A stretch of 64,000 bases of DNA from Pandoraea sputorum (lineage in GTDB: Bacteria > Pseudomonadota > Gammaproteobacteria > Burkholderiales > Burkholderiaceae): positions 2,666,001 through 2,730,000 of the forward strand of contig NZ_CP010431.2 of NCBI RefSeq assembly GCF_000814845.2, written 5' to 3'. Each line of letters begins with the position of its first letter. Positions within the stretch are counted from its first letter, which is position 1. The position numbers were made by a program, and so were the translations under genes. Below the pieces are notes generated by a model, which was not told the origin of the DNA, did not search any database, and worked only from the letters and a program-made list of their open reading frames with translations. Shown in pieces: positions 1 to 64,000 of this stretch.

Positions 1-2967
1 TTGGTGGCGAACGAGGCGGGCACTTTGCGCGAAGCACTGCTTCGCTACCTCGCCGTACCGGACCTGCGCGAGCAAATTGCAATGACGTTTCCGGAGTCAA
101 TGCTTGAGGATATGTTGACGCTCCTTCTGGCGGCACATGCCAACGCGGTGCAAGCGTCGACCCGGGTGCGTCGCAAACGAGCCGACGCGTACGCCGTTGC
201 GACAAATTCACCGAGCACCGACCATGACATCAATCGAACGTGGGGATGGCGAAACGCATGGTCTCATGACATCGCAGGGCTGTTGGACATCGACGATTCC
301 GACGAGATGCCCGCGACTAGCTCGCGAGACGAGGCCCTACGGGACGCACCCGTTCTCGACGCTTCGTTCGACATGCGTGCTGAGTCCGACGCTGCGGTCT
401 TAATAGGACAGGAGAATTCAACGGCTGCGATGTCTGGCGACTCGGTGCAGGACGACCCATCGGACGCGCTCATCGCTAACGAGTCGGTGCCGCGCAGCGG
501 GGGACGCTATGCACCCGCTGGCGAGCGCAAACCTAACAACCCGTCGTATGTGTTGCCATCGGTGCGGCCATCCACAAATGACGCCGAGGCGCATGCGGGA
601 GCCACAACTCGACAAGACACGCTTATCCAGGCGCTGTTGAGCGGTTCGGCCGTGGCGCTTCACGAGGATTGGGCTGAATGGACCGGTGAGGAACGCGCAG
701 TGCTTGCGGCGGTCTGGCGTCATTACGCGACGTACGACACGGTGTTGATGCGCGTCGTGGAGGGCTTTCCGGAAGCGATGCTTGTGGATCTGGCGACGTT
801 GACGGAGCCGTCTGCATCGGCCGTTTGGGAGGCATTTGGGGGGCTTTCGGTCAGTCGGCTGGTTGATGCAGATCAAGTGTCGGCGTACGCCATTGAACGG
901 CTGCCCGGCGACACTTCCCGCGCGCTCGACGGCCCCTCCAGCGTTGCCGATAACGGCGGGCATGAGACGCACGCTCAGCCGATCACACGGAACCTGCCGT
1001 CGAAAACCGAGTTCGATCGATGGAAGCGGGAAGTCTGGCATGCGACCTTCATACAGTTACGTGCCATTTCGCCGGTCGCGTCCACGTCATCCACGTCATC
1101 CACGTCGTCCACATCGTCAATCTCGTCCATGTCGTTCGCTGCGCTGGAAGCCATCGCCTGGAGTCGCGGGACGACAGCATTGACACGTCGGGCGCTTGAT
1201 CTGTGGCGAGCCTCCGTCACAAACGCTACCGTGGCTACCACCACCAATACGACTTCCCCGGGCACGATTGCACGTTCGCCGAGCGCGGCCAACAGCATCG
1301 ACGTGGATGACAATGACCGCCGACCGCTGGAGTCATCGACTGCCGCTGCAATGCCATCCGCGTCGGTGCCGCTCCCAGTGAGCCGCCACACTGCGCACGT
1401 AGCGATCCAACGCCTCATTGCGCTTCGCCAACGAGTGAACCCGCAAGGCGGCGATCTTATCGCTCGTGCCTCGTCGTTGCCCGACGCCGAGCGAGTCGAG
1501 CTCCGGCAAATCGTCACGGAGATATCGTCATCGCTAGATGCCGATCTTCTCGGGATCGACGCTCGCCACTGGCAAGCCGTCGTCGACACGATGATCACCG
1601 TCAGCGAGACGATTCCCGACGCGCACAGAGAAGTGCTTTATCGCTCGATTCTCGACAACACGCCGGAGGTCGATGATCGTCGCGCCGAAGCCGCCGAAGC
1701 CGCCGAAGCCGCCGAAGCCGCCGAAGCCGCCGAAGCCGCCGAAGCCGCCGAAGCCGCCGAAGCCGCCGAAGCCACTGGGCGCTATTACGCGAGTGTGGCC
1801 ACCGCACTCGCCAGCGATGCCGTGCTCGATCTTGACCTGTTCGCGGCGTCGGCGATTGCAGACGTCGCTTCGTCGTCCCCGGACGATCCGGATTTCAATT
1901 CACCCGAACCATTCCCCGCGACATCCCCAAACCGTCCGCCCGCCATGCCGGAAGACTTCATCACCTATCTCACCTCTACGGACTTCCGCCAGGGCAGCAC
2001 TCCGCCTGCAGGCTTCGACATCTGGCTTCGTCAGTCGGTCTATTCGGGCGCGCAGGTTCTGCGACCGGTCATCGCGATGGCCGCAGAAGACGAGGTACTG
2101 GCCGAGCGTTGGCTGGATGTGATTCCGCAGCCGCTGTGGCCGGGCATCGCGCGACTGTCGTCCCGCGACACGCCGCAAGTGGCTCAAATGCTGCGCGTCG
2201 CCAGCGACATCACGGATCTGTTCGCTACGACCGTCGAGACGGTCGCACCGGCGAGTCTGCACCGTGCGCGCTGGCGTTTCCTGTTCCCGTGGCTGTTCCT
2301 GTCGCAGCGTCCGTTCGACGCCACACCGTTCGCAACATCGCTCGTGGCGCAACTGGCCCGTCACGCGAACGTGTCTGTGCCACCCGCGCTCGCCTCGCGC
2401 GTTCAACAACAAACCGGTATCGATATGCGCACTGCCGAGGTGACCGACGACGTCCACCTTTTGCAGACTCCGTTGATGGTGCCTTACGCCGGGATCGTTC
2501 TTGCCTGGCCGTTCACGCCTCAGCTTTGGGAGACGCTCGGCCTGACTAAGGAACATCGCTTCGTCAGCGACGAAGCCGCTGAGCGTGCAGTGCTCCTGCT
2601 GCATCACGTCGGCTCAGGCCTCACCGAAGCCCCGGAACCGCATCTGACGATGCACAAGCTGCTTTGCGGATTGCCGTTGGCTACGCCCGTAGCACGCAAT
2701 CTCGACATTACGGCAGACGAGTCGGCGATATGCGACCGGATGCTCGACGTCATCATCGAGCACTGGTCCGCCATCGGTAACACGTCTCGCGAGGGCCTCA
2801 GGGGAAGCTTCCTGCAGCGCGAGGGCCGGTTGTCGCTGGCGGAAGACGGCTGGCACTTGAAGGTGAAACGAGCGCCATACGACATGCTGCTGGATCGGCT
2901 GCCGTGGAGCATCTCGACAATTCGTCTGTCCTGGATGGAGCAGACGCTATGGGTGGAGTGGGCATGA
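1..2967 (+). CDS. eCIS tape-measure-type protein (CIS_TMP family), possibly 5'-partial
   Basis: Large structural protein of an extracellular contractile injection system, thought to set tail-tube length. The last ~170 residues carry the family signature: a 'GIVLAWPF' block, a 'KLLCGLPL' block, an 'FLQREGRL' block and a terminal 'LPWSIS...WVEW' motif. Helical repeats near residues 10-50 and 230-270 share an 'FPE.ML.DL' pattern. The middle is low complexity: a Ser/Thr run near residues 361-378 and ten AEA units at 562-591. The frame is open from base 1 with TTG as first codon, so the true start may lie upstream. Its stop overlaps the ATPase start (ATGA), indicating translational coupling. Baseplate, sheath and tube genes are presumably just before the window. 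Confidence 0.85.
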   Translation: MVANEAGTLREALLRYLAVPDLREQIAMTFPESMLEDMLTLLLAAHANAVQASTRVRRKRADAYAVATNSPSTDHDINRTWGWRNAWSHDIAGLLDIDDSDEMPATSSRDEALRDAPVLDASFDMRAESDAAVLIGQENSTAAMSGDSVQDDPSDALIANESVPRSGGRYAPAGERKPNNPSYVLPSVRPSTNDAEAHAGATTRQDTLIQALLSGSAVALHEDWAEWTGEERAVLAAVWRHYATYDTVLMRVVEGFPEAMLVDLATLTEPSASAVWEAFGGLSVSRLVDADQVSAYAIERLPGDTSRALDGPSSVADNGGHETHAQPITRNLPSKTEFDRWKREVWHATFIQLRAISPVASTSSTSSTSSTSSISSMSFAALEAIAWSRGTTALTRRALDLWRASVTNATVATTTNTTSPGTIARSPSAANSIDVDDNDRRPLESSTAAAMPSASVPLPVSRHTAHVAIQRLIALRQRVNPQGGDLIARASSLPDAERVELRQIVTEISSSLDADLLGIDARHWQAVVDTMITVSETIPDAHREVLYRSILDNTPEVDDRRAEAAEAAEAAEAAEAAEAAEAAEAAEAAEATGRYYASVATALASDAVLDLDLFAASAIADVASSSPDDPDFNSPEPFPATSPNRPPAMPEDFITYLTSTDFRQGSTPPAGFDIWLRQSVYSGAQVLRPVIAMAAEDEVLAERWLDVIPQPLWPGIARLSSRDTPQVAQMLRVASDITDLFATTVETVAPASLHRARWRFLFPWLFLSQRPFDATPFATSLVAQLARHANVSVPPALASRVQQQTGIDMRTAEVTDDVHLLQTPLMVPYAGIVLAWPFTPQLWETLGLTKEHRFVSDEAAERAVLLLHHVGSGLTEAPEPHLTMHKLLCGLPLATPVARNLDITADESAICDRMLDVIIEHWSAIGNTSREGLRGSFLQREGRLSLAEDGWHLKVKRAPYDMLLDRLPWSISTIRLSWMEQTLWVEWA
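1081..1125 (+). repeat. Imperfect 9-bp tandem repeat inside the tape-measure gene
   Basis: About four copies of TCCACGTCA with single-base variants, then degenerate copies, encoding a Ser-Thr-Ser run. The period is a multiple of three, so copy-number change keeps the frame. Confidence 0.85.
1684..1773 (+). repeat. Ten perfect 9-bp tandem repeats (GCCGAAGCC)
   Basis: Ninety bases made of ten identical GCCGAAGCC units encode ten Ala-Glu-Ala units (residues 562-591). This is probably a flexible or helical linker. Sequence identity of the units implies recent expansion by slipped-strand mispairing. Loss or gain of a unit would change protein length by three residues without a frameshift. Confidence 0.95.
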
Positions 2968-4337
2968 CGGCCTCCTTAGATCCCGTCGACCCGTTGGGTG
3001 CGAACGCCGCGAGCCTGTCGCGCGAGATCGACTGGTTCGGCGCAGTGCTGGAGACGCGGCTGCACGCGTATTTCATGCATGACGGCGTGCCGCATGACAT
3101 CTATGTGCATACGCCGCCGGATCTCACGGACGATCCGTCGCCGTTTGCCCGTGCCTTGGTCGAACACGCGCTGGCGGACGATTTCGACGCACGTATCGTG
3201 CTCATGCTCGCGATGCTGCCCCATGTCCGCCCGCAAGCGCTAGATCTGCTATTCACGCAGAACAAGAACACCGAGCGCCAGTTCACCGAGTTCGGGGGAT
3301 GGCGGGCCCAGCATCACAACGGTCTTCTGCCGACCGGAGAAACCGCTGCGTTCGTTCTCGCAGGCGACGATCTGAGCCGCCGCTTCGACGTCATGGCGCT
3401 GTTCGATGCTGACCACGTTTTCGCGCGCGCCTCTATTCTGCGACTCGAACGCCGGGCGGACGGCGAACCGGCCCTGGCCGCCGCGTTGCATATCGAGCGG
3501 GATTTCCTCGAACGCAGTACATCTGGCCGCGAGCATAAGCCGGACTACAGCGCCGGATTTCCTGCCAAGCGCATCACGACGCAGCACGACTGGACAGACC
3601 TCGTGCTCACGCCGGACGTCATCGAGGAGATCGACCAGATTCGGCAATGGCTCGACGACGGCGAGGGCATCATGCAACGCTGGCAACTCGATCGCATCGT
3701 CAAACCCGGCTTCCGGGCATTGTTCTACGGCCCGCCGGGCACGGGCAAGACACTCACCGCGACGCTGCTCGGCAAAGCGGCTGGCGTGGATGTGTATCGC
3801 ATCGACCTGTCGAAGATCGTCTCGAAGTACATCGGCGAGACGGAGAAGAACATGGCAAACGTCTTCGATCAGGCGCAGAACAAGCACTGGATTCTGTTCT
3901 TCGACGAAGCCGATGCGCTGTTCGGCAAGCGCACCGAGGGCAGCACCGCCAACGACCGTCATGCCAATCAGGAGGTCGCTTACCTGCTTCAGCGCATCGA
4001 GGACTATCCCGGTGTGGTGCTGCTGGCAAGCAACCTGAAGGACAACATCGACGAAGCCTTTGCCCGGCGGTTTCAGAGTGCGATCCATTTCCCCATGCCG
4101 GATGAAATCCAGCGGCTGCAACTGTGGCGCAATCTCTTCCCGGCACGCCGGGGGCTGTCGGATGACGTTGATCTGCCCGCGCTCGCAGCGCAACACGTGC
4201 TCTCGGGCGGTGCGCTGCTCAACGTGGTGCGGCACGCCGTCATGTGGGCGGAGCGCGACGGCCGTCAGGTCGTGAAACAAGGCGACTTGCTGCGCGCGAT
4301 CCGACGCGAACACATCAAAGAAGGACGCACGATCTGA
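2964..4337 (+). CDS. eCIS AAA+ ATPase
   Basis: Cytoplasmic AAA+ ATPase of 457 residues of the type found next to tape-measure genes in Afp/PVC-like systems, where it is needed for particle assembly. Walker A is GPPGTGKT at residues 256-263. Walker B is 'ILFFDEADALF' with D314/E315, followed by a sensor region 'VVLLASNLKDNID' and arginine-finger-like 'FARRFQ'. The first ~200 residues are a family-specific N-domain. The ATG at 2964 is chosen over the in-frame ATG at 2904 because it overlaps the upstream stop as ATGA and follows GGTGGAGTGGG. The next gene starts one base after its stop. Confidence 0.88.
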   Translation: MTASLDPVDPLGANAASLSREIDWFGAVLETRLHAYFMHDGVPHDIYVHTPPDLTDDPSPFARALVEHALADDFDARIVLMLAMLPHVRPQALDLLFTQNKNTERQFTEFGGWRAQHHNGLLPTGETAAFVLAGDDLSRRFDVMALFDADHVFARASILRLERRADGEPALAAALHIERDFLERSTSGREHKPDYSAGFPAKRITTQHDWTDLVLTPDVIEEIDQIRQWLDDGEGIMQRWQLDRIVKPGFRALFYGPPGTGKTLTATLLGKAAGVDVYRIDLSKIVSKYIGETEKNMANVFDQAQNKHWILFFDEADALFGKRTEGSTANDRHANQEVAYLLQRIEDYPGVVLLASNLKDNIDEAFARRFQSAIHFPMPDEIQRLQLWRNLFPARRGLSDDVDLPALAAQHVLSGGALLNVVRHAVMWAERDGRQVVKQGDLLRAIRREHIKEGRTI

Positions 4338-4338
4338 T

Positions 4339-7300
4339 ATGAGCCCTGTCGACTTTCTGAGAAGTGCCCGCAGGTGGATGCCGTTAGCCGGTGCGGTGGT
4401 GCTCGGATTTTTCATGCTTGCACCGGCCGTCGACGCAGAGACGATCTCAGCGAGTGAGGCGAGTGAGGCGAGTGCAGCGAGCGCGGCAGGGGCGTCAGCA
4501 CCGCAAGCGGCTTCTGCTACGGAAGCACCCGCCGTCTCCGCACCAACCTCGCAACCTGTGGCCGTCAAGGGCGCCCCCACGCAAGCCGTCGCGGCCCCCG
4601 TCGAAGCGTCGACGGGGAAGTTCTCGCGCATGGCACCGCCCATCGGCAGCGATGGCCAGCCAATGACGCCCGAGCAGGCATGGCACATCGTGAACACCGT
4701 TCAGGTGAAGCCCGAACCGACCTCCGGCCCGGCCACGGTGCTGATTTCGGCGGATGTCGTCCGGCATCTCGCGCCTGCCACGCGTCGTGCCATCCAGCAA
4801 GCGTTGCTCATCATCTACTCGGAAGATCCGGCCTATCTTCAGGCGTACCGAGAGAGCACGCGGCCCCTGTCCGACAACCTTGTCGGCCCGATTACCCTGT
4901 CGTGGCTGAACCGATTCTGGCTCGACTTCAAGATGCAGCCCGTGGGGAACCTGACGAGCGCGTCGGTGCAGGCGCTGCTGAAATTCGCGTCGATTGTGCG
5001 TGCACATCCACAATGGAAGGCCGATCTGGTCGGCGCAGACCTCGGGAAGTGGATCGACGGGTTCGACGCAAAAGAACAGGCCCGCTATTACCAGATCCGT
5101 CTCGCGGGCACGGACGACGAGATCGCCGCCATGTTGTGGCTGTACCACCTCGACACCGACGGCAACCGCAATGCAGGCCCCGATCCTGACCGTGCGCTGC
5201 TCACGATCTACAACTACACGCTCGACGCTGCGGACTTCACCTTGCTGGCGTCGAAGTCGAAGGTCATCGATCACCTTTCCGCCTTGCAGGACAAGGTGTA
5301 CCTGAACCAACCGCTGTTCGACGCAGCGGTGCTCGATGCGCTCAAGGACCTGGGCAAGCAGGCGGAAGCCTATCTGCCAGAAGCGCGTGCGGTGGCGATC
5401 ACAACGACCTATCAGTTGACGCAAGCCTCGCTTGCGCAACTTCGCAACGACGCCCGTGTGCCCACGCCGATCATCGATGCCGTCGCCGGGTTGACCGAAG
5501 AGTATGCGAGTCAGGCGGACTTCAACGAAGCAATTCTCGACGCCACGGCCGACATCAAGACCCCGGTCGATCCTTATGTCCCCGAGATCGTACGGGCGGC
5601 GCAATCGCAAACCACTTATGTGCTGACGGCTCAGGCGCTCGCAGAGCTGGCGTCAAGTCGGAGGAACGAATCGGTGCCGCCGGTCATCCTCGACATGCTC
5701 AAGGGGCTGCAGGGATTGCAATATCCCCAATTATGGTTGTTCGACCGGGCTGTGATGGCGCGTCTGCGCGAGGGCGTGGGCGCGTGCCCCACCGGCATTC
5801 CGGGCAGCGTGGCCGACGCACGCAAAGTCTCCGCCGAACAGATGCAGCAGTTGTCGGCGGTCCTGCGCGATCCCGCGCTGTTCGCGCAACTCGAAGCGCT
5901 GTGGCGCAAGGGCGCATGCAGCAACGTCGACACCCTGTCGCTGCCGCAACTGATGCAGGCGCTGTACGACCGCCTCCGCCCGTCGCTGGTCGCCACCGCG
6001 CGCAAGAAGCCCGCATTCGACCCGAACAAGCAGGTGAGTTGGGACGGCAACGGCTGTGGGTGTGTTCTGGACCGTCTGGACGGTGAGGTGTACGGCTTCT
6101 TCCCGTTCTGGATGGCCGGGCCGAAGCAAAACGTCGACTTCAGCACGCTCTCGCGCATTGGCTACTACGGGGCGACGTTCGACGATACCGGGCGGCTGGT
6201 CCAAGCCAACTACGGCAGTAGCTTCGTCGATCTGGCACAGACGTCGGCGTCATTGCCGGGGGACTTCGTGTCCGTCGCTCAGCGCCATCAGAGCAATGTG
6301 CAGTGGGTCATTCAGCGCAACGACTGGCGCTCATGGACCCGGCTCGACAAGGATCGTAAGGTCGCCGTCCTCAATCGCCTGAGCGACGACATCGTGCGAC
6401 TGCTCTCGACCGGGCTGCAAAACTGGACCGCCGCCGTCTCGAACCGACTTCCGTTCGGCGCGCGCTTTGCGCCGACCAACGGCAGCGGCGTGGTGCTGTT
6501 CTTCGACGGCTATCCGGAAGACCCGGTGTCGGTGCAGGCCTTCAACCAGTTCGTGGATCAGTTGCGCAGCCGTTTGCGCAAGGCAAGGGCGGGGGATCGC
6601 ATCGACGTCATGCTGCGGCACGACCGCGTCGGGCATGGCGTCTACAGCTATGCAAACCTCATGCAGTTGGTAACGGATAGCGACAAAAACGCCGTGACGG
6701 ACCTGCTGGCCCGTGTCGAGCGCGACCAGAAGCGTCGGCCGAACTTTCTGGTGCTGCTCGACGAGCCGACCACCGATTCGAAGAAGGCGCTGCGCGAATC
6801 GGTCGAAGCCGGGCTTCACGGTGAGGAACGCATGACGGTGCTGCGCCAGATCGTGCCTGTCATCACGTTCGACAACGACAACTGGCAGCAACTCCAGGAC
6901 GACATCGTCTATGCGCAGGACAATTTCGGCGGGATCGGCTTCTGGCCAATGCCGCTGAGCGCCGCCGGCGCGGCGCAAAAGACCGATCCGGCGATGCCGA
7001 CGGTGGACTCGCTGGTGCCCAGGGCGATGGAGGGCGTGCAGGCCTGTACGCTGACGCGCAGCATCAGCGAGTGCATCGCAGACCACTATCAGGATCCGCC
7101 CGGCGCGCAATCGTCCGCCGTGTGCAAGACGGTCTGCGAGAACCTCTACGCTTTCCGGCTGGCGACAAAGCTCGTGCTGCTGTTGCTGATCGGGTGCGGC
7201 GTGGCGTACTACGTGTCGTGCCGCTGGCGGGAATGGATGGCGCGCTATCATCACGCACCCGCACTGGTCGTGGCTGCCGTGTGGATTCTGCTGGGACTGG

Positions 7301-7434
7301 CGTTGCTGTTCTGCGATCCGTTCCTGCGATGGCTCGCGCGCGGCTACATGATCCCGATTTTCCTGGTGCTGTTCATCATCGCGGTGATCGCCTGGTACCA
7401 GTACCAGCTCAAAGCGCGCGACGACCAGCCTTAA
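4339..7434 (+). CDS. Membrane-anchored protein with degenerate GH18-like domain, eCIS-linked
   Basis: Protein of 1031 residues beginning with a signal/anchor segment (residues ~13-32), then an Ala/Ser-rich stretch, a helical region of ~450 residues, a GH18-like barrel (~582-890) and two C-terminal membrane helices (~940-1020). The barrel start is seen as 'GEVYGFFPFW' (582-591). The site matching DGxDxDWEYP reads SGVVLFFDGYP (716-726), so the catalytic acidic residues are replaced and chitinase activity is doubtful. It starts one base after the ATPase stop and belongs to the same operon. A role in envelope docking, peptidoglycan binding or particle release is inference. The GH18 link rests on motif reading only. 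Confidence 0.65.
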   Translation: MSPVDFLRSARRWMPLAGAVVLGFFMLAPAVDAETISASEASEASAASAAGASAPQAASATEAPAVSAPTSQPVAVKGAPTQAVAAPVEASTGKFSRMAPPIGSDGQPMTPEQAWHIVNTVQVKPEPTSGPATVLISADVVRHLAPATRRAIQQALLIIYSEDPAYLQAYRESTRPLSDNLVGPITLSWLNRFWLDFKMQPVGNLTSASVQALLKFASIVRAHPQWKADLVGADLGKWIDGFDAKEQARYYQIRLAGTDDEIAAMLWLYHLDTDGNRNAGPDPDRALLTIYNYTLDAADFTLLASKSKVIDHLSALQDKVYLNQPLFDAAVLDALKDLGKQAEAYLPEARAVAITTTYQLTQASLAQLRNDARVPTPIIDAVAGLTEEYASQADFNEAILDATADIKTPVDPYVPEIVRAAQSQTTYVLTAQALAELASSRRNESVPPVILDMLKGLQGLQYPQLWLFDRAVMARLREGVGACPTGIPGSVADARKVSAEQMQQLSAVLRDPALFAQLEALWRKGACSNVDTLSLPQLMQALYDRLRPSLVATARKKPAFDPNKQVSWDGNGCGCVLDRLDGEVYGFFPFWMAGPKQNVDFSTLSRIGYYGATFDDTGRLVQANYGSSFVDLAQTSASLPGDFVSVAQRHQSNVQWVIQRNDWRSWTRLDKDRKVAVLNRLSDDIVRLLSTGLQNWTAAVSNRLPFGARFAPTNGSGVVLFFDGYPEDPVSVQAFNQFVDQLRSRLRKARAGDRIDVMLRHDRVGHGVYSYANLMQLVTDSDKNAVTDLLARVERDQKRRPNFLVLLDEPTTDSKKALRESVEAGLHGEERMTVLRQIVPVITFDNDNWQQLQDDIVYAQDNFGGIGFWPMPLSAAGAAQKTDPAMPTVDSLVPRAMEGVQACTLTRSISECIADHYQDPPGAQSSAVCKTVCENLYAFRLATKLVLLLLIGCGVAYYVSCRWREWMARYHHAPALVVAAVWILLGLALLFCDPFLRWLARGYMIPIFLVLFIIAVIAWYQYQLKARDDQP

Positions 7435-7654
7435 TCGGACAAGATCAGTCGACGTAGGCGGTAAGAGAACGAAGCGAGGCGGGCTGCGTCGTTTGCAAAA
7501 CGACGTGGGCCCGCCACCGATTTCGGCTATGCTGGCGACTAAACAAGCCGAAGAACGGGGTCATCGCGGGGATGACGATCGGGGGGCCGCGCAGCACGCA
7601 CACCCCTTGGCCCGTTCCGGCGATATACGAAACAAAATACTTCGCCAGGTCTAC

Positions 7655-8860
7655 ATGTCTATCCCGGCAGTCTTCATCAGCATCGCGATCCTCTCGTGTG
7701 TCATGAGCGTGGCGGTTCTCGGCTCGCTGTATCAGGCGCACGTGCCGGGAGTTCGCTTGTGGAGCGTGGCGAGCGCGCTGCTGGCCGTGACGTCCGCGCT
7801 GTTGCTCTCCGGCACGTCGGATATCGTCGTCGCGACGTCGAGCAGCCTGCTGATGATTGCCTCGCTTCTCGGGGTACAGGGTTTCCGTCAGTTTCTGAAC
7901 ACGCGCCCCGACTACGCGTGGGAATACGTGGCTATCGCTGCGATCCTCGGTCTGCTGATGTACTGGACGTTCGTGTCCCCGCACGTCGATGCCCGCAGCG
8001 CTATGATCTCGGGCGTCATCGCCTACGTCCGCTTTAACATTGGTTGGATGGTGCTGAGGCACCGTCCGCCGGGACGGCCCAAGTACGCGTATTACTTCGT
8101 GTCGGTAGCCGCAACGCTCGGCGCGGTCGTACATGGGGTTCGTTCGATTGCCTATGCGCTGGGCCTCGTCCATGAAACGGTGTTCCTTGAGCCGACACCC
8201 CTGAACGTGCTCTTCCTTGGCATGGCCACGCTCACGCTCCCGAGTCTGTCCGTCGGCATGGTGCTGCTGGCGCACGACAGGCTCGCCGACCGAATGGAGC
8301 GGCTCGCCACCTACGACGACCTGACCGGCGTGCTGGCGCGCCGCGCCTTCATTGCTCGCGCCGAAACCGTTGCCATGCAAAGCGAGATTGGGCGCACGCC
8401 GTTGTCCGTCGCCATTCTCGATATCGATAACTTCAAAAGCGTGAACGACCGGTATGGGCATGCTGCCGGGGACTGCGCGCTGGCGCATGTGGCGTCGCTG
8501 ATCTCGCGATCTATCCGGGCGGACGACGTCGTCGGACGCATCGGCGGAGAAGAGTTCGCCTTGCTGCTGCCACACGTCACGAAAGAGGAAGCGGGGCGCC
8601 TCGTCGACCGGCTGCGTGACATTGTGGCAACCTCCGGCTCATGCATCCCGAGCCGGGATGTGGTGCCTACGCTCAGTGCCGGTGTGGACGCTTTCGGCCG
8701 GGGAGACACCCTGGCGACCGTGATGGCCCGAGCCGACGCGGCGCTCTATGCCGCAAAGGCAAACGGTCGGAACTGCGTCGTGGTCGTGCCGGACACCGAA
8801 GTGCGTCCGGCCGAGGGCTGGGACCGGCGCACGGGTGCGGGCAAGGCGGCCGCGGGCTGA
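7655..8860 (+). CDS. Membrane-bound diguanylate cyclase (GGDEF)
   Basis: Makes cyclic di-GMP from two GTP. About seven hydrophobic helices fill residues 1-215, a membrane sensor region of MASE type. A GGDEF domain follows with 'DIDNFKSVNDRYGHAAGD' and the active-site motif GGEEF at 297-301, the common active variant. The ATG at 7655 is chosen over 7493 because it begins directly at the first membrane helix and follows CCAGGTCTAC. The 220 bases before it show no other gene. No EAL or HD-GYP domain is present. Single gene, apparently unrelated to the eCIS operon. Confidence 0.87.
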   Translation: MSIPAVFISIAILSCVMSVAVLGSLYQAHVPGVRLWSVASALLAVTSALLLSGTSDIVVATSSSLLMIASLLGVQGFRQFLNTRPDYAWEYVAIAAILGLLMYWTFVSPHVDARSAMISGVIAYVRFNIGWMVLRHRPPGRPKYAYYFVSVAATLGAVVHGVRSIAYALGLVHETVFLEPTPLNVLFLGMATLTLPSLSVGMVLLAHDRLADRMERLATYDDLTGVLARRAFIARAETVAMQSEIGRTPLSVAILDIDNFKSVNDRYGHAAGDCALAHVASLISRSIRADDVVGRIGGEEFALLLPHVTKEEAGRLVDRLRDIVATSGSCIPSRDVVPTLSAGVDAFGRGDTLATVMARADAALYAAKANGRNCVVVVPDTEVRPAEGWDRRTGAGKAAAG

Positions 8861-8982
8861 ACGTGCCGCCGTTTTGGGGACTAATACCATCAGGTGATAT
8901 TCCGGCATCCCCCGGGTCGACTAGTCTTTCGTCGGGTTGCACTGTGCACCCGCGCGCAACGTAAAGTCAAAGGACCCTGACC

Positions 8983-9669
8983 ATGTCGAATCCCAAGCTC
9001 GAAGTCTTGACCCCTCAGAACAGCCAGCTCATCATCATCGACCACCAGCCGCAAATGGCATTCGGTGTTCAGTCGATGGACCGTCAGGCGCTGAAGAACA
9101 ATGTGGTCGGTCTGGCCAAGGCCGCAAAGATCTTCAATATCCCGACGACGATCACGACCGTCGAGAGCGAATCGTTCTCCGGTTACACCTATCCGGAAGT
9201 CCTCGACGTATTCCCCGGCGCGAAGACCCTTGAGCGCACCTCGCTGAATTCGTGGGACGACCAGAAGGTGCGCGACGCGCTCAAGGCCAACGGCCGCAAG
9301 AAGGTGATCGTGGCGGGCCTGTGGACCGAAGTCTGCAATACGACCTTCGCCCTGTGCGCCATGCTCGAAGGCGACTACGAAATCTACATGGTCGGCGACG
9401 CCTCGGGCGGCACCAGCAAGGAAGCCCACGATTTCGCCATGCAGCGCATGGTGCAGGCAGGCGCGGTACCGGTTACGTGGTTGCAGGTGCTGCTCGAATG
9501 GCAGCGCGACTGGGCGCGCCGCGATACCTACGACGCCGTGATGAAGCTCGTCAAGGAACATGCAGGTGCCTACGGCATGGGCGTCGACTACGCCTATACG
9601 ATGGTGCACAAGGCCCCGCAGCGCACGTCGGGCACGCACGAATCGCTGGCCCCGGTCCCGGCTCGCTGA
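8983..9669 (+). CDS. Isochorismatase-family hydrolase (YcaC-like)
   Basis: Cysteine hydrolase of 228 residues. Visible features are the strand 'LIIIDHQPQMAFG' with the early catalytic Asp, and the nucleophile-bearing 'GLWTEVCNTTFAL'. The second half matches YcaC-like proteins ('RDTYDAVMKLVKEHAGAYGMG'). The substrate is unknown for this subfamily. It is a single gene between a diguanylate cyclase and a strong terminator. Confidence 0.85.
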   Translation: MSNPKLEVLTPQNSQLIIIDHQPQMAFGVQSMDRQALKNNVVGLAKAAKIFNIPTTITTVESESFSGYTYPEVLDVFPGAKTLERTSLNSWDDQKVRDALKANGRKKVIVAGLWTEVCNTTFALCAMLEGDYEIYMVGDASGGTSKEAHDFAMQRMVQAGAVPVTWLQVLLEWQRDWARRDTYDAVMKLVKEHAGAYGMGVDYAYTMVHKAPQRTSGTHESLAPVPAR

Positions 9670-9696
9670 TCGCTCTTCACCGTTCGACGTAATAAG

Positions 9697-9730
9697 AAAG
9701 GCCGCCAGTTTGACGCTGGCGGCCTTTTTT
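9697..9730. terminator. Bidirectional rho-independent terminator
   Basis: Stem GGCCGCCAG (9700-9708) / CTGGCGGCC (9716-9724) with a 7-nt loop, flanked by AAA on the left and six T on the right. It lies between two convergent genes and can serve both. Confidence 0.92.
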
Positions 9731-9750
9731 GCGAGTTACGTTCGAGACGC

Positions 9751-11094
9751 TCAGTCGTCCAGCGGCAACCCGCTACGATCCTTCACCAGCGCGACGGCAA
9801 CGACCGACACCAGCGCACACGCGATCATGAAGAAGACCACCGGCACGTAGCTGCCGCCGAAGTAGGCGACGAGCGCGGTGGCGATCAGCGGCATCGGACC
9901 ACCCACGAGCGCAGCACCGATCTGATAGCCGAGCGACATCCCGGTATAGCGAATTGAGGGCGGGAACGCCTCGGCGAGCAACGTGCCGATCATCGAGCCA
10001 TAGGTCGTCCAGATCACGCTCAGGCCAACGCCCACGGCCACTGACGCGAGCAGAATCGACTTCTGATTCAGCAGCCAGAAATACGGCCCGATCCACACGA
10101 TGAACGCGACCGTGCCCCACAGGAAGACCTTCTTGCGCCCGATCTTATCCGACAGATGCCCGAAGTAGAGCATGAAAGGGAAGGCGATCAGCGCACAAAC
10201 CAGCACGATGTTCAGAATGTCCGAGCGCGCAAAGCCGTGGCCGATCATGTACGAAATCGTGAACGTGGCATACAGGAAGAACGTCGACGTTTCCACGACC
10301 TTAGCGCCAATGGCGATCAGCACCGAGCGCCAGTGGTCCTGCAGCGTTTCCTTGAGCGGAATGCGCGTTTCAGTGCGCGTGGCCATGATTTTCTTGAACG
10401 ACGGCGTCTCGCCCACGGCGTTACGAATCCACATGCCGATCAGCACGAGCACGATCGAGCCGACGAACGGAATACGCCAACCCCAGCTTTGGAAGTCGGC
10501 GTCGCTGATCGAGTTGCTCAGTAGTGACGTGATGATGTTGCCCAGCGCGAGCCCGAGCACCGCACCCGTCTGCGGCACAGCACCGTAAAAGCCGCGACGA
10601 TGGCGGGGCGAATACTCGACCGCGAGCAACACACCGCCGCCCCATTCGCCGCCGAGCGCCAGCCCTTGCATCAGCCGCAGTACGGAGAGAAGGATCGGTG
10701 CCCATACGCCGATCTGGTCGTAGTTGGGCAGCAAACCCATGAGTACCGTCGACATGCCCATCATCGTGAGCGTGATGGCGAGCGTCTTCTTGCGGCCGAC
10801 GCGATCGCCGATGTGCGCGAAAATCACGCCGCCCAGCGGACGAATGACGAAGGCCAGCGCGAACGTCGCCAGCGCCAGCAGGTTACTGACCAGCGGGTCG
10901 GTACTCGGGAAGAATTGCTTGGCGAAGATGATGGACGCCATCGTTCCGTAGAGGAAGTAGTCGTACCACTCGATGGTGCTGCCCACGGCACTGCCGAGGA
11001 GTGCGCGCCGACGCTCGGCGTCGGGCACCATCGCTTCTTTCATTGCTGACGTCAGGCCGGGGGTGCCTGCGCTGTTGGGCGCTATTCCGCTCAT
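9751..11094 (-). CDS. MFS transporter, metabolite:H+ symporter (MHS) type
   Basis: Inner-membrane transporter of 447 residues with twelve predicted helices. MHS-type marks are 'STIEWYDYFLYG' at helix 1 and the loop 'GDRVGRKKTL' between helices 2 and 3, repeated as 'SDKIGRKKVF' in the second half. The family imports carboxylates, osmolytes or aromatic acids. Context suggests a hydroxy-acid or alcohol substrate for the dehydrogenases at 12330-14995. The ATG at 11094 is preferred over a GTG at 11103 because AAGGTGGAG lies immediately upstream. A copy of the TATAACTTTT motif is found 82 bases upstream. Confidence 0.87.
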   Translation of the reverse strand: MSGIAPNSAGTPGLTSAMKEAMVPDAERRRALLGSAVGSTIEWYDYFLYGTMASIIFAKQFFPSTDPLVSNLLALATFALAFVIRPLGGVIFAHIGDRVGRKKTLAITLTMMGMSTVLMGLLPNYDQIGVWAPILLSVLRLMQGLALGGEWGGGVLLAVEYSPRHRRGFYGAVPQTGAVLGLALGNIITSLLSNSISDADFQSWGWRIPFVGSIVLVLIGMWIRNAVGETPSFKKIMATRTETRIPLKETLQDHWRSVLIAIGAKVVETSTFFLYATFTISYMIGHGFARSDILNIVLVCALIAFPFMLYFGHLSDKIGRKKVFLWGTVAFIVWIGPYFWLLNQKSILLASVAVGVGLSVIWTTYGSMIGTLLAEAFPPSIRYTGMSLGYQIGAALVGGPMPLIATALVAYFGGSYVPVVFFMIACALVSVVAVALVKDRSGLPLDD

Positions 11095-11175
11095 TGTCTC
11101 CACCTTGTTTTTTAATGACCGGACGAAGTCTACAAAGGCAGGAGGCGGCAGTACACTGAACGTTTGCGTTAGCGC

Positions 11176-11185
11176 TATAACTTTT
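11176..11185. promoter_or_regulatory. LysR-type operator candidate, copy A
   Basis: TATAACTTTT inside the extended block TTAGCGCTATAACTTTTTC, upstream of the MHS transporter. The same block recurs upstream of the lysR gene (copy B), and its core upstream of the iron alcohol dehydrogenase (copy C). Confidence 0.5.
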
Positions 11186-11187
11186 TC

Positions 11188-12210
11188 TCAGAGCAGACGG
11201 CTGCGGCGCGCCCCTTCGCCATGCGAGGGACGCATACCAGCAATACCGTGGACGAGGAGGGCGTGCCGCTTATTCCCCCGGGCAGCGCCGTTCGCGACGA
11301 TGGCATCCATTAGCATCTGCGCGCCGTGCGACAGCGGGGCACCGCGTCGCGTGACCAGTTCGTATGGCTCGCTGAGCGACGACAGGGTCAGGGGAAGCGT
11401 ACGGGCGATGCCATGTCCGGTATGGAAGCGCGCCACGTCGATCGACACCAGCGCGACCAGCGACGGGTTCTTCTGAAGCAAAGAGACGGTCGCGAAGGCG
11501 GACGTCGTTTCCAGTAAATGCGCGGGGAAGCGCAAGCCTGCGTCATGAAACTCCCGTTCTAGCAGCCGTCGCATCGGCATGTTGGCCCGATAGACGACCC
11601 AGCGATAGTGCGCGAGATCTTCCAGCGACACATGGGCGGCGTCGGCCAGCGGGTGCGCAGTATTGGCGATGACGGCGAGCGTTTCGTCCTGAACGAAGGT
11701 GCTGTCGTAGAGGTAGGGGGTCTGGCTGACGCTTGTGCGGCAGATGGCGAGATCGAGCCGACCGGCGTCGATCTGACTGAGCAGGGCGGCGCTCGTGTCT
11801 TCCACGATTTCAATCGACATATCGGGCTGCGCTTCGCTGACCGCCGTGATGGCATCGGTGAGCAACGGCACGGCCCCCATGATCACGCCGACCGACACGC
11901 GCCCGCCGTGTCCGCGCATGATCCCGACCATCTCTTCGCGCAGGTGCGCCAGATCCGACTGGATCAGGCGTGCGTAGCGAATCACACAGTGCCCTACGGC
12001 GTTCGGTTCGAGGCCACGGTTCGAGCGTTCGAACAGGGCGGTGCCGAAGGTCGTCTCGATCTCATGCAGCGCCTTGCTCGCGCCAGGTTGTGTCATCGCG
12101 AGCTGCTTGGCCGCGCCTAGCAATGAACCGTGTTCCTCGATGGCGATGAGCAACCGGAGTTGCTTGACGTGCAGCCGGGAGATGATCGAATTGAGCGAGG
12201 GAGGCATCAT
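11188..12210 (-). CDS. LysR-family regulator
   Basis: Transcription factor of 340 residues. The N-terminal winged helix-turn-helix reads 'LRLLIAIEEHGSLLGAAKQLAMTQPGASKALHEIE' in short blocks, followed by the periplasmic-binding-protein-like effector domain. It lies between the MHS transporter and the divergent iron alcohol dehydrogenase, so it most likely senses their substrate. Two ATG codons are adjacent (12210, 12207); no strong ribosome site separates them. Its own upstream region contains motif copy B, suggesting autoregulation. Confidence 0.88.
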   Translation of the reverse strand: MMPPSLNSIISRLHVKQLRLLIAIEEHGSLLGAAKQLAMTQPGASKALHEIETTFGTALFERSNRGLEPNAVGHCVIRYARLIQSDLAHLREEMVGIMRGHGGRVSVGVIMGAVPLLTDAITAVSEAQPDMSIEIVEDTSAALLSQIDAGRLDLAICRTSVSQTPYLYDSTFVQDETLAVIANTAHPLADAAHVSLEDLAHYRWVVYRANMPMRRLLEREFHDAGLRFPAHLLETTSAFATVSLLQKNPSLVALVSIDVARFHTGHGIARTLPLTLSSLSEPYELVTRRGAPLSHGAQMLMDAIVANGAARGNKRHALLVHGIAGMRPSHGEGARRSRLL

Positions 12211-12220
12211 TGTCTTGATG

Positions 12221-12230
12221 AAAAGTTATA
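12221..12230. promoter_or_regulatory. LysR-type operator candidate, copy B
   Basis: Minus-strand TATAACTTTT in the block ATAGCGATATAACTTTTCA, ten bases ahead of the lysR start. It closely matches copy A. Confidence 0.5.
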
Positions 12231-12308
12231 TCGCTATCAAATGCTGTCAATATCGCCGCAGCGCGATGGGCCATACACTGCGAAATCTCTGCGTGAGCAT
12301 AGCTTTCC

Positions 12309-12318
12309 TATAACTTTT
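12309..12318. promoter_or_regulatory. LysR-type operator candidate, copy C
   Basis: TATAACTTTT preceded by CATAGCTTTCC, ending 11 bases before the iron alcohol dehydrogenase start. Together with copy B it forms inverted 10-mers (GAAAAGTTAT / ATAACTTTTC) about 80 bases apart. Confidence 0.45.
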
Positions 12319-12329
12319 CGTCATCTACT

Positions 12330-13469
12330 ATGTCCCTCATCAACTACATCACCCAGATCCAGTTCGGCTTCGACTCGATCCGGCTTCTCGCGAGCGAGTG
12401 CGAACGCATCGGTATCCGCCGCCCGTTGATCGTGACGGACGCGGGCATTCGGGCCGCCGGTTTGCTCAACACGGTATTGAGCGCACTGGGGCAGGGCGAG
12501 TTGGTGCCGGTCTTCGACGCGACGCCACCGAACCCGAACGAATCGGTCGTGCGCGAGGCGGTCGCCATGTACCGGTCGAACGAATGCGACGGTGTGATTG
12601 CGCTGGGCGGCGGTTCTTCCATCGATCTGGCTAAGGGTGTTGCGGTGTGCGCAACGCACGAGGGCCCGTTGCAGAGTTTCGCTGTGATCGAAGGCGGCGC
12701 TGCGCGTATTACGTCAGCAACCGCCCCGGTGATCGCGATTCCGACAACCGCCGGTACTGGCAGCGAAGTCGGTCGTGGCGCCATCCTGATCCTCGACGAC
12801 GGCCGCAAGGTTGGTGTGATCTCTCCGTACGTCGTGCCGCGTCTGGCGATCTGCGACCCCGCACTGACGCTGGGTTTGCCTGCCGGAATGACCGCCGCGA
12901 CCGGCATGGACGCCATCGCGCACTGCATGGAAACGTTCATGGCCCCGGCGTTCAACCCGCCCGCCGACGGTATCGCCCTCGACGGCCTGTGGCGCGCCTG
13001 GCGGCACATCGAGCGCGCGACACGCGAGCCGTCCGATCGTGAGGCACGCCTGAACATGATGAGCGCTTCGATGCAAGGTGCGCTTGCCTTCCAGAAAGGC
13101 CTCGGCTGCGTGCACAGCCTGAGCCACTCACTGGGCGGCATCAATCCTCGCCTGCATCACGGCACGCTCAACGCTATCCTGTTGCCTGCCGTGATCGCGT
13201 TCAATCGCACGGCACCTTCGATGCAGGACGACGCAAAGCTCGACCGGCTGGCACAGGCGATGGCGCTGCCCTCGGGCGACGACGTCGGTCCGGCGATTGC
13301 CGCGATGACCGCAAAACTCGGCCTGCCGGGCGGACTTGCGGAACTGGGGGTGACTCGCGAGCAGTTCCCGCGCATCATCGAGGGTGCGCTGAAAGATCAC
13401 AGCCACAAGACCAACCCGCGAGATGCCTCGGCTGAGGATTATCGCGAGATGCTGGAAGCGTCGATGTAA
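12330..13469 (+). CDS. Iron-containing alcohol dehydrogenase (4-hydroxybutyrate dehydrogenase-like)
   Basis: Cytoplasmic NAD(P)-dependent group III alcohol dehydrogenase of 379 residues. The nucleotide-binding '[11 protein letters not shown]' and the metal-ligand region 'HCMETFMAP' / 'HSLSHSLGG' / 'HHGTLNA' are present. It precedes an aldehyde dehydrogenase of succinate-semialdehyde type, so the pair could oxidise 4-hydroxybutyrate through succinate semialdehyde to succinate. That substrate is inference from context. The start follows the LysR-motif region closely, with only 11 bases between motif and ATG. Confidence 0.85.
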
Positions 13470-13549
13470 CGCGCAGCGGGGCGTACGCAGGGCCGATGAG
13501 CATCGGTTCGTACGCCTTGCCTTTGCCCAATCATTCTCAGGAAATTCAT

Positions 13550-14995
13550 ATGGTTACGTCAGGTTATACAGACACCAAACTTCTGATTAACGGCGAGTGG
13601 TGCGATGCCGCCAGCGGCAAGACGCTCGACGTCGTCAACCCGGCGACGGGCAACGCCATCGGTAAAGTCGCGCATGCGGGCATCGCCGACCTCGACCGCG
13701 CACTCGACGCCGCCCAGCGTGGTTTCGCCACGTGGCGCAAGATTCCGGCCGCCGAGCGTGCCGTGACGATGCGCAAGGCTGCTGTTCTCGTGCGCGAGCG
13801 TGCCGATTCGATTGCGCGTCTTATGACGCAGGAACAGGGCAAGCCGTTTGCCGAGGCGCGTATCGAAGTGCTCTCCGCCGCAGGCATCATCGAATGGTTC
13901 GCCGACGAAGGCATGCGCGTGTATGGCCGTGTCGTGCCGTCGCGCAATCTGAATGCGCAGCAGACGGTGCTCAAGGAGCCGATCGGTCCGGTCGCCGCCT
14001 TCACGCCGTGGAACTTCCCCGTCAACCAGGTCGTTCGCAAGCTGAGCGCTGCGCTGGCCTGCGGCTGTTCGTTCCTGGTCAAGGCACCGGAAGAGACCCC
14101 GGCGTCGCCTGCCGCGTTGCTGCAAGCGTTTGTCGACGCGGGTGTGCCCGCTGGTGTGGTGGGCCTGGTCTTCGGCGATCCGGCCGAGATTTCCAGTTAT
14201 CTGATTCCGCACCCGATCATCCGCAAGATCACGTTCACCGGCTCGACGCCGGTCGGCAAGCAACTGGCCTCGCTGGCCGGTCTGCACATGAAGCGCGCGA
14301 CGATGGAACTGGGCGGTCATGCGCCTGTGATCGTGGCGGAAGACGCGGACCTCGCGCTGGCCATCAAGGCGGCCGGTGGTGCGAAGTTCCGTAACGCAGG
14401 GCAGGTGTGCATCTCGCCGACGCGTTTTCTCGTGCACAACAGCATCAAGGACGAGTTCGCCAAGGCGCTCGTCAAGCACGCAGAATCGCTGAAGCTGGGC
14501 GACGGTCTTGCTGAAGGCACGACGCTCGGCCCGCTCGCCAACGCACGTCGTGTCACGGCCATGAGCCGCGTGATCGAAGACGCACGCAAGACGGGTGCGA
14601 CGATTGCGACGGGCGGCGAGCGCGTCGGCACGTCGGGCAACTTCTTCGCACCGACGGTGCTGACCGACGTGTCACTCGAAGCCGATGTGTTCAACAACGA
14701 GCCGTTCGGCCCGGTGGCGGCCATCCGTGGCTTCGATAAGCTCGAAGATGCGATTGCAGAGGCGAACCGCCTGCCGTTCGGGCTGGCCGGTTACGCGTTC
14801 ACGCAATCGTTCCGCAACGTGCATCTGCTTTCGCAACAGTTGGAAGTGGGCATGCTGTGGGTCAACCAGCCCGCTGCACCTTCTCCCGAAATGCCGTTCG
14901 GCGGCGTGAAGGATTCGGGCTACGGGTCGGAAGGCGGACCGGAAGCGATGGAAGCCTATCTCGTGACGAAGGCTGTCTCGGTCATGGCGAACTGA
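13550..14995 (+). CDS. NAD(P)-dependent aldehyde dehydrogenase, succinate-semialdehyde type
   Basis: Enzyme of 481 residues oxidising an aldehyde to its acid. The family fold is clear: 'PWNFPVNQV', general base E253 in 'MELGGHAP', catalytic C287 in '[11 protein letters not shown]'. Length and motifs fit the succinate/glutarate-semialdehyde dehydrogenase branch. The ATG at 13550 is preferred over 13496 because it follows CTCAGGAAATTC and begins the normal family N-terminus. Eighty bases separate it from the iron alcohol dehydrogenase on the same strand, probably one operon. Confidence 0.87.
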
Positions 14996-15019
14996 TCGTC
15001 TGAGTGATCGTCTGAAATG

Positions 15020-15047
15020 CGCGGCACTCCATTCCCGGGGTGCCGCG
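15020..15047. terminator. Hairpin between convergent genes
   Basis: Stem CGCGGCACTCC / GGGGTGCCGCG (8 Watson-Crick pairs, one G-T, two more pairs) with a 6-nt loop. There is no T-run, so intrinsic termination is uncertain. It sits between the aldehyde dehydrogenase and the convergent phnF-like gene. Confidence 0.5.
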
Positions 15048-15058
15048 TTCGCGGAAAG

Positions 15059-15835
15059 TCAATTCGAGGTATCGACCATCAGTTGCACGCGGTCAGCAGC
15101 GAAGTGCGTGATGCCGTATTTGATCGGCACGCCGTCGAGATCGACGTCGACATTCTCGACCCAAAGCACCGGTTGCTGGCGATTCACGCCGAGCCGCCAC
15201 GCGATCTCGGTGTCCGGCAGCACGCTGCCGATACGACTCCACTTGCGCAGATAGTCAGGCACACCCATCGAGGCGAGCGCGTGCGTGATGCTGCTGTCTT
15301 CTTCGAGCAGGCTCGGCAGATCCGGGAAGCGCGCGGCAGGGTACCAGTTGCACGCGTAGGTCAGCGGCACGCCGTCGGCCGCATGCAGCGACTCGATGCG
15401 CCATACCGGGGCGCGCACACGCAATTCCAATTCCTTGGCGACGGCCGCATCGGCCTGAAGACGCACCGCTGAGAGCATCTGTCCCTCGGCCGCGTGGTGT
15501 TGCTGACGCAGGTTCTCCGTGAAGCGTGTGCGCCGTCCGATCAGGTAGTCGATAGCGCCGCGCTGCACGAAGGTGCCGCGTCCCTGTTCGATGCTCACCA
15601 GACCGTTCGCGGCCAGCCCGAGCACCGCGCGGCGCACCGTGTGACGGTTCACGTCGAAGCGCTTCGCGAGTTCCCCTTCGCTCGGCAGGCGGCCTTCGTC
15701 ACCGAAGCCGTCGGCGGCAATCTCCCTGGCGAGAATCTGCTCGATCTGACGCCAGACGGCCACGCCTGCGCCGCGCTCCACGCGCTCCCCATTGCCTGCA
15801 TTTGCACTCAATACTGCATTCCCGCTCGCTGTCAT
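15059..15835 (-). CDS. phnF: GntR/HutC-family regulator, PhnF-like
   Basis: Repressor-type protein of 258 residues. The N-terminal winged helix shows 'LPSEGELAKRFDVNRHTVRRAV' in blocks and 'GRGTFV' at its end. A UTRA ligand domain follows. It is divergent from phnD-phnC-phnE, and its sequence style is that of PhnF, the phosphonate-locus regulator. A HutC-type half match, ATCTAGAC at 15975, lies in the shared intergenic region. Confidence 0.82.
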   Translation of the reverse strand: MTASGNAVLSANAGNGERVERGAGVAVWRQIEQILAREIAADGFGDEGRLPSEGELAKRFDVNRHTVRRAVLGLAANGLVSIEQGRGTFVQRGAIDYLIGRRTRFTENLRQQHHAAEGQMLSAVRLQADAAVAKELELRVRAPVWRIESLHAADGVPLTYACNWYPAARFPDLPSLLEEDSSITHALASMGVPDYLRKWSRIGSVLPDTEIAWRLGVNRQQPVLWVENVDVDLDGVPIKYGITHFAADRVQLMVDTSN

Positions 15836-15974
15836 AGCGACGTCATCCCCTGGACTTCATATGTTCATCGATCAGGGCGCATTGTAGTGCGCGCGACGTG
15901 ATGGATGTGTGACTTTGGCGTGTCCGTATGCAGAATCGTCACGATTTCCGAGCGTAATTTTTAGTAACAAAATC

Positions 15975-15982
15975 ATCTAGAC
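15975..15982. promoter_or_regulatory. Possible PhnF/HutC-type operator
   Basis: ATCTAGAC fits the HutC-subfamily pattern GTxTAxAC at seven of eight positions and lies 94 bases before phnD. Single occurrence, weak evidence. Confidence 0.25.
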
Positions 15983-16075
15983 GTTCAGATAAATGCATCA
16001 CGGTTCTGTCATGTCCGATTCCTAGAATCCGCAGCAGAGTTTTCGCATGCCCGTAGTACAACCCAGAGGGAATTC

Positions 16076-16975
16076 ATGAAAGCTATTAAACGCTTCGCCG
16101 CGCTCGCCTTCTTTGCTGCTGTCGCCAGCGGTGCAGCACACGCCGCAGGCGAGTGCCCGAACAATGGTGTCGTCCGCTTTGGCGTCGAGCCGTACGAATC
16201 GTCGGCGCGTATGCTGCCCGTCTACACCGATCTCGCCAAACTGATTGGCGACAAGCTCGGTTGCAAGGTCGAGTTGTACATCGCCACGAGCTACAACGCC
16301 GAGATCGAAGCGATGCGCAACAACAAGCTCGAATTCGCCCAGTTCGGCCCGCTCGGCTACGTACTCGCGCATCAGGTCGCGCATGCCGAAGCCGTCGCCA
16401 CGTTCGCCAACGAAAACGGTTCGCCGCAAAACTACTACGCATCGATCGTCACGTGGCCGGGTTCGGGCGTGACGACGCTTGCCGACACGGCGGGCAAGTC
16501 CTTCGCGTACGCCGATCCGGCATCGACCTCGGGCCACCTGTTCCCGGCCTACGGTCTGCGCAAGAACGGCATCGACCCGGACAAGGGTGTGAAGGCCATC
16601 TATGCGGGCAGCCACACGGCGTCGTTCGAAGCTCTGCGCAACCACAAGGTCGTTGCTGGCGAACTGAACAGCGAAGAAATCTCCAGCGCGCGTCTGCACG
16701 GCGAATACGACGACAAGGCCTACGTCACGCTGTGGAAGTCGGACCCGATCCCGGTCGACCCGATGGCCGTTCGCGGCGATCTGCCTGCTGAGTTCAAGTC
16801 ACGTCTGGCGAAGATCCTGTCGAACCTCGACCTGAAGGAACTGCCGGAAGCCGACCAGAAGTTCATGGCCGCCAACGCGACTCCGGCGCTCAAGACCGTG
16901 CCGCAGAACGACGCGGCTTACAACCAGATTCGCGATCTCGTCTCCACCCTCCATATCGATCTGTCGAAACTGTGA
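16076..16975 (+). CDS. phnD: Phosphonate ABC transporter, periplasmic binding protein
   Basis: Exported solute-binding protein of 299 residues with a signal peptide ending near 'GAAHA' (residue ~22). Family features include 'VRFGVEPYESSARMLPVY', 'AQFGPLGYV' and 'DPASTSGHLFPAYGLRK'. It binds phosphonates or related phosphorus compounds for uptake through PhnE/PhnC. First gene of phnDCE; its stop overlaps the GTG start of phnC. Confidence 0.92.
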   Translation: MKAIKRFAALAFFAAVASGAAHAAGECPNNGVVRFGVEPYESSARMLPVYTDLAKLIGDKLGCKVELYIATSYNAEIEAMRNNKLEFAQFGPLGYVLAHQVAHAEAVATFANENGSPQNYYASIVTWPGSGVTTLADTAGKSFAYADPASTSGHLFPAYGLRKNGIDPDKGVKAIYAGSHTASFEALRNHKVVAGELNSEEISSARLHGEYDDKAYVTLWKSDPIPVDPMAVRGDLPAEFKSRLAKILSNLDLKELPEADQKFMAANATPALKTVPQNDAAYNQIRDLVSTLHIDLSKL

Positions 16976-17841
16976 ACACCTTGTCCAAAGCAACGGACGG
17001 ATTGGCATTGACCCCGGCTGACGCGCTCGCGGCCGCCGGGGCCGCCCATGCCAGCACGCCGGGAGCGTGTCGCCGTACCAGACTCGCCCCCGGTGTGAAG
17101 CTCGCCGTTCAGAATCTGACGATGTGCTACGCGAACGGTCATACCGCGTTGCGTGATTTCAATCTGTCGGTCGGGGCCGGCGAAATGGTCGTGGTGCTCG
17201 GCAGCAATGGCTCCGGCAAATCAACGCTCATGAAGTGCGTGGTCGGGATCAACCGGCCGACGCAGGGCAGTGTGAATCTGGCCGGACGCGATCTGGTCAA
17301 GTTGTCCGGCGAGCCGCTGCGCGAAGCACGTCTGCCGCTTGCACTGATCTCGCAGAACGCCAATCTGGTCAAGCGTCGCAGCGTGATCGCCAATGTGTGC
17401 TGTGGTGCACTCGGCCGTCACCGCACCCTCTCGACCGCGCTCGGACGCGTACCGCGCGAGACCATCGAACCGGCGCGCGCGTATCTCGATGAAGTCGGCC
17501 TGTTGCATCTCGAAAAACAACGTGCGGGCACGCTGTCTGGGGGTCAGGCGCAACGTGTCGCCGTCGCCCGTGCCCTCGCGCAGGAGCCGCACGTGTTGCT
17601 GGCCGACGAACCCGTCGCGAGTCTCGATCCCGAGGCAGCGGACGAAGTCATGCGCCTGCTGCGTCGTCTTGCGACCGAGGACGGACTGGCCGTCGTGGTG
17701 GTGCTCCACCAGCCGGATCTCGCCATGCGTTACGCCGATCGCATGGTCGGACTGCGTCGCGGCGTGATGGAATTCGATCGGCCAGCGCGCGAAGTCTCTG
17801 CAGGTCAAATCTCCAATCTTTATGTCACCGAGGCTTCATGA
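16972..17841 (+). CDS. phnC: Phosphonate ABC transporter ATP-binding protein
   Basis: Cytoplasmic ATPase subunit of 289 residues. Walker A is 'GSNGSGKST', the signature is 'LSGGQAQRVAVARALA', and Walker B is 'VLLADEPVASLDPE'. The GTG start overlaps the phnD stop (GTGA), and the phnE start overlaps its own stop (ATGA), so the three genes are translationally coupled. About 40 extra N-terminal residues precede the usual domain start; a later start is possible but would lose the overlap. Confidence 0.92.
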   Translation: MNTLSKATDGLALTPADALAAAGAAHASTPGACRRTRLAPGVKLAVQNLTMCYANGHTALRDFNLSVGAGEMVVVLGSNGSGKSTLMKCVVGINRPTQGSVNLAGRDLVKLSGEPLREARLPLALISQNANLVKRRSVIANVCCGALGRHRTLSTALGRVPRETIEPARAYLDEVGLLHLEKQRAGTLSGGQAQRVAVARALAQEPHVLLADEPVASLDPEAADEVMRLLRRLATEDGLAVVVVLHQPDLAMRYADRMVGLRRGVMEFDRPAREVSAGQISNLYVTEAS

Positions 17842-18650
17842 GTACAGTGCTTGAAATGCGGGGTGGTCGTGGCCCGGGAGAGATGCCTGCGGGCATGCGC
17901 AGCGCGCTGATGTTGATCGGTGCGGTGATCGGCATCGCGTTGTTCGTGCAGGCGTGGATCGTCGTGCAGGCGCGTCCGCAGGATCTGATCACCGGCGCAC
18001 ACGGTATGGCCGACATCATCTCGCGCGCCATGCCGCCGGATTTTGCCCAGTTCATTCCGAACTTACGCCCGGTGCTCGAAACGATCGACCTGGCGATCTT
18101 CGGCACAGTGTTCGGCATTGTGCTGGCGTTCCCGCTGGCGATTCTCGCGGCAAAGAACGTCACGCCGGGCTTGCCGCTCTACTACGGTGCACGTGCGGTG
18201 ATCGGTGTGACGCGCGCGGTACCCGATCTGGTCTGGGCGTTGCTGTTTGTGACGGCGGTCGGTCTCGGGCCGTTCCCCGGCGCACTGGCGCTCGCCGTGC
18301 ACTCGGTCGGCATGCTCGGACGTCTGTTCGCCGAAGTCATCGAAGACATGGACATGGGGCCTGTGGAAGCCCTGACACTTACCGGAGCAGGACGCATCGC
18401 CGTGCTCACCCATGCGGTCATCCCCGGCGTATTACCTTCGTTGCTGGGCATCGGGTTGTTCCGTTTCGACGAGAACCTGCGGTCGTCGCTGGTACTCGGC
18501 TTCGTGGGGGCGGGCGGCATCGGTTTCCAGTTGCTCACGGCGATGAACCTGTTCGACTACCAGACGGTGTCGTATCTGCTGATCGTCACGTTCGTGTTGG
18601 TGGCTTGTGCGGAGCGCGCTTCGGCGTACCTGCGCAGTCTCGTGCATTGA
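17838..18650 (+). CDS. phnE: Phosphonate ABC transporter permease
   Basis: Inner-membrane permease of 270 residues with about six hydrophobic helices. It carries the PhnE-type cytoplasmic coupling loop 'EDMDMGPVEALTLTGAGR', the EAA-like motif. ATGA overlap with phnC. Only one permease gene is present. Confidence 0.92.
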   Translation: MSTVLEMRGGRGPGEMPAGMRSALMLIGAVIGIALFVQAWIVVQARPQDLITGAHGMADIISRAMPPDFAQFIPNLRPVLETIDLAIFGTVFGIVLAFPLAILAAKNVTPGLPLYYGARAVIGVTRAVPDLVWALLFVTAVGLGPFPGALALAVHSVGMLGRLFAEVIEDMDMGPVEALTLTGAGRIAVLTHAVIPGVLPSLLGIGLFRFDENLRSSLVLGFVGAGGIGFQLLTAMNLFDYQTVSYLLIVTFVLVACAERASAYLRSLVH

Positions 18651-18662
18651 GGGCAACTCGGT

Positions 18663-19322
18663 ATGCAACGTATTAATTGCGGAGAGGGCGTCGATCCGTG
18701 GACCGGCGCTCGAGTGTTGAGCGAGACACCGGAGATCGATCCGACATCGCTCGTGCGTGATAGCGATTTCGGGCGCTTTACCTATCTCGGACCGAATTCG
18801 GCGGTGCGGGCATCGAGAATTGGCGACTATGGCTACGCGATGGGCAGCAACCAGATCGCGCACGCGCACATTGGCAAGTTCGTGAATATCGCGACGGGCG
18901 TTCGCATCAATCCATCGAATCATCCGATGTGGCGCGCGACGCTGCATCACTTCACGTATCGCTCGCGATCATATGGTATGTCGCTCGACGACGATGCCGA
19001 GATTTTCGACTGGCGCGCGCAGGACGCTATCACGATCGGCCCGGACGTCTGGATCGGCCACAACGCGATCATCATGCCGGGCGTGAGCATCGGCACGGGG
19101 GCCGCGATTGGCTCCGGTGCAGTGGTGACGAAGGACGTGCCGCCGTACGCCATCGTCGTCGGTGTTCCAGCCCGGGTGCTGCGCTATCGCATGGACGACC
19201 GCACCGCCGAGCGCATGCAGGCGATTGGGTGGTGGGACTGGAATCCGGCGCAACTGGACGCGGCGCTCGCCGATTTCAGAATCCTCAGTTCCGCAGCGTT
19301 CGTGGAGAAGTACGAGCGGTAG
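18663..19322 (+). CDS. Hexapeptide-repeat transferase of phosphonate loci
   Basis: Left-handed beta-helix acyltransferase-type protein of 219 residues. Hexapeptide repeats run through '[33 protein letters not shown]' (in blocks) and the loop 'NPSNHPMWR'. The family is a recognised companion of C-P lyase operons (phosphonate metabolism transferase), with unproven substrate. It begins 12 bases after phnE and is likely co-transcribed. No phnG-phnN genes are in the window. Confidence 0.82.
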
Positions 19323-19439
19323 GACGGGGTGATGAGGGTGATGGGGCTGACGTGCCGCAATGCCGGGGGCGTCGGCCGCGCGCTTCCGTAGTAGAATCCG
19401 CCGGAATTGCCGGGACAACCGACGGGAGCGTCACCGACC

Positions 19440-21281
19440 ATGCAATTCCATGCGAAGCCGCATCAGGATAACGACAATCGGGCCTCGGTCGCACCGGAGG
19501 TTTCCCGACCGGAAACGGTCACACAACGCTACCACTTCGTAGATAACCGGCCCGCCACTGCACAGTTGCGCAGTCTGCAAAGCGCCATGAACGACAGCCC
19601 CCGGGCCATCGCACAGCGCAAACGCATCGGCGGTCTTTTCCCCTCGGAAGGTGCACCTGCGCAACGGCGCATGCCCCATGACCGTCGCGACGATCTTCAC
19701 GCGCGAGGCCTGAAAGAGGCACTTAACGACGGTGAAGTTGCGTTGAGTCGGCGGCCCGACGTCGGAGCGGTCAATCTCCGCCATCTGGCGCAATCGCTAA
19801 AACCCATCACCCAGCCCAACGCGACGCCTGTGGCCGATGCGCTGCAAGGCAACACTGCCGTCATCACGCCTGCTCAGGTGCAGATGAAAGGCATCGAAGC
19901 GACCTCCGATCCCATATCGATTGCGCGCCAGGTGGGCCAACTGCGTCCGAAGGACACACGTATTCGACCGCTCACGGGCGGGCGTTTCGAACTTCAGGCG
20001 CGTCTGAATCCGTGGGTGTCGGTGTTGACGGGCCGCGTCATCGAAGGTCTCGCCAGTGGTTCGGAAAAGCCGAAGGACGGTGCGCGCCATCCGGACCGGC
20101 CTGATGTTGTCTGGCGGGACGAGCTTCCGGAGGAAGATCAAGCGGATGCCTACGCGGCCTTCATGCAGTGTCTTGCGGAAATCGATGAGGACAAGTCGCT
20201 GAAGGCCGAGGCAAAGCAGCAGGCCAAGTCGGAGATGCTGCTTGCGTTTCATGGGGGTCTGCGGTCGTTGCCTGCCGCAGCCATTCTGAAGTTTGGTACG
20301 GACCTGATGCACGCCATTGCGACGCATGAAGAAACGGATTCACTCGACACGGCGTTTGAGGAAAACCGGGTCGTTTACCGCACATGGCATGAACCCAAAC
20401 GGATCGCCGAATCCACCGACTTGGGTGCGAGCGAGGAGGGCGGCAAAGAGCTTGTGGGGGCCGACGCACTGAACGTCGCCCTGGATCCGGTGCGCTTCAG
20501 GGCGCATAAGGAAAAAACGAAAGAGGCCGACTCTGGACTCGTGCCAATCGGTGCTGCGCCGTCGTCGTTGCTTTACGGCGACCTCAAGGACAACCTGAGG
20601 AATACGGTTTTCCTTCGCGATCGCGGCACGGCTGCTGCGCTTTTGCCCGAAAACCTGAACGCGGGCTTTAGCCTGTTCAATGAGACCGCCAAATCGGTAT
20701 TCCGGTCGAAATCACCGGAGGACGAATTAGATGCCGACGAGCAGAATCTGCAAGAGCACGCCAAAGCGATGCGCGCTTATGTGACTCGGCCGGTCTTCTT
20801 CGACAAGGGGGATATTCAGTCGTCCGTGGGGGCTTATAGTCATGAAGACAAGGGGGACGGCCTTCACGTCAGGAAGACGCATTCGGCACTAGGCACGGGT
20901 CACAACCCCTTGCGTGAGACCTTCGAACAAAAGTTGAACGATCCATTGCGTCGCAACGCGATCTTCTACCAGACGTTCTCCGAACACTCTCGCGCGAATG
21001 TGCATGGCGGCGCGTGGAACGAGATGGTCGTCAAGTATCGAGGGACCGGAAAAACCTCAGCGCTCGATGACAATGTGGCGCAATGGGTGCCGGGCATCCC
21101 GATGAACGACACCCTCGCCCCGCAACTGCTCGACAGCGGCAAGTTCAGTGCGGAGTATGCGCAGGCGACTAAGGCAGAGGCAGACTCAGCGCTGGACGGG
21201 AAAGCGTTCGATCCCTCCGTTGAACAACCCGAAGCCCCCGTTAGCAAGCGACGAGGAAAGAAGAAAAAGGGCGGGCAATAG
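19440..21281 (+). CDS. Candidate eCIS cargo/effector protein with eCIS-type leader
   Basis: Protein of 613 residues, no recognised enzymatic domain. The N-terminus carries 'YHFVDNRPATAQLRSLQ' (residues ~31-47) followed by 'MNDSPRAIAQRK', a pattern frequent at the N-terminus of proteins encoded with extracellular contractile injection systems (DUF4157-type and other cargo proteins). A second short echo, 'PAQVQMKG', lies near residue 150. The C-terminus is Lys/Arg-rich (about 603-613). There is no signal peptide or membrane helix. An eCIS operon ends 12 kb upstream. Base composition is somewhat less GC-rich than its neighbours, which fits acquisition by transfer. The ATG at 19440 is preferred over an in-frame codon at 19407. 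Function is inferred from the leader only; toxin activity is unproven. Confidence 0.55.
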   Translation: MQFHAKPHQDNDNRASVAPEVSRPETVTQRYHFVDNRPATAQLRSLQSAMNDSPRAIAQRKRIGGLFPSEGAPAQRRMPHDRRDDLHARGLKEALNDGEVALSRRPDVGAVNLRHLAQSLKPITQPNATPVADALQGNTAVITPAQVQMKGIEATSDPISIARQVGQLRPKDTRIRPLTGGRFELQARLNPWVSVLTGRVIEGLASGSEKPKDGARHPDRPDVVWRDELPEEDQADAYAAFMQCLAEIDEDKSLKAEAKQQAKSEMLLAFHGGLRSLPAAAILKFGTDLMHAIATHEETDSLDTAFEENRVVYRTWHEPKRIAESTDLGASEEGGKELVGADALNVALDPVRFRAHKEKTKEADSGLVPIGAAPSSLLYGDLKDNLRNTVFLRDRGTAAALLPENLNAGFSLFNETAKSVFRSKSPEDELDADEQNLQEHAKAMRAYVTRPVFFDKGDIQSSVGAYSHEDKGDGLHVRKTHSALGTGHNPLRETFEQKLNDPLRRNAIFYQTFSEHSRANVHGGAWNEMVVKYRGTGKTSALDDNVAQWVPGIPMNDTLAPQLLDSGKFSAEYAQATKAEADSALDGKAFDPSVEQPEAPVSKRRGKKKKGGQ

Positions 21282-21309
21282 GGCAATAGGGCACTACGGC
21301 GCTACCGCA

Positions 21310-22281
21310 CTAGTCCCTTTCGATCAGATCGATGCCCATCCGGTGCAACGCCGACGTACGGCCTTGCACAAACTGCGCCGCCTGAGTCGCCAGCCACTCC
21401 TCGAACACGCCGACAGATGGCGACTCGCGATTGCGCGTCACCGTCCAGTAGCTTGCTGGCGAGCGAACCGCCACCGGCAGCAAGGGCACGAGTCGGCCGT
21501 CTGCCAGTTCATCCAAAATCAATGAAGCACGGCCGATAGCCACGCCCTGATGATTGAGCGCTGCGCTATACGCCATGCTCGCCAGATTGAAGCTCGGGCC
21601 ATTCACGAACGGCAGCCAGTCGGGCCGGATCGCTTGCATCCAGGCCTGCCATTCTGCGGACGCTTCCGCCCCCGGCCACGCAAACGCATCGTGTAGCAAC
21701 ACGCAGGACGCATCGAGGCGTCCGTCGGCCAGTATCGGATTGCGCTGGACATAGGCAGGCGTTGCCACCGGGATCAGCCACTCGTCGAACAATCCGGTGC
21801 GATTGCCGGATGTGTCCGGGATCTCGGCGCAGTACCGGATCGCGAGATCGATTTCCGTGATGTTGTCCGTCGCGACACCAAGCGCGCCGAACTCGGCCAT
21901 CAACTGCACCGGGTTGCGTTCGTCGTGCTGGTGATACTGCGACAGCCGCGACACGAGCCAATGCAGTGCGAACGAAGGGCAGCACCCGACCTTCACCGGC
22001 GTGGCCGAATTGGAAATGCTCGCCAGCGTCGATTCGATTTCGTCGAACGCCCGCTGTGCGCCTGCTAGCAACGTAACCCCTTCCGAGGTCAGCGCCAGAC
22101 TTCGATGTCCGCGCACGAACAGCGGATACCCCAGACGTCGTTCCAACTGACGCATCTGCTGACTGATGGCGCTTTGGGTCAGGCTGAGCGCGTCTGCCGC
22201 CCGCGTAAAGCTGAGCAGTTTTGCCGCCACGGTGAACGAGCGCAATGCGCCAAGCAGCGAAGCGTCGACCTTGTTTCGCAT
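21310..22281 (-). CDS. LysR-family regulator
   Basis: Regulator of 323 residues with N-terminal helix-turn-helix ('FTRAADALSLTQSAISQQMRQLE') and a LysR substrate domain of the GcvA-like type. It is divergent from the D-cysteine desulfhydrase gene at 22459 and probably controls it. ATG at 22281 is chosen over a TTG at 22299; a GGAG lies 12 bases upstream. Confidence 0.85.
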   Translation of the reverse strand: MRNKVDASLLGALRSFTVAAKLLSFTRAADALSLTQSAISQQMRQLERRLGYPLFVRGHRSLALTSEGVTLLAGAQRAFDEIESTLASISNSATPVKVGCCPSFALHWLVSRLSQYHQHDERNPVQLMAEFGALGVATDNITEIDLAIRYCAEIPDTSGNRTGLFDEWLIPVATPAYVQRNPILADGRLDASCVLLHDAFAWPGAEASAEWQAWMQAIRPDWLPFVNGPSFNLASMAYSAALNHQGVAIGRASLILDELADGRLVPLLPVAVRSPASYWTVTRNRESPSVGVFEEWLATQAAQFVQGRTSALHRMGIDLIERD

Positions 22282-22458
22282 TAGTTTGTCTAACTCCAAA
22301 GTAAAAAATCGTCGCTTGTCACGCTATCGGGATTTCTAGACCATGCTTCGGTCACACCGTAGGAATGCATGCAAATTCGTGCGAATTAGCATAAGTCATT
22401 TTTGAGGCTAACGAATCACCGGATCGCTTGATCGCTCAATCGCCGATAAGGAGGCATC

Positions 22459-23511
22459 TTGATTTCAACACTGGCATCTGCGCTGGAAAAATTTCCAAGC
22501 GTCGCACTGACGCGACTGCCGACGCCGATTACGCGCATCGAGCGTCTGGAGCAGGCGTGTGGCGCGCAATCGCGCGGCATCCGGATATTCTTCAAGCGCG
22601 ACGATATCGGCGATACCGGTAACGGCGGCAACAAACTTCGCAAGCTGGAGTTCCTGCTTGGACAGGCGCAAGCGGAGCGTGCTGACACAGTGATTACCGT
22701 AGGCGGCGTTCAGTCGAATCACGCGCGACTCACGGCGGCCGCCTGCGCGAAGCTCGGCTTCGCCTGCGAACTGTTTCTCTCCGATATGGTGCCGATTCAA
22801 AGCACCGAGTACCGCGAAGGCGGGAACGTGCTGCTCGACCGGATATTCGGGGCAACGTTGACGGTCGTGCCGTCGGATCGGGATGTCATGACTGTCGCCA
22901 ACGCGAGGGCAGCCGAGCTGGCGTCCACAGGGCGTCGTGTGATGGTGATTCCTGCCGGTGGCTCGTCACCGCTAGGGACGTTGGGGTATGCGAAGTGCGC
23001 TCGGGAAATTCTCGAATTCGAAGCGCAGAACGGCATCGAATTCCGTCATATCGTGGTACCCAACGGCAGCCACGGCACGCAGGCCGGACTGATTGCCGGG
23101 TTGACGTTCGCCGGGCAGCGCGGTGAGCGGGTGAAAGCCTACTCGGTGCTGGCCGAGCGCGACGCGACGCATGCAAGAACGGCCGCGTTGGCGCGCAGCA
23201 CGCTGGAACTGCTCGGCGGCAACCCGGCGAACGTGGATGAGCACGCCGACGTCCTGGTCGACGGGGGTTATCGGGGCGTGGGCTACGGCATCCCCACACA
23301 GGCCATGGCCGACGCGGTCCGGCTACTCGCCAGAACCGAGGGCATTCTGTTGGACCCGGTGTACTCGGGCAAGGCGTTCTCGGGGCTGTTGGCCGATATT
23401 GGGAGTGAGCGCATTGCCGCAGGGTCGAACGTCCTGTTCGTCGCCACGGGCGGCTTACCGGGCCTGTTTGCTTACCGCGACATGTTGGCGCAGTCGGCGA
23501 CGGCCATTTGA
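22459..23511 (+). CDS. PLP-dependent D-cysteine desulfhydrase / ACC-deaminase family enzyme
   Basis: Fold-type II PLP enzyme of 350 residues. The PLP lysine lies in 'GNGGNKLRKLEFLL', followed by 'VGGVQSNHARLTAAAC' and a glycine-rich phosphate loop 'NGSHGTQAGLIAG'. The family degrades D-cysteine to pyruvate, ammonia and H2S, or deaminates 1-aminocyclopropane-1-carboxylate; these motifs fit D-cysteine desulfhydrase better. It starts with TTG, supported by AAGGAGG four bases upstream; no suitable ATG exists nearby. Confidence 0.8.
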   Translation: MISTLASALEKFPSVALTRLPTPITRIERLEQACGAQSRGIRIFFKRDDIGDTGNGGNKLRKLEFLLGQAQAERADTVITVGGVQSNHARLTAAACAKLGFACELFLSDMVPIQSTEYREGGNVLLDRIFGATLTVVPSDRDVMTVANARAAELASTGRRVMVIPAGGSSPLGTLGYAKCAREILEFEAQNGIEFRHIVVPNGSHGTQAGLIAGLTFAGQRGERVKAYSVLAERDATHARTAALARSTLELLGGNPANVDEHADVLVDGGYRGVGYGIPTQAMADAVRLLARTEGILLDPVYSGKAFSGLLADIGSERIAAGSNVLFVATGGLPGLFAYRDMLAQSATAI

Positions 23512-23578
23512 CGGGGTTTACTGGCCAGCATGGCGCCCGCCCGGCAAGATCGTTTCGCTTCTGCTATAGTTCGCCTCA

Positions 23579-23594
23579 TCGAAAACGTTTTCGA
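23579..23594. promoter_or_regulatory. LacI-family operator O1
   Basis: Perfect 16-bp palindrome TCGAAAACGTTTTCGA, 24 bases before the LacI-type regulator gene. It has the central CG typical of LacI operators. Two further copies lie at 24704 and 25191. Confidence 0.85.
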
Positions 23595-23618
23595 ATTCGG
23601 CAAACTACGAAGCCTGTA

Positions 23619-24650
23619 ATGAAACAGCGGACCAACATCGTCGAGCTTGCACGCCATCTGGGCCTTTCCGTGTCTACGGTTTCAAAGGCTTTGAATGGCC
23701 GCTCGGACGTCAGCGAGGCGACGAAACAGCGCGTGCTGGAAGCCGCCAGCGGGCTGGGGTTCTCGCCCGACCCTGCTGGCCGACGGTTGCGCATGGGGTC
23801 GTCGGAGACGATTGGCTTTGTCCTGTCGCCACCGCAAGCGCACTTCGCGCAGCCGTTCTTTCTCGATCTTCTGATGGGCATTGATCAGGGACTGGAGAAC
23901 ACACCGTTCCAGCTGGTCATCGTCACGGCGCGAACGGTGGAATCGGAAGTCGAGAGCTTTCACCGGCTCGTCGAGCGCCAGCGTGTCGACGCCGTCATGT
24001 TCGGCAGGACGCGGCGCGACGATGCTCGCATCCAGCTGCTCCAGGATCGCGGAATTCCATTCGTGACGCTGGGGCGGAGCGAGACGGGTGATCCGTTTCC
24101 TTATGTCGACATCGACCGTACGGTGGCAGGACGCAATGGCACCGCGCGCTTCATCGGTCTGGGACATCGCCGCATCGGCTTGCTCAGTACACCGGGCTAC
24201 CTCATGCTCAGTCAGCATCTGCGCGAGGGCTATATTGCCGCGCTTGACGCAGCGAAGCTCCCGTTCGATCCCAATCTTGTCGTGGAGTGCGATCTGTCCG
24301 AGGAGGGCGGATTGAACGGCGCACGGCAACTGCTGAGCATGAAGCACCCGCCAACGGCATTCATGTGCGGGCACGATCTGATCGCGAGCGGTACCATGCA
24401 GGCCATCGTCGAAACGGGGCGACGTCCCGGCGCCGACATCGGTGTCATTGGCTGCGACAATCATCCACTCGGCCCGTATCTGAATCCGCCACTGACAACG
24501 TTTTCCGCGCCGACGGTGGAAGCGGGCAAGCGCATGGTGCAGTTGCTGCTGGCGCACCTCGATGACCGCCCCATCGAAACGCTGCAAGAAGTCTGGTCGC
24601 CGGAGTTGATCCTGCGTGGCTCTCATGGCGGTGCCATCGACGCCCAATAG
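23619..24650 (+). CDS. LacI-family transcriptional regulator
   Basis: Repressor of 343 residues. The helix-turn-helix is 'NIVELARHLGLSVSTVSKALNGR' (in blocks) with the hinge region following, then a periplasmic-binding-like sensor domain ending in 'YLNPPLTTFSAPTVEAG'. The ATG at 23619 matches the family N-terminus; an earlier in-frame codon at 23508 would overlap the previous gene. Operator O1 directly before it implies autorepression. It likely also controls the two genes downstream, each with its own operator. Confidence 0.9.
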   Translation: MKQRTNIVELARHLGLSVSTVSKALNGRSDVSEATKQRVLEAASGLGFSPDPAGRRLRMGSSETIGFVLSPPQAHFAQPFFLDLLMGIDQGLENTPFQLVIVTARTVESEVESFHRLVERQRVDAVMFGRTRRDDARIQLLQDRGIPFVTLGRSETGDPFPYVDIDRTVAGRNGTARFIGLGHRRIGLLSTPGYLMLSQHLREGYIAALDAAKLPFDPNLVVECDLSEEGGLNGARQLLSMKHPPTAFMCGHDLIASGTMQAIVETGRRPGADIGVIGCDNHPLGPYLNPPLTTFSAPTVEAGKRMVQLLLAHLDDRPIETLQEVWSPELILRGSHGGAIDAQ

Positions 24651-24703
24651 CCTTGGGCATCGTGCGGTCGTGCTATCACACGGCCATTTTTTGACACTGA
24701 TGA

Positions 24704-24717
24704 CGAAAACGTTTTCG
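24704..24717. promoter_or_regulatory. LacI-family operator O2
   Basis: Palindrome CGAAAACGTTTTCG, sharing the 14-bp core of O1, 30 bases before the GFA-family gene. Confidence 0.85.
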
Positions 24718-24746
24718 ATTCTAACTGTTTTATGAGGGGCTGCCCC

Positions 24747-25157
24747 ATGAAAGTACGCGAAGGAAGCTGCCTGTGCGGCACTGTCCGATACACGTTGAAA
24801 GATGAACCGCAAGCGACCGTAATTTGCCATTGCACGCATTGCCAGAAGGCGAGCGGCAGTGCGTTTTCGGTCAACCTGCTGGTCAGGGAGGCCGATTACG
24901 AGCAGACGGGCGAGACGAAATTTCTCGTCGATATCGGGGATAGCGGGACGCCATCCTATCGGCACTTCTGCGGACATTGCGGTTCGCCAGTAATGACGAA
25001 GGCCTCGAACCTGCCCGGCATCGTATTAGTCAAGGCGGGCACGCTCAACGACAAGGCAGGCATGCGTCCGCAAGCAGAGATTTACACGGACTGCAGCGTC
25101 GCGTGGCATGTGTCTCCCGAAGGCACGTCGCGCTTCAGGCAGGCGCGTATGGCCTGA
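24747..25157 (+). CDS. GFA-family zinc-binding protein
   Basis: Protein of 136 residues of the glutathione-dependent formaldehyde-activating (Gfa/CENP-V) fold. Zinc ligands are visible as 'CLCG', 'CHCTHCQK' and 'CGHCGSP'. Family members bind glutathione adducts; the substrate here is unknown. The ATG at 24747 has GAGGGG upstream and is preferred over 24732. Operator O2 places it in the LacI regulon with the aldehyde dehydrogenase at 25291, suggesting a role in aldehyde handling. Confidence 0.82.
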   Translation: MKVREGSCLCGTVRYTLKDEPQATVICHCTHCQKASGSAFSVNLLVREADYEQTGETKFLVDIGDSGTPSYRHFCGHCGSPVMTKASNLPGIVLVKAGTLNDKAGMRPQAEIYTDCSVAWHVSPEGTSRFRQARMA

Positions 25158-25190
25158 TGGGTTCACGTCGTATGACATTGCTTTACCCAA

Positions 25191-25210
25191 AATCGAAAAC
25201 GTTTTCGATT
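25191..25210. promoter_or_regulatory. LacI-family operator O3
   Basis: Perfect 20-bp palindrome AATCGAAAACGTTTTCGATT, 81 bases before the aldehyde dehydrogenase. The longest and most symmetric of the three copies. Confidence 0.87.
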
Positions 25211-25290
25211 CAGCATTTTCACTACGTTTTTGTCGAGGCTCCATGGCCCCGACGTTCTCAGCTAACGCATCCATTGCAAGGAGTTTTCTC

Positions 25291-26667
25291 ATGAGCTTCC
25301 AGAGCATCAACCCCGCAACGGGCCAACTTCTGAAAGAGTTTCCGCTTCAATCCGACGCCGAGGTCTTCAGCGCCCTGGAGAAGGCCGACAGGTTGTATCG
25401 CGAGAATTGGCGTTTCCGACCAGTGGCAGAGCGCATCGCCGTCATTGCGCGTGCCGCCAAGATCTTGCGCGAGAAGCGCGACGAATACGTCACCTATCCG
25501 ACGCTTGAGATGGGCAAAGTCACGCGCTTCGGCTACATGGAGATCGATCTCGTCGCCGATATTCTCGATTACTACGCTGCCAATGGCGAACGTCTGCTGG
25601 CGGCGCAGGCGCTGCCGGGTGAACCGGGCGCCGTGCTGCTGTCCGAGCCCATCGGCGTGATCCTCGCCATCGAGCCGTGGAATTTTCCGTACTACCAGTT
25701 GGTCCGCGTCGCCGCACCGCAACTGATCGCAGGCAACGTGGTGTTGATGAAGCATGCGGAGAATGTGCCGCAATGTGCACTGGCGTTCGCACGCTTGTTC
25801 GAAGAGGCGGGGGCACCGCAGGGCGCTTACACCAATCTCTTCTGCAGCATCGAGCAGATCGGCAAGCTGATCGACGATTTCCGCGTGCGCGGCGTCGCCC
25901 TGACGGGAAGCGAGCGCGCCGGCACGTCGGTCGGAGAGCGCGCCGGACGCAATCTGAAGAAGGTCATTCTGGAGCTTGGTGGCAGCGATCCCGCGATTGT
26001 GATGCCCGGCGCGCCGCTGGATCATGCCGCCGAGCAGATCGTGATGGGCCGTACGTTCAACTCGGGACAAGGGTGCGTCAACATCAAACGCGTGATCGTG
26101 ATCGGACGCGAACGCGGCGAGCAAATGCTGACGGCGCTGCGGGAGCGATTCGCGGCCATCAAGGTGGGAGACCCGACCGACGAGGACACGTTGCTCGGTC
26201 CGCTCGTTAGCGAACGCGCGCTGAACGGACTGCTCAAGCAGATCGATGACGCCGAAGCAGCAGGGGGCCGCATCGTCTTTGGCGGCAAGCGCGTTGCGCG
26301 CCCCGGCTTCTATCTTGAGCCGACGATTATCACGGACATTGACGCGAATAACCCGCTCTACACGCAGGAAGCTTTCGGGCCGGTGCTGTCGTTCTACGTC
26401 GTGGACACTGAGGAAGAGGCCATCCGGCTGGCGAATGCCACGCCTTACGGGTTGGGCGGCTACGTGTTCGATGCCGACGTGGATAACGCCCGGCGCATCG
26501 CGTCGCACATCGATTCCGGCATGGTCTACATCAACTCGTGCTTTGCCGATTCGCCGGGACTGCCGTTCGGTGGCGTCAAGAACTCCGGCTTCGGGCGGGA
26601 GCTGTCTGAGATCGGGATGGGTGAGTTTCTGAACCGCAAGCTGATTCGCGTGGCAGACGTCGGCTGA
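25291..26667 (+). CDS. NAD-dependent succinate-semialdehyde dehydrogenase (short, Sad/YneI-like)
   Basis: Aldehyde dehydrogenase of 458 residues. Landmarks are 'PWNFPYYQ', E228 in 'LELGGSDP' and catalytic C262 in 'SGQGCVNIKR'. The short length fits the Sad/YneI branch rather than GabD. The ATG at 25291 follows AAGGAG. O3 upstream ties it to the LacI repressor. Substrate is inferred from family only. Confidence 0.85.
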   Translation: MSFQSINPATGQLLKEFPLQSDAEVFSALEKADRLYRENWRFRPVAERIAVIARAAKILREKRDEYVTYPTLEMGKVTRFGYMEIDLVADILDYYAANGERLLAAQALPGEPGAVLLSEPIGVILAIEPWNFPYYQLVRVAAPQLIAGNVVLMKHAENVPQCALAFARLFEEAGAPQGAYTNLFCSIEQIGKLIDDFRVRGVALTGSERAGTSVGERAGRNLKKVILELGGSDPAIVMPGAPLDHAAEQIVMGRTFNSGQGCVNIKRVIVIGRERGEQMLTALRERFAAIKVGDPTDEDTLLGPLVSERALNGLLKQIDDAEAAGGRIVFGGKRVARPGFYLEPTIITDIDANNPLYTQEAFGPVLSFYVVDTEEEAIRLANATPYGLGGYVFDADVDNARRIASHIDSGMVYINSCFADSPGLPFGGVKNSGFGRELSEIGMGEFLNRKLIRVADVG

Positions 26668-26683
26668 AGTCAGGTCAAGCCGA

Positions 26684-26718
26684 CGATGCGCAATCCCCGT
26701 GCAAGGAGTTGCGCATCG
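26684..26718. terminator. Hairpin between convergent genes
   Basis: Perfect 10-bp arms CGATGCGCAA / TTGCGCATCG around a 15-nt loop. It lies between the convergent aldehyde dehydrogenase and SDR genes. There is no T-run, so it may be a terminator or a structured tail. Confidence 0.45.
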
Positions 26719-26737
26719 GTACTTGCGCGTCAGTCGC

Positions 26738-27658
26738 TCAGGACTGCGCCACCGCCTGACGGGGCGTCAGCAAATCGCCGAGTTCGATGGCTTTGTAGAT
26801 TTCACGGCGCATGCGGTCTGCCACCGCGTTGACAACCTCCGCGCCGTCTTGCGATGGGTCGACGTGCACGCGGAACGGGCGACGGCCGTGCGGCAGATCG
26901 ACGACACGCACGATCTCACGGGCCACTTCAGCGGGGTCCGCGTCGCCCGGCTCCAGACTGGCGAGTCCTTTGAGCGCAGCTTCGGCTACCCCCGCATACG
27001 GCCCTTGCTCGTACTCGGCAGCAATATGCGCATCGGCAGGCTTGCCCGAGTGGGCGAAGTGGTTCGTCCCCTTGGTGAATGCGCCCGGCACCATGATCGT
27101 CGTCTCAATGCCCCAGCGCGAAAGCTCGGTCGAATACGACACGGCCAGCGCGTCCATGGCGGCCTTAGCAGCGAAGTACGGCGCGAGGAACGGCGGCGTG
27201 CCGCCCCGGGTCGACGACGAGCCCACCCACAACATCAGCGCGCGTCCTTGCTTGCGCAGGTGCGGCAGAGCGGCGCGGTTGACACGTTGTGCGCCGAGCA
27301 CGTTGACGTCGTACTGCTGAATCATTTGTTCGGGCGTGAAGGCTTCGGCGGGACCGAAAACCATATGCCCGGCGTTGTGGATGAGGACATCCAGACGGCC
27401 CACGTCGGCGAGCACGCTCTGGATGGCGGCAGCGGCCGACGCATCCGACTGCACGTCCAGCTCGACGGTGCGCAGGTTCGCGGCATTGTCCGACGCCCAT
27501 TGCGCCACTTCCGCTACGCGCGGCGCATTCCTGCCGGAGGTGTCACGCATGGAGGCGTAGACAGTGTGGCCCGCCTTGGCGAGCGCCTTGGCAGTCATAA
27601 GGCCGAAGCCCGACGAGGCACCGGTGATAAGAATGGTTTGAGGCACGGCTTGAGACAT
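26738..27658 (-). CDS. SDR-family oxidoreductase
   Basis: NAD(P)-dependent short-chain dehydrogenase of 306 residues. 'TGASSGFG' is the cofactor loop, 'NAG' follows at the fourth strand and 'YFAAK' is the catalytic YxxxK. The ATG at 27658 has GGGAG upstream and is preferred over 27733. It is third in a minus-strand series after an SDR and a lipoprotein, probably one operon under the divergent LysR at 29188. Substrate unknown. Confidence 0.86.
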   Translation of the reverse strand: MSQAVPQTILITGASSGFGLMTAKALAKAGHTVYASMRDTSGRNAPRVAEVAQWASDNAANLRTVELDVQSDASAAAAIQSVLADVGRLDVLIHNAGHMVFGPAEAFTPEQMIQQYDVNVLGAQRVNRAALPHLRKQGRALMLWVGSSSTRGGTPPFLAPYFAAKAAMDALAVSYSTELSRWGIETTIMVPGAFTKGTNHFAHSGKPADAHIAAEYEQGPYAGVAEAALKGLASLEPGDADPAEVAREIVRVVDLPHGRRPFRVHVDPSQDGAEVVNAVADRMRREIYKAIELGDLLTPRQAVAQS

Positions 27659-27741
27659 GACGACGGCTCCCTGGGAAGAGAAAAACACGAGAAAACGTAA
27701 ATTGAATTCGTTGGAATCGGAAGGAATCGACACCGCCTGCG

Positions 27742-28278
27742 CTACTGCGCGGCAGGCAATCCGTTGGTTGCATTCAGACCGCTGTAGAACTGCTTTCCTG
27801 CGGCGAGGTGACGGTCGAGCCTGAAACCTCGCGCCAGCATGTCGTCCATGTCGGCGGCGGCAATATGCATGACGTAACTGTGATCGTTGGCAGTGAGCCG
27901 GTAATCGTGGTTGCTCACGCGATCACGGTTGAACCATTTCCCCGGATCGGCGTGCCCGCTCGGGTAACGTTGGCCGCCCACGATCAAATCCCATCCGCCA
28001 TCCAGCAAGATCCAGTACCCGTTGAAATCGTTCGGGCTTTCGGGTGTGACGATGGGTTGCCCCGTGGTCACCTCCCACTCGCGTGAGTGTCCGATGACCC
28101 AGCGCAACTGGTCGGTCGTGAGTTCGGTGAAGAACGGGGTGTGGCGCAGCAGGTGCAAGTAGGTCACGCTGGATTTCATGGACGGTGTCTCCTGCGGGTC
28201 GGGGCGCGCACATGCGGCCATCGCCCCCATCAGCGCGGTGAGCGCCAGCAGCACGGAGGTTTGGCGAAAGCGCTTCAT
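27742..28278 (-). CDS. Predicted lipoprotein with cyclic-nucleotide-binding-like fold
   Basis: Protein of 178 residues. An N-terminal signal ends at 'GAMAAC', a plausible lipobox, so it should be exported and lipid-anchored. The mature part starts 'LRHTPFFTELTTDQLRWV', resembling the entry helix of Crp/cNMP-binding domains, then beta strands 'WEVTTGQPIV' and 'YWILLDGGWDLIV'. The phosphate-binding RxA motif of true cNMP sites is not visible. It is flanked by two SDR genes on the same strand. Function unknown. Confidence 0.6.
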   Translation of the reverse strand: MKRFRQTSVLLALTALMGAMAACARPDPQETPSMKSSVTYLHLLRHTPFFTELTTDQLRWVIGHSREWEVTTGQPIVTPESPNDFNGYWILLDGGWDLIVGGQRYPSGHADPGKWFNRDRVSNHDYRLTANDHSYVMHIAAADMDDMLARGFRLDRHLAAGKQFYSGLNATNGLPAAQ

Positions 28279-28289
28279 GGCCGTGATGT

Positions 28290-29024
28290 TCAGACCACGC
28301 CGCCGTTGGCGCGCAGCACCTGACCATTGACCCAGCCGCTGTCCGGACCGGCGAGAAACGCCACGACATTGGCAATATCGTCGGGCTGCCCGAGGCGTTC
28401 GAGCGGCGGCATCTTGGCAAAGGTCTGAATCTGCTCGTCTGTCTTGCCGTTCAGAAACAATTCAGTCGCCACCGGGCCCGGCGCAACGGCGTTGACGGTG
28501 ATGCGACGTCCACGCAATTCCTTGGCGAACACACGCGTGAAGGACTCCACTGCCGCTTTGGTGCCGTTGTAGATGGCGTAGCCGGGCATGTTCAGGCCGA
28601 GCGTGGTGCTCGACACATTGACGATGTGACCGCCTTCGTTCATGCGCGTCGCCGCTTCGCGCAGCGTATTGAAGACGCCACGCGTGTTGATCGCGAAATT
28701 CTGTTCGTATAGTTCGTCGCTGGTTTGCGCGAGGGGGGCCGTCTTGAGAATTCCGGCGTTGTTCACGAGCACGTCGATCTTGCCAAGCCGTTGCTCGACC
28801 GTATCGAACATCGCTTTCACCTCGGCTGACTTCGAGACGTCGGCCTTCACCGCGATGGCGGCGGTCCCGGCGTCCCGAAGTTCGGCCGCCAGCGCGTCGG
28901 CCTCGGCGGCGTTCGAGGCGTAGTTGATGGCGACGGAGAAGCCGTCACGTGCGAGGCGGCGGGCGATGGTGGCGCCAATGCCGCGCGAAGCACCGGTGAT
29001 CAGAGCGATTTGAGACGTTTTCAT
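28290..29024 (-). CDS. SDR-family oxidoreductase (FabG-like)
   Basis: Short-chain dehydrogenase of 244 residues with 'TGASRGIG', 'VNNAG', catalytic 'YNGTK' and the C-terminal 'GQVLRANGGVV' typical of 3-oxoacyl-reductase-like enzymes. First gene of the minus-strand operon, divergent from lysR at 29188. Substrate unknown. Confidence 0.87.
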   Translation of the reverse strand: MKTSQIALITGASRGIGATIARRLARDGFSVAINYASNAAEADALAAELRDAGTAAIAVKADVSKSAEVKAMFDTVEQRLGKIDVLVNNAGILKTAPLAQTSDELYEQNFAINTRGVFNTLREAATRMNEGGHIVNVSSTTLGLNMPGYAIYNGTKAAVESFTRVFAKELRGRRITVNAVAPGPVATELFLNGKTDEQIQTFAKMPPLERLGQPDDIANVVAFLAGPDSGWVNGQVLRANGGVV

Positions 29025-29066
29025 GGTGGTTTCCAGTTCAGGTGGTCGGTGAAGACATTCTGGTTC

Positions 29067-29116
29067 ATTCCATTTGAAAGATCATTGGGGGTGATTTGTT
29101 TTCAGAATTCCATTTG
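29067..29116. promoter_or_regulatory. Direct repeat ATTCCATTTG, possible LysR site
   Basis: ATTCCATTTG occurs at 29067-29076 and again at 29107-29116, 40 bases apart (about four helical turns), in the 163-base region between the divergent SDR and lysR genes. This spacing puts both copies on one DNA face. Confidence 0.35.
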
Positions 29117-29187
29117 CTTTAACAAATCGATGGCACTATGGCGGGCAACGGCACGGATGACCGGCAATACCCGAGGGGCAGAACACC

Positions 29188-30090
29188 ATGGACAGATTTC
29201 AGGAAATGCAGGTTTTCGTGCGCATCGCCGACCGGCACAGCTTTTCGCTCGCGGCCGACGATCTGCAGATCCCCCGTGCGACCGTCACCAATCTGATCAA
29301 GCGGCTGGAGGCACGCATCGGCGTACGGTTGCTGGAGCGTACGACGCGCCAGGTGCGGCTGACGCTGGAGGGGGAGGAGTATTACCGTCGCTGCGTGCGA
29401 CTGCTGGCCGATCTGGAGGAGACCGACGGTGCATTTCGCAACGCGCCGCCGAAAGGACTGCTGCGGGTGAATCTTCAGGGGACGCTCGCCAAGCACTTCA
29501 TCATGCCCACGCTCGGCACTTTCCTCGACGCTTATCCCGGCATCGCGTTGCACGTGGGCGAGGACGACCGGCTGATCGACATGGTCAGAGAAGGGGTGGA
29601 CTGCGTGCTGCGCGCGGGCGTGCTGCAAGACTCGTCGCTGGTCGGTCGGCAGGTCGCGACGATGGAACAGGTCACGGTCGCCAGTCCTGCGTATCTGCAG
29701 CGTTACGGTATGCCGGACGACGTTGAGGATCTGGACGCGCACCTTGCCGTCGACTATGTTTCCAGCGTGACAGGGCGGCCCGTGCCACTGGACTTTCGTC
29801 TCGACGACGAATACGTCACCCGGCGGTTGAAATCGAACATTTCCGTGAACGGTGCGGATTTATATACCGGTGCGGCGCTCGCCGGTCTTGGGCTCGTTCA
29901 GGTGCCGCGATATCGCATCGAAAGCGAGTTGGTGGACGGGCGGTTGCAGATCGTTCTGGCGGACAATCCGCCGCCGCCGATGCCGGTCTCGGTGCTTTAT
30001 CCGCAAAGCCGTCAGTTGTCGCGTCGTGTAAAGGTCTTCACCGAGTGGCTGTCGGAGCAATTCGCACGCGTTCAGGACAAAGGTCGCTGA
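29188..30090 (+). CDS. LysR-family regulator
   Basis: Regulator of 300 residues: helix-turn-helix 'FSLAADDLQIPRATVTNLIKRLE' in the first 60 residues, then a LysR substrate domain of the type found in regulators of SDR genes ('GLLRVNLQGTLAKHFI'). Divergent from the SDR-lipoprotein-SDR operon, its likely target. Confidence 0.88.
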   Translation: MDRFQEMQVFVRIADRHSFSLAADDLQIPRATVTNLIKRLEARIGVRLLERTTRQVRLTLEGEEYYRRCVRLLADLEETDGAFRNAPPKGLLRVNLQGTLAKHFIMPTLGTFLDAYPGIALHVGEDDRLIDMVREGVDCVLRAGVLQDSSLVGRQVATMEQVTVASPAYLQRYGMPDDVEDLDAHLAVDYVSSVTGRPVPLDFRLDDEYVTRRLKSNISVNGADLYTGAALAGLGLVQVPRYRIESELVDGRLQIVLADNPPPPMPVSVLYPQSRQLSRRVKVFTEWLSEQFARVQDKGR

Positions 30091-30117
30091 CCACGCGAAC
30101 TCGCAAGCCTGCGAGGA

Positions 30118-30972
30118 TCAGTCGAGGTCCGGTGCGCCTTGCTTGAAGACCTTCGGCGGTGCATAGCCGTGTTGTCTGAACAGACGCGCGAGATAAGACG
30201 GAGAGTCAAGCCCGACAGCCGTCGCCACGGCCAGCACCGTCATGCCAGGGGCACGCAGCAACGTTGCCGCGACTTCAACGCGGCGTCGCGACTGATAATC
30301 GACGACGGACTCGCCAGTGGCCTCCCGGAAGATCCGCGTCAATGTGCGTCGTGACAGGCCGAATTCATAGGCGACGCGATCGAGCGAAATCGGCTGATCG
30401 AGCGTTGCGTCCAGAAACGTCTGGATATCGCGCACTATCTCGGCATGGGCATCGCCACGATTTTGCGGGATCGGGGCGGACGTCAGCCCCGCTTCGACAC
30501 AAGTCGCAGCCACCGTGCGCACAGCGAGATCCGCACGGAAGGCAGCCAACTCAGGGAGAGGGACCTCGTGAGTCATGCGCGTGTCGCTTGCAACACGAAC
30601 CGCATCGAGCAGGGCCAGCGGTGCCGACCAGATCGAGATACGGCTGCAAGCGAGCTTGCGTCGTGCCTTGCGCTCGCAAAAGGCCACGAAATCGCTCGCG
30701 ACATAGACGGCGACATGCTCCTGCCCGGGCCGGTAGCCCCGCGTATCGTGAACACGCTGCGGCGGCACCACCACGAACGACTTTGGCGCGACGCGCACCG
30801 GCGCAACATTCGACTCGACGTTGAGCACGAGTTGCCCGGTCCTGGGGAGGAGGAACATGTACTCGTCGTCATGCGCGTGAGGATTCGTGCGGTATTCACC
30901 GACGCTCACATGCCGGACATCGGCGATGCGATCTCCGTACAAATGACGCGATGCGGTGGGATAAAGCTTCAC
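30118..30972 (-). CDS. AraC-family regulator
   Basis: Regulator of 284 residues. An N-terminal cupin-like sensing domain ('HAHDDEYMFLLPRTGQLVL' in blocks) is followed by two C-terminal helix-turn-helix motifs ('ISLDRVAYEFGLSRRTLTRIFRE', 'TVLAVATAVGLDSPSYLARLFRQ'). A GTG at 30972 with AAGGA eight bases upstream is chosen; an in-frame start at 31161 would add a non-family N-terminus. Divergent from phzF-like at 31181. Confidence 0.82.
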   Translation of the reverse strand: MKLYPTASRHLYGDRIADVRHVSVGEYRTNPHAHDDEYMFLLPRTGQLVLNVESNVAPVRVAPKSFVVVPPQRVHDTRGYRPGQEHVAVYVASDFVAFCERKARRKLACSRISIWSAPLALLDAVRVASDTRMTHEVPLPELAAFRADLAVRTVAATCVEAGLTSAPIPQNRGDAHAEIVRDIQTFLDATLDQPISLDRVAYEFGLSRRTLTRIFREATGESVVDYQSRRRVEVAATLLRAPGMTVLAVATAVGLDSPSYLARLFRQHGYAPPKVFKQGAPDLD

Positions 30973-31180
30973 TCTCGATTCCTTGGCTGGACAGACGGGA
31001 TGCCACCGTTGCCCGAGCATATACCGGCGTGCAGACGACCAGTATAGTCTTTGTCCAAAGCGTCGGTGGCACAGGCTCGAGCGCGGTTTGGCCCGATCGG
31101 ACGCATGAACTGGCCCGATTGACGGCGACTGTCGTTCCGACGTTGGGCATGCTTGCGCCACTTGCTATCAGGAGTGTCCG

Positions 31181-32104
31181 ATGACCACCCCAAGCCTTGT
31201 TCCCCACAGCATTGCCTCGCCCGAGGCAGCCGCACCGGATTTGCGCTTCGTCAACGTGTTCTCTTCCGGTGCCGGTGGCGGCAACCCGGCACCGGTCGTG
31301 TTCGACGCCGACAGCCTCTCGTCAGACGACATGAAGGCAATTGCCGCACGCTACGGCCATGAAAGCGCGTTCGTCTGTCGAGCCAGCGACCCGCGCAATA
31401 CGGTTCGTCTGCGCTTTTTCGTCCCGGCGCATGAGATGGAGATGTGCGGGCACGCCACGCTTGGTGCGATGTGGCTGTTGCGTGAAGCGGGGCGCTGGAC
31501 GACTGCAAGTGCGACCGTGGAGACGCTGAGCGGTCTGGTCGATGTACGTTTCGACGAGGTAACGCAGCGCATCGATGTCGGCCAGCCGCGCGGTATCGTC
31601 GAACCGGTGGACGACCCGGCGCGGGTAGCCGCCATTTGCGAAGTGCTCGGCATCGGTGAGGACGATCTGGCGCCGATGGGCGTTGTCAATGCCAGCACGA
31701 GCCGCACGAAGACGTTGGTGCCACTGCGCTCCGTGGAAAGGCTGAACACGCTCACGCCGAACCTCAGCGCGGTCGCTGCATTGTGCAACGCCCTCAATTC
31801 GACCGGTCTGTATCCGTTCGCCGTCGAGCGTACGCGGCCCTTGGAATTACATGCGCGGCAGTTCCCGCGTTCGTCCGGTTATCCGGAAGACGCCGCCACC
31901 GGCATCGCCGCAGCCGCCACGCTTTACGGCGTGCTGCATTACGGGCTGCTGGCAAACGGCGAGTCGGCCATACGGGTCTATCAGGGCTTTGCCATGGGAC
32001 GCCCGTCCTGCATTCGTGTGGCGCTACGCGAACCCGGCAATTACGGGTCAGGCTGCTGGATCAGCGGCGCAGTCGAGTTCGCCATGCTTGAGCCGCACGC
32101 TTGA
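31181..32104 (+). CDS. PhzF-family isomerase/epimerase-like protein
   Basis: Protein of 307 residues of the PhzF/diaminopimelate-epimerase fold. Features are 'VFSSGAGGGNPAPVVFDA', 'GHESAFV' with the catalytic Glu, 'EMCGHATLG' and 'YPEDAATGIAAAA'. Most genomic PhzF homologues are not in phenazine clusters, and no phenazine genes are here. AGGAG precedes the ATG. Confidence 0.86.
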   Translation: MTTPSLVPHSIASPEAAAPDLRFVNVFSSGAGGGNPAPVVFDADSLSSDDMKAIAARYGHESAFVCRASDPRNTVRLRFFVPAHEMEMCGHATLGAMWLLREAGRWTTASATVETLSGLVDVRFDEVTQRIDVGQPRGIVEPVDDPARVAAICEVLGIGEDDLAPMGVVNASTSRTKTLVPLRSVERLNTLTPNLSAVAALCNALNSTGLYPFAVERTRPLELHARQFPRSSGYPEDAATGIAAAATLYGVLHYGLLANGESAIRVYQGFAMGRPSCIRVALREPGNYGSGCWISGAVEFAMLEPHA

Positions 32105-32252
32105 GCGAGTCGACGTCACTCGACGAGAACTGAAACGTCGACCGCGTGGAATCTTCGGCCTCTTCCTTCGCAGTCCAAAAATTGTCAATATGTCGGACAT
32201 CGCGCCAGCGCTTGGTGCGATGCTCGATAAACGACATAACAGGAGCGAATTC

Positions 32253-33353
32253 ATGACATCGTCGAAGACCCCTCGGCAGGTTCTGATGCACTCGATCGCG
32301 ATTGCCGCACTGACGTTGAGCGCTGGCGGCTACGCCGTAACGGCGGCGGCCGCCGGTTCGGACCAACCCAAGCCGCGCATTCTTGTGCTCGCGACCGGCG
32401 GCACGATCGCCAGCACGGGCGACGCGCGCTCGGCCATCGGCTACAACGCTGGTGGCGTGACGGGCGAGCAACTGACGGCCAGCGTGCCCGGTCTGGATAA
32501 GCTCGCCACGATCAAAGCGGAGCAGATTTCGAACATCGGCTCGCAGGATATGAACAGCAAGGTCTGGTATCAGTTGGCTGCGCGCATCAAGCAGGCTTTC
32601 GAGCGCAACGAGGCCGACGGCATCGTGATCACGCACGGCACCGACACCATGGAGGAAACCGCATTCTTCCTCGATAACGTGCTCGCCACGAGCCAACCGG
32701 TCGTGCTGGTCGGCTCGATGCGCCCGAGTACGGCGGTGAGTGCCGACGGTCCGGGCAATCTCTATGAAGCTGTCGAAGTGGCCGCCAGTGCGCAGTCCCG
32801 CAACCGGGGCGTGCTGGTCGTTCTGAACGACACGATTCACTCGCCGCGTTGGGTCACCAAGACGAATACGACATCAGTGCAGACGTTTCAAAACCCGAAC
32901 GGTGGTCCGCTCGGGTATGTCGATCCTGCGTCGATCCGGTATCTGGCCGCAGCCCCGGCGGGTCGAAAAGGTCCGCTGGCGGTACCCAACGCTGGTTTGC
33001 CGCGCGTCGACATCGTGTACGCGCACGCCGACATGGATGCAACCCAGATCGATGACGCCGTGCGACGCGACGCCAAGGGCATCGTGCTCGCGGGCGTAGG
33101 CGATGGAAATGCCTCCAAAGCGGCACTCGATGCGCTCGAAGCCGCTGCGCGCAAGGGCATTGTCGTGGTCCGGTCGTCGCGCGTGGGGGCCGGGTTCGTC
33201 AACCGCAACGTCGAAGTCTCCGACGACAAGACGGGGTTCGTCGTCTCATACGATCTGAATCCGCAGAAGGCCCGAGTACTGACGCAACTCCTCATCGGCA
33301 ATGGCGTCAGCGCCGCAGATAAGGTGCAAAAGGCGTTCGACGCCACGTATTGA
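32253..33353 (+). CDS. ansB: Type II L-asparaginase, exported
   Basis: Hydrolyses asparagine to aspartate and ammonia. The 366 residues begin with a signal peptide (hydrophobic ~9-32, Ala-rich cleavage region). Both active-site threonine motifs are present: 'ATGGTIAS' and 'ITHGTDTMEETA'. Export implies the high-affinity periplasmic type. The ATG at 32253 has CAGGAGCG upstream; the frame is open further back but overlaps phzF. Confidence 0.9.
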   Translation: MTSSKTPRQVLMHSIAIAALTLSAGGYAVTAAAAGSDQPKPRILVLATGGTIASTGDARSAIGYNAGGVTGEQLTASVPGLDKLATIKAEQISNIGSQDMNSKVWYQLAARIKQAFERNEADGIVITHGTDTMEETAFFLDNVLATSQPVVLVGSMRPSTAVSADGPGNLYEAVEVAASAQSRNRGVLVVLNDTIHSPRWVTKTNTTSVQTFQNPNGGPLGYVDPASIRYLAAAPAGRKGPLAVPNAGLPRVDIVYAHADMDATQIDDAVRRDAKGIVLAGVGDGNASKAALDALEAAARKGIVVVRSSRVGAGFVNRNVEVSDDKTGFVVSYDLNPQKARVLTQLLIGNGVSAADKVQKAFDATY

Positions 33354-33409
33354 CGAGCGTTTATCCATCGGACTGACTTCGGCGCGCCACTGTCGTTTCG
33401 ACGTCCAGG

Positions 33410-33742
33410 TCAGTCCAGCGCGGGCTCTTCTGCGATCTTTCGGTCGCGCAACTGGCGGAAGAATCGGGCGTTGTGGTGATCGGCGACGGTAAAGACGTCG
33501 TCCGACGCGCGGGCGAGTGCGGCGAAGAGCCGTTCGAGTTCGTCGTACGCTGGGCCGGACATGCCACAGCGCTTGACCAGCGATTGCCTTATCTCGTCCA
33601 TGGTGGCCTGCCGGAAGCAATCGAAGGCAGGCGCTGGCGTGGCGTCGAGATGATTGATGTGCGCAAGTAACATGCCGAGCACCTGCGCGTGCACGAGCGC
33701 CGTGGCGCGTTGTTCGATAGCCAGTACGTCGGTTTCCGTCAT
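33410..33742 (-). CDS. Hypothetical protein, 110 aa
   Basis: Small, mostly helical, soluble protein without recognised domain. It has 'RATALVHAQVLGMLLAHINHL' and a C-terminal 'HHNARFFRQLRDRKIAEEP'. The ATG at 33742 follows AGAGGTC. It is convergent with the asparaginase gene. Confidence 0.6.
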   Translation of the reverse strand: MTETDVLAIEQRATALVHAQVLGMLLAHINHLDATPAPAFDCFRQATMDEIRQSLVKRCGMSGPAYDELERLFAALARASDDVFTVADHHNARFFRQLRDRKIAEEPALD

Positions 33743-33873
33743 GATGACCTCTGTCGGACGTGGGTGGGAATACGAACGGATGCACTTGCAGCATAGCACC
33801 CGCGCATAGGGCTCGCAGGCGCAGAAAGGGCTTCGCAGCTACTGACGCAAAAGTGTCGCGTCAAAGGGCCAGA

Positions 33874-34674
33874 ATGTCGCAAGCCGTCTCCGGCCAGCCA
33901 GCGAATCCTTATATGAAAGCTATTGACCAACGATTGGCCGTCGCAGTGCGCATCGTCTACGAGGCTGCGCACTCAGCGCTTGACTTGTTTAACGCACGCG
34001 GCCGGTTCGCGCTTGAGGAGAAGGGCGCACACGAATATGTGTCCGAGGCCGACAGGATCATCGAACGCCAAATTCGCGAAGCCCTGGCGACCGACTTCCC
34101 TGAAGACAATGTGATGGGGGAGGAGATGGGCGGCAAAGGCTCGAACGCCTTCTGGGCCATCGATCCCATCGACGGCACCGCCAATTTTCTGCGGGGATCG
34201 CCGCTATGGGGCGTGTCGCTGGGTTTTGTCGAGGACGATGAGCCGGTCGTCGGTGTCATCGCCTATCCCTCGCTGGGCTTGACGCTGAGTGCCGCGCGCG
34301 GGTGTGGCGTATCACGCAACGGGCTGCCTTTTGAACGAAATGTCGACTTCCCGTCCGTCCATCTGGCAGCCGTCGGCGAGAACACCCGTTGGCCAGCCAC
34401 CGAAATCGCTCACGTCGAATACGCATTGCGGACGTCGGGCTGGGGCGTAGCCCAGTATCGTTGCGCCACCATCGGTCTTGGCTTCACCGCGCTCGGGTGC
34501 GTCGATGGCTATCTGGAAAAACACACGAGCATCTGGGATATCGCCGCCGGATCGGTGATTTGCCGGGAAGCCGGTTTAAACGTCCACGCGCACGGGACAT
34601 ATGACGGCGGCGGCCAAACGATCTTCGCCGGGACCGACGCATTGCGCGCCGTCGTCGGCCGCTATCTCACCTGA
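33874..34674 (+). CDS. Inositol-monophosphatase-family phosphatase
   Basis: Mg-dependent phosphatase of 266 residues. Metal-binding motifs are 'GEEMGG', 'WAIDPIDGTANFLRG' and the C-terminal 'WDIAAGSVICREAG'. The family includes inositol, histidinol and 3'-phosphoadenosine phosphatases; the substrate cannot be chosen here. The ATG at 33874 follows AAAGGG; an alternative is 33913. Confidence 0.87.
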   Translation: MSQAVSGQPANPYMKAIDQRLAVAVRIVYEAAHSALDLFNARGRFALEEKGAHEYVSEADRIIERQIREALATDFPEDNVMGEEMGGKGSNAFWAIDPIDGTANFLRGSPLWGVSLGFVEDDEPVVGVIAYPSLGLTLSAARGCGVSRNGLPFERNVDFPSVHLAAVGENTRWPATEIAHVEYALRTSGWGVAQYRCATIGLGFTALGCVDGYLEKHTSIWDIAAGSVICREAGLNVHAHGTYDGGGQTIFAGTDALRAVVGRYLT

Positions 34675-34676
34675 AG

Positions 34677-35048
34677 CTAGTCGCGCTGCGAGAGCTGAAA
34701 AACATTGCCCTCCGGATCTTCCCCATCGCACATCGATTGCGGGAAACCCTCGTAGCGCTTCATTTCACGCATCCTGACGCCCGCGTTGAGCAGCGTCTCC
34801 CGTAAGTCCTCCAGCCCTGATCGCACCGAAAAGACGAGCTTTGCGTTCGATGTCTCTCCGCTCGTCGGCCGGTCTCGGTAGGCCACGCCGACACGGTGGA
34901 GCGCGATCTCCACTTCACCAGCTTTAAGCACCGCCCATTCGCTCTCGATTTCTTCGATCACAGGGAAGGCGAAATGCGTCCGATAAAACGATTTCAGCAA
35001 TTCAACATCTCGGACGTAGAGGATCAATCTGGACATGGAAATCGGCAT
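34677..35048 (-). CDS. VOC-superfamily (glyoxalase/bleomycin-resistance fold) protein
   Basis: Protein of 123 residues with the vicinal-oxygen-chelate pattern: 'LILYVRDVELLKSFYRTHFAF' at the start, and 'DPEGNVFQLSQRD' at the end, carrying the last metal Glu position region. Function unassigned. ATG at 35048 is preferred, with 35036 possible. Confidence 0.78.
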   Translation of the reverse strand: MPISMSRLILYVRDVELLKSFYRTHFAFPVIEEIESEWAVLKAGEVEIALHRVGVAYRDRPTSGETSNAKLVFSVRSGLEDLRETLLNAGVRMREMKRYEGFPQSMCDGEDPEGNVFQLSQRD

Positions 35049-35498
35049 GCGCGCTCCGAAATGACTAGGTCGTATCAAGAGGATCGGTGTTGCCGGAATC
35101 ACGTCATTTCGAAAGCAAGGTCCCGCTTTGGGACTGCATTCCGACGTCACCCGGCATGCGTTTAGCATCAAGACGATTCGACTTTACGGATATTCAGGCA
35201 GCGGCCCGAATACAGCCGAAATGGGGGCGAAGTAGGGTCATAAATGTGGCGAAAACCATCGATTCCCGAAAAATCCCATCTGACCCCCACTTCAATATCA
35301 GGGTTTCCACCCATGTTTTCGACGGTCTGAGCTACAATCCGGCGTTTTCGATGTTCGGCTTGTGCTATCTGCCGAAACACCGGCTGGATGACGTCTGTCG
35401 GTCCGAATCCCGCCAGCGCGCCCGCCAAGCGTGCGCTTTTCCCCCCGGCGTGTGGAAGATGGCAACGCCACACGTAATTGATAAGGTGACTGATTCCC
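35049..35498. other. 450-bp intergenic region without supported gene
   Basis: Between the divergent VOC and mqo genes. Open frames here lack ribosome sites and family features. It probably holds the mqo promoter; a TACAAT hexamer at 35333-35338 could be a -10 box but no clear -35 accompanies it. Confidence 0.5.
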
Positions 35499-37214
35499 AT
35501 GACTCAAACCGATAAGAAACCGGTGCCCGGTAGCGGCCGCAAGCGCTTTACCCGCCGCAAATTCCTGGGCACCGCCGTTGGCGCCGCTGCGGTGTGGGCC
35601 GGATATTCGTACTTCTTCGGTAGTCAGTACCGCGCCGCCAAGGCGGACCGCAAGGTCGACGTGCTGCTGATCGGCGGCGGCATCATGAGCGCGACGCTCG
35701 GCGTCTATCTGTCCGAACTGGAGCCGAACTGGACTTGCGAAGTCTTCGAACGTCTGGACAAGGTCGCAGAAGAAAGCTCGAACGGCTGGAATAACGCGGG
35801 TACCGGTCACTCGGCCCTGTGCGAACTGAATTACACGCCGATGGACGATAAGGGCAACGTCCATATCACGCAGGCCATCAACATTAACGAGAACTTCCAG
35901 ATCTCGCGTCAATTCTGGTCGCATCAGGTGCGTCAGGGCGTACTGGGCAATCCGCGTGAATTCATCAATTCCACGCCGCACATGAACCTTGTGTTCGGCG
36001 AAGAGAACCGCGAGTTCATCAAGAAACGCGTGGAAGCACTGAAGGCTTCGCCACTGTTCGCCGGTATGGAAATGACGACCGACCCGGCGAAGATCGCCGA
36101 GTGGATTCCGATCATGATGGAAGGCCGCAAGCCCGACGAGGTGGTCACCGCCACGCGCTCGCCGCTCGGCACGGACGTCAATCTGGGCGAGATCACCCGT
36201 CAGTTCTACAAGCACCTGACCGAGAAGTCCGGCGTGAAGGTCTCGACCGGTTACGAAGTCCGTTCGATCACCCGCAACGAGGACGGTAGCTGGCGCGTGT
36301 CCGCGTTCGATATGAACGACAGCTCCAAAATCCAGACGGTGGATGCACGCAATGTGTTCATCGGCGCGGGCGGCGCTGCACTCCCGTTGTTGCAACTGTC
36401 GGGCATTCCGGAAGCCAAGCAATACGGCGGCTTCCCGGTGGGCGGCGAGTTCCTCGTCACCGAAAAGCCCGAGATTGCTTCGCGCCATCTGGCCAAGGTC
36501 TACGGTCTCGCCGATACCGGCTCGCCCCCCATGTCGGTGCCCCACCTGGACACCCGCGTGCTCGACGGCAAGAAGGTCATCCTGTTCGGGCCGTTCGCAA
36601 CGTGGTCGAGCAAGTTCCTCAAGAACGGCTCGTACTTCGACCTCGCGAAGGCAGCAACGCCGTCGAACGTCATTCCCCAGTTGCAGGTCGGCGTGCACGA
36701 GTTCGCGCTCGTGAAGTACCTCGCGCAGCAATTGCAACTGTCGATGGACGAGAAGATGGCGGCGCTTCGCCACTACATGCCGGAAGCGAAGAACGAAGAC
36801 TGGCGTCTGTGGGAAGCCGGGCAGCGCGTGCAGATCATCAAGAACGATCCGGAGAAGGGCGGCGTACTGAAGCTCGGCACGGAAGTCGTGGTGTCGAGCG
36901 ACCGCACCGTGTCGGCACTGCTCGGCGCATCGCCGGGCGGTTCGACTTCGCCTGCGATCATGTTGTCGCTGCTCGAGCGCGTGTTCCCGGATCAGATGAA
37001 GACGCCCGCGTGGCAACAGAAGATTCGCGAGATCGTGCCGAGCTACGGCAAGAAGCTCCATGACAATCCGCAGATGCTCGCCACCGAGTGGGCGACGACA
37101 GCCGAAACGCTGCAACTGGCCATCGCACCGCCGAATCTGAATGGCGTTGTGCCCGACAATGCGCCGATGGCTAATCCGGGTGTCGTGAAGAAGACGCCGG
37201 ATATGGCGCTGTAA
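35499..37214 (+). CDS. mqo: Malate:quinone oxidoreductase with Tat-like leader
   Basis: FAD enzyme oxidising malate to oxaloacetate and reducing quinone, a TCA-cycle step at the membrane. Family marks are the Rossmann loop 'VLLIGGGIMSATLG' near residues 55-68, 'ERLDKVAEESSNGWNNAGTGHSA' in blocks and 'GASPGGSTSP' near the end. The 571 residues exceed the usual ~500 because of an N-terminal extension with TRRKFLG (18-24) and a hydrophobic stretch (about 23-40), resembling a twin-arginine signal. Mqo is normally a cytoplasmic-face peripheral protein, so this leader may act as a membrane anchor. AAGGTGA precedes the ATG. Confidence 0.92.
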   Translation: MTQTDKKPVPGSGRKRFTRRKFLGTAVGAAAVWAGYSYFFGSQYRAAKADRKVDVLLIGGGIMSATLGVYLSELEPNWTCEVFERLDKVAEESSNGWNNAGTGHSALCELNYTPMDDKGNVHITQAININENFQISRQFWSHQVRQGVLGNPREFINSTPHMNLVFGEENREFIKKRVEALKASPLFAGMEMTTDPAKIAEWIPIMMEGRKPDEVVTATRSPLGTDVNLGEITRQFYKHLTEKSGVKVSTGYEVRSITRNEDGSWRVSAFDMNDSSKIQTVDARNVFIGAGGAALPLLQLSGIPEAKQYGGFPVGGEFLVTEKPEIASRHLAKVYGLADTGSPPMSVPHLDTRVLDGKKVILFGPFATWSSKFLKNGSYFDLAKAATPSNVIPQLQVGVHEFALVKYLAQQLQLSMDEKMAALRHYMPEAKNEDWRLWEAGQRVQIIKNDPEKGGVLKLGTEVVVSSDRTVSALLGASPGGSTSPAIMLSLLERVFPDQMKTPAWQQKIREIVPSYGKKLHDNPQMLATEWATTAETLQLAIAPPNLNGVVPDNAPMANPGVVKKTPDMAL

Positions 37215-37241
37215 TTTACCTTCACGTAGCGCGAAGCATCA

Positions 37242-37277
37242 AGGGGTTCCGGGATATTCCGGAACCCCTCTTCTTTT
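37242..37277. terminator. Rho-independent terminator after mqo
   Basis: Perfect 11-bp stem AGGGGTTCCGG / CCGGAACCCCT, loop GATATT, followed by CTTCTTTT. Confidence 0.93.
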
Positions 37278-37361
37278 AGCACCTGCAAACAGAGGGGCCG
37301 ACGGTAGAGGGCAGGTGGCTTAGTCCGTGGCCGCGCCCGATCAGGGCCGCGATCGGTCCGA

Positions 37362-38324
37362 CTATGGCGCGACGGCAATCGCAATCTTTCCCCGCAGGCC
37401 ATTGTTGCGACGCTCCAGCAGGGCGTGAGCCGCCGGAATGTCGGCAAGCGAGTAAACCGCACCGACGTGTGGCCGCAGTTGGCCGCGCTCGACCAGTGCG
37501 CTCAGTTCGTCGAGCTTGCCTCGGTTTTGCCGTGTAAAGACGAAGTGATAGCTGGCGTTCTTGCCCCAGGCTTGTACGAGATTCTGCGGCTGCGCAATAT
37601 CCACGATCGTGGCGACGCAGCCAAGTTGTGCGAGCACGTCGGGGCTGCGCGATAAGGTGTCGCCGCCGATGGTGTCGAAAACGACGTCGACGCCTTGGCC
37701 GTTCGTCTCTCGCAGAATGACGTCGACGTAGTCCTCCTTCTCGTAGTCGATCACGACGTCGGCCCCCATTTCCCGGACGAAGGGGACGTTTGCCTCACGC
37801 GCTGTCGTGAACACGCGAGCGCCCATGGCTTTGGCGAGCTGAATCGCCACGTGTCCGACACCGCCAGCACCGCCATGAACGAGAACGCTCTCGCCGACGC
37901 GCAGCGCCGCGCGTTCGACCAGCGCTTCCCACGCCGTGCCACCCACGAGAGGCAGGCTGGCCGCTTCGAGATGGGGTAGGGACGGCGGCTTCTTGCCGAC
38001 AATGCGCTCGTCAGCGACGTGGTACTCGGCATAGCTGCCGGGACCATCGAAAATCTGCGGGGTGTACCAGACCTCATCCCCCACGGAGAGACCCGTGACG
38101 CCCAGCCCGAAAGCTTCCACAACGCCGGAAACGTCATGCCCGGTAATCGATGGCAACGGGACGAGGTCCGGATAGTCGCCACGTCGCACCTGATAATCCA
38201 GCGGATTGATCGATGTGGCATGGACCCGAACCAACACCTGTCCGGCGTGAGGGACGGGGGTCGGCACGTCCTCCAACGCAAATGATTCCGGACCGCCAAA
38301 CGACTTGAGTACAACTGCTTTCAT
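37362..38324 (-). CDS. NADP-dependent zinc-free MDR oxidoreductase (quinone-reductase-like)
   Basis: Medium-chain dehydrogenase/reductase of 320 residues. The nucleotide loop is '[21 protein letters not shown]'; no zinc-binding cysteine cluster is present, so it belongs with quinone-oxidoreductase-like enzymes. The ATG at 38324 has AGGAG seven bases upstream. The ArsR gene lies 73 bases upstream on the same strand, and both have a similar palindrome ahead. Confidence 0.86.
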
Positions 38325-38351
38325 TGATGGCTCCTGATTCGACAAACCGGG

Positions 38352-38371
38352 ATATCGGAATTTATCGATAT
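38352..38371. promoter_or_regulatory. ArsR-type operator candidate, copy 1
   Basis: Inverted repeat ATATCG-N8-CGATAT between the arsR-type gene and the oxidoreductase. It matches copy 2 (38711) at 16 of 20 positions. Confidence 0.6.
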
Positions 38372-38397
38372 TTACGAGTAAAAAAATTGGACGTCGA

Positions 38398-38700
38398 TTA
38401 CAGCTCCTTCCCGATCACGCGGGCAAGGGCACTGATGGTGGCTTCGTTGCGCTTGTAGTAAGTCCACTGACCGATGCGTCGCACTTCGACGAGGCCAGCG
38501 CGTTGCAGCGTCGCCAGGTAGTCGGATACGGTCGACTGCGACAGGCCGACGCCTTCCTGAATGCTGCTGACGCAAACACCCACCGTGTGAACGTCGCCTT
38601 CGTCCTGAGGCGGAAAGTTCTTCACGGGGTCCTTCAGTCCTTTCAGGATCTCAAGGCGAGTGCGGTTCGAGAGCGCTTTGAAGATTTCGAGCAAATCCAT
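38398..38700 (-). CDS. ArsR-family regulator
   Basis: Winged-helix regulator of 100 residues. '[17 protein letters not shown]' begins the domain and '[19 protein letters not shown]' is the recognition helix. The region ahead of it ('GVCVSSIQ') has one Cys but no CVC metal site, so it may sense a small molecule or redox state. First gene of a two-gene operon with the oxidoreductase. Confidence 0.87.
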
Positions 38701-38710
38701 GCGCGAGATT

Positions 38711-38730
38711 GTATCGGGATTTTCCGATAT
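38711..38730. promoter_or_regulatory. ArsR-type operator candidate, copy 2
   Basis: TATCGG-N6-CCGATA directly upstream of the arsR-type start (11 bases). Similar to copy 1, supporting autoregulation and separate control of the downstream gene. Confidence 0.6.
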
Positions 38731-38821
38731 GTCAATTTAAGCAGTCGGTGAACGGTCGGTCGACAGCTAGAATCCCGAGGAACGGTCAGCGTTTCGGACA
38801 ACCAACCTCGGGGAATAACGC

Positions 38822-39088
38822 ATGAAAGCGCATCAGGCAGTGAGCCTCATCGAAGGCCTTTTCGCCGCGAATCAGCAGACCAAAAGTCCGCAGGTAAAAG
38901 ATGCCACTGCTGACATGGTGACGACCTTGCGCGGCGCGCTTCCTGAGATCATGGACGACGAGGGAGAGGCACAGGCCTTGCTCGCGTATTTTGCAAAAAC
39001 GTCAGTAGACAAGCTGCTGCTGAAAGAGAAGCTCGAGCGGCAGATGAACCAGATCCCACGGCCAAGCAAGGCCAAGTTCAAGATCTAA
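38822..39088 (+). CDS. Hypothetical protein, 88 aa
   Basis: Small soluble helical protein with a basic C-terminus ('PRPSKAKFKI'). No domain recognised. Its ATG is eight bases after GGGGAAT-type purine-rich sequence. It stands alone between the ArsR operon and a lyase gene. Confidence 0.6.
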   Translation: MKAHQAVSLIEGLFAANQQTKSPQVKDATADMVTTLRGALPEIMDDEGEAQALLAYFAKTSVDKLLLKEKLERQMNQIPRPSKAKFKI

Positions 39089-39238
39089 GGTAATGAGAGC
39101 CAAGAGAGGTGCCGGTCATAAGGCAATCCCATGCCGCCACCGCGTTGATCCGGCACGTCGACCGAAGTATCGTGATCAACCGCACAAAACACCGGCGCCG
39201 CTCCCCCTTCGGACGCCGTCAGGATCAGGAGACACGCA

Positions 39239-40771
39239 GTGCGCAAGACAAGAATTGCCGGACTAGGAGTGTGCCTTATGACGATGCTTTGCGCGCCGGG
39301 TATGGCGCAGACCTCAACGGATTCTAAGGCTGCCACAATGCCTCAGCGAGACGCGTTTTTCTGGCTGGGCGAAATCAACAAGGCGTCACTCGTCATCAAC
39401 ACCCGCCAGGGTTTGCTGGATGCGAAGCTGGCGCCGCACATCGCTCAGGGGCTCGACACGGTGCTGCGCGCGGGCGATCAGCCGGGAGGCTCGCGCCCGG
39501 ATCTGGTGATCACGTTCGAGCCGTTGCTGATCAAGGCGGCGGGCGTCGAAGCGACACTGCTGCATGCCGGACGCTCCAGTCAGGACATGCTCGCGACAGT
39601 GCGCGCTGCGATGTATCGCGATCGGTTGCTCGTCCTCGCGACCCAATTGCGTACGACGACGGCAACGCTTCGCCGACTTGCGCAACAGTACGAATCGACT
39701 ATCGTGCCCAACTACACGAATGGCGTCGCAGCGCAGCCAAACAGCTACGGGCACTATTTGCTGGGGCACGTGGCCGGATTGCAGCGAGACGCTCAACGTC
39801 TGCATGAATTGTATGCACGGGTGGACCTGTCGCCGATGGGAACCACCGTGCTCAACGGCACCAGTTGGCCGCTCGATCGCGACAAGATGGCGCATGCCCT
39901 CGGCTTCGCCGACAAGGTCGACAACGCGTACGATGCCGCCCAGATCGCGGCAACGGACCTGCCGGTGGAGATTGGCGCGCTGGCGACGAGCATCGCGCTG
40001 CATACGTCCGCGTTTGTGCAGGACGTGATGGTGCAGTATGCCCAGCCACGTCCGTGGATCCTGCTGCGCGAAGGCGGTGGCAACACCTATGTCTCAAGCG
40101 CCATGCCGCAAAAACGTAACCCCGGGCTGCTCAACGACACCCGCACGGCGGCGTCGATGGTCGTGACGCTCGGCGTCGGGCGTGCGATCACCGCGCACAA
40201 TATCCCGCCCGGGATGAGCGATGCAAAGCACATCGACGAAAACATGGCGGTGCTCGATAAAACGACGGCACTGCTCAAGCGCTGGGATCGTGTGCTCAAT
40301 GCACTGGTGATCGATCCGCAGCGCGCGCTCGACGAACTCGACAGCGACTGGACGGCGTCGCAGGAAGTCGCTGACGTGCTGATGCGCGACTACGGCTTGC
40401 CCTTCCGGGTGGGGCATCACTTTGCGTCGGAAATCGTCGATTACGCCAAGGCCCATGACCTGCGTCCGAGCCAGTTCCCGTATCCGGAAGCGCAACGCAT
40501 CTTCAAGCAGACGCTCACGGAGATGAAGGTTAGCGCAGGAGATCTGCCAATGAGCGAGGCGCAGTTCCGCGCGACGCTCGATCCGGTCGCCATCGTCAAA
40601 CATCGTGCAACGTCCGGTGGCCCGCAACCGGCCGAGATGAAGCGCATGCTGGCGCGCACCGATAGCGAACTGAGCGCCGACGGCAAGTGGATCGATACCC
40701 ATCGTCAGGCGATCGACCGGTCGCTCGCGTCGCTGGACGGCGATTTTCGGAAGTATTTGACGGTGAACTGA
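39239..40771 (+). CDS. Exported argininosuccinate-lyase-like protein
   Basis: Protein of 510 residues of the fumarase/aspartase superfamily. The signature 'SSAMPQKRNPG' is at 286-296, which in the family contains the catalytic serine loop; 'GHYLLGHVAG' and 'HTSAFVQD' are further family regions. Unusually, it starts with a signal peptide (hydrophobic residues ~6-20, cleavage near 'GMAQ'), predicting a periplasmic location. GTG start with CAGGAGA upstream. It cannot be the cytosolic ArgH; the substrate is unknown. Confidence 0.78.
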   Translation: MRKTRIAGLGVCLMTMLCAPGMAQTSTDSKAATMPQRDAFFWLGEINKASLVINTRQGLLDAKLAPHIAQGLDTVLRAGDQPGGSRPDLVITFEPLLIKAAGVEATLLHAGRSSQDMLATVRAAMYRDRLLVLATQLRTTTATLRRLAQQYESTIVPNYTNGVAAQPNSYGHYLLGHVAGLQRDAQRLHELYARVDLSPMGTTVLNGTSWPLDRDKMAHALGFADKVDNAYDAAQIAATDLPVEIGALATSIALHTSAFVQDVMVQYAQPRPWILLREGGGNTYVSSAMPQKRNPGLLNDTRTAASMVVTLGVGRAITAHNIPPGMSDAKHIDENMAVLDKTTALLKRWDRVLNALVIDPQRALDELDSDWTASQEVADVLMRDYGLPFRVGHHFASEIVDYAKAHDLRPSQFPYPEAQRIFKQTLTEMKVSAGDLPMSEAQFRATLDPVAIVKHRATSGGPQPAEMKRMLARTDSELSADGKWIDTHRQAIDRSLASLDGDFRKYLTVN

Positions 40772-40791
40772 GGCTTGGGAAGCGCCAGCCG

Positions 40792-40821
40792 CTGCCGGAC
40801 GATCACTACGTCGTCCGGCAG
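40792..40821. terminator. Strong hairpin between convergent genes
   Basis: Perfect 11-bp arms CTGCCGGACGA / TCGTCCGGCAG with an 8-nt loop. No T-run follows on either strand. It separates the lyase-like gene from the convergent SDR gene. Confidence 0.55.
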
Positions 40822-40860
40822 AACATCCAGGCGCATGCGGATCGAAGGCAGAGGAAACCG

Positions 40861-41577
40861 TCACCAACGGACCGTTTGCCCCCGGTAATCCCGATACTCC
40901 AGCCCCGGTCGCCCGCGCTTTGCCAGAAGCACGTCCACGACACCGGGGACACTTTCGTCAATCGACAGGCGCCCCTCGGGGCCACCCAGCTCGGTACGCA
41001 CCCAGCCCGGTGCGACCAGCAACATGGCGCGCTGCGTGGCCGTTGCCTGACGTGCCGCGAAGCTGCGCATGAACTGGTTTAACGCAGCCTTACTGCCGCG
41101 ATAGAGTTCGCGCTGGCCGGATTCGTTATCCGCGATGCTGCCTTGCCCCGAAGACATGATGCCGATAAGGCCATCCGTGGGCACGAGGTCGCACAGGCTT
41201 TCCACGACTCGCATCGGACTTAGCGCATTCGTGATCATGAGGTCCACAAAGTCCTCGGTCGACACTTCACCGATGGTCTGCGTCGGATCGGGGTTCGTCG
41301 TTCCAGCGTTGACGAAGAGAATGTCGAATTTCCGGTGACTGAGCCGCTCATGCAACGCTGTGATCTGATCCGGGCGCGTGATATCGAGCGTCTCGATGTC
41401 GACGTGTTCCGGGTGCGCAGCCGCCAGATCGTGAAGTCGCGTGTCATGGCTACCCGCGCGTACGGTCCCCACAACGCGCCAGCCGCGCTTGACGAATTCG
41501 ACGGCCATTGCATGCCCGAGGCCGCGCGACGCGCCAACGAGCAGAATGGTGGGCACAGGGTCGATGGATGTCTGCAT
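40861..41577 (-). CDS. SDR-family oxidoreductase
   Basis: Short-chain dehydrogenase of 238 residues with 'GASRGLGHAMAVEF' and 'VNAGTTN'. The catalytic tyrosine motif appears as 'YRGSK'. The ATG at 41577 has AAGGGAG upstream. Divergent from lysR at 41707, its probable regulator. Confidence 0.85.
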   Translation of the reverse strand: MQTSIDPVPTILLVGASRGLGHAMAVEFVKRGWRVVGTVRAGSHDTRLHDLAAAHPEHVDIETLDITRPDQITALHERLSHRKFDILFVNAGTTNPDPTQTIGEVSTEDFVDLMITNALSPMRVVESLCDLVPTDGLIGIMSSGQGSIADNESGQRELYRGSKAALNQFMRSFAARQATATQRAMLLVAPGWVRTELGGPEGRLSIDESVPGVVDVLLAKRGRPGLEYRDYRGQTVRW

Positions 41578-41706
41578 GGTGTTCTCCCTTGACTGGTTGA
41601 TCTGCTGAATTCTCCAGCTCGATGTTGGGTTGCACAAGACGCCTCTCCTGCAATCGTCATTTGCGTCTGACGCCATGCATCATGACTTTTGGCTTATCCT
41701 GAGCGA

Positions 41707-42633
41707 ATGTCACGCATCGACCTCAATCTTCTGACTGCGCTGGATGCCCTGCTGAGCGAACGTAGCGTTACCAAAGCGGCTGAGCGCATGAAAATCAGTG
41801 TGTCCGCCATGAGCCGGACGCTCACGCGCCTGCGTGCGTCGACAGGCGACCGTTTGTTGCTGCAGGCGGGGAGAACGCTCGTGCTGACACCTTATGCGGA
41901 GCGTTTGAGCCAACGCATCCCGGCACTGGCCCGCGAAGCCGAAGCGGCGCTGAGCCGAGCCGAGTACCGATTTGATCCGGCGACGCTTGAACAGCGCTTC
42001 ACGTTGCGAGCGGGAGAGGGGTTCATCGACTTGCTTGGCGCGGCGTTGGTGGCGCGTGTTCATCGCGTAGCGCCGGGCGTGCAATTGCGCTTCACTCCAA
42101 AGCCGGACTGGAATGCGCAGCCGTTGCGGGAGGGATTGATCGATCTGGAAATTGGCGTCGTCAAAGTGTCGGCACCGGAGGTGCGCGCGCGTCGGCTCTT
42201 CCCCGACCGGTATGTCGGCGTGTGCCGTAAGGGACATCCGTTGCTGGGCAAGAAGCAGATCACCGTCGAACGATGGCTGGCGTATGGCCATGTGATGATT
42301 TCACGCACCGGTGACGCAGAAAATCCGGTCGACGTGGCATTGGAGCTGGACGAACGGAGGAGGGCGTTGCCTATCGTCGTTCCGTCCTATACGAGCGCGA
42401 TGCAACTGGTGCGGCGCTCGGACATGCTCGCCGTCGTTCCCCAATCCTGTCTGAGCAATTCGCATTTTCCAAACTACGCAGCAGAAGAAGGCTTGGAATC
42501 GTTTGCCCTGCCAATCGAGACCCCGGAGTTCAACGTCTCGGCCATCTGGCACCCCCGCCTCGATCATGACCCCGCGCAGTGCTGGCTCCGCGCGCAGGTC
42601 ATGGCGGTGTGCGCTGCGCTTTATCCGGAGTGA
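41707..42633 (+). CDS. LysR-family regulator
   Basis: Regulator of 308 residues, NodD/SyrM-like subgroup style: 'IDLNLLTALDALLSERSVTKAAERM' then 'SVSAMSRTLTRLR', followed by a substrate domain. Divergent from the SDR gene at 40861, 129 bases apart. Start 41707 fits the family N-terminus better than 41689. Confidence 0.88.
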   Translation: MSRIDLNLLTALDALLSERSVTKAAERMKISVSAMSRTLTRLRASTGDRLLLQAGRTLVLTPYAERLSQRIPALAREAEAALSRAEYRFDPATLEQRFTLRAGEGFIDLLGAALVARVHRVAPGVQLRFTPKPDWNAQPLREGLIDLEIGVVKVSAPEVRARRLFPDRYVGVCRKGHPLLGKKQITVERWLAYGHVMISRTGDAENPVDVALELDERRRALPIVVPSYTSAMQLVRRSDMLAVVPQSCLSNSHFPNYAAEEGLESFALPIETPEFNVSAIWHPRLDHDPAQCWLRAQVMAVCAALYPE

Positions 42634-42678
42634 GGCCGGGTCAGAGGGGTAAGATCGCGGTACCTGAAATGTCAGACT

Positions 42679-42759
42679 TCAGTGGAGCAAACGGATGATG
42701 TCGTTGGCGATTGATCCGGCAAGACCGTACAGGGCAGCGGCAATGATGATCGGGTTCAT
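42679..42759 (-). CDS. Putative 26-aa hydrophobic small protein
   Basis: A short open frame with an excellent ribosome site (AAGGAGAA, seven bases before ATG). The peptide is a single hydrophobic helix, from 'MNPIIIAAALYGLAG' to 'IIRLLH'. Codons are GC-rich at third positions like neighbouring genes. It could be a small membrane protein or a type I toxin-like peptide; no antisense RNA can be shown. An 8-bp inverted repeat lies in the divergent region toward 42895. Confidence 0.5.
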   Translation of the reverse strand: MNPIIIAAALYGLAGSIANDIIRLLH

Positions 42760-42830
42760 GACGTTTTCTCCTTGATCCGTGATTCCGTGGGTGTGTCGAC
42801 TTTCGGCGTTTTGCGTCAGTCGATGAATGA

Positions 42831-42861
42831 AGTATCGGCCTTTGCCTTCAAATCCGATACT
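42831..42861. promoter_or_regulatory. Inverted repeat between divergent small genes
   Basis: Perfect 8-bp arms AGTATCGG / CCGATACT with a 15-base spacer. Candidate operator or promoter-associated element for the 26-codon and 85-codon genes. Confidence 0.35.
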
Positions 42862-42894
42862 GAGACAAATACAAGTTTTGAATAGGAAAGCACC

Positions 42895-43152
42895 ATGCCC
42901 AAAAAGAGCGATGGCGAAGTACAAGCTGAAATCAGCGCGTTGACGGAGTTGCTGCCGCAGCTTCCACAGCGCGCACGGCAGGCGGTTGATGCCGCCATCG
43001 GAGTTCTGCGGGACGACCTGTCGAACGACGCGGTCCACGAGAAGTTCGAGGAGGGCACCGAGGAGTTTGAGGACGCGTTGACGGCCTTCATGTGGCGCAA
43101 CGGCGTAGCAGGAAGCAGTGCGCTTTCGGCGTGGTATCGCGACCTGATGTGA
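42895..43152 (+). CDS. Hypothetical protein, 85 aa
   Basis: Acidic, helical soluble protein with 'LPQLPQRARQAVDAAIGVL' and 'EKFEEGTEEFEDALTAF'. AATAGGAAAG precedes the ATG. No family recognised. Confidence 0.6.
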   Translation: MPKKSDGEVQAEISALTELLPQLPQRARQAVDAAIGVLRDDLSNDAVHEKFEEGTEEFEDALTAFMWRNGVAGSSALSAWYRDLM

Positions 43153-43343
43153 CGGGAAATACGACCCTCAGCTCAATTTCCGAACGATGGTGTCGTCCGC
43201 GAGAATTAGCGGACAGAATGTGGGGCACTTACAGCCGTCCTCATATTCATACGGCCCATGAAAGAGTTATGGGCCGACGCTCTCGACGCGCAGAAAAGTG
43301 GTGTATAGATGTCGATCCGAATTCGGCAGACAGACAACTATCC

Positions 43344-43853
43344 ATGAAGCGCATATCGACGTACGGCTTGCTGCTATGGTTTGCGACCGTGATGTTACCG
43401 ACAGCCCGCGCCGAACCTGTGACAGACATCGATCCTGCAGCGTTGACCTCGAAAGTCTGGCAAACCACAGCGGTGTATGAAGGCGAAGATCAATCTCGAA
43501 ACGTGATGGAGCGTTACCCGGGCGTCGTGGGCATTTCGATCTGGGACGCGAGCAGCAACCGATTTGAATACTTTGATCCGGCGACAGGGCTATCGAGGCG
43601 CACTCAAGGCGGTGAGGGCTACTTCCTCATCACTGGCGACCGACGCCATCAGATCAACGCCTTCGACGCTGGGGGAAAGCCTCTGGTGCGCCGTTTGGAA
43701 GTGCTGAACGAGCACGAGTTCACCTATTCCAGAGTCGTACCGAGGAACATGGTCGACGGGAATCCGAATGTCACGATTCGTGTCGTCCACACCCCATACG
43801 CTGGCCCGTTTAGCATTCACTTCAGCGAACGAGAGTCCACGGCCACGCCTTGA
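43344..43853 (+). CDS. Exported protein, possibly DUF4822 family
   Basis: Protein of 169 residues with signal peptide ending at 'ARA' (residue ~23). The mature part is beta-rich with repeated strand patterns ('VWQTTAVYEG', 'RFEYFDPATG', 'GYFLITGDRR'), consistent with the lipocalin-like DUF4822 domain; this assignment is from memory of the pattern. The ATG at 43344 starts at the signal peptide; the longer frame from 43092 overlaps the previous gene. Confidence 0.6.
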   Translation: MKRISTYGLLLWFATVMLPTARAEPVTDIDPAALTSKVWQTTAVYEGEDQSRNVMERYPGVVGISIWDASSNRFEYFDPATGLSRRTQGGEGYFLITGDRRHQINAFDAGGKPLVRRLEVLNEHEFTYSRVVPRNMVDGNPNVTIRVVHTPYAGPFSIHFSERESTATP

Positions 43854-43943
43854 TGCCAGACGTGTTGAAGAACGACGAATCAGGCTGCGCGTGTACCAGG
43901 ATCGAGTGGGTCGATGTTTTACGAACGTCAAAGCCCCGAGATT

Positions 43944-44255
43944 CTATTTTCCAGGCAGGTGTGCCGACTTCCATCGAAAGTGCCCACTGCGCAACAGAAC
44001 CGGGGCGCCATGGCAGAGCAGTAGATAGCGTTCGGCTGCCTTTTCGATTGAAGCACGGTGCGCTTTGAAAGCAGCCATCAGATCATCGACATGGCACGAC
44101 TTCGCCTCGAAATGATCTTCCAGTGCCTCAGCGGAGATCGCACACACAATGCGCTTACGCTCACAGTCGACGGCAAATTCGATGGACATGTCGTCTGCGT
44201 TGTAGGCTGGCGCGACGCGCGGAAATTCAATCTTCACGGTGCTCGCCCTCGTCAT
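43944..44255 (-). CDS. DUF1488-family protein
   Basis: Protein of 103 residues with 'IEFPRVAPAYNADDMSIEFAV', 'IVCAISAEALEDHF' and 'HRASIEKAAERYL', the DUF1488 pattern. It overlaps the end of the metallo-beta-lactamase gene by 29 bases on the same strand, so probably co-expressed. Start uncertain: no clear ribosome site. DUF1488 genes are common near universal stress proteins in related genomes. Confidence 0.65.
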   Translation of the reverse strand: MTRASTVKIEFPRVAPAYNADDMSIEFAVDCERKRIVCAISAEALEDHFEAKSCHVDDLMAAFKAHRASIEKAAERYLLLCHGAPVLLRSGHFRWKSAHLPGK

Positions 44256-45642
44256 GAGAATCGCCGTTTCGAGTGCTTTTGCCGAAATCCAGACAAACAC
44301 TTTCCATTGGCTCCACCACTTGGCAGGGCCATCCAAATCGATCGGCAATGCGCCTGCGTAAGCTGTCGGCTGCAGCAGGCTCGCCATGATTCAGAAAGAT
44401 ACTGCCCACCGGTTTGTCGAACTTCGAAAGCCAGTTCAAAGTTTCGCCATAGTCTGCGTGAGCAGAGAGTGTGTCGAGTTGAACAACTTCCGCGTTGACG
44501 TGAACGTAATCACCAAATATCTTGACTTCGCTCCCGCCGTTCACCATGGTCGAGCCACGTGTACCCGGCGCCTGAAACCCGGTGAAAAGCACCGTGTTTC
44601 GCCAATTGTCGCTCATCGCCTTGAGATGGTGCAGGACACGCCCGCCCGTGGCCATGCCACTTCCCGCGATGATGATCGAAGGCATCGCGCGCGTGTCCAG
44701 CCATTTGGACTGATCGACGCTGGTGATAAACGTGGCTGCGCCGCACATTTGTGCGCACTCCGAGGCACTCAAGCGCTGGTCGGCAAGATGTGACGAGTAG
44801 GTTTTCGTCACGTTGACCGCCATCGGACTGTCCAGATAGACGGGCACGTCGGGCATCTCTGCGGCTGATTTCAACCGCGCAATCCAGTAAAGCAGACTTT
44901 GCACCCGTCCAACGGCAAACGCGGGGACAATGACGCTCCCCCCGCGCGCAAACGTGCGATGCAGTATCTCCGCCAACTGAGCGCCGGGATCCGTGCGGTC
45001 ATGCAGGCGATCCCCGTATGTGGACTCAAGGACGAGGAAATCCGGCGTTTCGGGATTGGCCGGTGCGGGCATGATCGGATCGTCAGTGCGGCCGAGATCG
45101 CCCGAGAACAGAATCCTCCGCCCGTCGACATCGACCTGTGCCATCGCGGCCCCCAGGATGTGACCGGCGTGCAAGAACGTCACCCGGACTTCCGGGCAGA
45201 CATCAAACGGGGTGTCGAACGCTCGCGGAGTCAGTCGCTCAATGGCTCGTCGGGCATCGTCCGTCGTAAAGAGCGGCAGTGCAGGGTGGTGTTTCGACTT
45301 GCCGTGACGATTCAGGAAGTCGGCTTCCTCCTCTTCAAGATGCGCACTGTCGAGCAACAGAATCTCGCATAAATCTCGTGTCGCGGACGTGCAATAGACC
45401 GGCCCGGCATACCCTTGGCGAACGAGCACCGGAAGATAGCCACTGTGGTCGATATGGGCATGTGTCAGCACAACCGCGTCCAGATCCCGGACGTTGAACG
45501 GCGGGGGCGCCCAATTGCGGTTGCGTAGCGTCTTGACGCCCTGAAACAGGCCGCAATCCACCAGCACATTCCTGTCTGCGACGCGAAGTAACGTCTTCGA
45601 TCCGGTTACCGTGCCCGCAGCACCGAGGAAACTCAACTCCAT
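44227..45642 (-). CDS. MBL-fold RNA hydrolase (Ysh1/CPSF-type)
   Basis: Metallo-beta-lactamase/beta-CASP nuclease of 471 residues. The zinc motif is 'HAHIDHSG', with 'HAGHILGAA' and 'FSGDLGR' following. The beta-CASP part includes 'SGMATGGRVLHHL', and the C-terminal RMMBL part has 'LSAHADYGETLNWL' and 'LNHGEP'. It probably processes or degrades RNA; target unknown. Upstream lies an Fnr-type box shared with the universal stress gene at 45881, and TATGCT at 45693-45698 is a plausible -10. Confidence 0.87.
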   Translation of the reverse strand: MELSFLGAAGTVTGSKTLLRVADRNVLVDCGLFQGVKTLRNRNWAPPPFNVRDLDAVVLTHAHIDHSGYLPVLVRQGYAGPVYCTSATRDLCEILLLDSAHLEEEEADFLNRHGKSKHHPALPLFTTDDARRAIERLTPRAFDTPFDVCPEVRVTFLHAGHILGAAMAQVDVDGRRILFSGDLGRTDDPIMPAPANPETPDFLVLESTYGDRLHDRTDPGAQLAEILHRTFARGGSVIVPAFAVGRVQSLLYWIARLKSAAEMPDVPVYLDSPMAVNVTKTYSSHLADQRLSASECAQMCGAATFITSVDQSKWLDTRAMPSIIIAGSGMATGGRVLHHLKAMSDNWRNTVLFTGFQAPGTRGSTMVNGGSEVKIFGDYVHVNAEVVQLDTLSAHADYGETLNWLSKFDKPVGSIFLNHGEPAAADSLRRRIADRFGWPCQVVEPMESVCLDFGKSTRNGDSHDEGEHRED

Positions 45643-45739
45643 GAAGGCACCTCTCGCGTCGACTCGACGACGGGATGTCGCCGGGCAATCACAGCATAGT
45701 CTTCAGGTCCGCGGCGTCACGATTTCAGAACCTGCCACG

Positions 45740-45753
45740 TTGATGTGCGTCAA
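45740..45753. promoter_or_regulatory. Fnr-type box, shared by MBL nuclease and universal stress gene
   Basis: TTGATGTGCGTCAA matches TTGAT-N4-ATCAA at nine of ten positions. Possible -10 boxes stand 48.5 bases away on both sides: TACCGT (45795) and minus-strand TATGCT (45698). This is the spacing of a site centred near -61.5. Confidence 0.75.
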
Positions 45754-45880
45754 GGAGGGGACACATGTCAGCTCACGCTTAAGCCGGGTTGGACTACCGT
45801 CTAATCGCAACGTCGACCATCGCCGCGTATCGATACCTGCGGCACAGTCGGAACGAGTCAAACTCAGCGAGGACGACATA

Positions 45881-46384
45881 ATGTCTCATCGAATCCTGCT
45901 CGCCATCGACGGCAGCGAAACCTCCTGGCACGCCTTGCGCGAAACGATCCGATTTGCCATGCCGGACGATGTCGTCAGAGTCGTCAACGTGATCGACGAT
46001 CCGTTCGCCCACTATCAATCCGCGTTTTCTTCGTACATCGACCTCGAAGCCGTGAGAGAGGCGTTGATCGCGGAGAGTCAGGAGACGTTAACCACCGCCT
46101 ACAAGCGGCTGCATGAAGAAGGTATTCAGACGGATACCCGCTCCATCGACCTACGGACGTGGGGCGGCACTATTGCTGGCGCCATTATTCGTGAAGCCCG
46201 GCGTTGGCAAACCGACCTCCTGGTCCTTGGCACGCATGGACGCAAGGGCGTTCGCCGCATGCTGCTCGGCAGTGTGGCTGAGCAAGTCCTGCGGCACTCG
46301 CATCGCCCCGTCATGCTGGTCAAAGAATCCACGACGCTGCCTACGGGGGCGGCCAGCGTACCGACTGCTGTCGCGGAGAATTGA
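45881..46384 (+). CDS. Universal stress protein
   Basis: UspA-fold protein of 167 residues. It starts 'ILLAIDGSETSWHAL' and has the ATP-binding motif 'GTHGRKGVRRMLLGSVAEQ' followed by 'HRPVMLVK'. The ATG at 45881 starts the domain exactly; the frame extends back without support. Four bases before the next usp gene: operon. Confidence 0.9.
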   Translation: MSHRILLAIDGSETSWHALRETIRFAMPDDVVRVVNVIDDPFAHYQSAFSSYIDLEAVREALIAESQETLTTAYKRLHEEGIQTDTRSIDLRTWGGTIAGAIIREARRWQTDLLVLGTHGRKGVRRMLLGSVAEQVLRHSHRPVMLVKESTTLPTGAASVPTAVAEN

Positions 46385-46388
46385 CACC

Positions 46389-46856
46389 ATGTATGAACGA
46401 ATTCTGGTTGCCATCGATGGCAGCCCCACGGCGGACACCGCCTTCGACTACGCGCTGTCGCTTGCGAAAGCACGTAAGGCGAAATTGCATGTGTTGTTTG
46501 TCGTCGATATTCCTGTTGCCTATATCAGCGACGCGGACCCGTTTCCCTTCATCGAAGCGTTGCGAATTCAGGGGAACAGCATCCGGGAGCGAGCCATGAA
46601 GCGCCTGAACGACGAGAAGGTCGCCGGCGACGTCGAGATCCGTGAGCTCCTGCCGCTCGGCGGAGACGTCGCGTTTCAGATCAACGCCGCAGCCGAAGAA
46701 TGGCAGGCCGACCTGATCGTGATCGGAACCCACGGCCGACGAGGCGTGCGACGTCTGACGTTGGGAAGCGTGGCGGAAAACTGCGCCCGGCAGGCGCAGC
46801 GGCCAGTCATCCTTATCCCGCCCCCCGGGACGGAGGAATTCGCCGAAGTGTTGTAA
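46389..46856 (+). CDS. Universal stress protein
   Basis: UspA-fold protein of 155 residues starting 'MYERILVAIDGSPTADTAF' and with 'GTHGRRGVRRLTLGSVAE' plus 'RPVILIPPP'. It is second in the 45881 operon and distinct in sequence from the first, not a recent duplicate. Confidence 0.9.
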   Translation: MYERILVAIDGSPTADTAFDYALSLAKARKAKLHVLFVVDIPVAYISDADPFPFIEALRIQGNSIRERAMKRLNDEKVAGDVEIRELLPLGGDVAFQINAAAEEWQADLIVIGTHGRRGVRRLTLGSVAENCARQAQRPVILIPPPGTEEFAEVL

Positions 46857-46915
46857 TCCGCCAATGCGCGAAGACTTGCGCTGCCCGGGAGTCGCGCGTG
46901 TAGAATCGATTTCAT

Positions 46916-46937
46916 GGATGTCCGGGCATGGACATCC
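46916..46937. promoter_or_regulatory. Inverted repeat before the response-regulator gene
   Basis: Perfect 8-bp arms GGATGTCC / GGACATCC with 6-base spacer, ending 35 bases before the response-regulator start. ATGTC/GACAT arms recur before the fnr gene (47650). May be an operator or a hairpin ending the usp transcript; no T-run. Confidence 0.45.
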
Positions 46938-46972
46938 CGAAACGACGTACTACACGATCCAAAGGCGGACGC

Positions 46973-47617
46973 ATGATTCGCATCATCGTGACAGACGATC
47001 ACACGCTGGTACGTGCCGGATTGCAACGTATTCTGGCAGGCACCGGCGATATCGAAATCGTAGGGGAAGCCTCGAACGGAGCGCAAGCGCTGGCGCTGCT
47101 GGGGGATACGCCGTGCGATGTCCTGTTGCTCGATTTGTCGATGCCCGGGCGCAGCGGCGTCGATCTTATCGCGCAGATCAAGGCGTCGTTTCCCCACCTG
47201 ACCATTCTTGTCCTCACAATGCACGGCGAAGAGCAGTACGCTGTGAGAGCGCTCAAGGCCGGTGCAGCGGGTTATCTGACAAAAGAGAGTGCGCCGAACG
47301 AACTGGTGAGCGCCGTACGCAAAGTTCACGACGGTGGGGTTTACCTGAGCCCCTCGATGGCGGAGCGAATCGCCCGGGATCTATCCTCTGCGGCCACCGA
47401 AGGCCCGAGTTTCCGTCGTCTGTCCGACCGCGAGTTCGATGTATTCCTGATGCTCGCCCGAGGGCTGACATTGGGCGACATTGCTGGCCGCCTTTGCGTG
47501 AGTACCAAAACGGTCAGTACCTATAAGGCACGCGTACTGCAAAAGCTTCAACTCAGGAGCCAGACCGACCTGGCGCATTACGCTATCCGCCACGATCTGC
47601 TGCGCGACAAACTCTGA
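46973..47617 (+). CDS. NarL/LuxR-family response regulator
   Basis: Two-domain regulator of 214 residues: receiver domain with phosphoacceptor D54 in 'VLLLDLSMPGRSG' and the lysine switch in 'AGYLTKES'; C-terminal LuxR-type helix-turn-helix 'LGDIAGRLCVSTKTVSTYKARV'. Its most likely partner is the histidine kinase encoded at 49595-51577, with Fnr and an alcohol dehydrogenase gene in between. In Mycobacterium the comparable DosR pair governs dormancy genes. AAAGGCGG precedes the ATG. Confidence 0.9.
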   Translation: MIRIIVTDDHTLVRAGLQRILAGTGDIEIVGEASNGAQALALLGDTPCDVLLLDLSMPGRSGVDLIAQIKASFPHLTILVLTMHGEEQYAVRALKAGAAGYLTKESAPNELVSAVRKVHDGGVYLSPSMAERIARDLSSAATEGPSFRRLSDREFDVFLMLARGLTLGDIAGRLCVSTKTVSTYKARVLQKLQLRSQTDLAHYAIRHDLLRDKL

Positions 47618-47649
47618 GGCGCGCACTGTAGTCCTTTGCCTACAGGCTG

Positions 47650-47667
47650 TCATGTCGGCTGACATGA
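47650..47667. promoter_or_regulatory. Inverted repeat before the fnr gene
   Basis: Arms TCATGTC / GACATGA with a 4-base spacer, 88 bases before fnr. Shares the ATGTC..GACAT half-sites of the repeat at 46916, with shorter spacing. Confidence 0.45.
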
Positions 47668-47754
47668 GATCGCGCCCGTCGCTTATTTTTTTTCCTCGCT
47701 TCGTCTCCGATACTTCAGACGTGATGACACGACGCTGAATTGCCGGAGTTTGCC

Positions 47755-48543
47755 ATGCATGCCATTTCCCGCCAACTGGACACCGTCCCCGTCGAAGCCC
47801 CTCAACACGTGAGGGTTCACCGCGCCTTCGACGTCGTCGAATCCGCAAGCCCAAGATGTAGCACTTGCCTGCTGCGCCAGTTCTGTCTGGCCGAAGGACT
47901 CAATGATGAGTCGATTCGCCGTCTGGACGGCGTGACACGTGTTCGGCGCACAGTTCGGCGCGGCGAAGTGCTGTTCCGCCCGGGGGACGCGCTTGAGTAC
48001 ATCTATGCCGTACGTGCGGGTTCGTTCAAGACGGTGTTGACACACCCAGACGGACGCGAGCAAGTCACCGGCTATCTGCTTGGCGGAGAGTTGCTGGGTC
48101 TGGGAGGCATTGCCAGCGGTCGATATGTCTCCGAAGCCGTCGCTCTCGAAGACAGTCAGGTCTGCGCAATCCAGTTCGCAGAATTGGAGGCCGTTGCCGC
48201 GAAGGTGCCGGTCGTGCAGCACCAGCTTCACCGACTGATCGCCGCGGGCATCGTGCGCGAACAACAACAGTTGCTTCGACTGGGAACCGCTCGCGGGGAG
48301 GCCCGACTGGCGAGCTTTTTGCTGGACGTATCGTCGCGGCTGGCCGCCCGGGGATACTCGCCCAACGCATTCCTGCTTCGCATGACGCGCGAGGAAATCG
48401 GCAGCTTTCTTGGTTTGCAACTTGAAACCGTCAGTCGCATGTTTTCCCGCCTCCAGGCACAGGAAGCGTTGCGGGTACGCCAACGCGAAATCACGCTGCT
48501 CGATACGCAGCGACTGGCTCAAATGGCGAATGCCGTTCAGTAA
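47755..48543 (+). CDS. fnr: Fnr-type oxygen-sensing Crp-family regulator
   Basis: Global regulator of 262 residues. Four cysteines match the [4Fe-4S] ligands of E. coli FNR in spacing exactly: C35-x2-C38-x5-C44 and C137, 93 residues after C44. A cyclic-nucleotide-fold sensor domain is followed by the winged helix 'TREEIGSFLGLQLETVSRMFSRLQ' with the ExxSR-type recognition helix that reads TTGA half-sites. The island around it carries many such sites, so it is the prime candidate regulator. The ATG at 47755 is preferred over 47740. Confidence 0.92.
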   Translation: MHAISRQLDTVPVEAPQHVRVHRAFDVVESASPRCSTCLLRQFCLAEGLNDESIRRLDGVTRVRRTVRRGEVLFRPGDALEYIYAVRAGSFKTVLTHPDGREQVTGYLLGGELLGLGGIASGRYVSEAVALEDSQVCAIQFAELEAVAAKVPVVQHQLHRLIAAGIVREQQQLLRLGTARGEARLASFLLDVSSRLAARGYSPNAFLLRMTREEIGSFLGLQLETVSRMFSRLQAQEALRVRQREITLLDTQRLAQMANAVQ

Positions 48544-48571
48544 TCGCGCCACGTTCACGGAGCACGATGGC

Positions 48572-49567
48572 ATGCGAGCGATGCAACTATCCAAGGCTGA
48601 CGGCACGCTCAGACTCGTTGATATTCCCGTGCCGACCCCAACGCCTACGCAGGTGCTGATTCGTGTGAGCGTCTGTGGTGTTTGCCGCACCGACCTGCAT
48701 GTCGTGGACGACGAATTGCCGGGTGTTCCGGATGGCATCATTCCCGGTCACGAAATTGTGGGGATTGTCACCGCTACAGGGCCGAACGTCCGGGACCTGC
48801 AAATCGGCGACCGTGTCGGCGTGCCATGGCTGGGATCGACCTGTGGATGTTGCCGCTTTTGCCTGAACCACAAGGAGAATCTCTGCGAAGCAGCGCGATT
48901 TACCGGCTATACGCTCAACGGTGGTTATGCCGAGTATGTCGTCGCCGAAGCTCAGTTCACGTTCAAGCTCCCCGATGCCTACGATGACGCGACCGCCGCG
49001 CCGCTGCTGTGCGCCGGTCTCATCGGCTACCGGTCCCTGAGCATGACCGGCGACGCACGGCGTCTGGGGATCTACGGATTCGGTGCTGCGGCGCATCTCA
49101 TTGCGCAGATTGCGAGCGCTCAGGCACGCGAAGTGTATGCCTTCACCCGGCCCGGCGACAACGAAGGCGCGGCGTTCGCCTTGTCGCACGGCGCCAGTTG
49201 GGTTGGCCCGAGCGACGCGGATCCGCCCGTGCCGCTGGACGCCGCCATCATCTTCGCGCCGGTCGGCTCGCTGGTGCCTCAGGCGCTCGCGGCCGTAGAC
49301 AGGGGAGGGGTCGTCGTTTGCGCAGGCATTCACATGAGCGACATCCCAAGGTTTGCCTACCGACTGTTATGGGGCGAGCGTCAGGTGCGCTCCGTCGCGA
49401 ATCTGACGCGAGCGGACGGTCTGGCCTTTCTCGCCCTGGCCGAGAGCATCGCGCTGAAAGTGGCCACGACAACATACCCGCTCGAAAAGGCCAACGCAGC
49501 ACTTGACGACCTGCGCCGCGGTGCCATTTCGGGGGCTGCTGTGCTTCAAGTGCGGCCTGCTGCGTAG
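48572..49567 (+). CDS. Zinc-dependent alcohol dehydrogenase
   Basis: Medium-chain zinc dehydrogenase of 331 residues. Catalytic zinc residues are in 'VCGVCRTDLHVVDDELP' and 'GHEIVG'; the structural zinc cluster is 'CGCCRFCLNHKENLC'. The nucleotide loop is 'GIYGFGAAAHLIAQ', a slight departure from GxGxxG. Likely a fermentative or aldehyde-reducing enzyme under low oxygen. It starts 28 bases after fnr. Confidence 0.87.
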   Translation: MRAMQLSKADGTLRLVDIPVPTPTPTQVLIRVSVCGVCRTDLHVVDDELPGVPDGIIPGHEIVGIVTATGPNVRDLQIGDRVGVPWLGSTCGCCRFCLNHKENLCEAARFTGYTLNGGYAEYVVAEAQFTFKLPDAYDDATAAPLLCAGLIGYRSLSMTGDARRLGIYGFGAAAHLIAQIASAQAREVYAFTRPGDNEGAAFALSHGASWVGPSDADPPVPLDAAIIFAPVGSLVPQALAAVDRGGVVVCAGIHMSDIPRFAYRLLWGERQVRSVANLTRADGLAFLALAESIALKVATTTYPLEKANAALDDLRRGAISGAAVLQVRPAA

Positions 49568-49594
49568 ATATCCGCCCGCGCTCAATGCGCTGAG

Positions 49595-51577
49595 TCAAAG
49601 CGCTGAGGGCGGCGTCGACGCGGTGGGTTCCATCGGGATGACGGTGGTCACCATGGTGCCGCCCTCCAACGGGCTGCGGACTTCCAGCGTCCCGCCGAGC
49701 AGGCGGGCCCGCTCCCGCATGCTGATGAGCCCCAGGGCATCCGGTTTCGGACGCGTCGGCGGCAATCCTCGCCCATTGTCGGAAATACGAAGTCTGCACT
49801 CTCGGTCGCAGGACAATTCGACCGTGATCGCGGTGGCATGCGCGTGCTTGGCAACGTTGTTCAGGGCCTCCTGCACGATACGGAACAAAGTCGTCGCCAC
49901 TGCCGGCGCGACAGCAGGTAACCCGTGTGTGCCCGTCACATCGACGGCCACGCCATAGCGACGTGAAAACTCCTGCGCGTACCATTCGATTGCCGGACCG
50001 AGGCCCAGATCGTCGAGCATCGGTGGACGCAGATCGGCTGCCATCTGGCGAACTGCGCCGACCATGCCGTCGATCGATTGTTCGATGCGCTTGACGTCCG
50101 CCGACATAGCAGGCTGCCCGTCCAGCGCTTGTCTGAGCATCGCCGCGTCCATTTTCAATGCGGTGAGACGTTGACCGAGATCGTCATGAAGTTCTCGTGC
50201 GATACGGGACTTTTCGTCTTCGCGAACCTCCTGAAGTCGTGCATTGAGTTTCTCGAGTTCGTGGCGGGATGTTTGCAGGGCGCTCGCCAATTGACGTTGC
50301 TCAGTGACGTCTCGCAACACGACCGTAAAGAATTTGCCGCTGGCGTCAGCACTCTGTGAAATGGATGCCTCCATCGGAAACTCCTCACCGTCCGCCCGCA
50401 AGCCCCAGAGTGGACGACCGCGCCCCATCAATCGCTCCGACACTCCGGTCGCCCCGAAGCGTTCGATGTGCTGAAGGTGGGCGTCGCGGAATCGTTCGGG
50501 GATGAAACGTCCAATCGGCTCCCCGATCACCTCCATGGCGCTGCACTTGAAAATACTCTCGGCGGTCGGGTTGAATATCTGGATTCGCTGCTGGGCGTCG
50601 ATGGTGATGATCGCCTCGCGAACCGACTGAATGACGCTAAAGAGTCGGCTTTCGGAGCGTTGCTTGCCGATCGCTTCCCGTTCGTTGACGGACATGGCGT
50701 GCCGACGGGAGAGCAGGGCCACGACCCAGGCAAGTATCGTGATAATGCTCATCAAAATGCCGGAAGCAAGCGCCCAATTGGCGACGCCTGCGCCGCGCAA
50801 TGCAGCAAACTCGCCCGAGGCCGTGTAGGCCAGTTCCAGCGCTGGCCGGTCCGCGTAGGTAACGTGTGCGACCGTCCGATAATCGACCGGCGGTCGAGGC
50901 TCTGCCGGCGCGCGAGGCGAGAGGCTGTCGAAGATCTGTTGCGCAGGCCCCTTGTCGCCGTTCACGGCAATCGTCAATGTCAGGTCATGAAGCAGCGGTC
51001 CGATCGCCGCATGAACCAGCGTATCGACATTGGCGATGGCGTAAGTACAGTCCGCAGACAAATCCTTGCTCGTCATAAAGATAAGTGATGGCGGAGTACC
51101 GGACACCGTGGCACCGGCGAACAGGCGTTCCCGAACGTCAGGGCCGGCGGGAAGGCGAACGCGGGCGCGGGTGCCGAGCACCGGTTCCCCGCTAGGTGAG
51201 TAGCCGGACGTTCTAACGATTTCCTCACCGGAGCGTTCGCACTTGCCGAAACTTATTAACCCCGGCAAACGTTCGGATAGCTTCATCCCTTTGATGTAGT
51301 CCATCCAGCGGGTGTCGTCGGACTGAGGCGTAGCCGCAGTGAGGTCGGACGCGCCATGCAAGGCGTCCCGGTAAGCGGTCAGTGCTATCGAAAGCTTGTC
51401 GGTTGCCGCGCTTGTGCGCAAGGCAAAACGCGCATCGACATTGTTCTGAAGCGCTGTCCGAACGGCGAGCCAGTTGGCCAGCGCAACAACCACACACATC
51501 ACACAGAGCATGGCGATGATCACAGCGTCCGCCCTGCGGCGTGAAGCGAATTGCGTACTGCGAAGCGTTCTGTCCAT
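49595..51577 (-). CDS. Sensor histidine kinase with CHASE-like, PAS and HisKA_3 domains
   Basis: Membrane kinase of 660 residues. An N-terminal helix (~20-41) and a second helix (~262-285) bracket a periplasmic CHASE-like sensor ('FALRTSAATDKLSIAL', 'ISFGKC'). A PAS domain follows ('SVREAIITIDAQQRIQIFNPTAE'), then the dimerisation domain with phospho-accepting H464 in 'IARELHDDLGQRL', and the ATPase with 'EALNNVAKHAHAT', 'ISDNGRGLP' and 'GLISMRERARLLGG'. This NarX/DesK class pairs with NarL-type regulators such as that at 46973. It is convergent with the alcohol dehydrogenase at 48572. Confidence 0.9.
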   Translation of the reverse strand: MDRTLRSTQFASRRRADAVIIAMLCVMCVVVALANWLAVRTALQNNVDARFALRTSAATDKLSIALTAYRDALHGASDLTAATPQSDDTRWMDYIKGMKLSERLPGLISFGKCERSGEEIVRTSGYSPSGEPVLGTRARVRLPAGPDVRERLFAGATVSGTPPSLIFMTSKDLSADCTYAIANVDTLVHAAIGPLLHDLTLTIAVNGDKGPAQQIFDSLSPRAPAEPRPPVDYRTVAHVTYADRPALELAYTASGEFAALRGAGVANWALASGILMSIITILAWVVALLSRRHAMSVNEREAIGKQRSESRLFSVIQSVREAIITIDAQQRIQIFNPTAESIFKCSAMEVIGEPIGRFIPERFRDAHLQHIERFGATGVSERLMGRGRPLWGLRADGEEFPMEASISQSADASGKFFTVVLRDVTEQRQLASALQTSRHELEKLNARLQEVREDEKSRIARELHDDLGQRLTALKMDAAMLRQALDGQPAMSADVKRIEQSIDGMVGAVRQMAADLRPPMLDDLGLGPAIEWYAQEFSRRYGVAVDVTGTHGLPAVAPAVATTLFRIVQEALNNVAKHAHATAITVELSCDRECRLRISDNGRGLPPTRPKPDALGLISMRERARLLGGTLEVRSPLEGGTMVTTVIPMEPTASTPPSAL

Positions 51578-51721
51578 CGATCGCCCCGATTCAAGAGTGA
51601 TTCAAGCGTTTTCGTGCGGTAGGTAGGCTAGTTGTATCACCGTTCTCCTGCGTTTCCCATACGCATCAATCCGCAATGTCTACGGCCGCTGGCAGGGATA
51701 TGGGACCGACCGATGGTGGCC

Positions 51722-51735
51722 TTGACGCTTATCAA
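51722..51735. promoter_or_regulatory. Fnr-type box upstream of universal stress gene
   Basis: TTGACGCTTATCAA (nine of ten conserved positions). A -10-like TACTGT begins at 51757, 28.5 bases from the box centre, the spacing expected for a site near -41.5. The gene start is at 51796. Confidence 0.78.
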
Positions 51736-51795
51736 AGGCACCCCGACGCTCTGCACTACTGTTCAGAGATGACATCACGTCTCAGGAGCATGGCC

Positions 51796-52638
51796 ATGAC
51801 TTTCCGCACGTTACTCGTACATGTCGACAATAGCGATCGGTGCCGCGCCCGGGTTGAACTGGCGGCTGACTTCGCCTATCGATTCCCTGCCCATCTGACG
51901 GGCATCTACCTGCCGTTTCATCCTCCGGGCTTTCCCGATGTGACGGCCATGGGCGGCACCGGACTTCCGCCGCCGCCTGCGCCCGAGAGCGACCCCAAAC
52001 GCCTCGCTCAGGCAGAACAGATGTTCTCGGAAGTGTGTCGACGGCAGGACGTCAGCCCGGAATGGATTACGCCGCGCTATGAAGAAAGCTCCGAAATGCG
52101 GACCCACGCCCGGTATGCGGATCTCGTGATCGTTGGACAAGAGGATCGTTCCGACCCCGAGTCCTCACCGACGATCGGATTTGTCGCGTCGGTCGTGCTC
52201 GGAGGCGGGCGACCGGTATTGATTCTCCCGTATGCGGGAAAGCTGCCCACGGCGTTCAATCACATTCTTGTCGCGTGGGATGGCGGCCGCGAAGCCGCGC
52301 GTGCCGCCGCCGATGCCATGCCGTTTCTGCGCTCGGCGAAAGCGGTCGACGTGATGCATGTGAGCCGGGTTGCTCGTCCGGACGATCTGGGCCCCATACC
52401 CGGCATGGACATCGCCATGTATTTCGCGCGGCATGGTGTCAACGTCACTGTGACACCGGAGTGTAGGACAAACGATGTCGCGATTGGCGAGGCGTTACTC
52501 TCGCGCGCTGCCGACCTGAACGCCGACCTCATCGTCATGGGCGGGTATGGGCATTCGCGCATGCAGGAGTGGGTGCTGGGTGGCGTGACCCGCACCATGC
52601 TCGAATCCATGACGGTTCCTGTGCTGATGTCGCACTGA
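51796..52638 (+). CDS. Universal stress protein, tandem-domain
   Basis: Protein of 280 residues with two Usp domains. The first (1-~145) is degenerate and lacks the glycine motif. The second starts 'HILVAWDGGREAARAA' and ends 'GGYGHSRMQEWVLGGVTRTML'. The ATG at 51796 is 8 bases after AGGAG; the ATG at 51790 is too close to it. Preceded by a well-placed Fnr box. Confidence 0.88.
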   Translation: MTFRTLLVHVDNSDRCRARVELAADFAYRFPAHLTGIYLPFHPPGFPDVTAMGGTGLPPPPAPESDPKRLAQAEQMFSEVCRRQDVSPEWITPRYEESSEMRTHARYADLVIVGQEDRSDPESSPTIGFVASVVLGGGRPVLILPYAGKLPTAFNHILVAWDGGREAARAAADAMPFLRSAKAVDVMHVSRVARPDDLGPIPGMDIAMYFARHGVNVTVTPECRTNDVAIGEALLSRAADLNADLIVMGGYGHSRMQEWVLGGVTRTMLESMTVPVLMSH

Positions 52639-52662
52639 ACCTCAGCAATGCGGAGTAACGCC

Positions 52663-53706
52663 ATGAAAGCCCTTGTATTCCACGGTCCGAAGCAGATCAC
52701 GCTGGAAGACCGGCCGACCCCCGAAATCCTGGCGCCCACCGATGCCATTGTGAGGATTCGCAAGACGACGATTTGCGGTACGGATCTTCACATCCTGAAG
52801 GGGGACGTTCCCACCGTGACACCGGGCCGCATTCTTGGGCATGAGGGCGTTGGGGAAGTGGTGCAAACCGGTGGGGCGGTCACATCCTTTAAGGCCGGAG
52901 ACCGGGTGCTGATCTCGTGCATTTCATCCTGCGGAAAGTGTCCCGCGTGCCGCAAGGGCATGTATTCCCATTGCGCCGTGGGCGGGTGGATTCTCGGCAA
53001 TCGTATTGACGGAACACAAGCCGAATACGTCCGCGCGCCTTATGCGGACACCAGCCTCTACCACGTGCCCGCCAGCGTAGACGACGACACGCTGGTCATG
53101 CTGAGCGACATCCTGCCGACCGGCTTCGAGTGCGGCGTTCTGAACGGCAAGGTTCAGCCGGGCAGCAGCGTTGCCATCGTCGGGGCGGGGCCGATCGGGC
53201 TGGCGGCATTGCTCACGGCGCAGTTCTTCAGCCCGGCTCAGGTGATCGTTATCGATCCGGATATCGCACGGCTGGAAGTGGCCTTAAGGCTCGGTGCGAC
53301 GGCCATCGTGTCTCCGGAAAAGGAGGACGCCGCCGCTTTCGTCAACAGCCTGACAGGCGGGCAGGGGGTCGACACGGCCATCGAGGCGGTCGGCGTGCCT
53401 GCGACATTCGAACTCTGCGAAGCGATTGTGGCTGCCGGGGGCACGATTGCGAACGTCGGTGTCCACGGTCGGAAGGTAGACCTGCATCTCGAATCCCTAT
53501 GGGACAGGAATATCAGCATCACAACCCGGCTGGTCGACACCGCCGCAACGCCCATGTTGCTCAAAACCGTCGAGTCAGGGCGGCTCGCGCCGGGTGTCCT
53601 GATCACGCACCACTTTTCGCTCGCCGATATTCTCGAGGCCTATCGAACCTTCGGTGACGCGGCGAACACGCATGCGTTGAAAGTGATCATCACACCGAAG
53701 GCGTAG
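52663..53706 (+). CDS. Zinc-dependent alcohol dehydrogenase
   Basis: Medium-chain zinc dehydrogenase of 347 residues: 'ICGTDLHILKGDVP', 'GHEGVGEV', structural zinc 'CGKCPACRKGMYSHC', nucleotide loop 'VGAGPIGLAALL'. Of the secondary-alcohol/isopropanol-type branch by style. It begins 24 bases after the usp gene, likely the same Fnr-controlled operon. Confidence 0.88.
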   Translation: MKALVFHGPKQITLEDRPTPEILAPTDAIVRIRKTTICGTDLHILKGDVPTVTPGRILGHEGVGEVVQTGGAVTSFKAGDRVLISCISSCGKCPACRKGMYSHCAVGGWILGNRIDGTQAEYVRAPYADTSLYHVPASVDDDTLVMLSDILPTGFECGVLNGKVQPGSSVAIVGAGPIGLAALLTAQFFSPAQVIVIDPDIARLEVALRLGATAIVSPEKEDAAAFVNSLTGGQGVDTAIEAVGVPATFELCEAIVAAGGTIANVGVHGRKVDLHLESLWDRNISITTRLVDTAATPMLLKTVESGRLAPGVLITHHFSLADILEAYRTFGDAANTHALKVIITPKA

Positions 53707-53756
53707 CGCCCGACTTGCCCTTAGGCGCCCGCGTAGTGCGCCGTCGGCGAAGAAAT

Positions 53757-54665
53757 TCACCGGCGGCTGGCCAGTTCGTCAAGCAAGTCACCAAGCGCCT
53801 CACGCACGGCCGGTGTCACATCGATGGCGTTCGACGCGTGGGGCACGGTATTACAGGTCACGACCGATCCGGCACCTGCGGCGATCAGTTCGTCTACCCC
53901 GATCCCGTCGAACAGCCCGTGCACCGCGATACACACGGGACTTCCGAAGCCCGCTTTGACCAACGCGCCAATCGCGGCGAGCATCGTTTGCCCGCTCGCG
54001 AGAATGTCGTCCACGATCACCGGCTGGCGATGCGCATACGCGGCTGGCACATGTAGTTCAAGGCTAACCTGCCGATCGCCCTGTCGGGTCTTGTGGGCCA
54101 CGACCGACGGCGCGCCGATTCGCCCCGCGATCTGCGCTACCCACGCGGCGCTTTCCGTATCCGGGCCGACAATGAGCGGATCGGTAACGTTCGCGGCGAT
54201 CCACGCGGCCGTCGCGGTCGCGCTGTGGGCAGAGCGCAGCGGAATCGTATAGACGGCGCAAAGCGATGGCAGGCGGTGCAAATGCGGTTCAACCGCGATC
54301 AGACCATCGAACCAGCTACTGAGCAACCGGCCGAAGCTGTTAGCCGATACCGATTCCCCCGGTCGAAAACGCGCATCCTGACGCAAGTAGCACAGGTATG
54401 GCGCGATCAGGATCACCTCACGCGCGCCAAGGTCTCGCGCCGTGTCTGCGGCAAAGAGGAGCGGCAGCAGTTTCGCGTCAGGCCGTTTCAACGAGCAGAC
54501 GATAACGATCGACTTTCCGCTCAGCGGCCCGTCAAGCGTGACAAGTTGCTCGCCATCCGGAAATCGATGGATCAGCAAGCGTTGCAAGGGACATTCGACG
54601 AGTCCGGCGAGCACCCGGGCAAACGATTCGTTTCCGGGCATAGCGTAAATGGCGACGTCTTTCAT
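53757..54665 (-). CDS. Ribose-phosphate pyrophosphokinase-like protein
   Basis: PRPP-synthetase-family protein of 302 residues: 'HRFPDGEQLV', the catalytic-region 'PYLCYLRQDARF', and the PRPP-binding loop 'VIVDDILASGQTML', altered from the usual VDDIxDTG. It is shorter and divergent from housekeeping Prs, so a specialised paralogue. Its ATG overlaps the stop of the nucleoside phosphorylase by one base, implying a linked function in ribose-phosphate and nucleotide salvage. Confidence 0.85.
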   Translation of the reverse strand: MKDVAIYAMPGNESFARVLAGLVECPLQRLLIHRFPDGEQLVTLDGPLSGKSIVIVCSLKRPDAKLLPLLFAADTARDLGAREVILIAPYLCYLRQDARFRPGESVSANSFGRLLSSWFDGLIAVEPHLHRLPSLCAVYTIPLRSAHSATATAAWIAANVTDPLIVGPDTESAAWVAQIAGRIGAPSVVAHKTRQGDRQVSLELHVPAAYAHRQPVIVDDILASGQTMLAAIGALVKAGFGSPVCIAVHGLFDGIGVDELIAAGAGSVVTCNTVPHASNAIDVTPAVREALGDLLDELASRR

Positions 54666-56326
54666 CAGGCCCTCACACAGACAATGTCCGGAAAGCGGTT
54701 TGCATACTCGAATGCATATTCGAGTTCACCGGGACTCTCCGCATAGATGGTAAAAAGCGGCTGCCCCGCGCCGACTACCGTGCCGATGGGCGATTCAAAC
54801 ACCACCCCGGCACGCTTCGCGAGGGGAGCACCGGCAAGCTTCGCGACGCGCGACAGTTGCCGATTGTCTACGGTGGTGACAACACCAGCGTGGCGAGCCG
54901 TTATCGGCTTGCTATGACGGCCTACGACAGGCTCCAGCATGCCGCCCTGAGCTTCACAGATGCGCTGAAACTGTTGCCATGCGAGCCCGCTGATCAACAC
55001 TCGGCGCGCCATCTGTGCCCCTTCGCCCGGCAACGCCTTGCCGCCGGCTTCCAGGATCCGTCCTGCAATCTCTACGCTCTTGGTCATCAGATCCATCGGT
55101 GCCCGGGCGCGATTCTGCAGCACCGCCAGTATGTCGCGGGCTTCGAGACTGGGCCCGATACCTCGCCCAACCGGCTCTTTGCCCTGGCAGACGTACGTGA
55201 CGACCTCCAGTCCAAGCGCGCGTGCGATGGTACGCAGTCGTTCCGAAAAGCGCGTGCTGGCGTAGTCCGAGCGAATCTTTGTGGTAGGGCCGACCGGAAT
55301 ATCGATCAGGACGTGCGTCGCGCCGACGGCAAGCTTCTTCGACAGAATCGAGGCGATCATCTGCGCCTCGCTGTCCAGTTCCAGGGGGCGCTCCACCTGT
55401 ATCAAAATGTCGTCGGCCGGACTCAGATCCGCCGCGCCACCAAAAACGACGCATCCCCCGACATCCTCGACGACACGGCGCATTTCGTCCGCACCGAGAT
55501 CGACGGGGGCTAACGTTGCCATGGTGTCGGCGGTGCCTGCGGGAGAGGTAATCGCACGCGAAGACGTTTTCGGCATGACCAGGCCCTGCGCCGTTACGAT
55601 CGCCACGACGATAGGTGTAGTCCGATTACCGGGCAGTCCACCAACGCTGTGCTTGTCCATGACCTTGTCGGCAGCCCATGTCAGCGTCTTTCCCGTTGCA
55701 ACCATGACCTGCGTGAGTGAGATGATTTCGTCGTCGGAAAGACGGTCGCCCGTGCACGCGCTCAGGAATGACGATATATGAATGGGCGAATAGCGTCCCG
55801 CAGCGATATCGCCGATCACTTCGCTTAATGCGTCGTATGTGAAGGGTTCGCCGTACATGCGCCCACGAACATGGCGAAAGGATTCCAGCGGTGGCATGTG
55901 ATGAACCCTCACCCAATCGCCTTCGGCAACATCCAGTGCTTGCAGTGCCGCCTCGCTCAAGCCGATCTCGTCGAGTTCCAGCCAATCGCCCGTGACCGTT
56001 TGCAACGTGGCCGCGATGGTCGTCTCACCATAGTCGAGCTGCAAACGCGTCTGCGCGGCAAAGCCTTCGGAACGGCAGACCTGGCTGTCGTGGCGCAGAT
56101 ATGCAACGGCCTCACGAAGGGTGTCGACGCTGACATGGCGCGCACGTAAGCACCGCCCGCAGGGCGGTACGGCGGAATCGGTCTTCGTTTGGCGGTCCGC
56201 CATCCCGGCCTCAGGATCGGGAACCGCAATCGGGCAAGCGCGTTGGACGTTCTCCGGCACGGGGCACCTTCCTTGCAGAATGGGACGCGGGGGCATGGCG
56301 GGAATCACGCTCACACGGACCGACAT
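54665..56326 (-). CDS. Thymidine/AMP phosphorylase-family enzyme
   Basis: Phosphorylase of 553 residues, longer than bacterial DeoA (~440), with an N-terminal extension of about 100 residues. This length resembles archaeal AMP phosphorylases, which split nucleoside monophosphates to base and ribose-1,5-bisphosphate. Motifs include 'DKHSVGGLPGNRTTPIVVAIV' in blocks, 'TSSRAITSPAGTADTMATLAPVDL' in blocks, and 'YASTRFSERL'. Coupled by a one-base overlap to the PRPP-synthetase-like gene. GAGG precedes the ATG; a perfect Fnr box stands 60 bases upstream. Confidence 0.85.
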   Translation of the reverse strand: MSVRVSVIPAMPPRPILQGRCPVPENVQRACPIAVPDPEAGMADRQTKTDSAVPPCGRCLRARHVSVDTLREAVAYLRHDSQVCRSEGFAAQTRLQLDYGETTIAATLQTVTGDWLELDEIGLSEAALQALDVAEGDWVRVHHMPPLESFRHVRGRMYGEPFTYDALSEVIGDIAAGRYSPIHISSFLSACTGDRLSDDEIISLTQVMVATGKTLTWAADKVMDKHSVGGLPGNRTTPIVVAIVTAQGLVMPKTSSRAITSPAGTADTMATLAPVDLGADEMRRVVEDVGGCVVFGGAADLSPADDILIQVERPLELDSEAQMIASILSKKLAVGATHVLIDIPVGPTTKIRSDYASTRFSERLRTIARALGLEVVTYVCQGKEPVGRGIGPSLEARDILAVLQNRARAPMDLMTKSVEIAGRILEAGGKALPGEGAQMARRVLISGLAWQQFQRICEAQGGMLEPVVGRHSKPITARHAGVVTTVDNRQLSRVAKLAGAPLAKRAGVVFESPIGTVVGAGQPLFTIYAESPGELEYAFEYANRFPDIVCVRA

Positions 56327-56385
56327 GCTGGTGCCTCAAAGCCTAGTCGGAATCCCGTAGAAGGTAGCGATTGGTTGTCATGACG

Positions 56386-56399
56386 TTGACGCGGGTCAA
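56386..56399. promoter_or_regulatory. Fnr-type box upstream of the phosphorylase operon
   Basis: TTGACGCGGGTCAA, perfectly symmetric TTGAC-N4-GTCAA. On the minus strand a -10-like TACCTT starts at 56366, 26.5 bases from the centre. Gene start is at 56326. Confidence 0.8.
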
Positions 56400-56445
56400 G
56401 CGGCCGGGCGTCACAGCCGCCAGGCTTTCCGAGGGTGCAAAGACA

Positions 56446-56459
56446 TTGAGATATGTCAA
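56446..56459. promoter_or_regulatory. Fnr-type box upstream of the candidate small RNA
   Basis: TTGAGATATGTCAA (TTGA-N6-TCAA). The -10-like TAAGGT begins at 56482, 29.5 bases from the centre, which puts the start near 56494 with the site at -41.5. The next coding gene on this strand begins only at 56786, beyond a terminator. Confidence 0.72.
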
Positions 56460-56493
56460 CCGTATGCCCGCCGATCGGCGCTAAGGTAAGAGC

Positions 56494-56623
56494 GTTGTCG
56501 GTGCCAGTCGACCGATGTTCGAATCACCCGATGTTGCCGAGTCAGTGGCACTTGCGCCCGTATACGGCCCCGTTCAGGGCGCAAGCAAGTTGGGATTACG
56601 CCCGCTTCGGCGGGCATTTTTTT
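56494..56623 (+). ncRNA. Candidate Fnr-activated small RNA (~130 nt)
   Basis: Bounded by a predicted Fnr-dependent promoter (box 56446-56459, -10 at 56482-56487) and a TTCG-loop terminator with seven T (56600-56623). No credible coding frame fits. Internal structure: stem GTGCCA (56501-56506) / TGGCAC (56546-56551); stem CTTGCGCCC (56551-56559) / GGGCGCAAG (56577-56585); then the terminator stem. The loop of the first stem holds the octamer CCGATGTT twice (56512-56519 and 56528-56535), which could be a duplicated pairing seed. A small RNA with an upstream Fnr site parallels FnrS of enterobacteria in logic, not in sequence. Transcript ends are inferred. Confidence 0.5.
56600..56623 (+). terminator. 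Rho-independent terminator with TTCG tetraloop
   Basis: GCCCGC-TTCG-GCGGGC followed by A and seven T. It lies 163 bases upstream of the next gene, with no coding gene ending before it on this strand. Confidence 0.93.
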
Positions 56624-56653
56624 GCGCGACGGTAGCGCACGCGCGCATTGACA

Positions 56654-56667
56654 TTGACGTGGCGCAA
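56654..56667. promoter_or_regulatory. Degenerate Fnr-type box upstream of the phasin-like gene
   Basis: TTGACGTGGCGCAA keeps one perfect half-site and a weaker second. TATGGT at 56689-56694, 28.5 bases from the centre, is a plausible -10. Confidence 0.5.
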
Positions 56668-56785
56668 GGCGCAATTGCAGCGCGCGATTATGGTTCAAGT
56701 CAGCATGCCTCATCACGCCTGCGCGTGAGGCCCGGGTCGATACCGACCCACCGCGGGCACGCAATTGGTTCAAGGAGCTCCGACA

Positions 56786-57301
56786 ATGCCTACCGAACAG
56801 AATCCGCCGCTGCACATTTACAAAGCGCCGATGCTCGCAGCGCTTGACGCACATCGCCACTGGCTCGCCAATCTCAAATGCCTGCGACAGGTGCAACTAC
56901 AGGCGGATGACGGGTTGCTTGAAGCGGACGATGCGTTTGGTGCCGAACTGGCCAATGCGCCAAGCTTTAATGCCGTCTTCACCAGCCAACTCGCGTTCAT
57001 CAACCGCCAGTTGGCGGTCCAGCATCTGATCTGGCAGGGGTGGTTGCAGATGGGAGCGCGTGGACCTGCCGCATGGGCGGAGCAGTACCAGTGCGCCGAA
57101 AAGGCGTGGCAGCACATTTTCTCGGATACGCTCGACGCCTCGTCGAATCGCGGCTCGAGTGCATGGGAAGCGTGGGGCGATTTGACGCGATCCGCGATGG
57201 ACGCCGTCAACACCCTGTCAGGAGAAACCGGGCGAACGCTGGCGCAGCGCCTGGCCTCGCTCCAAACGACACTCGTCGGCACGGCCAGCGAAAAACAGTG
57301 A
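56786..57301 (+). CDS. Phasin-like helical protein
   Basis: Protein of 171 residues, almost all helical and amphipathic ('FNAVFTSQLAFINRQLAVQ', 'EAWGDLTRSAMDAVNTLSGETG'). This pattern and context suggest a phasin or related granule-associated protein; phasins occur in the similar lxa locus. No diagnostic motif is certain. AAGGAG lies ten bases before the ATG; the in-frame TTG at 56765 is less likely. Confidence 0.55.
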   Translation: MPTEQNPPLHIYKAPMLAALDAHRHWLANLKCLRQVQLQADDGLLEADDAFGAELANAPSFNAVFTSQLAFINRQLAVQHLIWQGWLQMGARGPAAWAEQYQCAEKAWQHIFSDTLDASSNRGSSAWEAWGDLTRSAMDAVNTLSGETGRTLAQRLASLQTTLVGTASEKQ

Positions 57302-57368
57302 GGTCCGGGCGCAGCGTCGATCATGAATGACAACGGCCAGACGGACCGGATTATCCGAGGAGACTATC

Positions 57369-58409
57369 GTGACCCAAACCTACGACGACCGGCTTCACGC
57401 GTGGTGCGTTGACGAGCAGACGTTCCCAACATCGGCTTCTGCGCGCGAAAAGCTCCGGTTCTGTCTGCAATACGCGATTCTTGCCCCCTCGACTCACAAC
57501 ACGCAGCCGTGGCGCTTCGTCCTGGGCGACGATAGTGACGATAGCGTGCTGCTGTGCGCGGATCGATCTCGAGGACTTCCCGTCAGCGACACTTACGACC
57601 GCGAACTGGCGATCAGTTGCGGCGCGGCCTTGTTCAATCTACGCGTCGCGCTCAGTCATTTCGGTTGTGCCTACGCAATCCGGATTTTGCCCGCGTCTGC
57701 CGAGCCCGATGTCATCGCCAGTGTTCAGCTTCTGGACGAAGGTTTCGTCGACCCTGTCATTGCAAGGCACTTCACCTCGATCTTGCGCAGAGTAACGAAT
57801 CGCCAGCTATTTGACGCAGCGCCGGTGCCCCAAGTCGTGATCGATCAGCTGTGCAAAAGTGCTGAGGCCGAGGGGGCTCGACTAACGCCTGTCGTTGACG
57901 AAAGCGACCGCCTGCGTCTGGCAGAACTGATCGATCGGGCGGATCGGGCGCAACTTGGCGATGCTCGCTTTCGCAGAGAACTTGCGTTGTGGGTCAGCGC
58001 GTCGCGCCGTGACGACGGCATGGCCAGCTACTCGTCGACAGAAAGCCATCTTCTCGACTTCGCGTCGCCGGTCCTTGCGTCCGTTGTCAGAACGTTCGAT
58101 ATCGGCGGCGGCATTGCCGCAAGCCACCGGCGCATCGTCCAGGGATCGCCGCTACTGGTGTGCCTAAGCACCCCCGCCGACAATCCGGAAAACTGGATCA
58201 TGGCGGGGCAGGCCATGCAGCGCGTTCTGCTCACACTGACGGACAACGGGCTGTACGCTTCGTTTCTCAACCAGCCGATCGAAGTCGATGCGTTGCGCGC
58301 CGATGTCGGTGCAGGCGCTTCGGATCATCCGCAATTGCTGTTGCGCGTGGGGTATGGCGCCTCGCAAGCGCACACGCCGCGCCGCAGCCTGGCGTCGGTC
58401 GTCTCCTGA
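57369..58409 (+). CDS. Nitroreductase-fold protein, Acg-like
   Basis: Protein of 346 residues of the FMN nitroreductase superfamily. 'ILAPSTHNTQPWRF' is the flavin-binding start, 'SRGLPVSDTYDRELAISCGAAL' (in blocks) the next, and 'RRVTNRQLF' follows. The style is that of Acg proteins, which in mycobacteria belong to the DosR dormancy regulon and may store flavin rather than catalyse. GTG start at 57369 with GAGGAG upstream; ATG at 57327 has none. It lies 67 bases after the phasin-like gene. Confidence 0.82.
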   Translation: MTQTYDDRLHAWCVDEQTFPTSASAREKLRFCLQYAILAPSTHNTQPWRFVLGDDSDDSVLLCADRSRGLPVSDTYDRELAISCGAALFNLRVALSHFGCAYAIRILPASAEPDVIASVQLLDEGFVDPVIARHFTSILRRVTNRQLFDAAPVPQVVIDQLCKSAEAEGARLTPVVDESDRLRLAELIDRADRAQLGDARFRRELALWVSASRRDDGMASYSSTESHLLDFASPVLASVVRTFDIGGGIAASHRRIVQGSPLLVCLSTPADNPENWIMAGQAMQRVLLTLTDNGLYASFLNQPIEVDALRADVGAGASDHPQLLLRVGYGASQAHTPRRSLASVVS

Positions 58410-58474
58410 CCTGTGTCGGTCATCCGTTCCGGCCCGATGTCTTTGCCGAGCGGGTCACGCAAGCGGGATCAGCA

Positions 58475-59782
58475 ATGACATCGGATCTGGCTAACGAACG
58501 CTCACGGACGCGCGTCGCGACGCTGCGCAGGCTTATCCGCGAGAATCCGCTTGCACGCATCGGACCGGGCATGATCACCGGCGTTGCGGACGACGACCCG
58601 AGCGGTGTCGTCACCTATTCGCAGGCGGGCGCGCAGTTCGGCCTGAATATGCTGTGGACCATGCCGCTGGCTTTTCCGCTCATGGCGGCGATGCAGCTCA
58701 TTTGTGCCCGTATCGGTCGCGTCACCGGCAAGGGCCTGGCGGCCAATATCGGCACGAGATTTCCGCCGTCGGTGCTTCGCGGGACTGTCGCGCTGCTGCT
58801 CGTGGCCAATACACTCAATATTGCAGCAGACCTCGCCGCTATGGGGGAGGTCGCAGAGTTGATCGTCGGTGTCGAGCGGCACTGGATGACGGTCGGTTTT
58901 GCGCTCGGCACGTTGTCGTTGCAGATATTCGTGCCATATCACCGGTATGTCGTCTTCCTCAAATGGCTGACGATGTCTTTGCTCGCCTATGCCGCCGTGC
59001 TGTTCACAGTGCATGTGCCGTGGCATACCGTGGCGCTGAGAACGTTTCTTCCCGAACTGAAGCTCGACGCGTCCGCAGCGGCGGTGGTCGTCGCTGTGTT
59101 CGGCACCACCATCAGTCCGTACCTCTTCTTTTGGCAAGCCTCGGAAGAGGTCGAAGACATGGCGCGCAATCGGGCTGCGCAGCCGCTGGTGGACGACGCG
59201 ACCGCCGCCGGACCCGAATTGCGCCGGATCGGATGGGATACCTGGAGCGGGATGTTTTACTCGGATCTGACGGCCTATTTCGTGATCCTCGCGACTGCGC
59301 TCACCTTGCACGCCGCAGGCGTGACGCGCATCGACACCGCAGCACAGGCGGCCAGCGCACTGCGCCCGCTGGCAGGGGATATGGCGTACGTGCTGTTCAG
59401 CATCGGCATCGTGAGCGTCGGGTTGATCGGCGTGCCGGTGCTTGCGGCGTCGGGCGCTTACGCGCTGGCCGAGTCACTGCATTGGGAGGAGGGGCTCGAG
59501 CGCAAGCTCACCGGTGCCAAGGGCTTCTACGGCATCATCGCACTGAGCATTCTGGTCGCGACCGGCATGCAGTTCACGACGATAAGCCCGATGAGAGCGC
59601 TCTTCTGGAGCGCGGTGATCAACGGCGTCGTGGCCGTCCCGCTGATGGTGATCGTGCTTGTGCTTGCCGCGAGTCGTTCGGTGATGGGCCAGTTTACGGC
59701 CCGTTGGCCGATCCTGGCGTTGGGGTGGATCGCGACAGGGGTGATGGGGGCAGCGGCGCTCGTCATGCTATGGCCTGATTGA
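58475..59782 (+). CDS. NRAMP-family transporter, divergent clade
   Basis: Membrane protein of 435 residues with about eleven helices. It begins the core with 'GPGMITGVADDDPSGVVTYSQAGAQFG' (in blocks): the metal-binding helix 1 motif DPGN of canonical MntH is replaced by DDPSG. 'TTISPYLFFWQASEEVED' is the helix 6 region, where the canonical MPH motif is also absent. Ion specificity therefore cannot be assumed to be manganese. Likely in the operon starting at 56786. Confidence 0.83.
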   Translation: MTSDLANERSRTRVATLRRLIRENPLARIGPGMITGVADDDPSGVVTYSQAGAQFGLNMLWTMPLAFPLMAAMQLICARIGRVTGKGLAANIGTRFPPSVLRGTVALLLVANTLNIAADLAAMGEVAELIVGVERHWMTVGFALGTLSLQIFVPYHRYVVFLKWLTMSLLAYAAVLFTVHVPWHTVALRTFLPELKLDASAAAVVVAVFGTTISPYLFFWQASEEVEDMARNRAAQPLVDDATAAGPELRRIGWDTWSGMFYSDLTAYFVILATALTLHAAGVTRIDTAAQAASALRPLAGDMAYVLFSIGIVSVGLIGVPVLAASGAYALAESLHWEEGLERKLTGAKGFYGIIALSILVATGMQFTTISPMRALFWSAVINGVVAVPLMVIVLVLAASRSVMGQFTARWPILALGWIATGVMGAAALVMLWPD

Positions 59783-59832
59783 GAGACGCCGCCACCCCGT
59801 TGCTTCAATGTGCCGCACAGGGCGCCGTCGCG

Positions 59833-60660
59833 TCAGTGAGACAACAATACCGGTGTGGACATGTGCTTGAGCAGCGTGCGGGTGGCGCCTCCGAATACGA
59901 GCTCCCGTGTCGGTCCATGTCCGTAGGCACCCATGACGATCAGATCGGCCTGATAGGCTTCTGCGACCGACAGCAGTTGTACGCCGTCGCTGGCTTCGGT
60001 GTCTTCCCTGATCGACACTGGCGTAGCGCGCAAGCCGTGCGCCTCCATCAATCGCACGATGTCGTGAAGCGAGGGATCGTCCTCGCCCGGCGCGCGGTCG
60101 ATGCTGACGATCTGAATGTCCTGGGCGCGTCCGAGCAACTGCCAGGCGTCGCCGATCGCACGCCGAGCCTCGCGCGAGCCATTCCACGCTACGACAATGC
60201 GGCGGATTTCGCGAGGCAGCGTCACGTTGTGCGGGACGCCCATGACGGGAACACCGGCCCACCGAATGACGTCGCCCAGCCCATCGAGACCTAACGCAGC
60301 GACTCCGCCCGGCGCATCCGGTTGACCGACGATGCAAAGGTCGGTGGCACGCGCGGCATTCGCGAGGAGCGTCGGCGCTGCACCGTAGGGCGTGCGCCAA
60401 TCGCCAACGATATCCGCCTCGGCGCACAACTTCGAGAAGAGATGCTCAGCCGCCTGGAGTGCCGTACGCGAATGCGCCTCGGTCTGAAAATGCTCGCCCG
60501 ACGACTGAAGCTGTCCGGAATGAACCGCCCCCGGACGGTGAGGTAAATAGATGCCCGAGAGACGGGCCTCGTGTTGTCGCGCCAACTCGGCGCTAAAGCG
60601 CAGCCGCGCCGCCCCCGTCGCGGTGTCGTCCACGTGAACGCAGATTTTCCGTAGGCTCAT
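59833..60660 (-). CDS. Universal stress protein, tandem-domain
   Basis: Protein of 275 residues. First domain 'ICVHVDDTATGAARLRFSAELA' is degenerate; second has 'IVVAWNGSREARRAIG' and ends 'GAYGHGPTRELVFGGATRTLL'. Similar in layout to the gene at 51796. CAGGAG precedes the ATG. Shares the Fnr box at 60784, with minus-strand TATAAA at 60737-60742 as -10. Confidence 0.88.
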   Translation of the reverse strand: MSLRKICVHVDDTATGAARLRFSAELARQHEARLSGIYLPHRPGAVHSGQLQSSGEHFQTEAHSRTALQAAEHLFSKLCAEADIVGDWRTPYGAAPTLLANAARATDLCIVGQPDAPGGVAALGLDGLGDVIRWAGVPVMGVPHNVTLPREIRRIVVAWNGSREARRAIGDAWQLLGRAQDIQIVSIDRAPGEDDPSLHDIVRLMEAHGLRATPVSIREDTEASDGVQLLSVAEAYQADLIVMGAYGHGPTRELVFGGATRTLLKHMSTPVLLSH

Positions 60661-60783
60661 TTGATCGCTCCTGAGATGGGTGTCTTCCTGTTCACCCGAG
60701 GGTTGGCCGTGACGTCGAATCGTCACTGTCTGCCTATTTATAGCCGCGTGAGCACGATTCGCGGTGTCTGCCGATGCCTCCCG

Positions 60784-60797
60784 TTGACGTGCGTCAA
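60784..60797. promoter_or_regulatory. Fnr-type box between universal stress and BON genes
   Basis: TTGACGTGCGTCAA, perfectly symmetric. Possible -10 boxes are TAAAGT (60838) on the plus side and TATAAA (60742) on the minus side, 47.5 and 48.5 bases from the centre. Confidence 0.8.
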
Positions 60798-60894
60798 GCC
60801 GCAGCAAGCCAGATCGGCGCAACGCGATCCCGCGCCCTAAAGTTCAACCACAGAACGGACTCAACGGTTCAACGCATCTCCCCGGAGACATTCG

Positions 60895-61548
60895 ATGAAG
60901 ACCGACATTCAATTGCAGCGCGACGTTATGGACGAACTTGCACGCGACACGAACATCCACGCGAACGACATCGGCGTGGAAGTCAGGGACGGCATCGTCA
61001 CCCTTTCCGGCGACGTCGGCAGCTTTCTCGAAAAGTGTGAGGCAGAACGCGTAGCGAGCAAGGTCGCCGGCGCACGCGCGATCGTGGTGTCGCTGGAAGT
61101 CAAACCGGCGAACCATGACCGTCAGACCGACGCCGACATCGCGCGCGCAGCGCTCGCCATTCTCAAATGGCACGCGGGCCTACCGCCTGAGGGGATGCAC
61201 GTCAAGGTCGAGAATGGCTGGGTCACGCTGGAGGGCGCTGCGCCGATGTACACGCAGCGCTTGCAGGCGGAGAACGCCGTACGTGCGTTGCGCGGTGTCA
61301 AAGGCGTCATCAACGACATCAGGGTCGAAGGAAGTCCCCATCGACGCGAGATCGTCGGGCACATCGCTGCAGCGCTTTCGCGCCAGGCGCAACGGGAAGC
61401 TAGCCACCTTGAGATTTCGCTGCTCGGCAACGGCGAAGTCCTGCTCACGGGGACGGTGCACTCGCTCGCGGAGAAGGAAGCGATCCGGGGCGCGGCCATG
61501 AGCACTCACGGCGTTAGCGCGGTCGTAGACCGGCTGCAAGTGGAGTGA
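60895..61548 (+). CDS. Triple BON-domain protein
   Basis: Protein of 217 residues made of three BON domains (about 1-68, 75-145, 148-217), each with a 'V.V.NGWVTLEG'-type strand ('VEVRDGIVTLSGDV', 'VKVENGWVTLEGAA', 'ISLLGNGEVLLTGTV'). BON domains bind phospholipid or serve in envelope stress. No signal peptide is seen, so it should be cytoplasmic, unlike OsmY. CCGGAGA precedes the ATG. Confidence 0.87.
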   Translation: MKTDIQLQRDVMDELARDTNIHANDIGVEVRDGIVTLSGDVGSFLEKCEAERVASKVAGARAIVVSLEVKPANHDRQTDADIARAALAILKWHAGLPPEGMHVKVENGWVTLEGAAPMYTQRLQAENAVRALRGVKGVINDIRVEGSPHRREIVGHIAAALSRQAQREASHLEISLLGNGEVLLTGTVHSLAEKEAIRGAAMSTHGVSAVVDRLQVE

Positions 61549-61606
61549 CGGGAGAGTAGGTGCCACCGCGTTGCGACGTGTGTCGCGACATAACGGGAGA
61601 CGGTCA

Positions 61607-62080
61607 ATGAATCCGAAGCTTGAGACGGTCGTGATGGCGATTCTGGACGGCTGCCGGGAGTTGTCGCTTGCCACGTTGATGCAGGACGGCAATTCGCAAT
61701 CCGACATCGTATGTTTCGTCCATCAAGGGCTCAATATCTACTTTGCGACGGCACGGGACAGCCGCAAGATTGCCAACATCGGGCATAACGCGCAAGTGTC
61801 CTACTGCCTTTTCACACCCTACGCAGGATGGCCGGAGATCAAGGCGATCTCCGGGCATGCCTATGCGGAAATCCTGCCCGATGAATCCGCTGAGCGCTCC
61901 CTCGCCATCCGTTTGCTCGACGCCCGCTTTCCCGATGCGTGGACGCGAGTCCCCGAGCACGGATCGAGTCGAACCACGATCGTGAAGCTCGAATCCTGGG
62001 CAATGAAAGTGCTCGACTATAGCCGTGGCTTCGGTCACGCCGATATCGTCTCGATTGCTTCGAAACGCAAATTTGAATGA
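61607..62080 (+). CDS. Pyridoxamine-5'-phosphate-oxidase-like FMN split-barrel protein
   Basis: Protein of 157 residues with the split-barrel order 'SLATLMQDGNSQSDIVCFV', 'LNIYFATARDSRKIANI', 'HNAQVSYCLF'. Usually binds FMN or F420; specific role unknown. It follows the BON gene by 58 bases and precedes a usp gene by 46, so possibly one operon. Confidence 0.82.
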   Translation: MNPKLETVVMAILDGCRELSLATLMQDGNSQSDIVCFVHQGLNIYFATARDSRKIANIGHNAQVSYCLFTPYAGWPEIKAISGHAYAEILPDESAERSLAIRLLDARFPDAWTRVPEHGSSRTTIVKLESWAMKVLDYSRGFGHADIVSIASKRKFE

Positions 62081-62126
62081 CGTCGTCCGGGGCTGCATAC
62101 GTCGTCTCAAAAACCAGAGGTGCCAC

Positions 62127-62588
62127 ATGTATCGAAACATTCTGATGGCTTTCGACGGCAGCGCTTCGTCGGAGATCGCGCTTACTCATGCCGCACGCCT
62201 CGCGCGCGCGTTGGGCGCCAGCCTGCGTGTCGCTTACGTCGAAGTCGATCCCGCGCTGTACTTCCCCCTGATGGCTGCGGCCTTGCCATCGATTTCCGAC
62301 GTCAGAGACTCGGTCGGTGCGGAAACGATGGCCGTGCGGGAGGCGGCACTGAATGTGCTATCGCGCGAAGGGGTAGCGACCGACTTCATCACGCTGCCGC
62401 TCGTCGACAGTCACATGCACGTGGCCGACCGTGTGCTCGCCGAGGCGCTGCGTGCCGGATCGGATCTTGTCATCTCCGGCTCACATGGCCGTCGGGGGCT
62501 GTCTCGTCTGGCGCTCGGGAGCGAAGCGAGCCGTCTCGTATCACGCGCCGAGATCCCGGTGCTCGTCGTAAAGTCGACCGCTCAGTGA
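62127..62588 (+). CDS. Universal stress protein
   Basis: Single-domain Usp of 153 residues: 'MYRNILMAFDGSASSEIAL' and the nucleotide motif 'GSHGRRGLSRLALGSEASRLV'. AGAGG precedes the ATG at 62127. Convergent with the next usp gene. Confidence 0.9.
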   Translation: MYRNILMAFDGSASSEIALTHAARLARALGASLRVAYVEVDPALYFPLMAAALPSISDVRDSVGAETMAVREAALNVLSREGVATDFITLPLVDSHMHVADRVLAEALRAGSDLVISGSHGRRGLSRLALGSEASRLVSRAEIPVLVVKSTAQ

Positions 62589-62627
62589 TCTTCCCGGCGA
62601 TCTCGCGGGGGAGCGGTTCAATACGCG

Positions 62628-63587
62628 CTATTGCGCCACATTGACTACGAGAAGCGGGCGATCGATTTCTCGCGCCACGCGCTCGTTCTCGTGTCCCCGG
62701 AACCACGAGAACATACCGTTGCGGTCCTCTGCCCCTACGACTACGACATCGGCCTTCCAACTACGCGCCTCCCGTTTGATGGCGCACGCCACGTCCTCGG
62801 TCAGACGAGTGTGCGAGACCAGACGCTCGATCGTCATACCGGGGTTACCTTCGGCCATCACTGCCTGCGCTTTCGCCAACGCGTGATCGGCCGTCCGGGT
62901 TTCGAGCGTTGGGGAGATGAGAAACTGACGCAGTTGAGCCAGGTCGATACCCCGGTCTTCGACGAACAACGCCAGAAGCCGGGCATGTGGCGGGGCAAGC
63001 CGCAAGCCCACACGCACCGCGTGTAGCGAAGCGTCGCTGCCGTCTACAGCAAACAAGAGGCGCTTCGCTGGGTGCAGCGTCGATTCGTCCGCATCGCCTG
63101 GCACCACAAGAATGGCGCGGTGCGTGTGCTCGGCCAATTCTGCGGACACCTTGGTCGCCAGCAGGGAAATCACGCCAGCAGTGCGCTCGGCCCCGACGAC
63201 GATCAGATCGGCGTCCCAGTCCCGGGCAGCGCGCGCCAATTGTGTGGCTATCTCGACGTTTCCGAGCGCCGGGCCGAGCAAGCGCAGATGGACTTGCGCA
63301 CCGCTGCTTCGCAGCGTTGAACGTGCCGTTTCGAGCGACGCCAGCTCATCGTTTTTCAGTTCCTCGAACGCCTCGCGAACGTCGGCGGGCGTGGCGGAGT
63401 GGGGCAGGAGGTAGGCCTTGGGGTCCTCGAAGATTCCCATTACCAGCACCTGCGTCTGTGCCGAGCAAAGGTGCGCTGCGTAGCTGACGGCCCTGTTCGA
63501 GGCACCGCCAGGGTCGACAGCGATGAGAATTCGCTTGAAGGGGCGATGTGCGGTCTGAGGCGACAGCAATGGCGAGTTGGGAGACAT
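62628..63587 (-). CDS. Universal stress protein, tandem-domain
   Basis: Protein of 319 residues with two Usp domains, starting 'ILIAVDPGGASNRAVSYA' and 'LLFAVDGSDASLHAVRVG'. The second lacks the usual glycine loop, reading 'VVGAEDRNGMFSWFRG'. The start at 63587 is favoured because the predicted -10 TATGCT (63634-63639) overlaps the earlier possible start at 63638. Confidence 0.85.
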   Translation of the reverse strand: MSPNSPLLSPQTAHRPFKRILIAVDPGGASNRAVSYAAHLCSAQTQVLVMGIFEDPKAYLLPHSATPADVREAFEELKNDELASLETARSTLRSSGAQVHLRLLGPALGNVEIATQLARAARDWDADLIVVGAERTAGVISLLATKVSAELAEHTHRAILVVPGDADESTLHPAKRLLFAVDGSDASLHAVRVGLRLAPPHARLLALFVEDRGIDLAQLRQFLISPTLETRTADHALAKAQAVMAEGNPGMTIERLVSHTRLTEDVACAIKREARSWKADVVVVGAEDRNGMFSWFRGHENERVAREIDRPLLVVNVAQ

Positions 63588-63661
63588 GGTGGATATCACG
63601 GCAGATGCCGCGCCGAAGTGAGGTGTCGATACCAGCATAGGCACGCGAGCGGTCAGTGCGA

Positions 63662-63675
63662 TTGCGCTCGATCAA
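63662..63675. promoter_or_regulatory. Degenerate Fnr-type box between usp and MgtC-family genes
   Basis: TTGCGCTCGATCAA, one perfect half-site on the minus strand. TATGCT starts at 63639 on the minus strand, 29.5 bases from the centre. Confidence 0.5.
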
Positions 63676-63765
63676 TGTTGGTTCATTGCGTAGGCACCGA
63701 TGCCATGCACCCACTAAGCTGGAGGCATTCTCGCTACGACGGTGGCAACCGTGCCGAATTTCGTC

Positions 63766-64000
63766 ATGACCGGACCCATGAATGACCTGTTGCCGTTTGC
63801 GGCGGCACTGGCGATCGGTTTGCTGATCGGTGCCGAACGGGAACGACGCAAAGGCACGACACGAGAGCGTGGTGCGGCGGGTATCCGGACGTTCGCCCTG
63901 ACCGCCATGCTCGGCACCGTCACCATGTCGGCAGGGGGTGTCTGGTTTGTCGTCGCGATGGCTGTCGGTCTCAGCACACTTCTGGCCGTGGCCTACTTGC
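63766..64000 (+). CDS. MgtC/SapB-family membrane protein (5' part)
   Basis: Cut by the window end; 78 codons seen. 'LPFAAALAIGLLIGAERERR' and 'AAGIRTFALTAMLGTV' are the N-terminal MgtC-family marks, each within a membrane helix. The start may be 63766 or 63778. Probably the larger MgtC-DUF4010 type; the C-terminus is outside the window. Confidence 0.8.
   Translation, partial: MTGPMNDLLPFAAALAIGLLIGAERERRKGTTRERGAAGIRTFALTAMLGTVTMSAGGVWFVVAMAVGLSTLLAVAYL

Follow-up and report, generated by a model that had tools for sequence, protein, structure and literature searches.

The window analysed here, a stretch of 64,000 nucleotides from a Pandoraea genome of 5.74 Mb, carries what reads as a gene for a noncoding, structured small RNA controlled by FNR. 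This reading is strongly supported, because the FNR box, the promoter spacing, the stems and the terminator are conserved among homologues, and it upholds the preliminary description of the locus, which had proposed an Fnr-controlled small RNA; a four-cysteine FNR-type regulator is encoded 8 kb away. The gene is very probably switched on at low oxygen, and it would represent a new family of small RNAs, genus-restricted but of a known kind, for which the evidence for both the gene and its FNR promoter is strong. We consider it probable that the locus is a stand-alone gene activated by FNR in the class II manner, whose RNA pairs with mRNAs in trans via the sequence ACGGCCCCGU. The elements of the promoter and the transcript are the following (coordinates are those of the window).

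56446 to 56459, plus strand: FNR box TTGAGATATGTCAA, a perfect match at the class II position (-41.5), read from the sequence.
56482 to 56487, plus strand: -10 element TAAGGT, placed 36 nt from the start of the box in each of the 11 FNR-linked homologues.
56494 to 56623, plus strand: predicted small RNA of ~130 nt, from the inferred start to the end of the T-run, described by covariance model R1; transcript identity 0.75 over 11 homologues.
56600 to 56623, plus strand: intrinsic terminator GCCCGC-UUCG-GCGGGC-A-T7, found in the sequence; the GC stem pairs are kept in 12 of 12 homologues.

A box of the TTGA-N6-TCAA type and a -10 element at the right distance had been claimed at this locus, and both are present, with a spacing that is constant in all 11 FNR-linked homologues. 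As TAAGGT starts 36 nt past the start of the box, the latter is placed at -41.5 relative to a start predicted at ~56494. The -10 element is weak in this genome, matching TATAAT at 3 of 6 positions; among the 11 FNR-linked homologues (the window's own included) it is TAAGGT in five and TATCGT or TATTGT in six. The TAAGGT promoter is absent from the list returned by a promoter scan, because no -35 element is expected. The box is kept at the same spacing from a -10 element in 11 of 12 homologues, as either TTGAGATATGTCAA or TTGAGGAATGTCAA, and the twelfth, from Pandoraea sp. ASV26, lacks a box. Over 11 homologues, 12 of the 14 columns of the box are invariant, as compared to 3 of the 24 spacer columns and none of the 47 columns upstream. 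Mean pairwise identity among the FNR-linked homologues reaches 0.94 for the box and 0.79 for the -10 element, with 0.51 for the spacer between them; it is 0.75 over the transcript, 0.36 upstream and 0.41 downstream. Such sequence comparisons give good support to both the predicted transcript and its activation by FNR.

All 11 FNR-linked homologues have a further exact FNR box, 59-81 bp upstream of the one described above, next to a gene that is transcribed away from the RNA in each of these genomes.

56386 to 56399, minus strand: second FNR box, an exact match, assigned to the divergent thymidine phosphorylase gene.
54665 to 56326, minus strand: thymidine phosphorylase-like gene (NCBIfam NF003338, 641 bits), a conserved neighbour.

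It could be argued that the boxes serve the divergent gene alone and that the RNA is made from an unrelated or constitutive promoter, as the box-less ASV26 homologue might suggest. However, the presence of two distinct boxes in every one of the 11 genomes, and the exact spacing of the -10 element from the nearer box in all 11, make such an arrangement highly improbable.

The transcript ends in an intrinsic terminator whose stem spans 56600-56615 and is followed by an A and by T7 at 56617-56623, and the ATG of the next gene (56786) is 163 positions past the last transcript base. The TTCG/T7 terminator, the ~130-nt length and the 163-position distance given in the preliminary description all agree with these coordinates, and its view that the transcript holds no credible coding frame is borne out as well. 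No ATG is constant within the transcript, the commonest being present in 7 of 11 FNR-linked homologues. All 11 share two TTG triplets, which open frames 7-47 and 13-34 codons long; a ribosome-site-like sequence accompanies neither, save the second TTG in 2 of 11 homologues. These coding tests cover the plus strand, where the locus has the properties of a noncoding RNA with an intrinsic terminator. The constant TTG triplets, together with open reading frames that cross the region (110 aa on the plus strand and 146 aa on the minus strand), would be the grounds for supposing that the region encodes a small protein, but the lack of a constant ATG, the variable length of the TTG frames, their general want of a ribosome-site-like sequence and the single-base insertions and deletions among homologues render this supposition barely credible.

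The predicted fold of the transcript is better than that of dinucleotide-shuffled sequences (z = -2.53, with 3 of 200 shuffles as good), and two of its six helices vary in a manner that preserves pairing.

56497 to 56516, plus strand: 5' hairpin (helix 1) of the predicted fold; both-side changes in 2 of 4 consensus pairs.
56551 to 56585, plus strand: main stem-loop (helix 4), CUUGCGCCC...GGGCGCAAG; nine pairs, three with both-side changes.
56564 to 56573, plus strand: invariant apical element ACGGCCCCGU, the proposed contact site, identical in 12 of 12 homologues; its middle GCCC is predicted to be unpaired.

In a plain MAFFT alignment of 10 homologues, 3 of 33 pairs show changes on both sides that keep the pairing (1 of 4 pairs in helix 1 and 2 of 9 in helix 4), and in an alignment of 12 homologues fitted to the model, which is biased towards the modelled structure, the number rises to 5 of 33, with 96.7% of cells paired. 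The five double-changed pairs of the fitted alignment are located in helix 4 (three pairs; 95.4% of cells paired) and helix 1 (two pairs). Shuffled controls gave a mean of 2.3 +/- 0.9 such pairs, 2 of 500 reaching five, and slid alignments gave 0-2. Helices 5 and 6 are invariant, variation in helix 2 is confined to a single cell, and in helix 3 no pair changes on both sides and 91.7% of the cells are paired; helices 2, 3, 5 and 6 therefore contribute no evidence of covariation. Of the five covariation measures, one did not exceed the shuffles: further pair types numbered 15, as compared to 15.5, with 436 of 500 shuffles as high. The predicted main stem covaries, and the internal stems of the preliminary description, on whose conservation in relatives, along with that of the octamers, it had staked its reading, are kept across the 12 homologues.

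The same description had singled out a repeated octamer in the first loop as a doubled seed. The two copies of CCGATGTT do exist in this genome, at 56512-56519 and 56528-56535, but the octamer occurs twice in just 1 of 11 FNR-linked homologues, namely the window's own sequence, and the CCGAT of both copies is predicted to be paired rather than looped. The second copy belongs to a conserved CCCGAT, the pairing partner of a 3' UUGGG segment, and the first is variable; by a rough estimate, about 0.1 repeated 8-mers are expected by chance in ~130 nt. We have therefore ruled out the doubled octamer as a seed. The invariant element of the RNA is instead ACGGCCCCGU, which forms the top of the main hairpin, and we infer that this hairpin top is a candidate contact site.

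Among the genomes searched, the predicted small RNA is found only in the genus Pandoraea. BLAST searches of 61 genomes with a 211-base query matched 29, and in 11 (own included) the match extends past the terminator; no match was obtained in 24 genomes from other families of the Burkholderiales. A 22-base piece that contains the terminator stem (56600-56621) recurs exactly elsewhere in the genome and in many congeners, so BLAST matches confined to 56600-56621 are meaningless. Covariance model R1, built from 10 of the 11 BLAST homologues, found strong matches (E <= 6.7e-17) in 12 of 32 Pandoraea genomes. Five more had weak matches below E 0.001: two are genomes with a second, ~77-nt RNA described below, and in the other three the match was set aside because it reads as a terminator. 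A family-wide search, performed with stricter filters on a sample of 299 genomes, gave no strong match in the 267 genomes outside Pandoraea, so that the covariance search proposed in the preliminary description finds the RNA, in this sample, in Pandoraea only. Weak matches occurred in 19 of the 267 (best, 32.9 bits); the 16 of these loci that were examined read as terminators, several of them behind gene ends, and were discarded, and ACGGCCCCGT is absent from all 16 loci examined out of the 19 matching genomes. An exact core pattern, which misses at least one known variant (a one-base deletion), matched eight records over the contigs of GTDB 220, all of them Pandoraea. The search for plasmid carriage of the small RNA gave no match.

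The neighbouring thymidine phosphorylase gene has the same distribution as the FNR-linked RNA. Orthologs with 70-100% identity are present in exactly the 11 of 32 Pandoraea genomes that have the FNR-linked RNA; the search matched 18 of the 32, four of which, at 40-41% identity, were left out of the count. Outside Pandoraea the gene was matched in 28 genomes, and at 16 loci from these 28 no exact FNR box was found that would mark an FNR-box small RNA beside it. Downstream of the RNA the surroundings are less constant.

56654 to 56667, plus strand: FNR-like box TTGACGTGGCGCAA, with one mismatch, before the next gene; read from the sequence.
56786 to 57301, plus strand: downstream gene, phasin-like by eye; a homologue lies next to the RNA in 6 of 11 genomes (own included).

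The product of the latter gene has no family match in Pfam or NCBIfam, and within ~1.5 kb of the RNA a phasin-like gene occurs in 6 of 11 genomes and a nitroreductase gene in 7 of 11, own included. These data bear on whether the RNA might instead serve the downstream gene as a 5' leader or attenuator, with a terminator that is read through conditionally. Such a role would accord with its location on the same strand and with its end 163 positions before the next ATG, but the phasin-like gene is beside the RNA in only six of the 11 genomes, it has an FNR-like box of its own (TTGACGTGGCGCAA, which may provide it with its own promoter), and the ASV26 homologue is located in a different neighbourhood. 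Because the downstream gene varies, a cis-acting leader is very unlikely, and we retain the reading of a stand-alone gene.

The surrounding region reads as an FNR-regulated island. The window contains six exact FNR boxes as compared to 0.58 expected, and the genome contains 49, as compared to 22 for a reversed control pattern. The cluster of boxes spans window positions 45740-60797 and continues to genome position 2743981, and at least one box (60784) sits between divergent universal stress protein (Usp) and BON genes. Nearby genes include four Usp matches, a BON protein, an alcohol dehydrogenase and a PRPP synthase-like gene, and the island also encodes a regulator.

47755 to 48543, plus strand: FNR-type regulator with a Cys-x2-Cys-x5-Cys motif and a distal Cys (four cluster cysteines).

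This protein, encoded 8 kb from the small RNA, scores 198 bits against the NF008365 Fnr model, under its cut-off of 228, and it aligns with structurally solved FNR regulators (E 3.6e-49), the distal cysteine included. Its proximity, and the fact that nine of the 49 exact boxes in the genome fall within the surrounding 32 kb, further support control of the RNA by FNR. A second FNR-type protein is encoded at genome position 3134615.

The homologue that lacks a box is from Pandoraea sp. ASV26 (G022; L097:6659-6792, minus strand), where R1 scores 78 bits. No exact FNR box is present in the 13 kb examined near it, and it begins ~35 nt behind an acetate kinase gene that itself follows a phosphoketolase gene; it may be an RNA derived from a 3' end. 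Three further Pandoraea genomes (G023, G025 and G029), whose thymidine phosphorylase is 53-55% identical, have another, putative RNA of ~77 nt with an exact FNR box at the same spacing. It has a hairpin top GCCCCG (loop AUCGCCCC in the one that was folded) and a terminator of the same type, and its loci are found beside frames for BON-domain and phasin-like proteins.

L096:2757-2881, plus strand: ~77-nt RNA locus.
L095:4601-4726, minus strand: ~77-nt RNA locus.
L094:4971-5095, minus strand: ~77-nt RNA locus.

A covariance model of the ~77-nt RNA, built from these three similar sequences only, recovers the three strongly. Its reported match is the window's RNA, at only 33-36 bits, in seven of the 11 FNR-linked genomes; of the other four, G018 is matched at another place and three give no match. 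Since unrelated loci in five non-Pandoraea genomes score 32-35 bits, common ancestry of the ~130-nt and ~77-nt RNAs is suggestive only. Altogether, 14 of 32 Pandoraea genomes have a thymidine phosphorylase of at least 53% identity (11 at 70-100% and three at 53-55%), and all 14 have a putative FNR class II small RNA with a GCCCCG hairpin top shortly before a similar terminator. We tentatively entertain, as a somewhat doubtful extension, that both RNA types form one fast-evolving superfamily that uses the GCCCCG top as a shared contact and acts as a dedicated RNA arm of the island, the ASV26 copy having been relocated to the 3' end of an operon for acetate formation.

In the preferred mechanism, falling oxygen would lead an Fe-S FNR protein, such as the one encoded 8 kb away, to bind the box at -41.5, where as a class II activator it would recruit RNA polymerase to the predicted start site, and the strong terminator would stop the RNA at ~130 nt. 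The RNA would then base-pair with mRNAs in trans, chiefly via the ACGGCCCCGU top, its U-rich end (seen as the T7 tail) would offer a site for Hfq, and the FNR regulon of the island would thereby gain a post-transcriptional arm. We infer the trans base-pairing action from the kind of gene. The genome contains 26 exact complements of the 10-nt ACGGCCCCGU, as compared to 37 for a control, and one of them is the other strand of the gene itself. A possible start triplet is close to 13 of the 26; 11 of these 13 are inside longer frames and the other two are L137 and L139, and no clear gene-start site emerged. When the RNA was scored for duplexes with 73 start regions, taken from the window and from 17 kb past it, 82 of 100 shuffled RNAs did as well, a weak test because the program permitted long loops.

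The lack of a target signal in these narrow searches also fits an FNR-induced RNA that binds a protein or another RNA as a sponge or decoy and uses its hairpin top as the recognition site. A main hairpin with an invariant 10-nt top would suit such a role, and there is a weak, sub-threshold match to rsmX. CsrA sponges have several GGA motifs. The rsmX score, however, is far under threshold (21.4 bits as compared to the 56 needed) and the transcript has a single GGA, so that membership among the CsrA/RsmA sponges was rejected; moreover, the T7 tail suits an Hfq-dependent pairing RNA. We judge the sponge or decoy explanation to be unlikely and favour mRNA pairing.

Rfam contains a model of FnrS. 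Across the whole window there is no Rfam match at gathering score, and FnrS is not among nine weak matches up to E 5, which led us to reject membership in a homologous FnrS family. FnrS, which had been named as the functional precedent for the RNA, is thus a fair functional analogue only. The enterobacterial FnrS is described as a small RNA of the FNR regulon that is made without oxygen and that, when overproduced, represses over 30 mRNAs dispensable under such conditions (PMC8139620). The Pandoraea RNA would likewise be an FNR-regulon small RNA, but it belongs to another genus. PhrS of Pseudomonas is controlled by Anr. A second Pseudomonas small RNA, PaiI, is induced anaerobically in dependence on NarXL; both resemble the Pandoraea RNA in being tied to low oxygen, and the comparison of their sequences with it is through Rfam only. 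Low-oxygen small RNAs have been described in enterobacteria (PMC8139620) and Pseudomonas. NcS25, a small RNA of Burkholderia, Paraburkholderia and Pandoraea that is complementary to a Shine-Dalgarno site, shares with the present RNA its occurrence in Pandoraea, but it differs in being 84 nt long and adjoining a porin gene, and no link to FNR is mentioned in the available text (PMC10117139). An FNR-controlled Pandoraea small RNA was not found among the literature matches listed, and the accessible portions of papers on Burkholderia small RNAs do not mention one tied to FNR. The gene offers a precise, testable locus, promoter and candidate contact element. The island also invites comparison with the lxa locus of Burkholderia cenocepacia, which comprises ~50 genes induced by low oxygen, six of them for universal stress proteins (PMC9733578), and whose mutant survives anoxia more poorly (PMC3759415); the available parts of these two reports mention no small RNA for lxa. 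The likeness is by Usp content only: with four Usp matches near the RNA, the Pandoraea region resembles the lxa locus of this related lung pathogen (PMC3759415).
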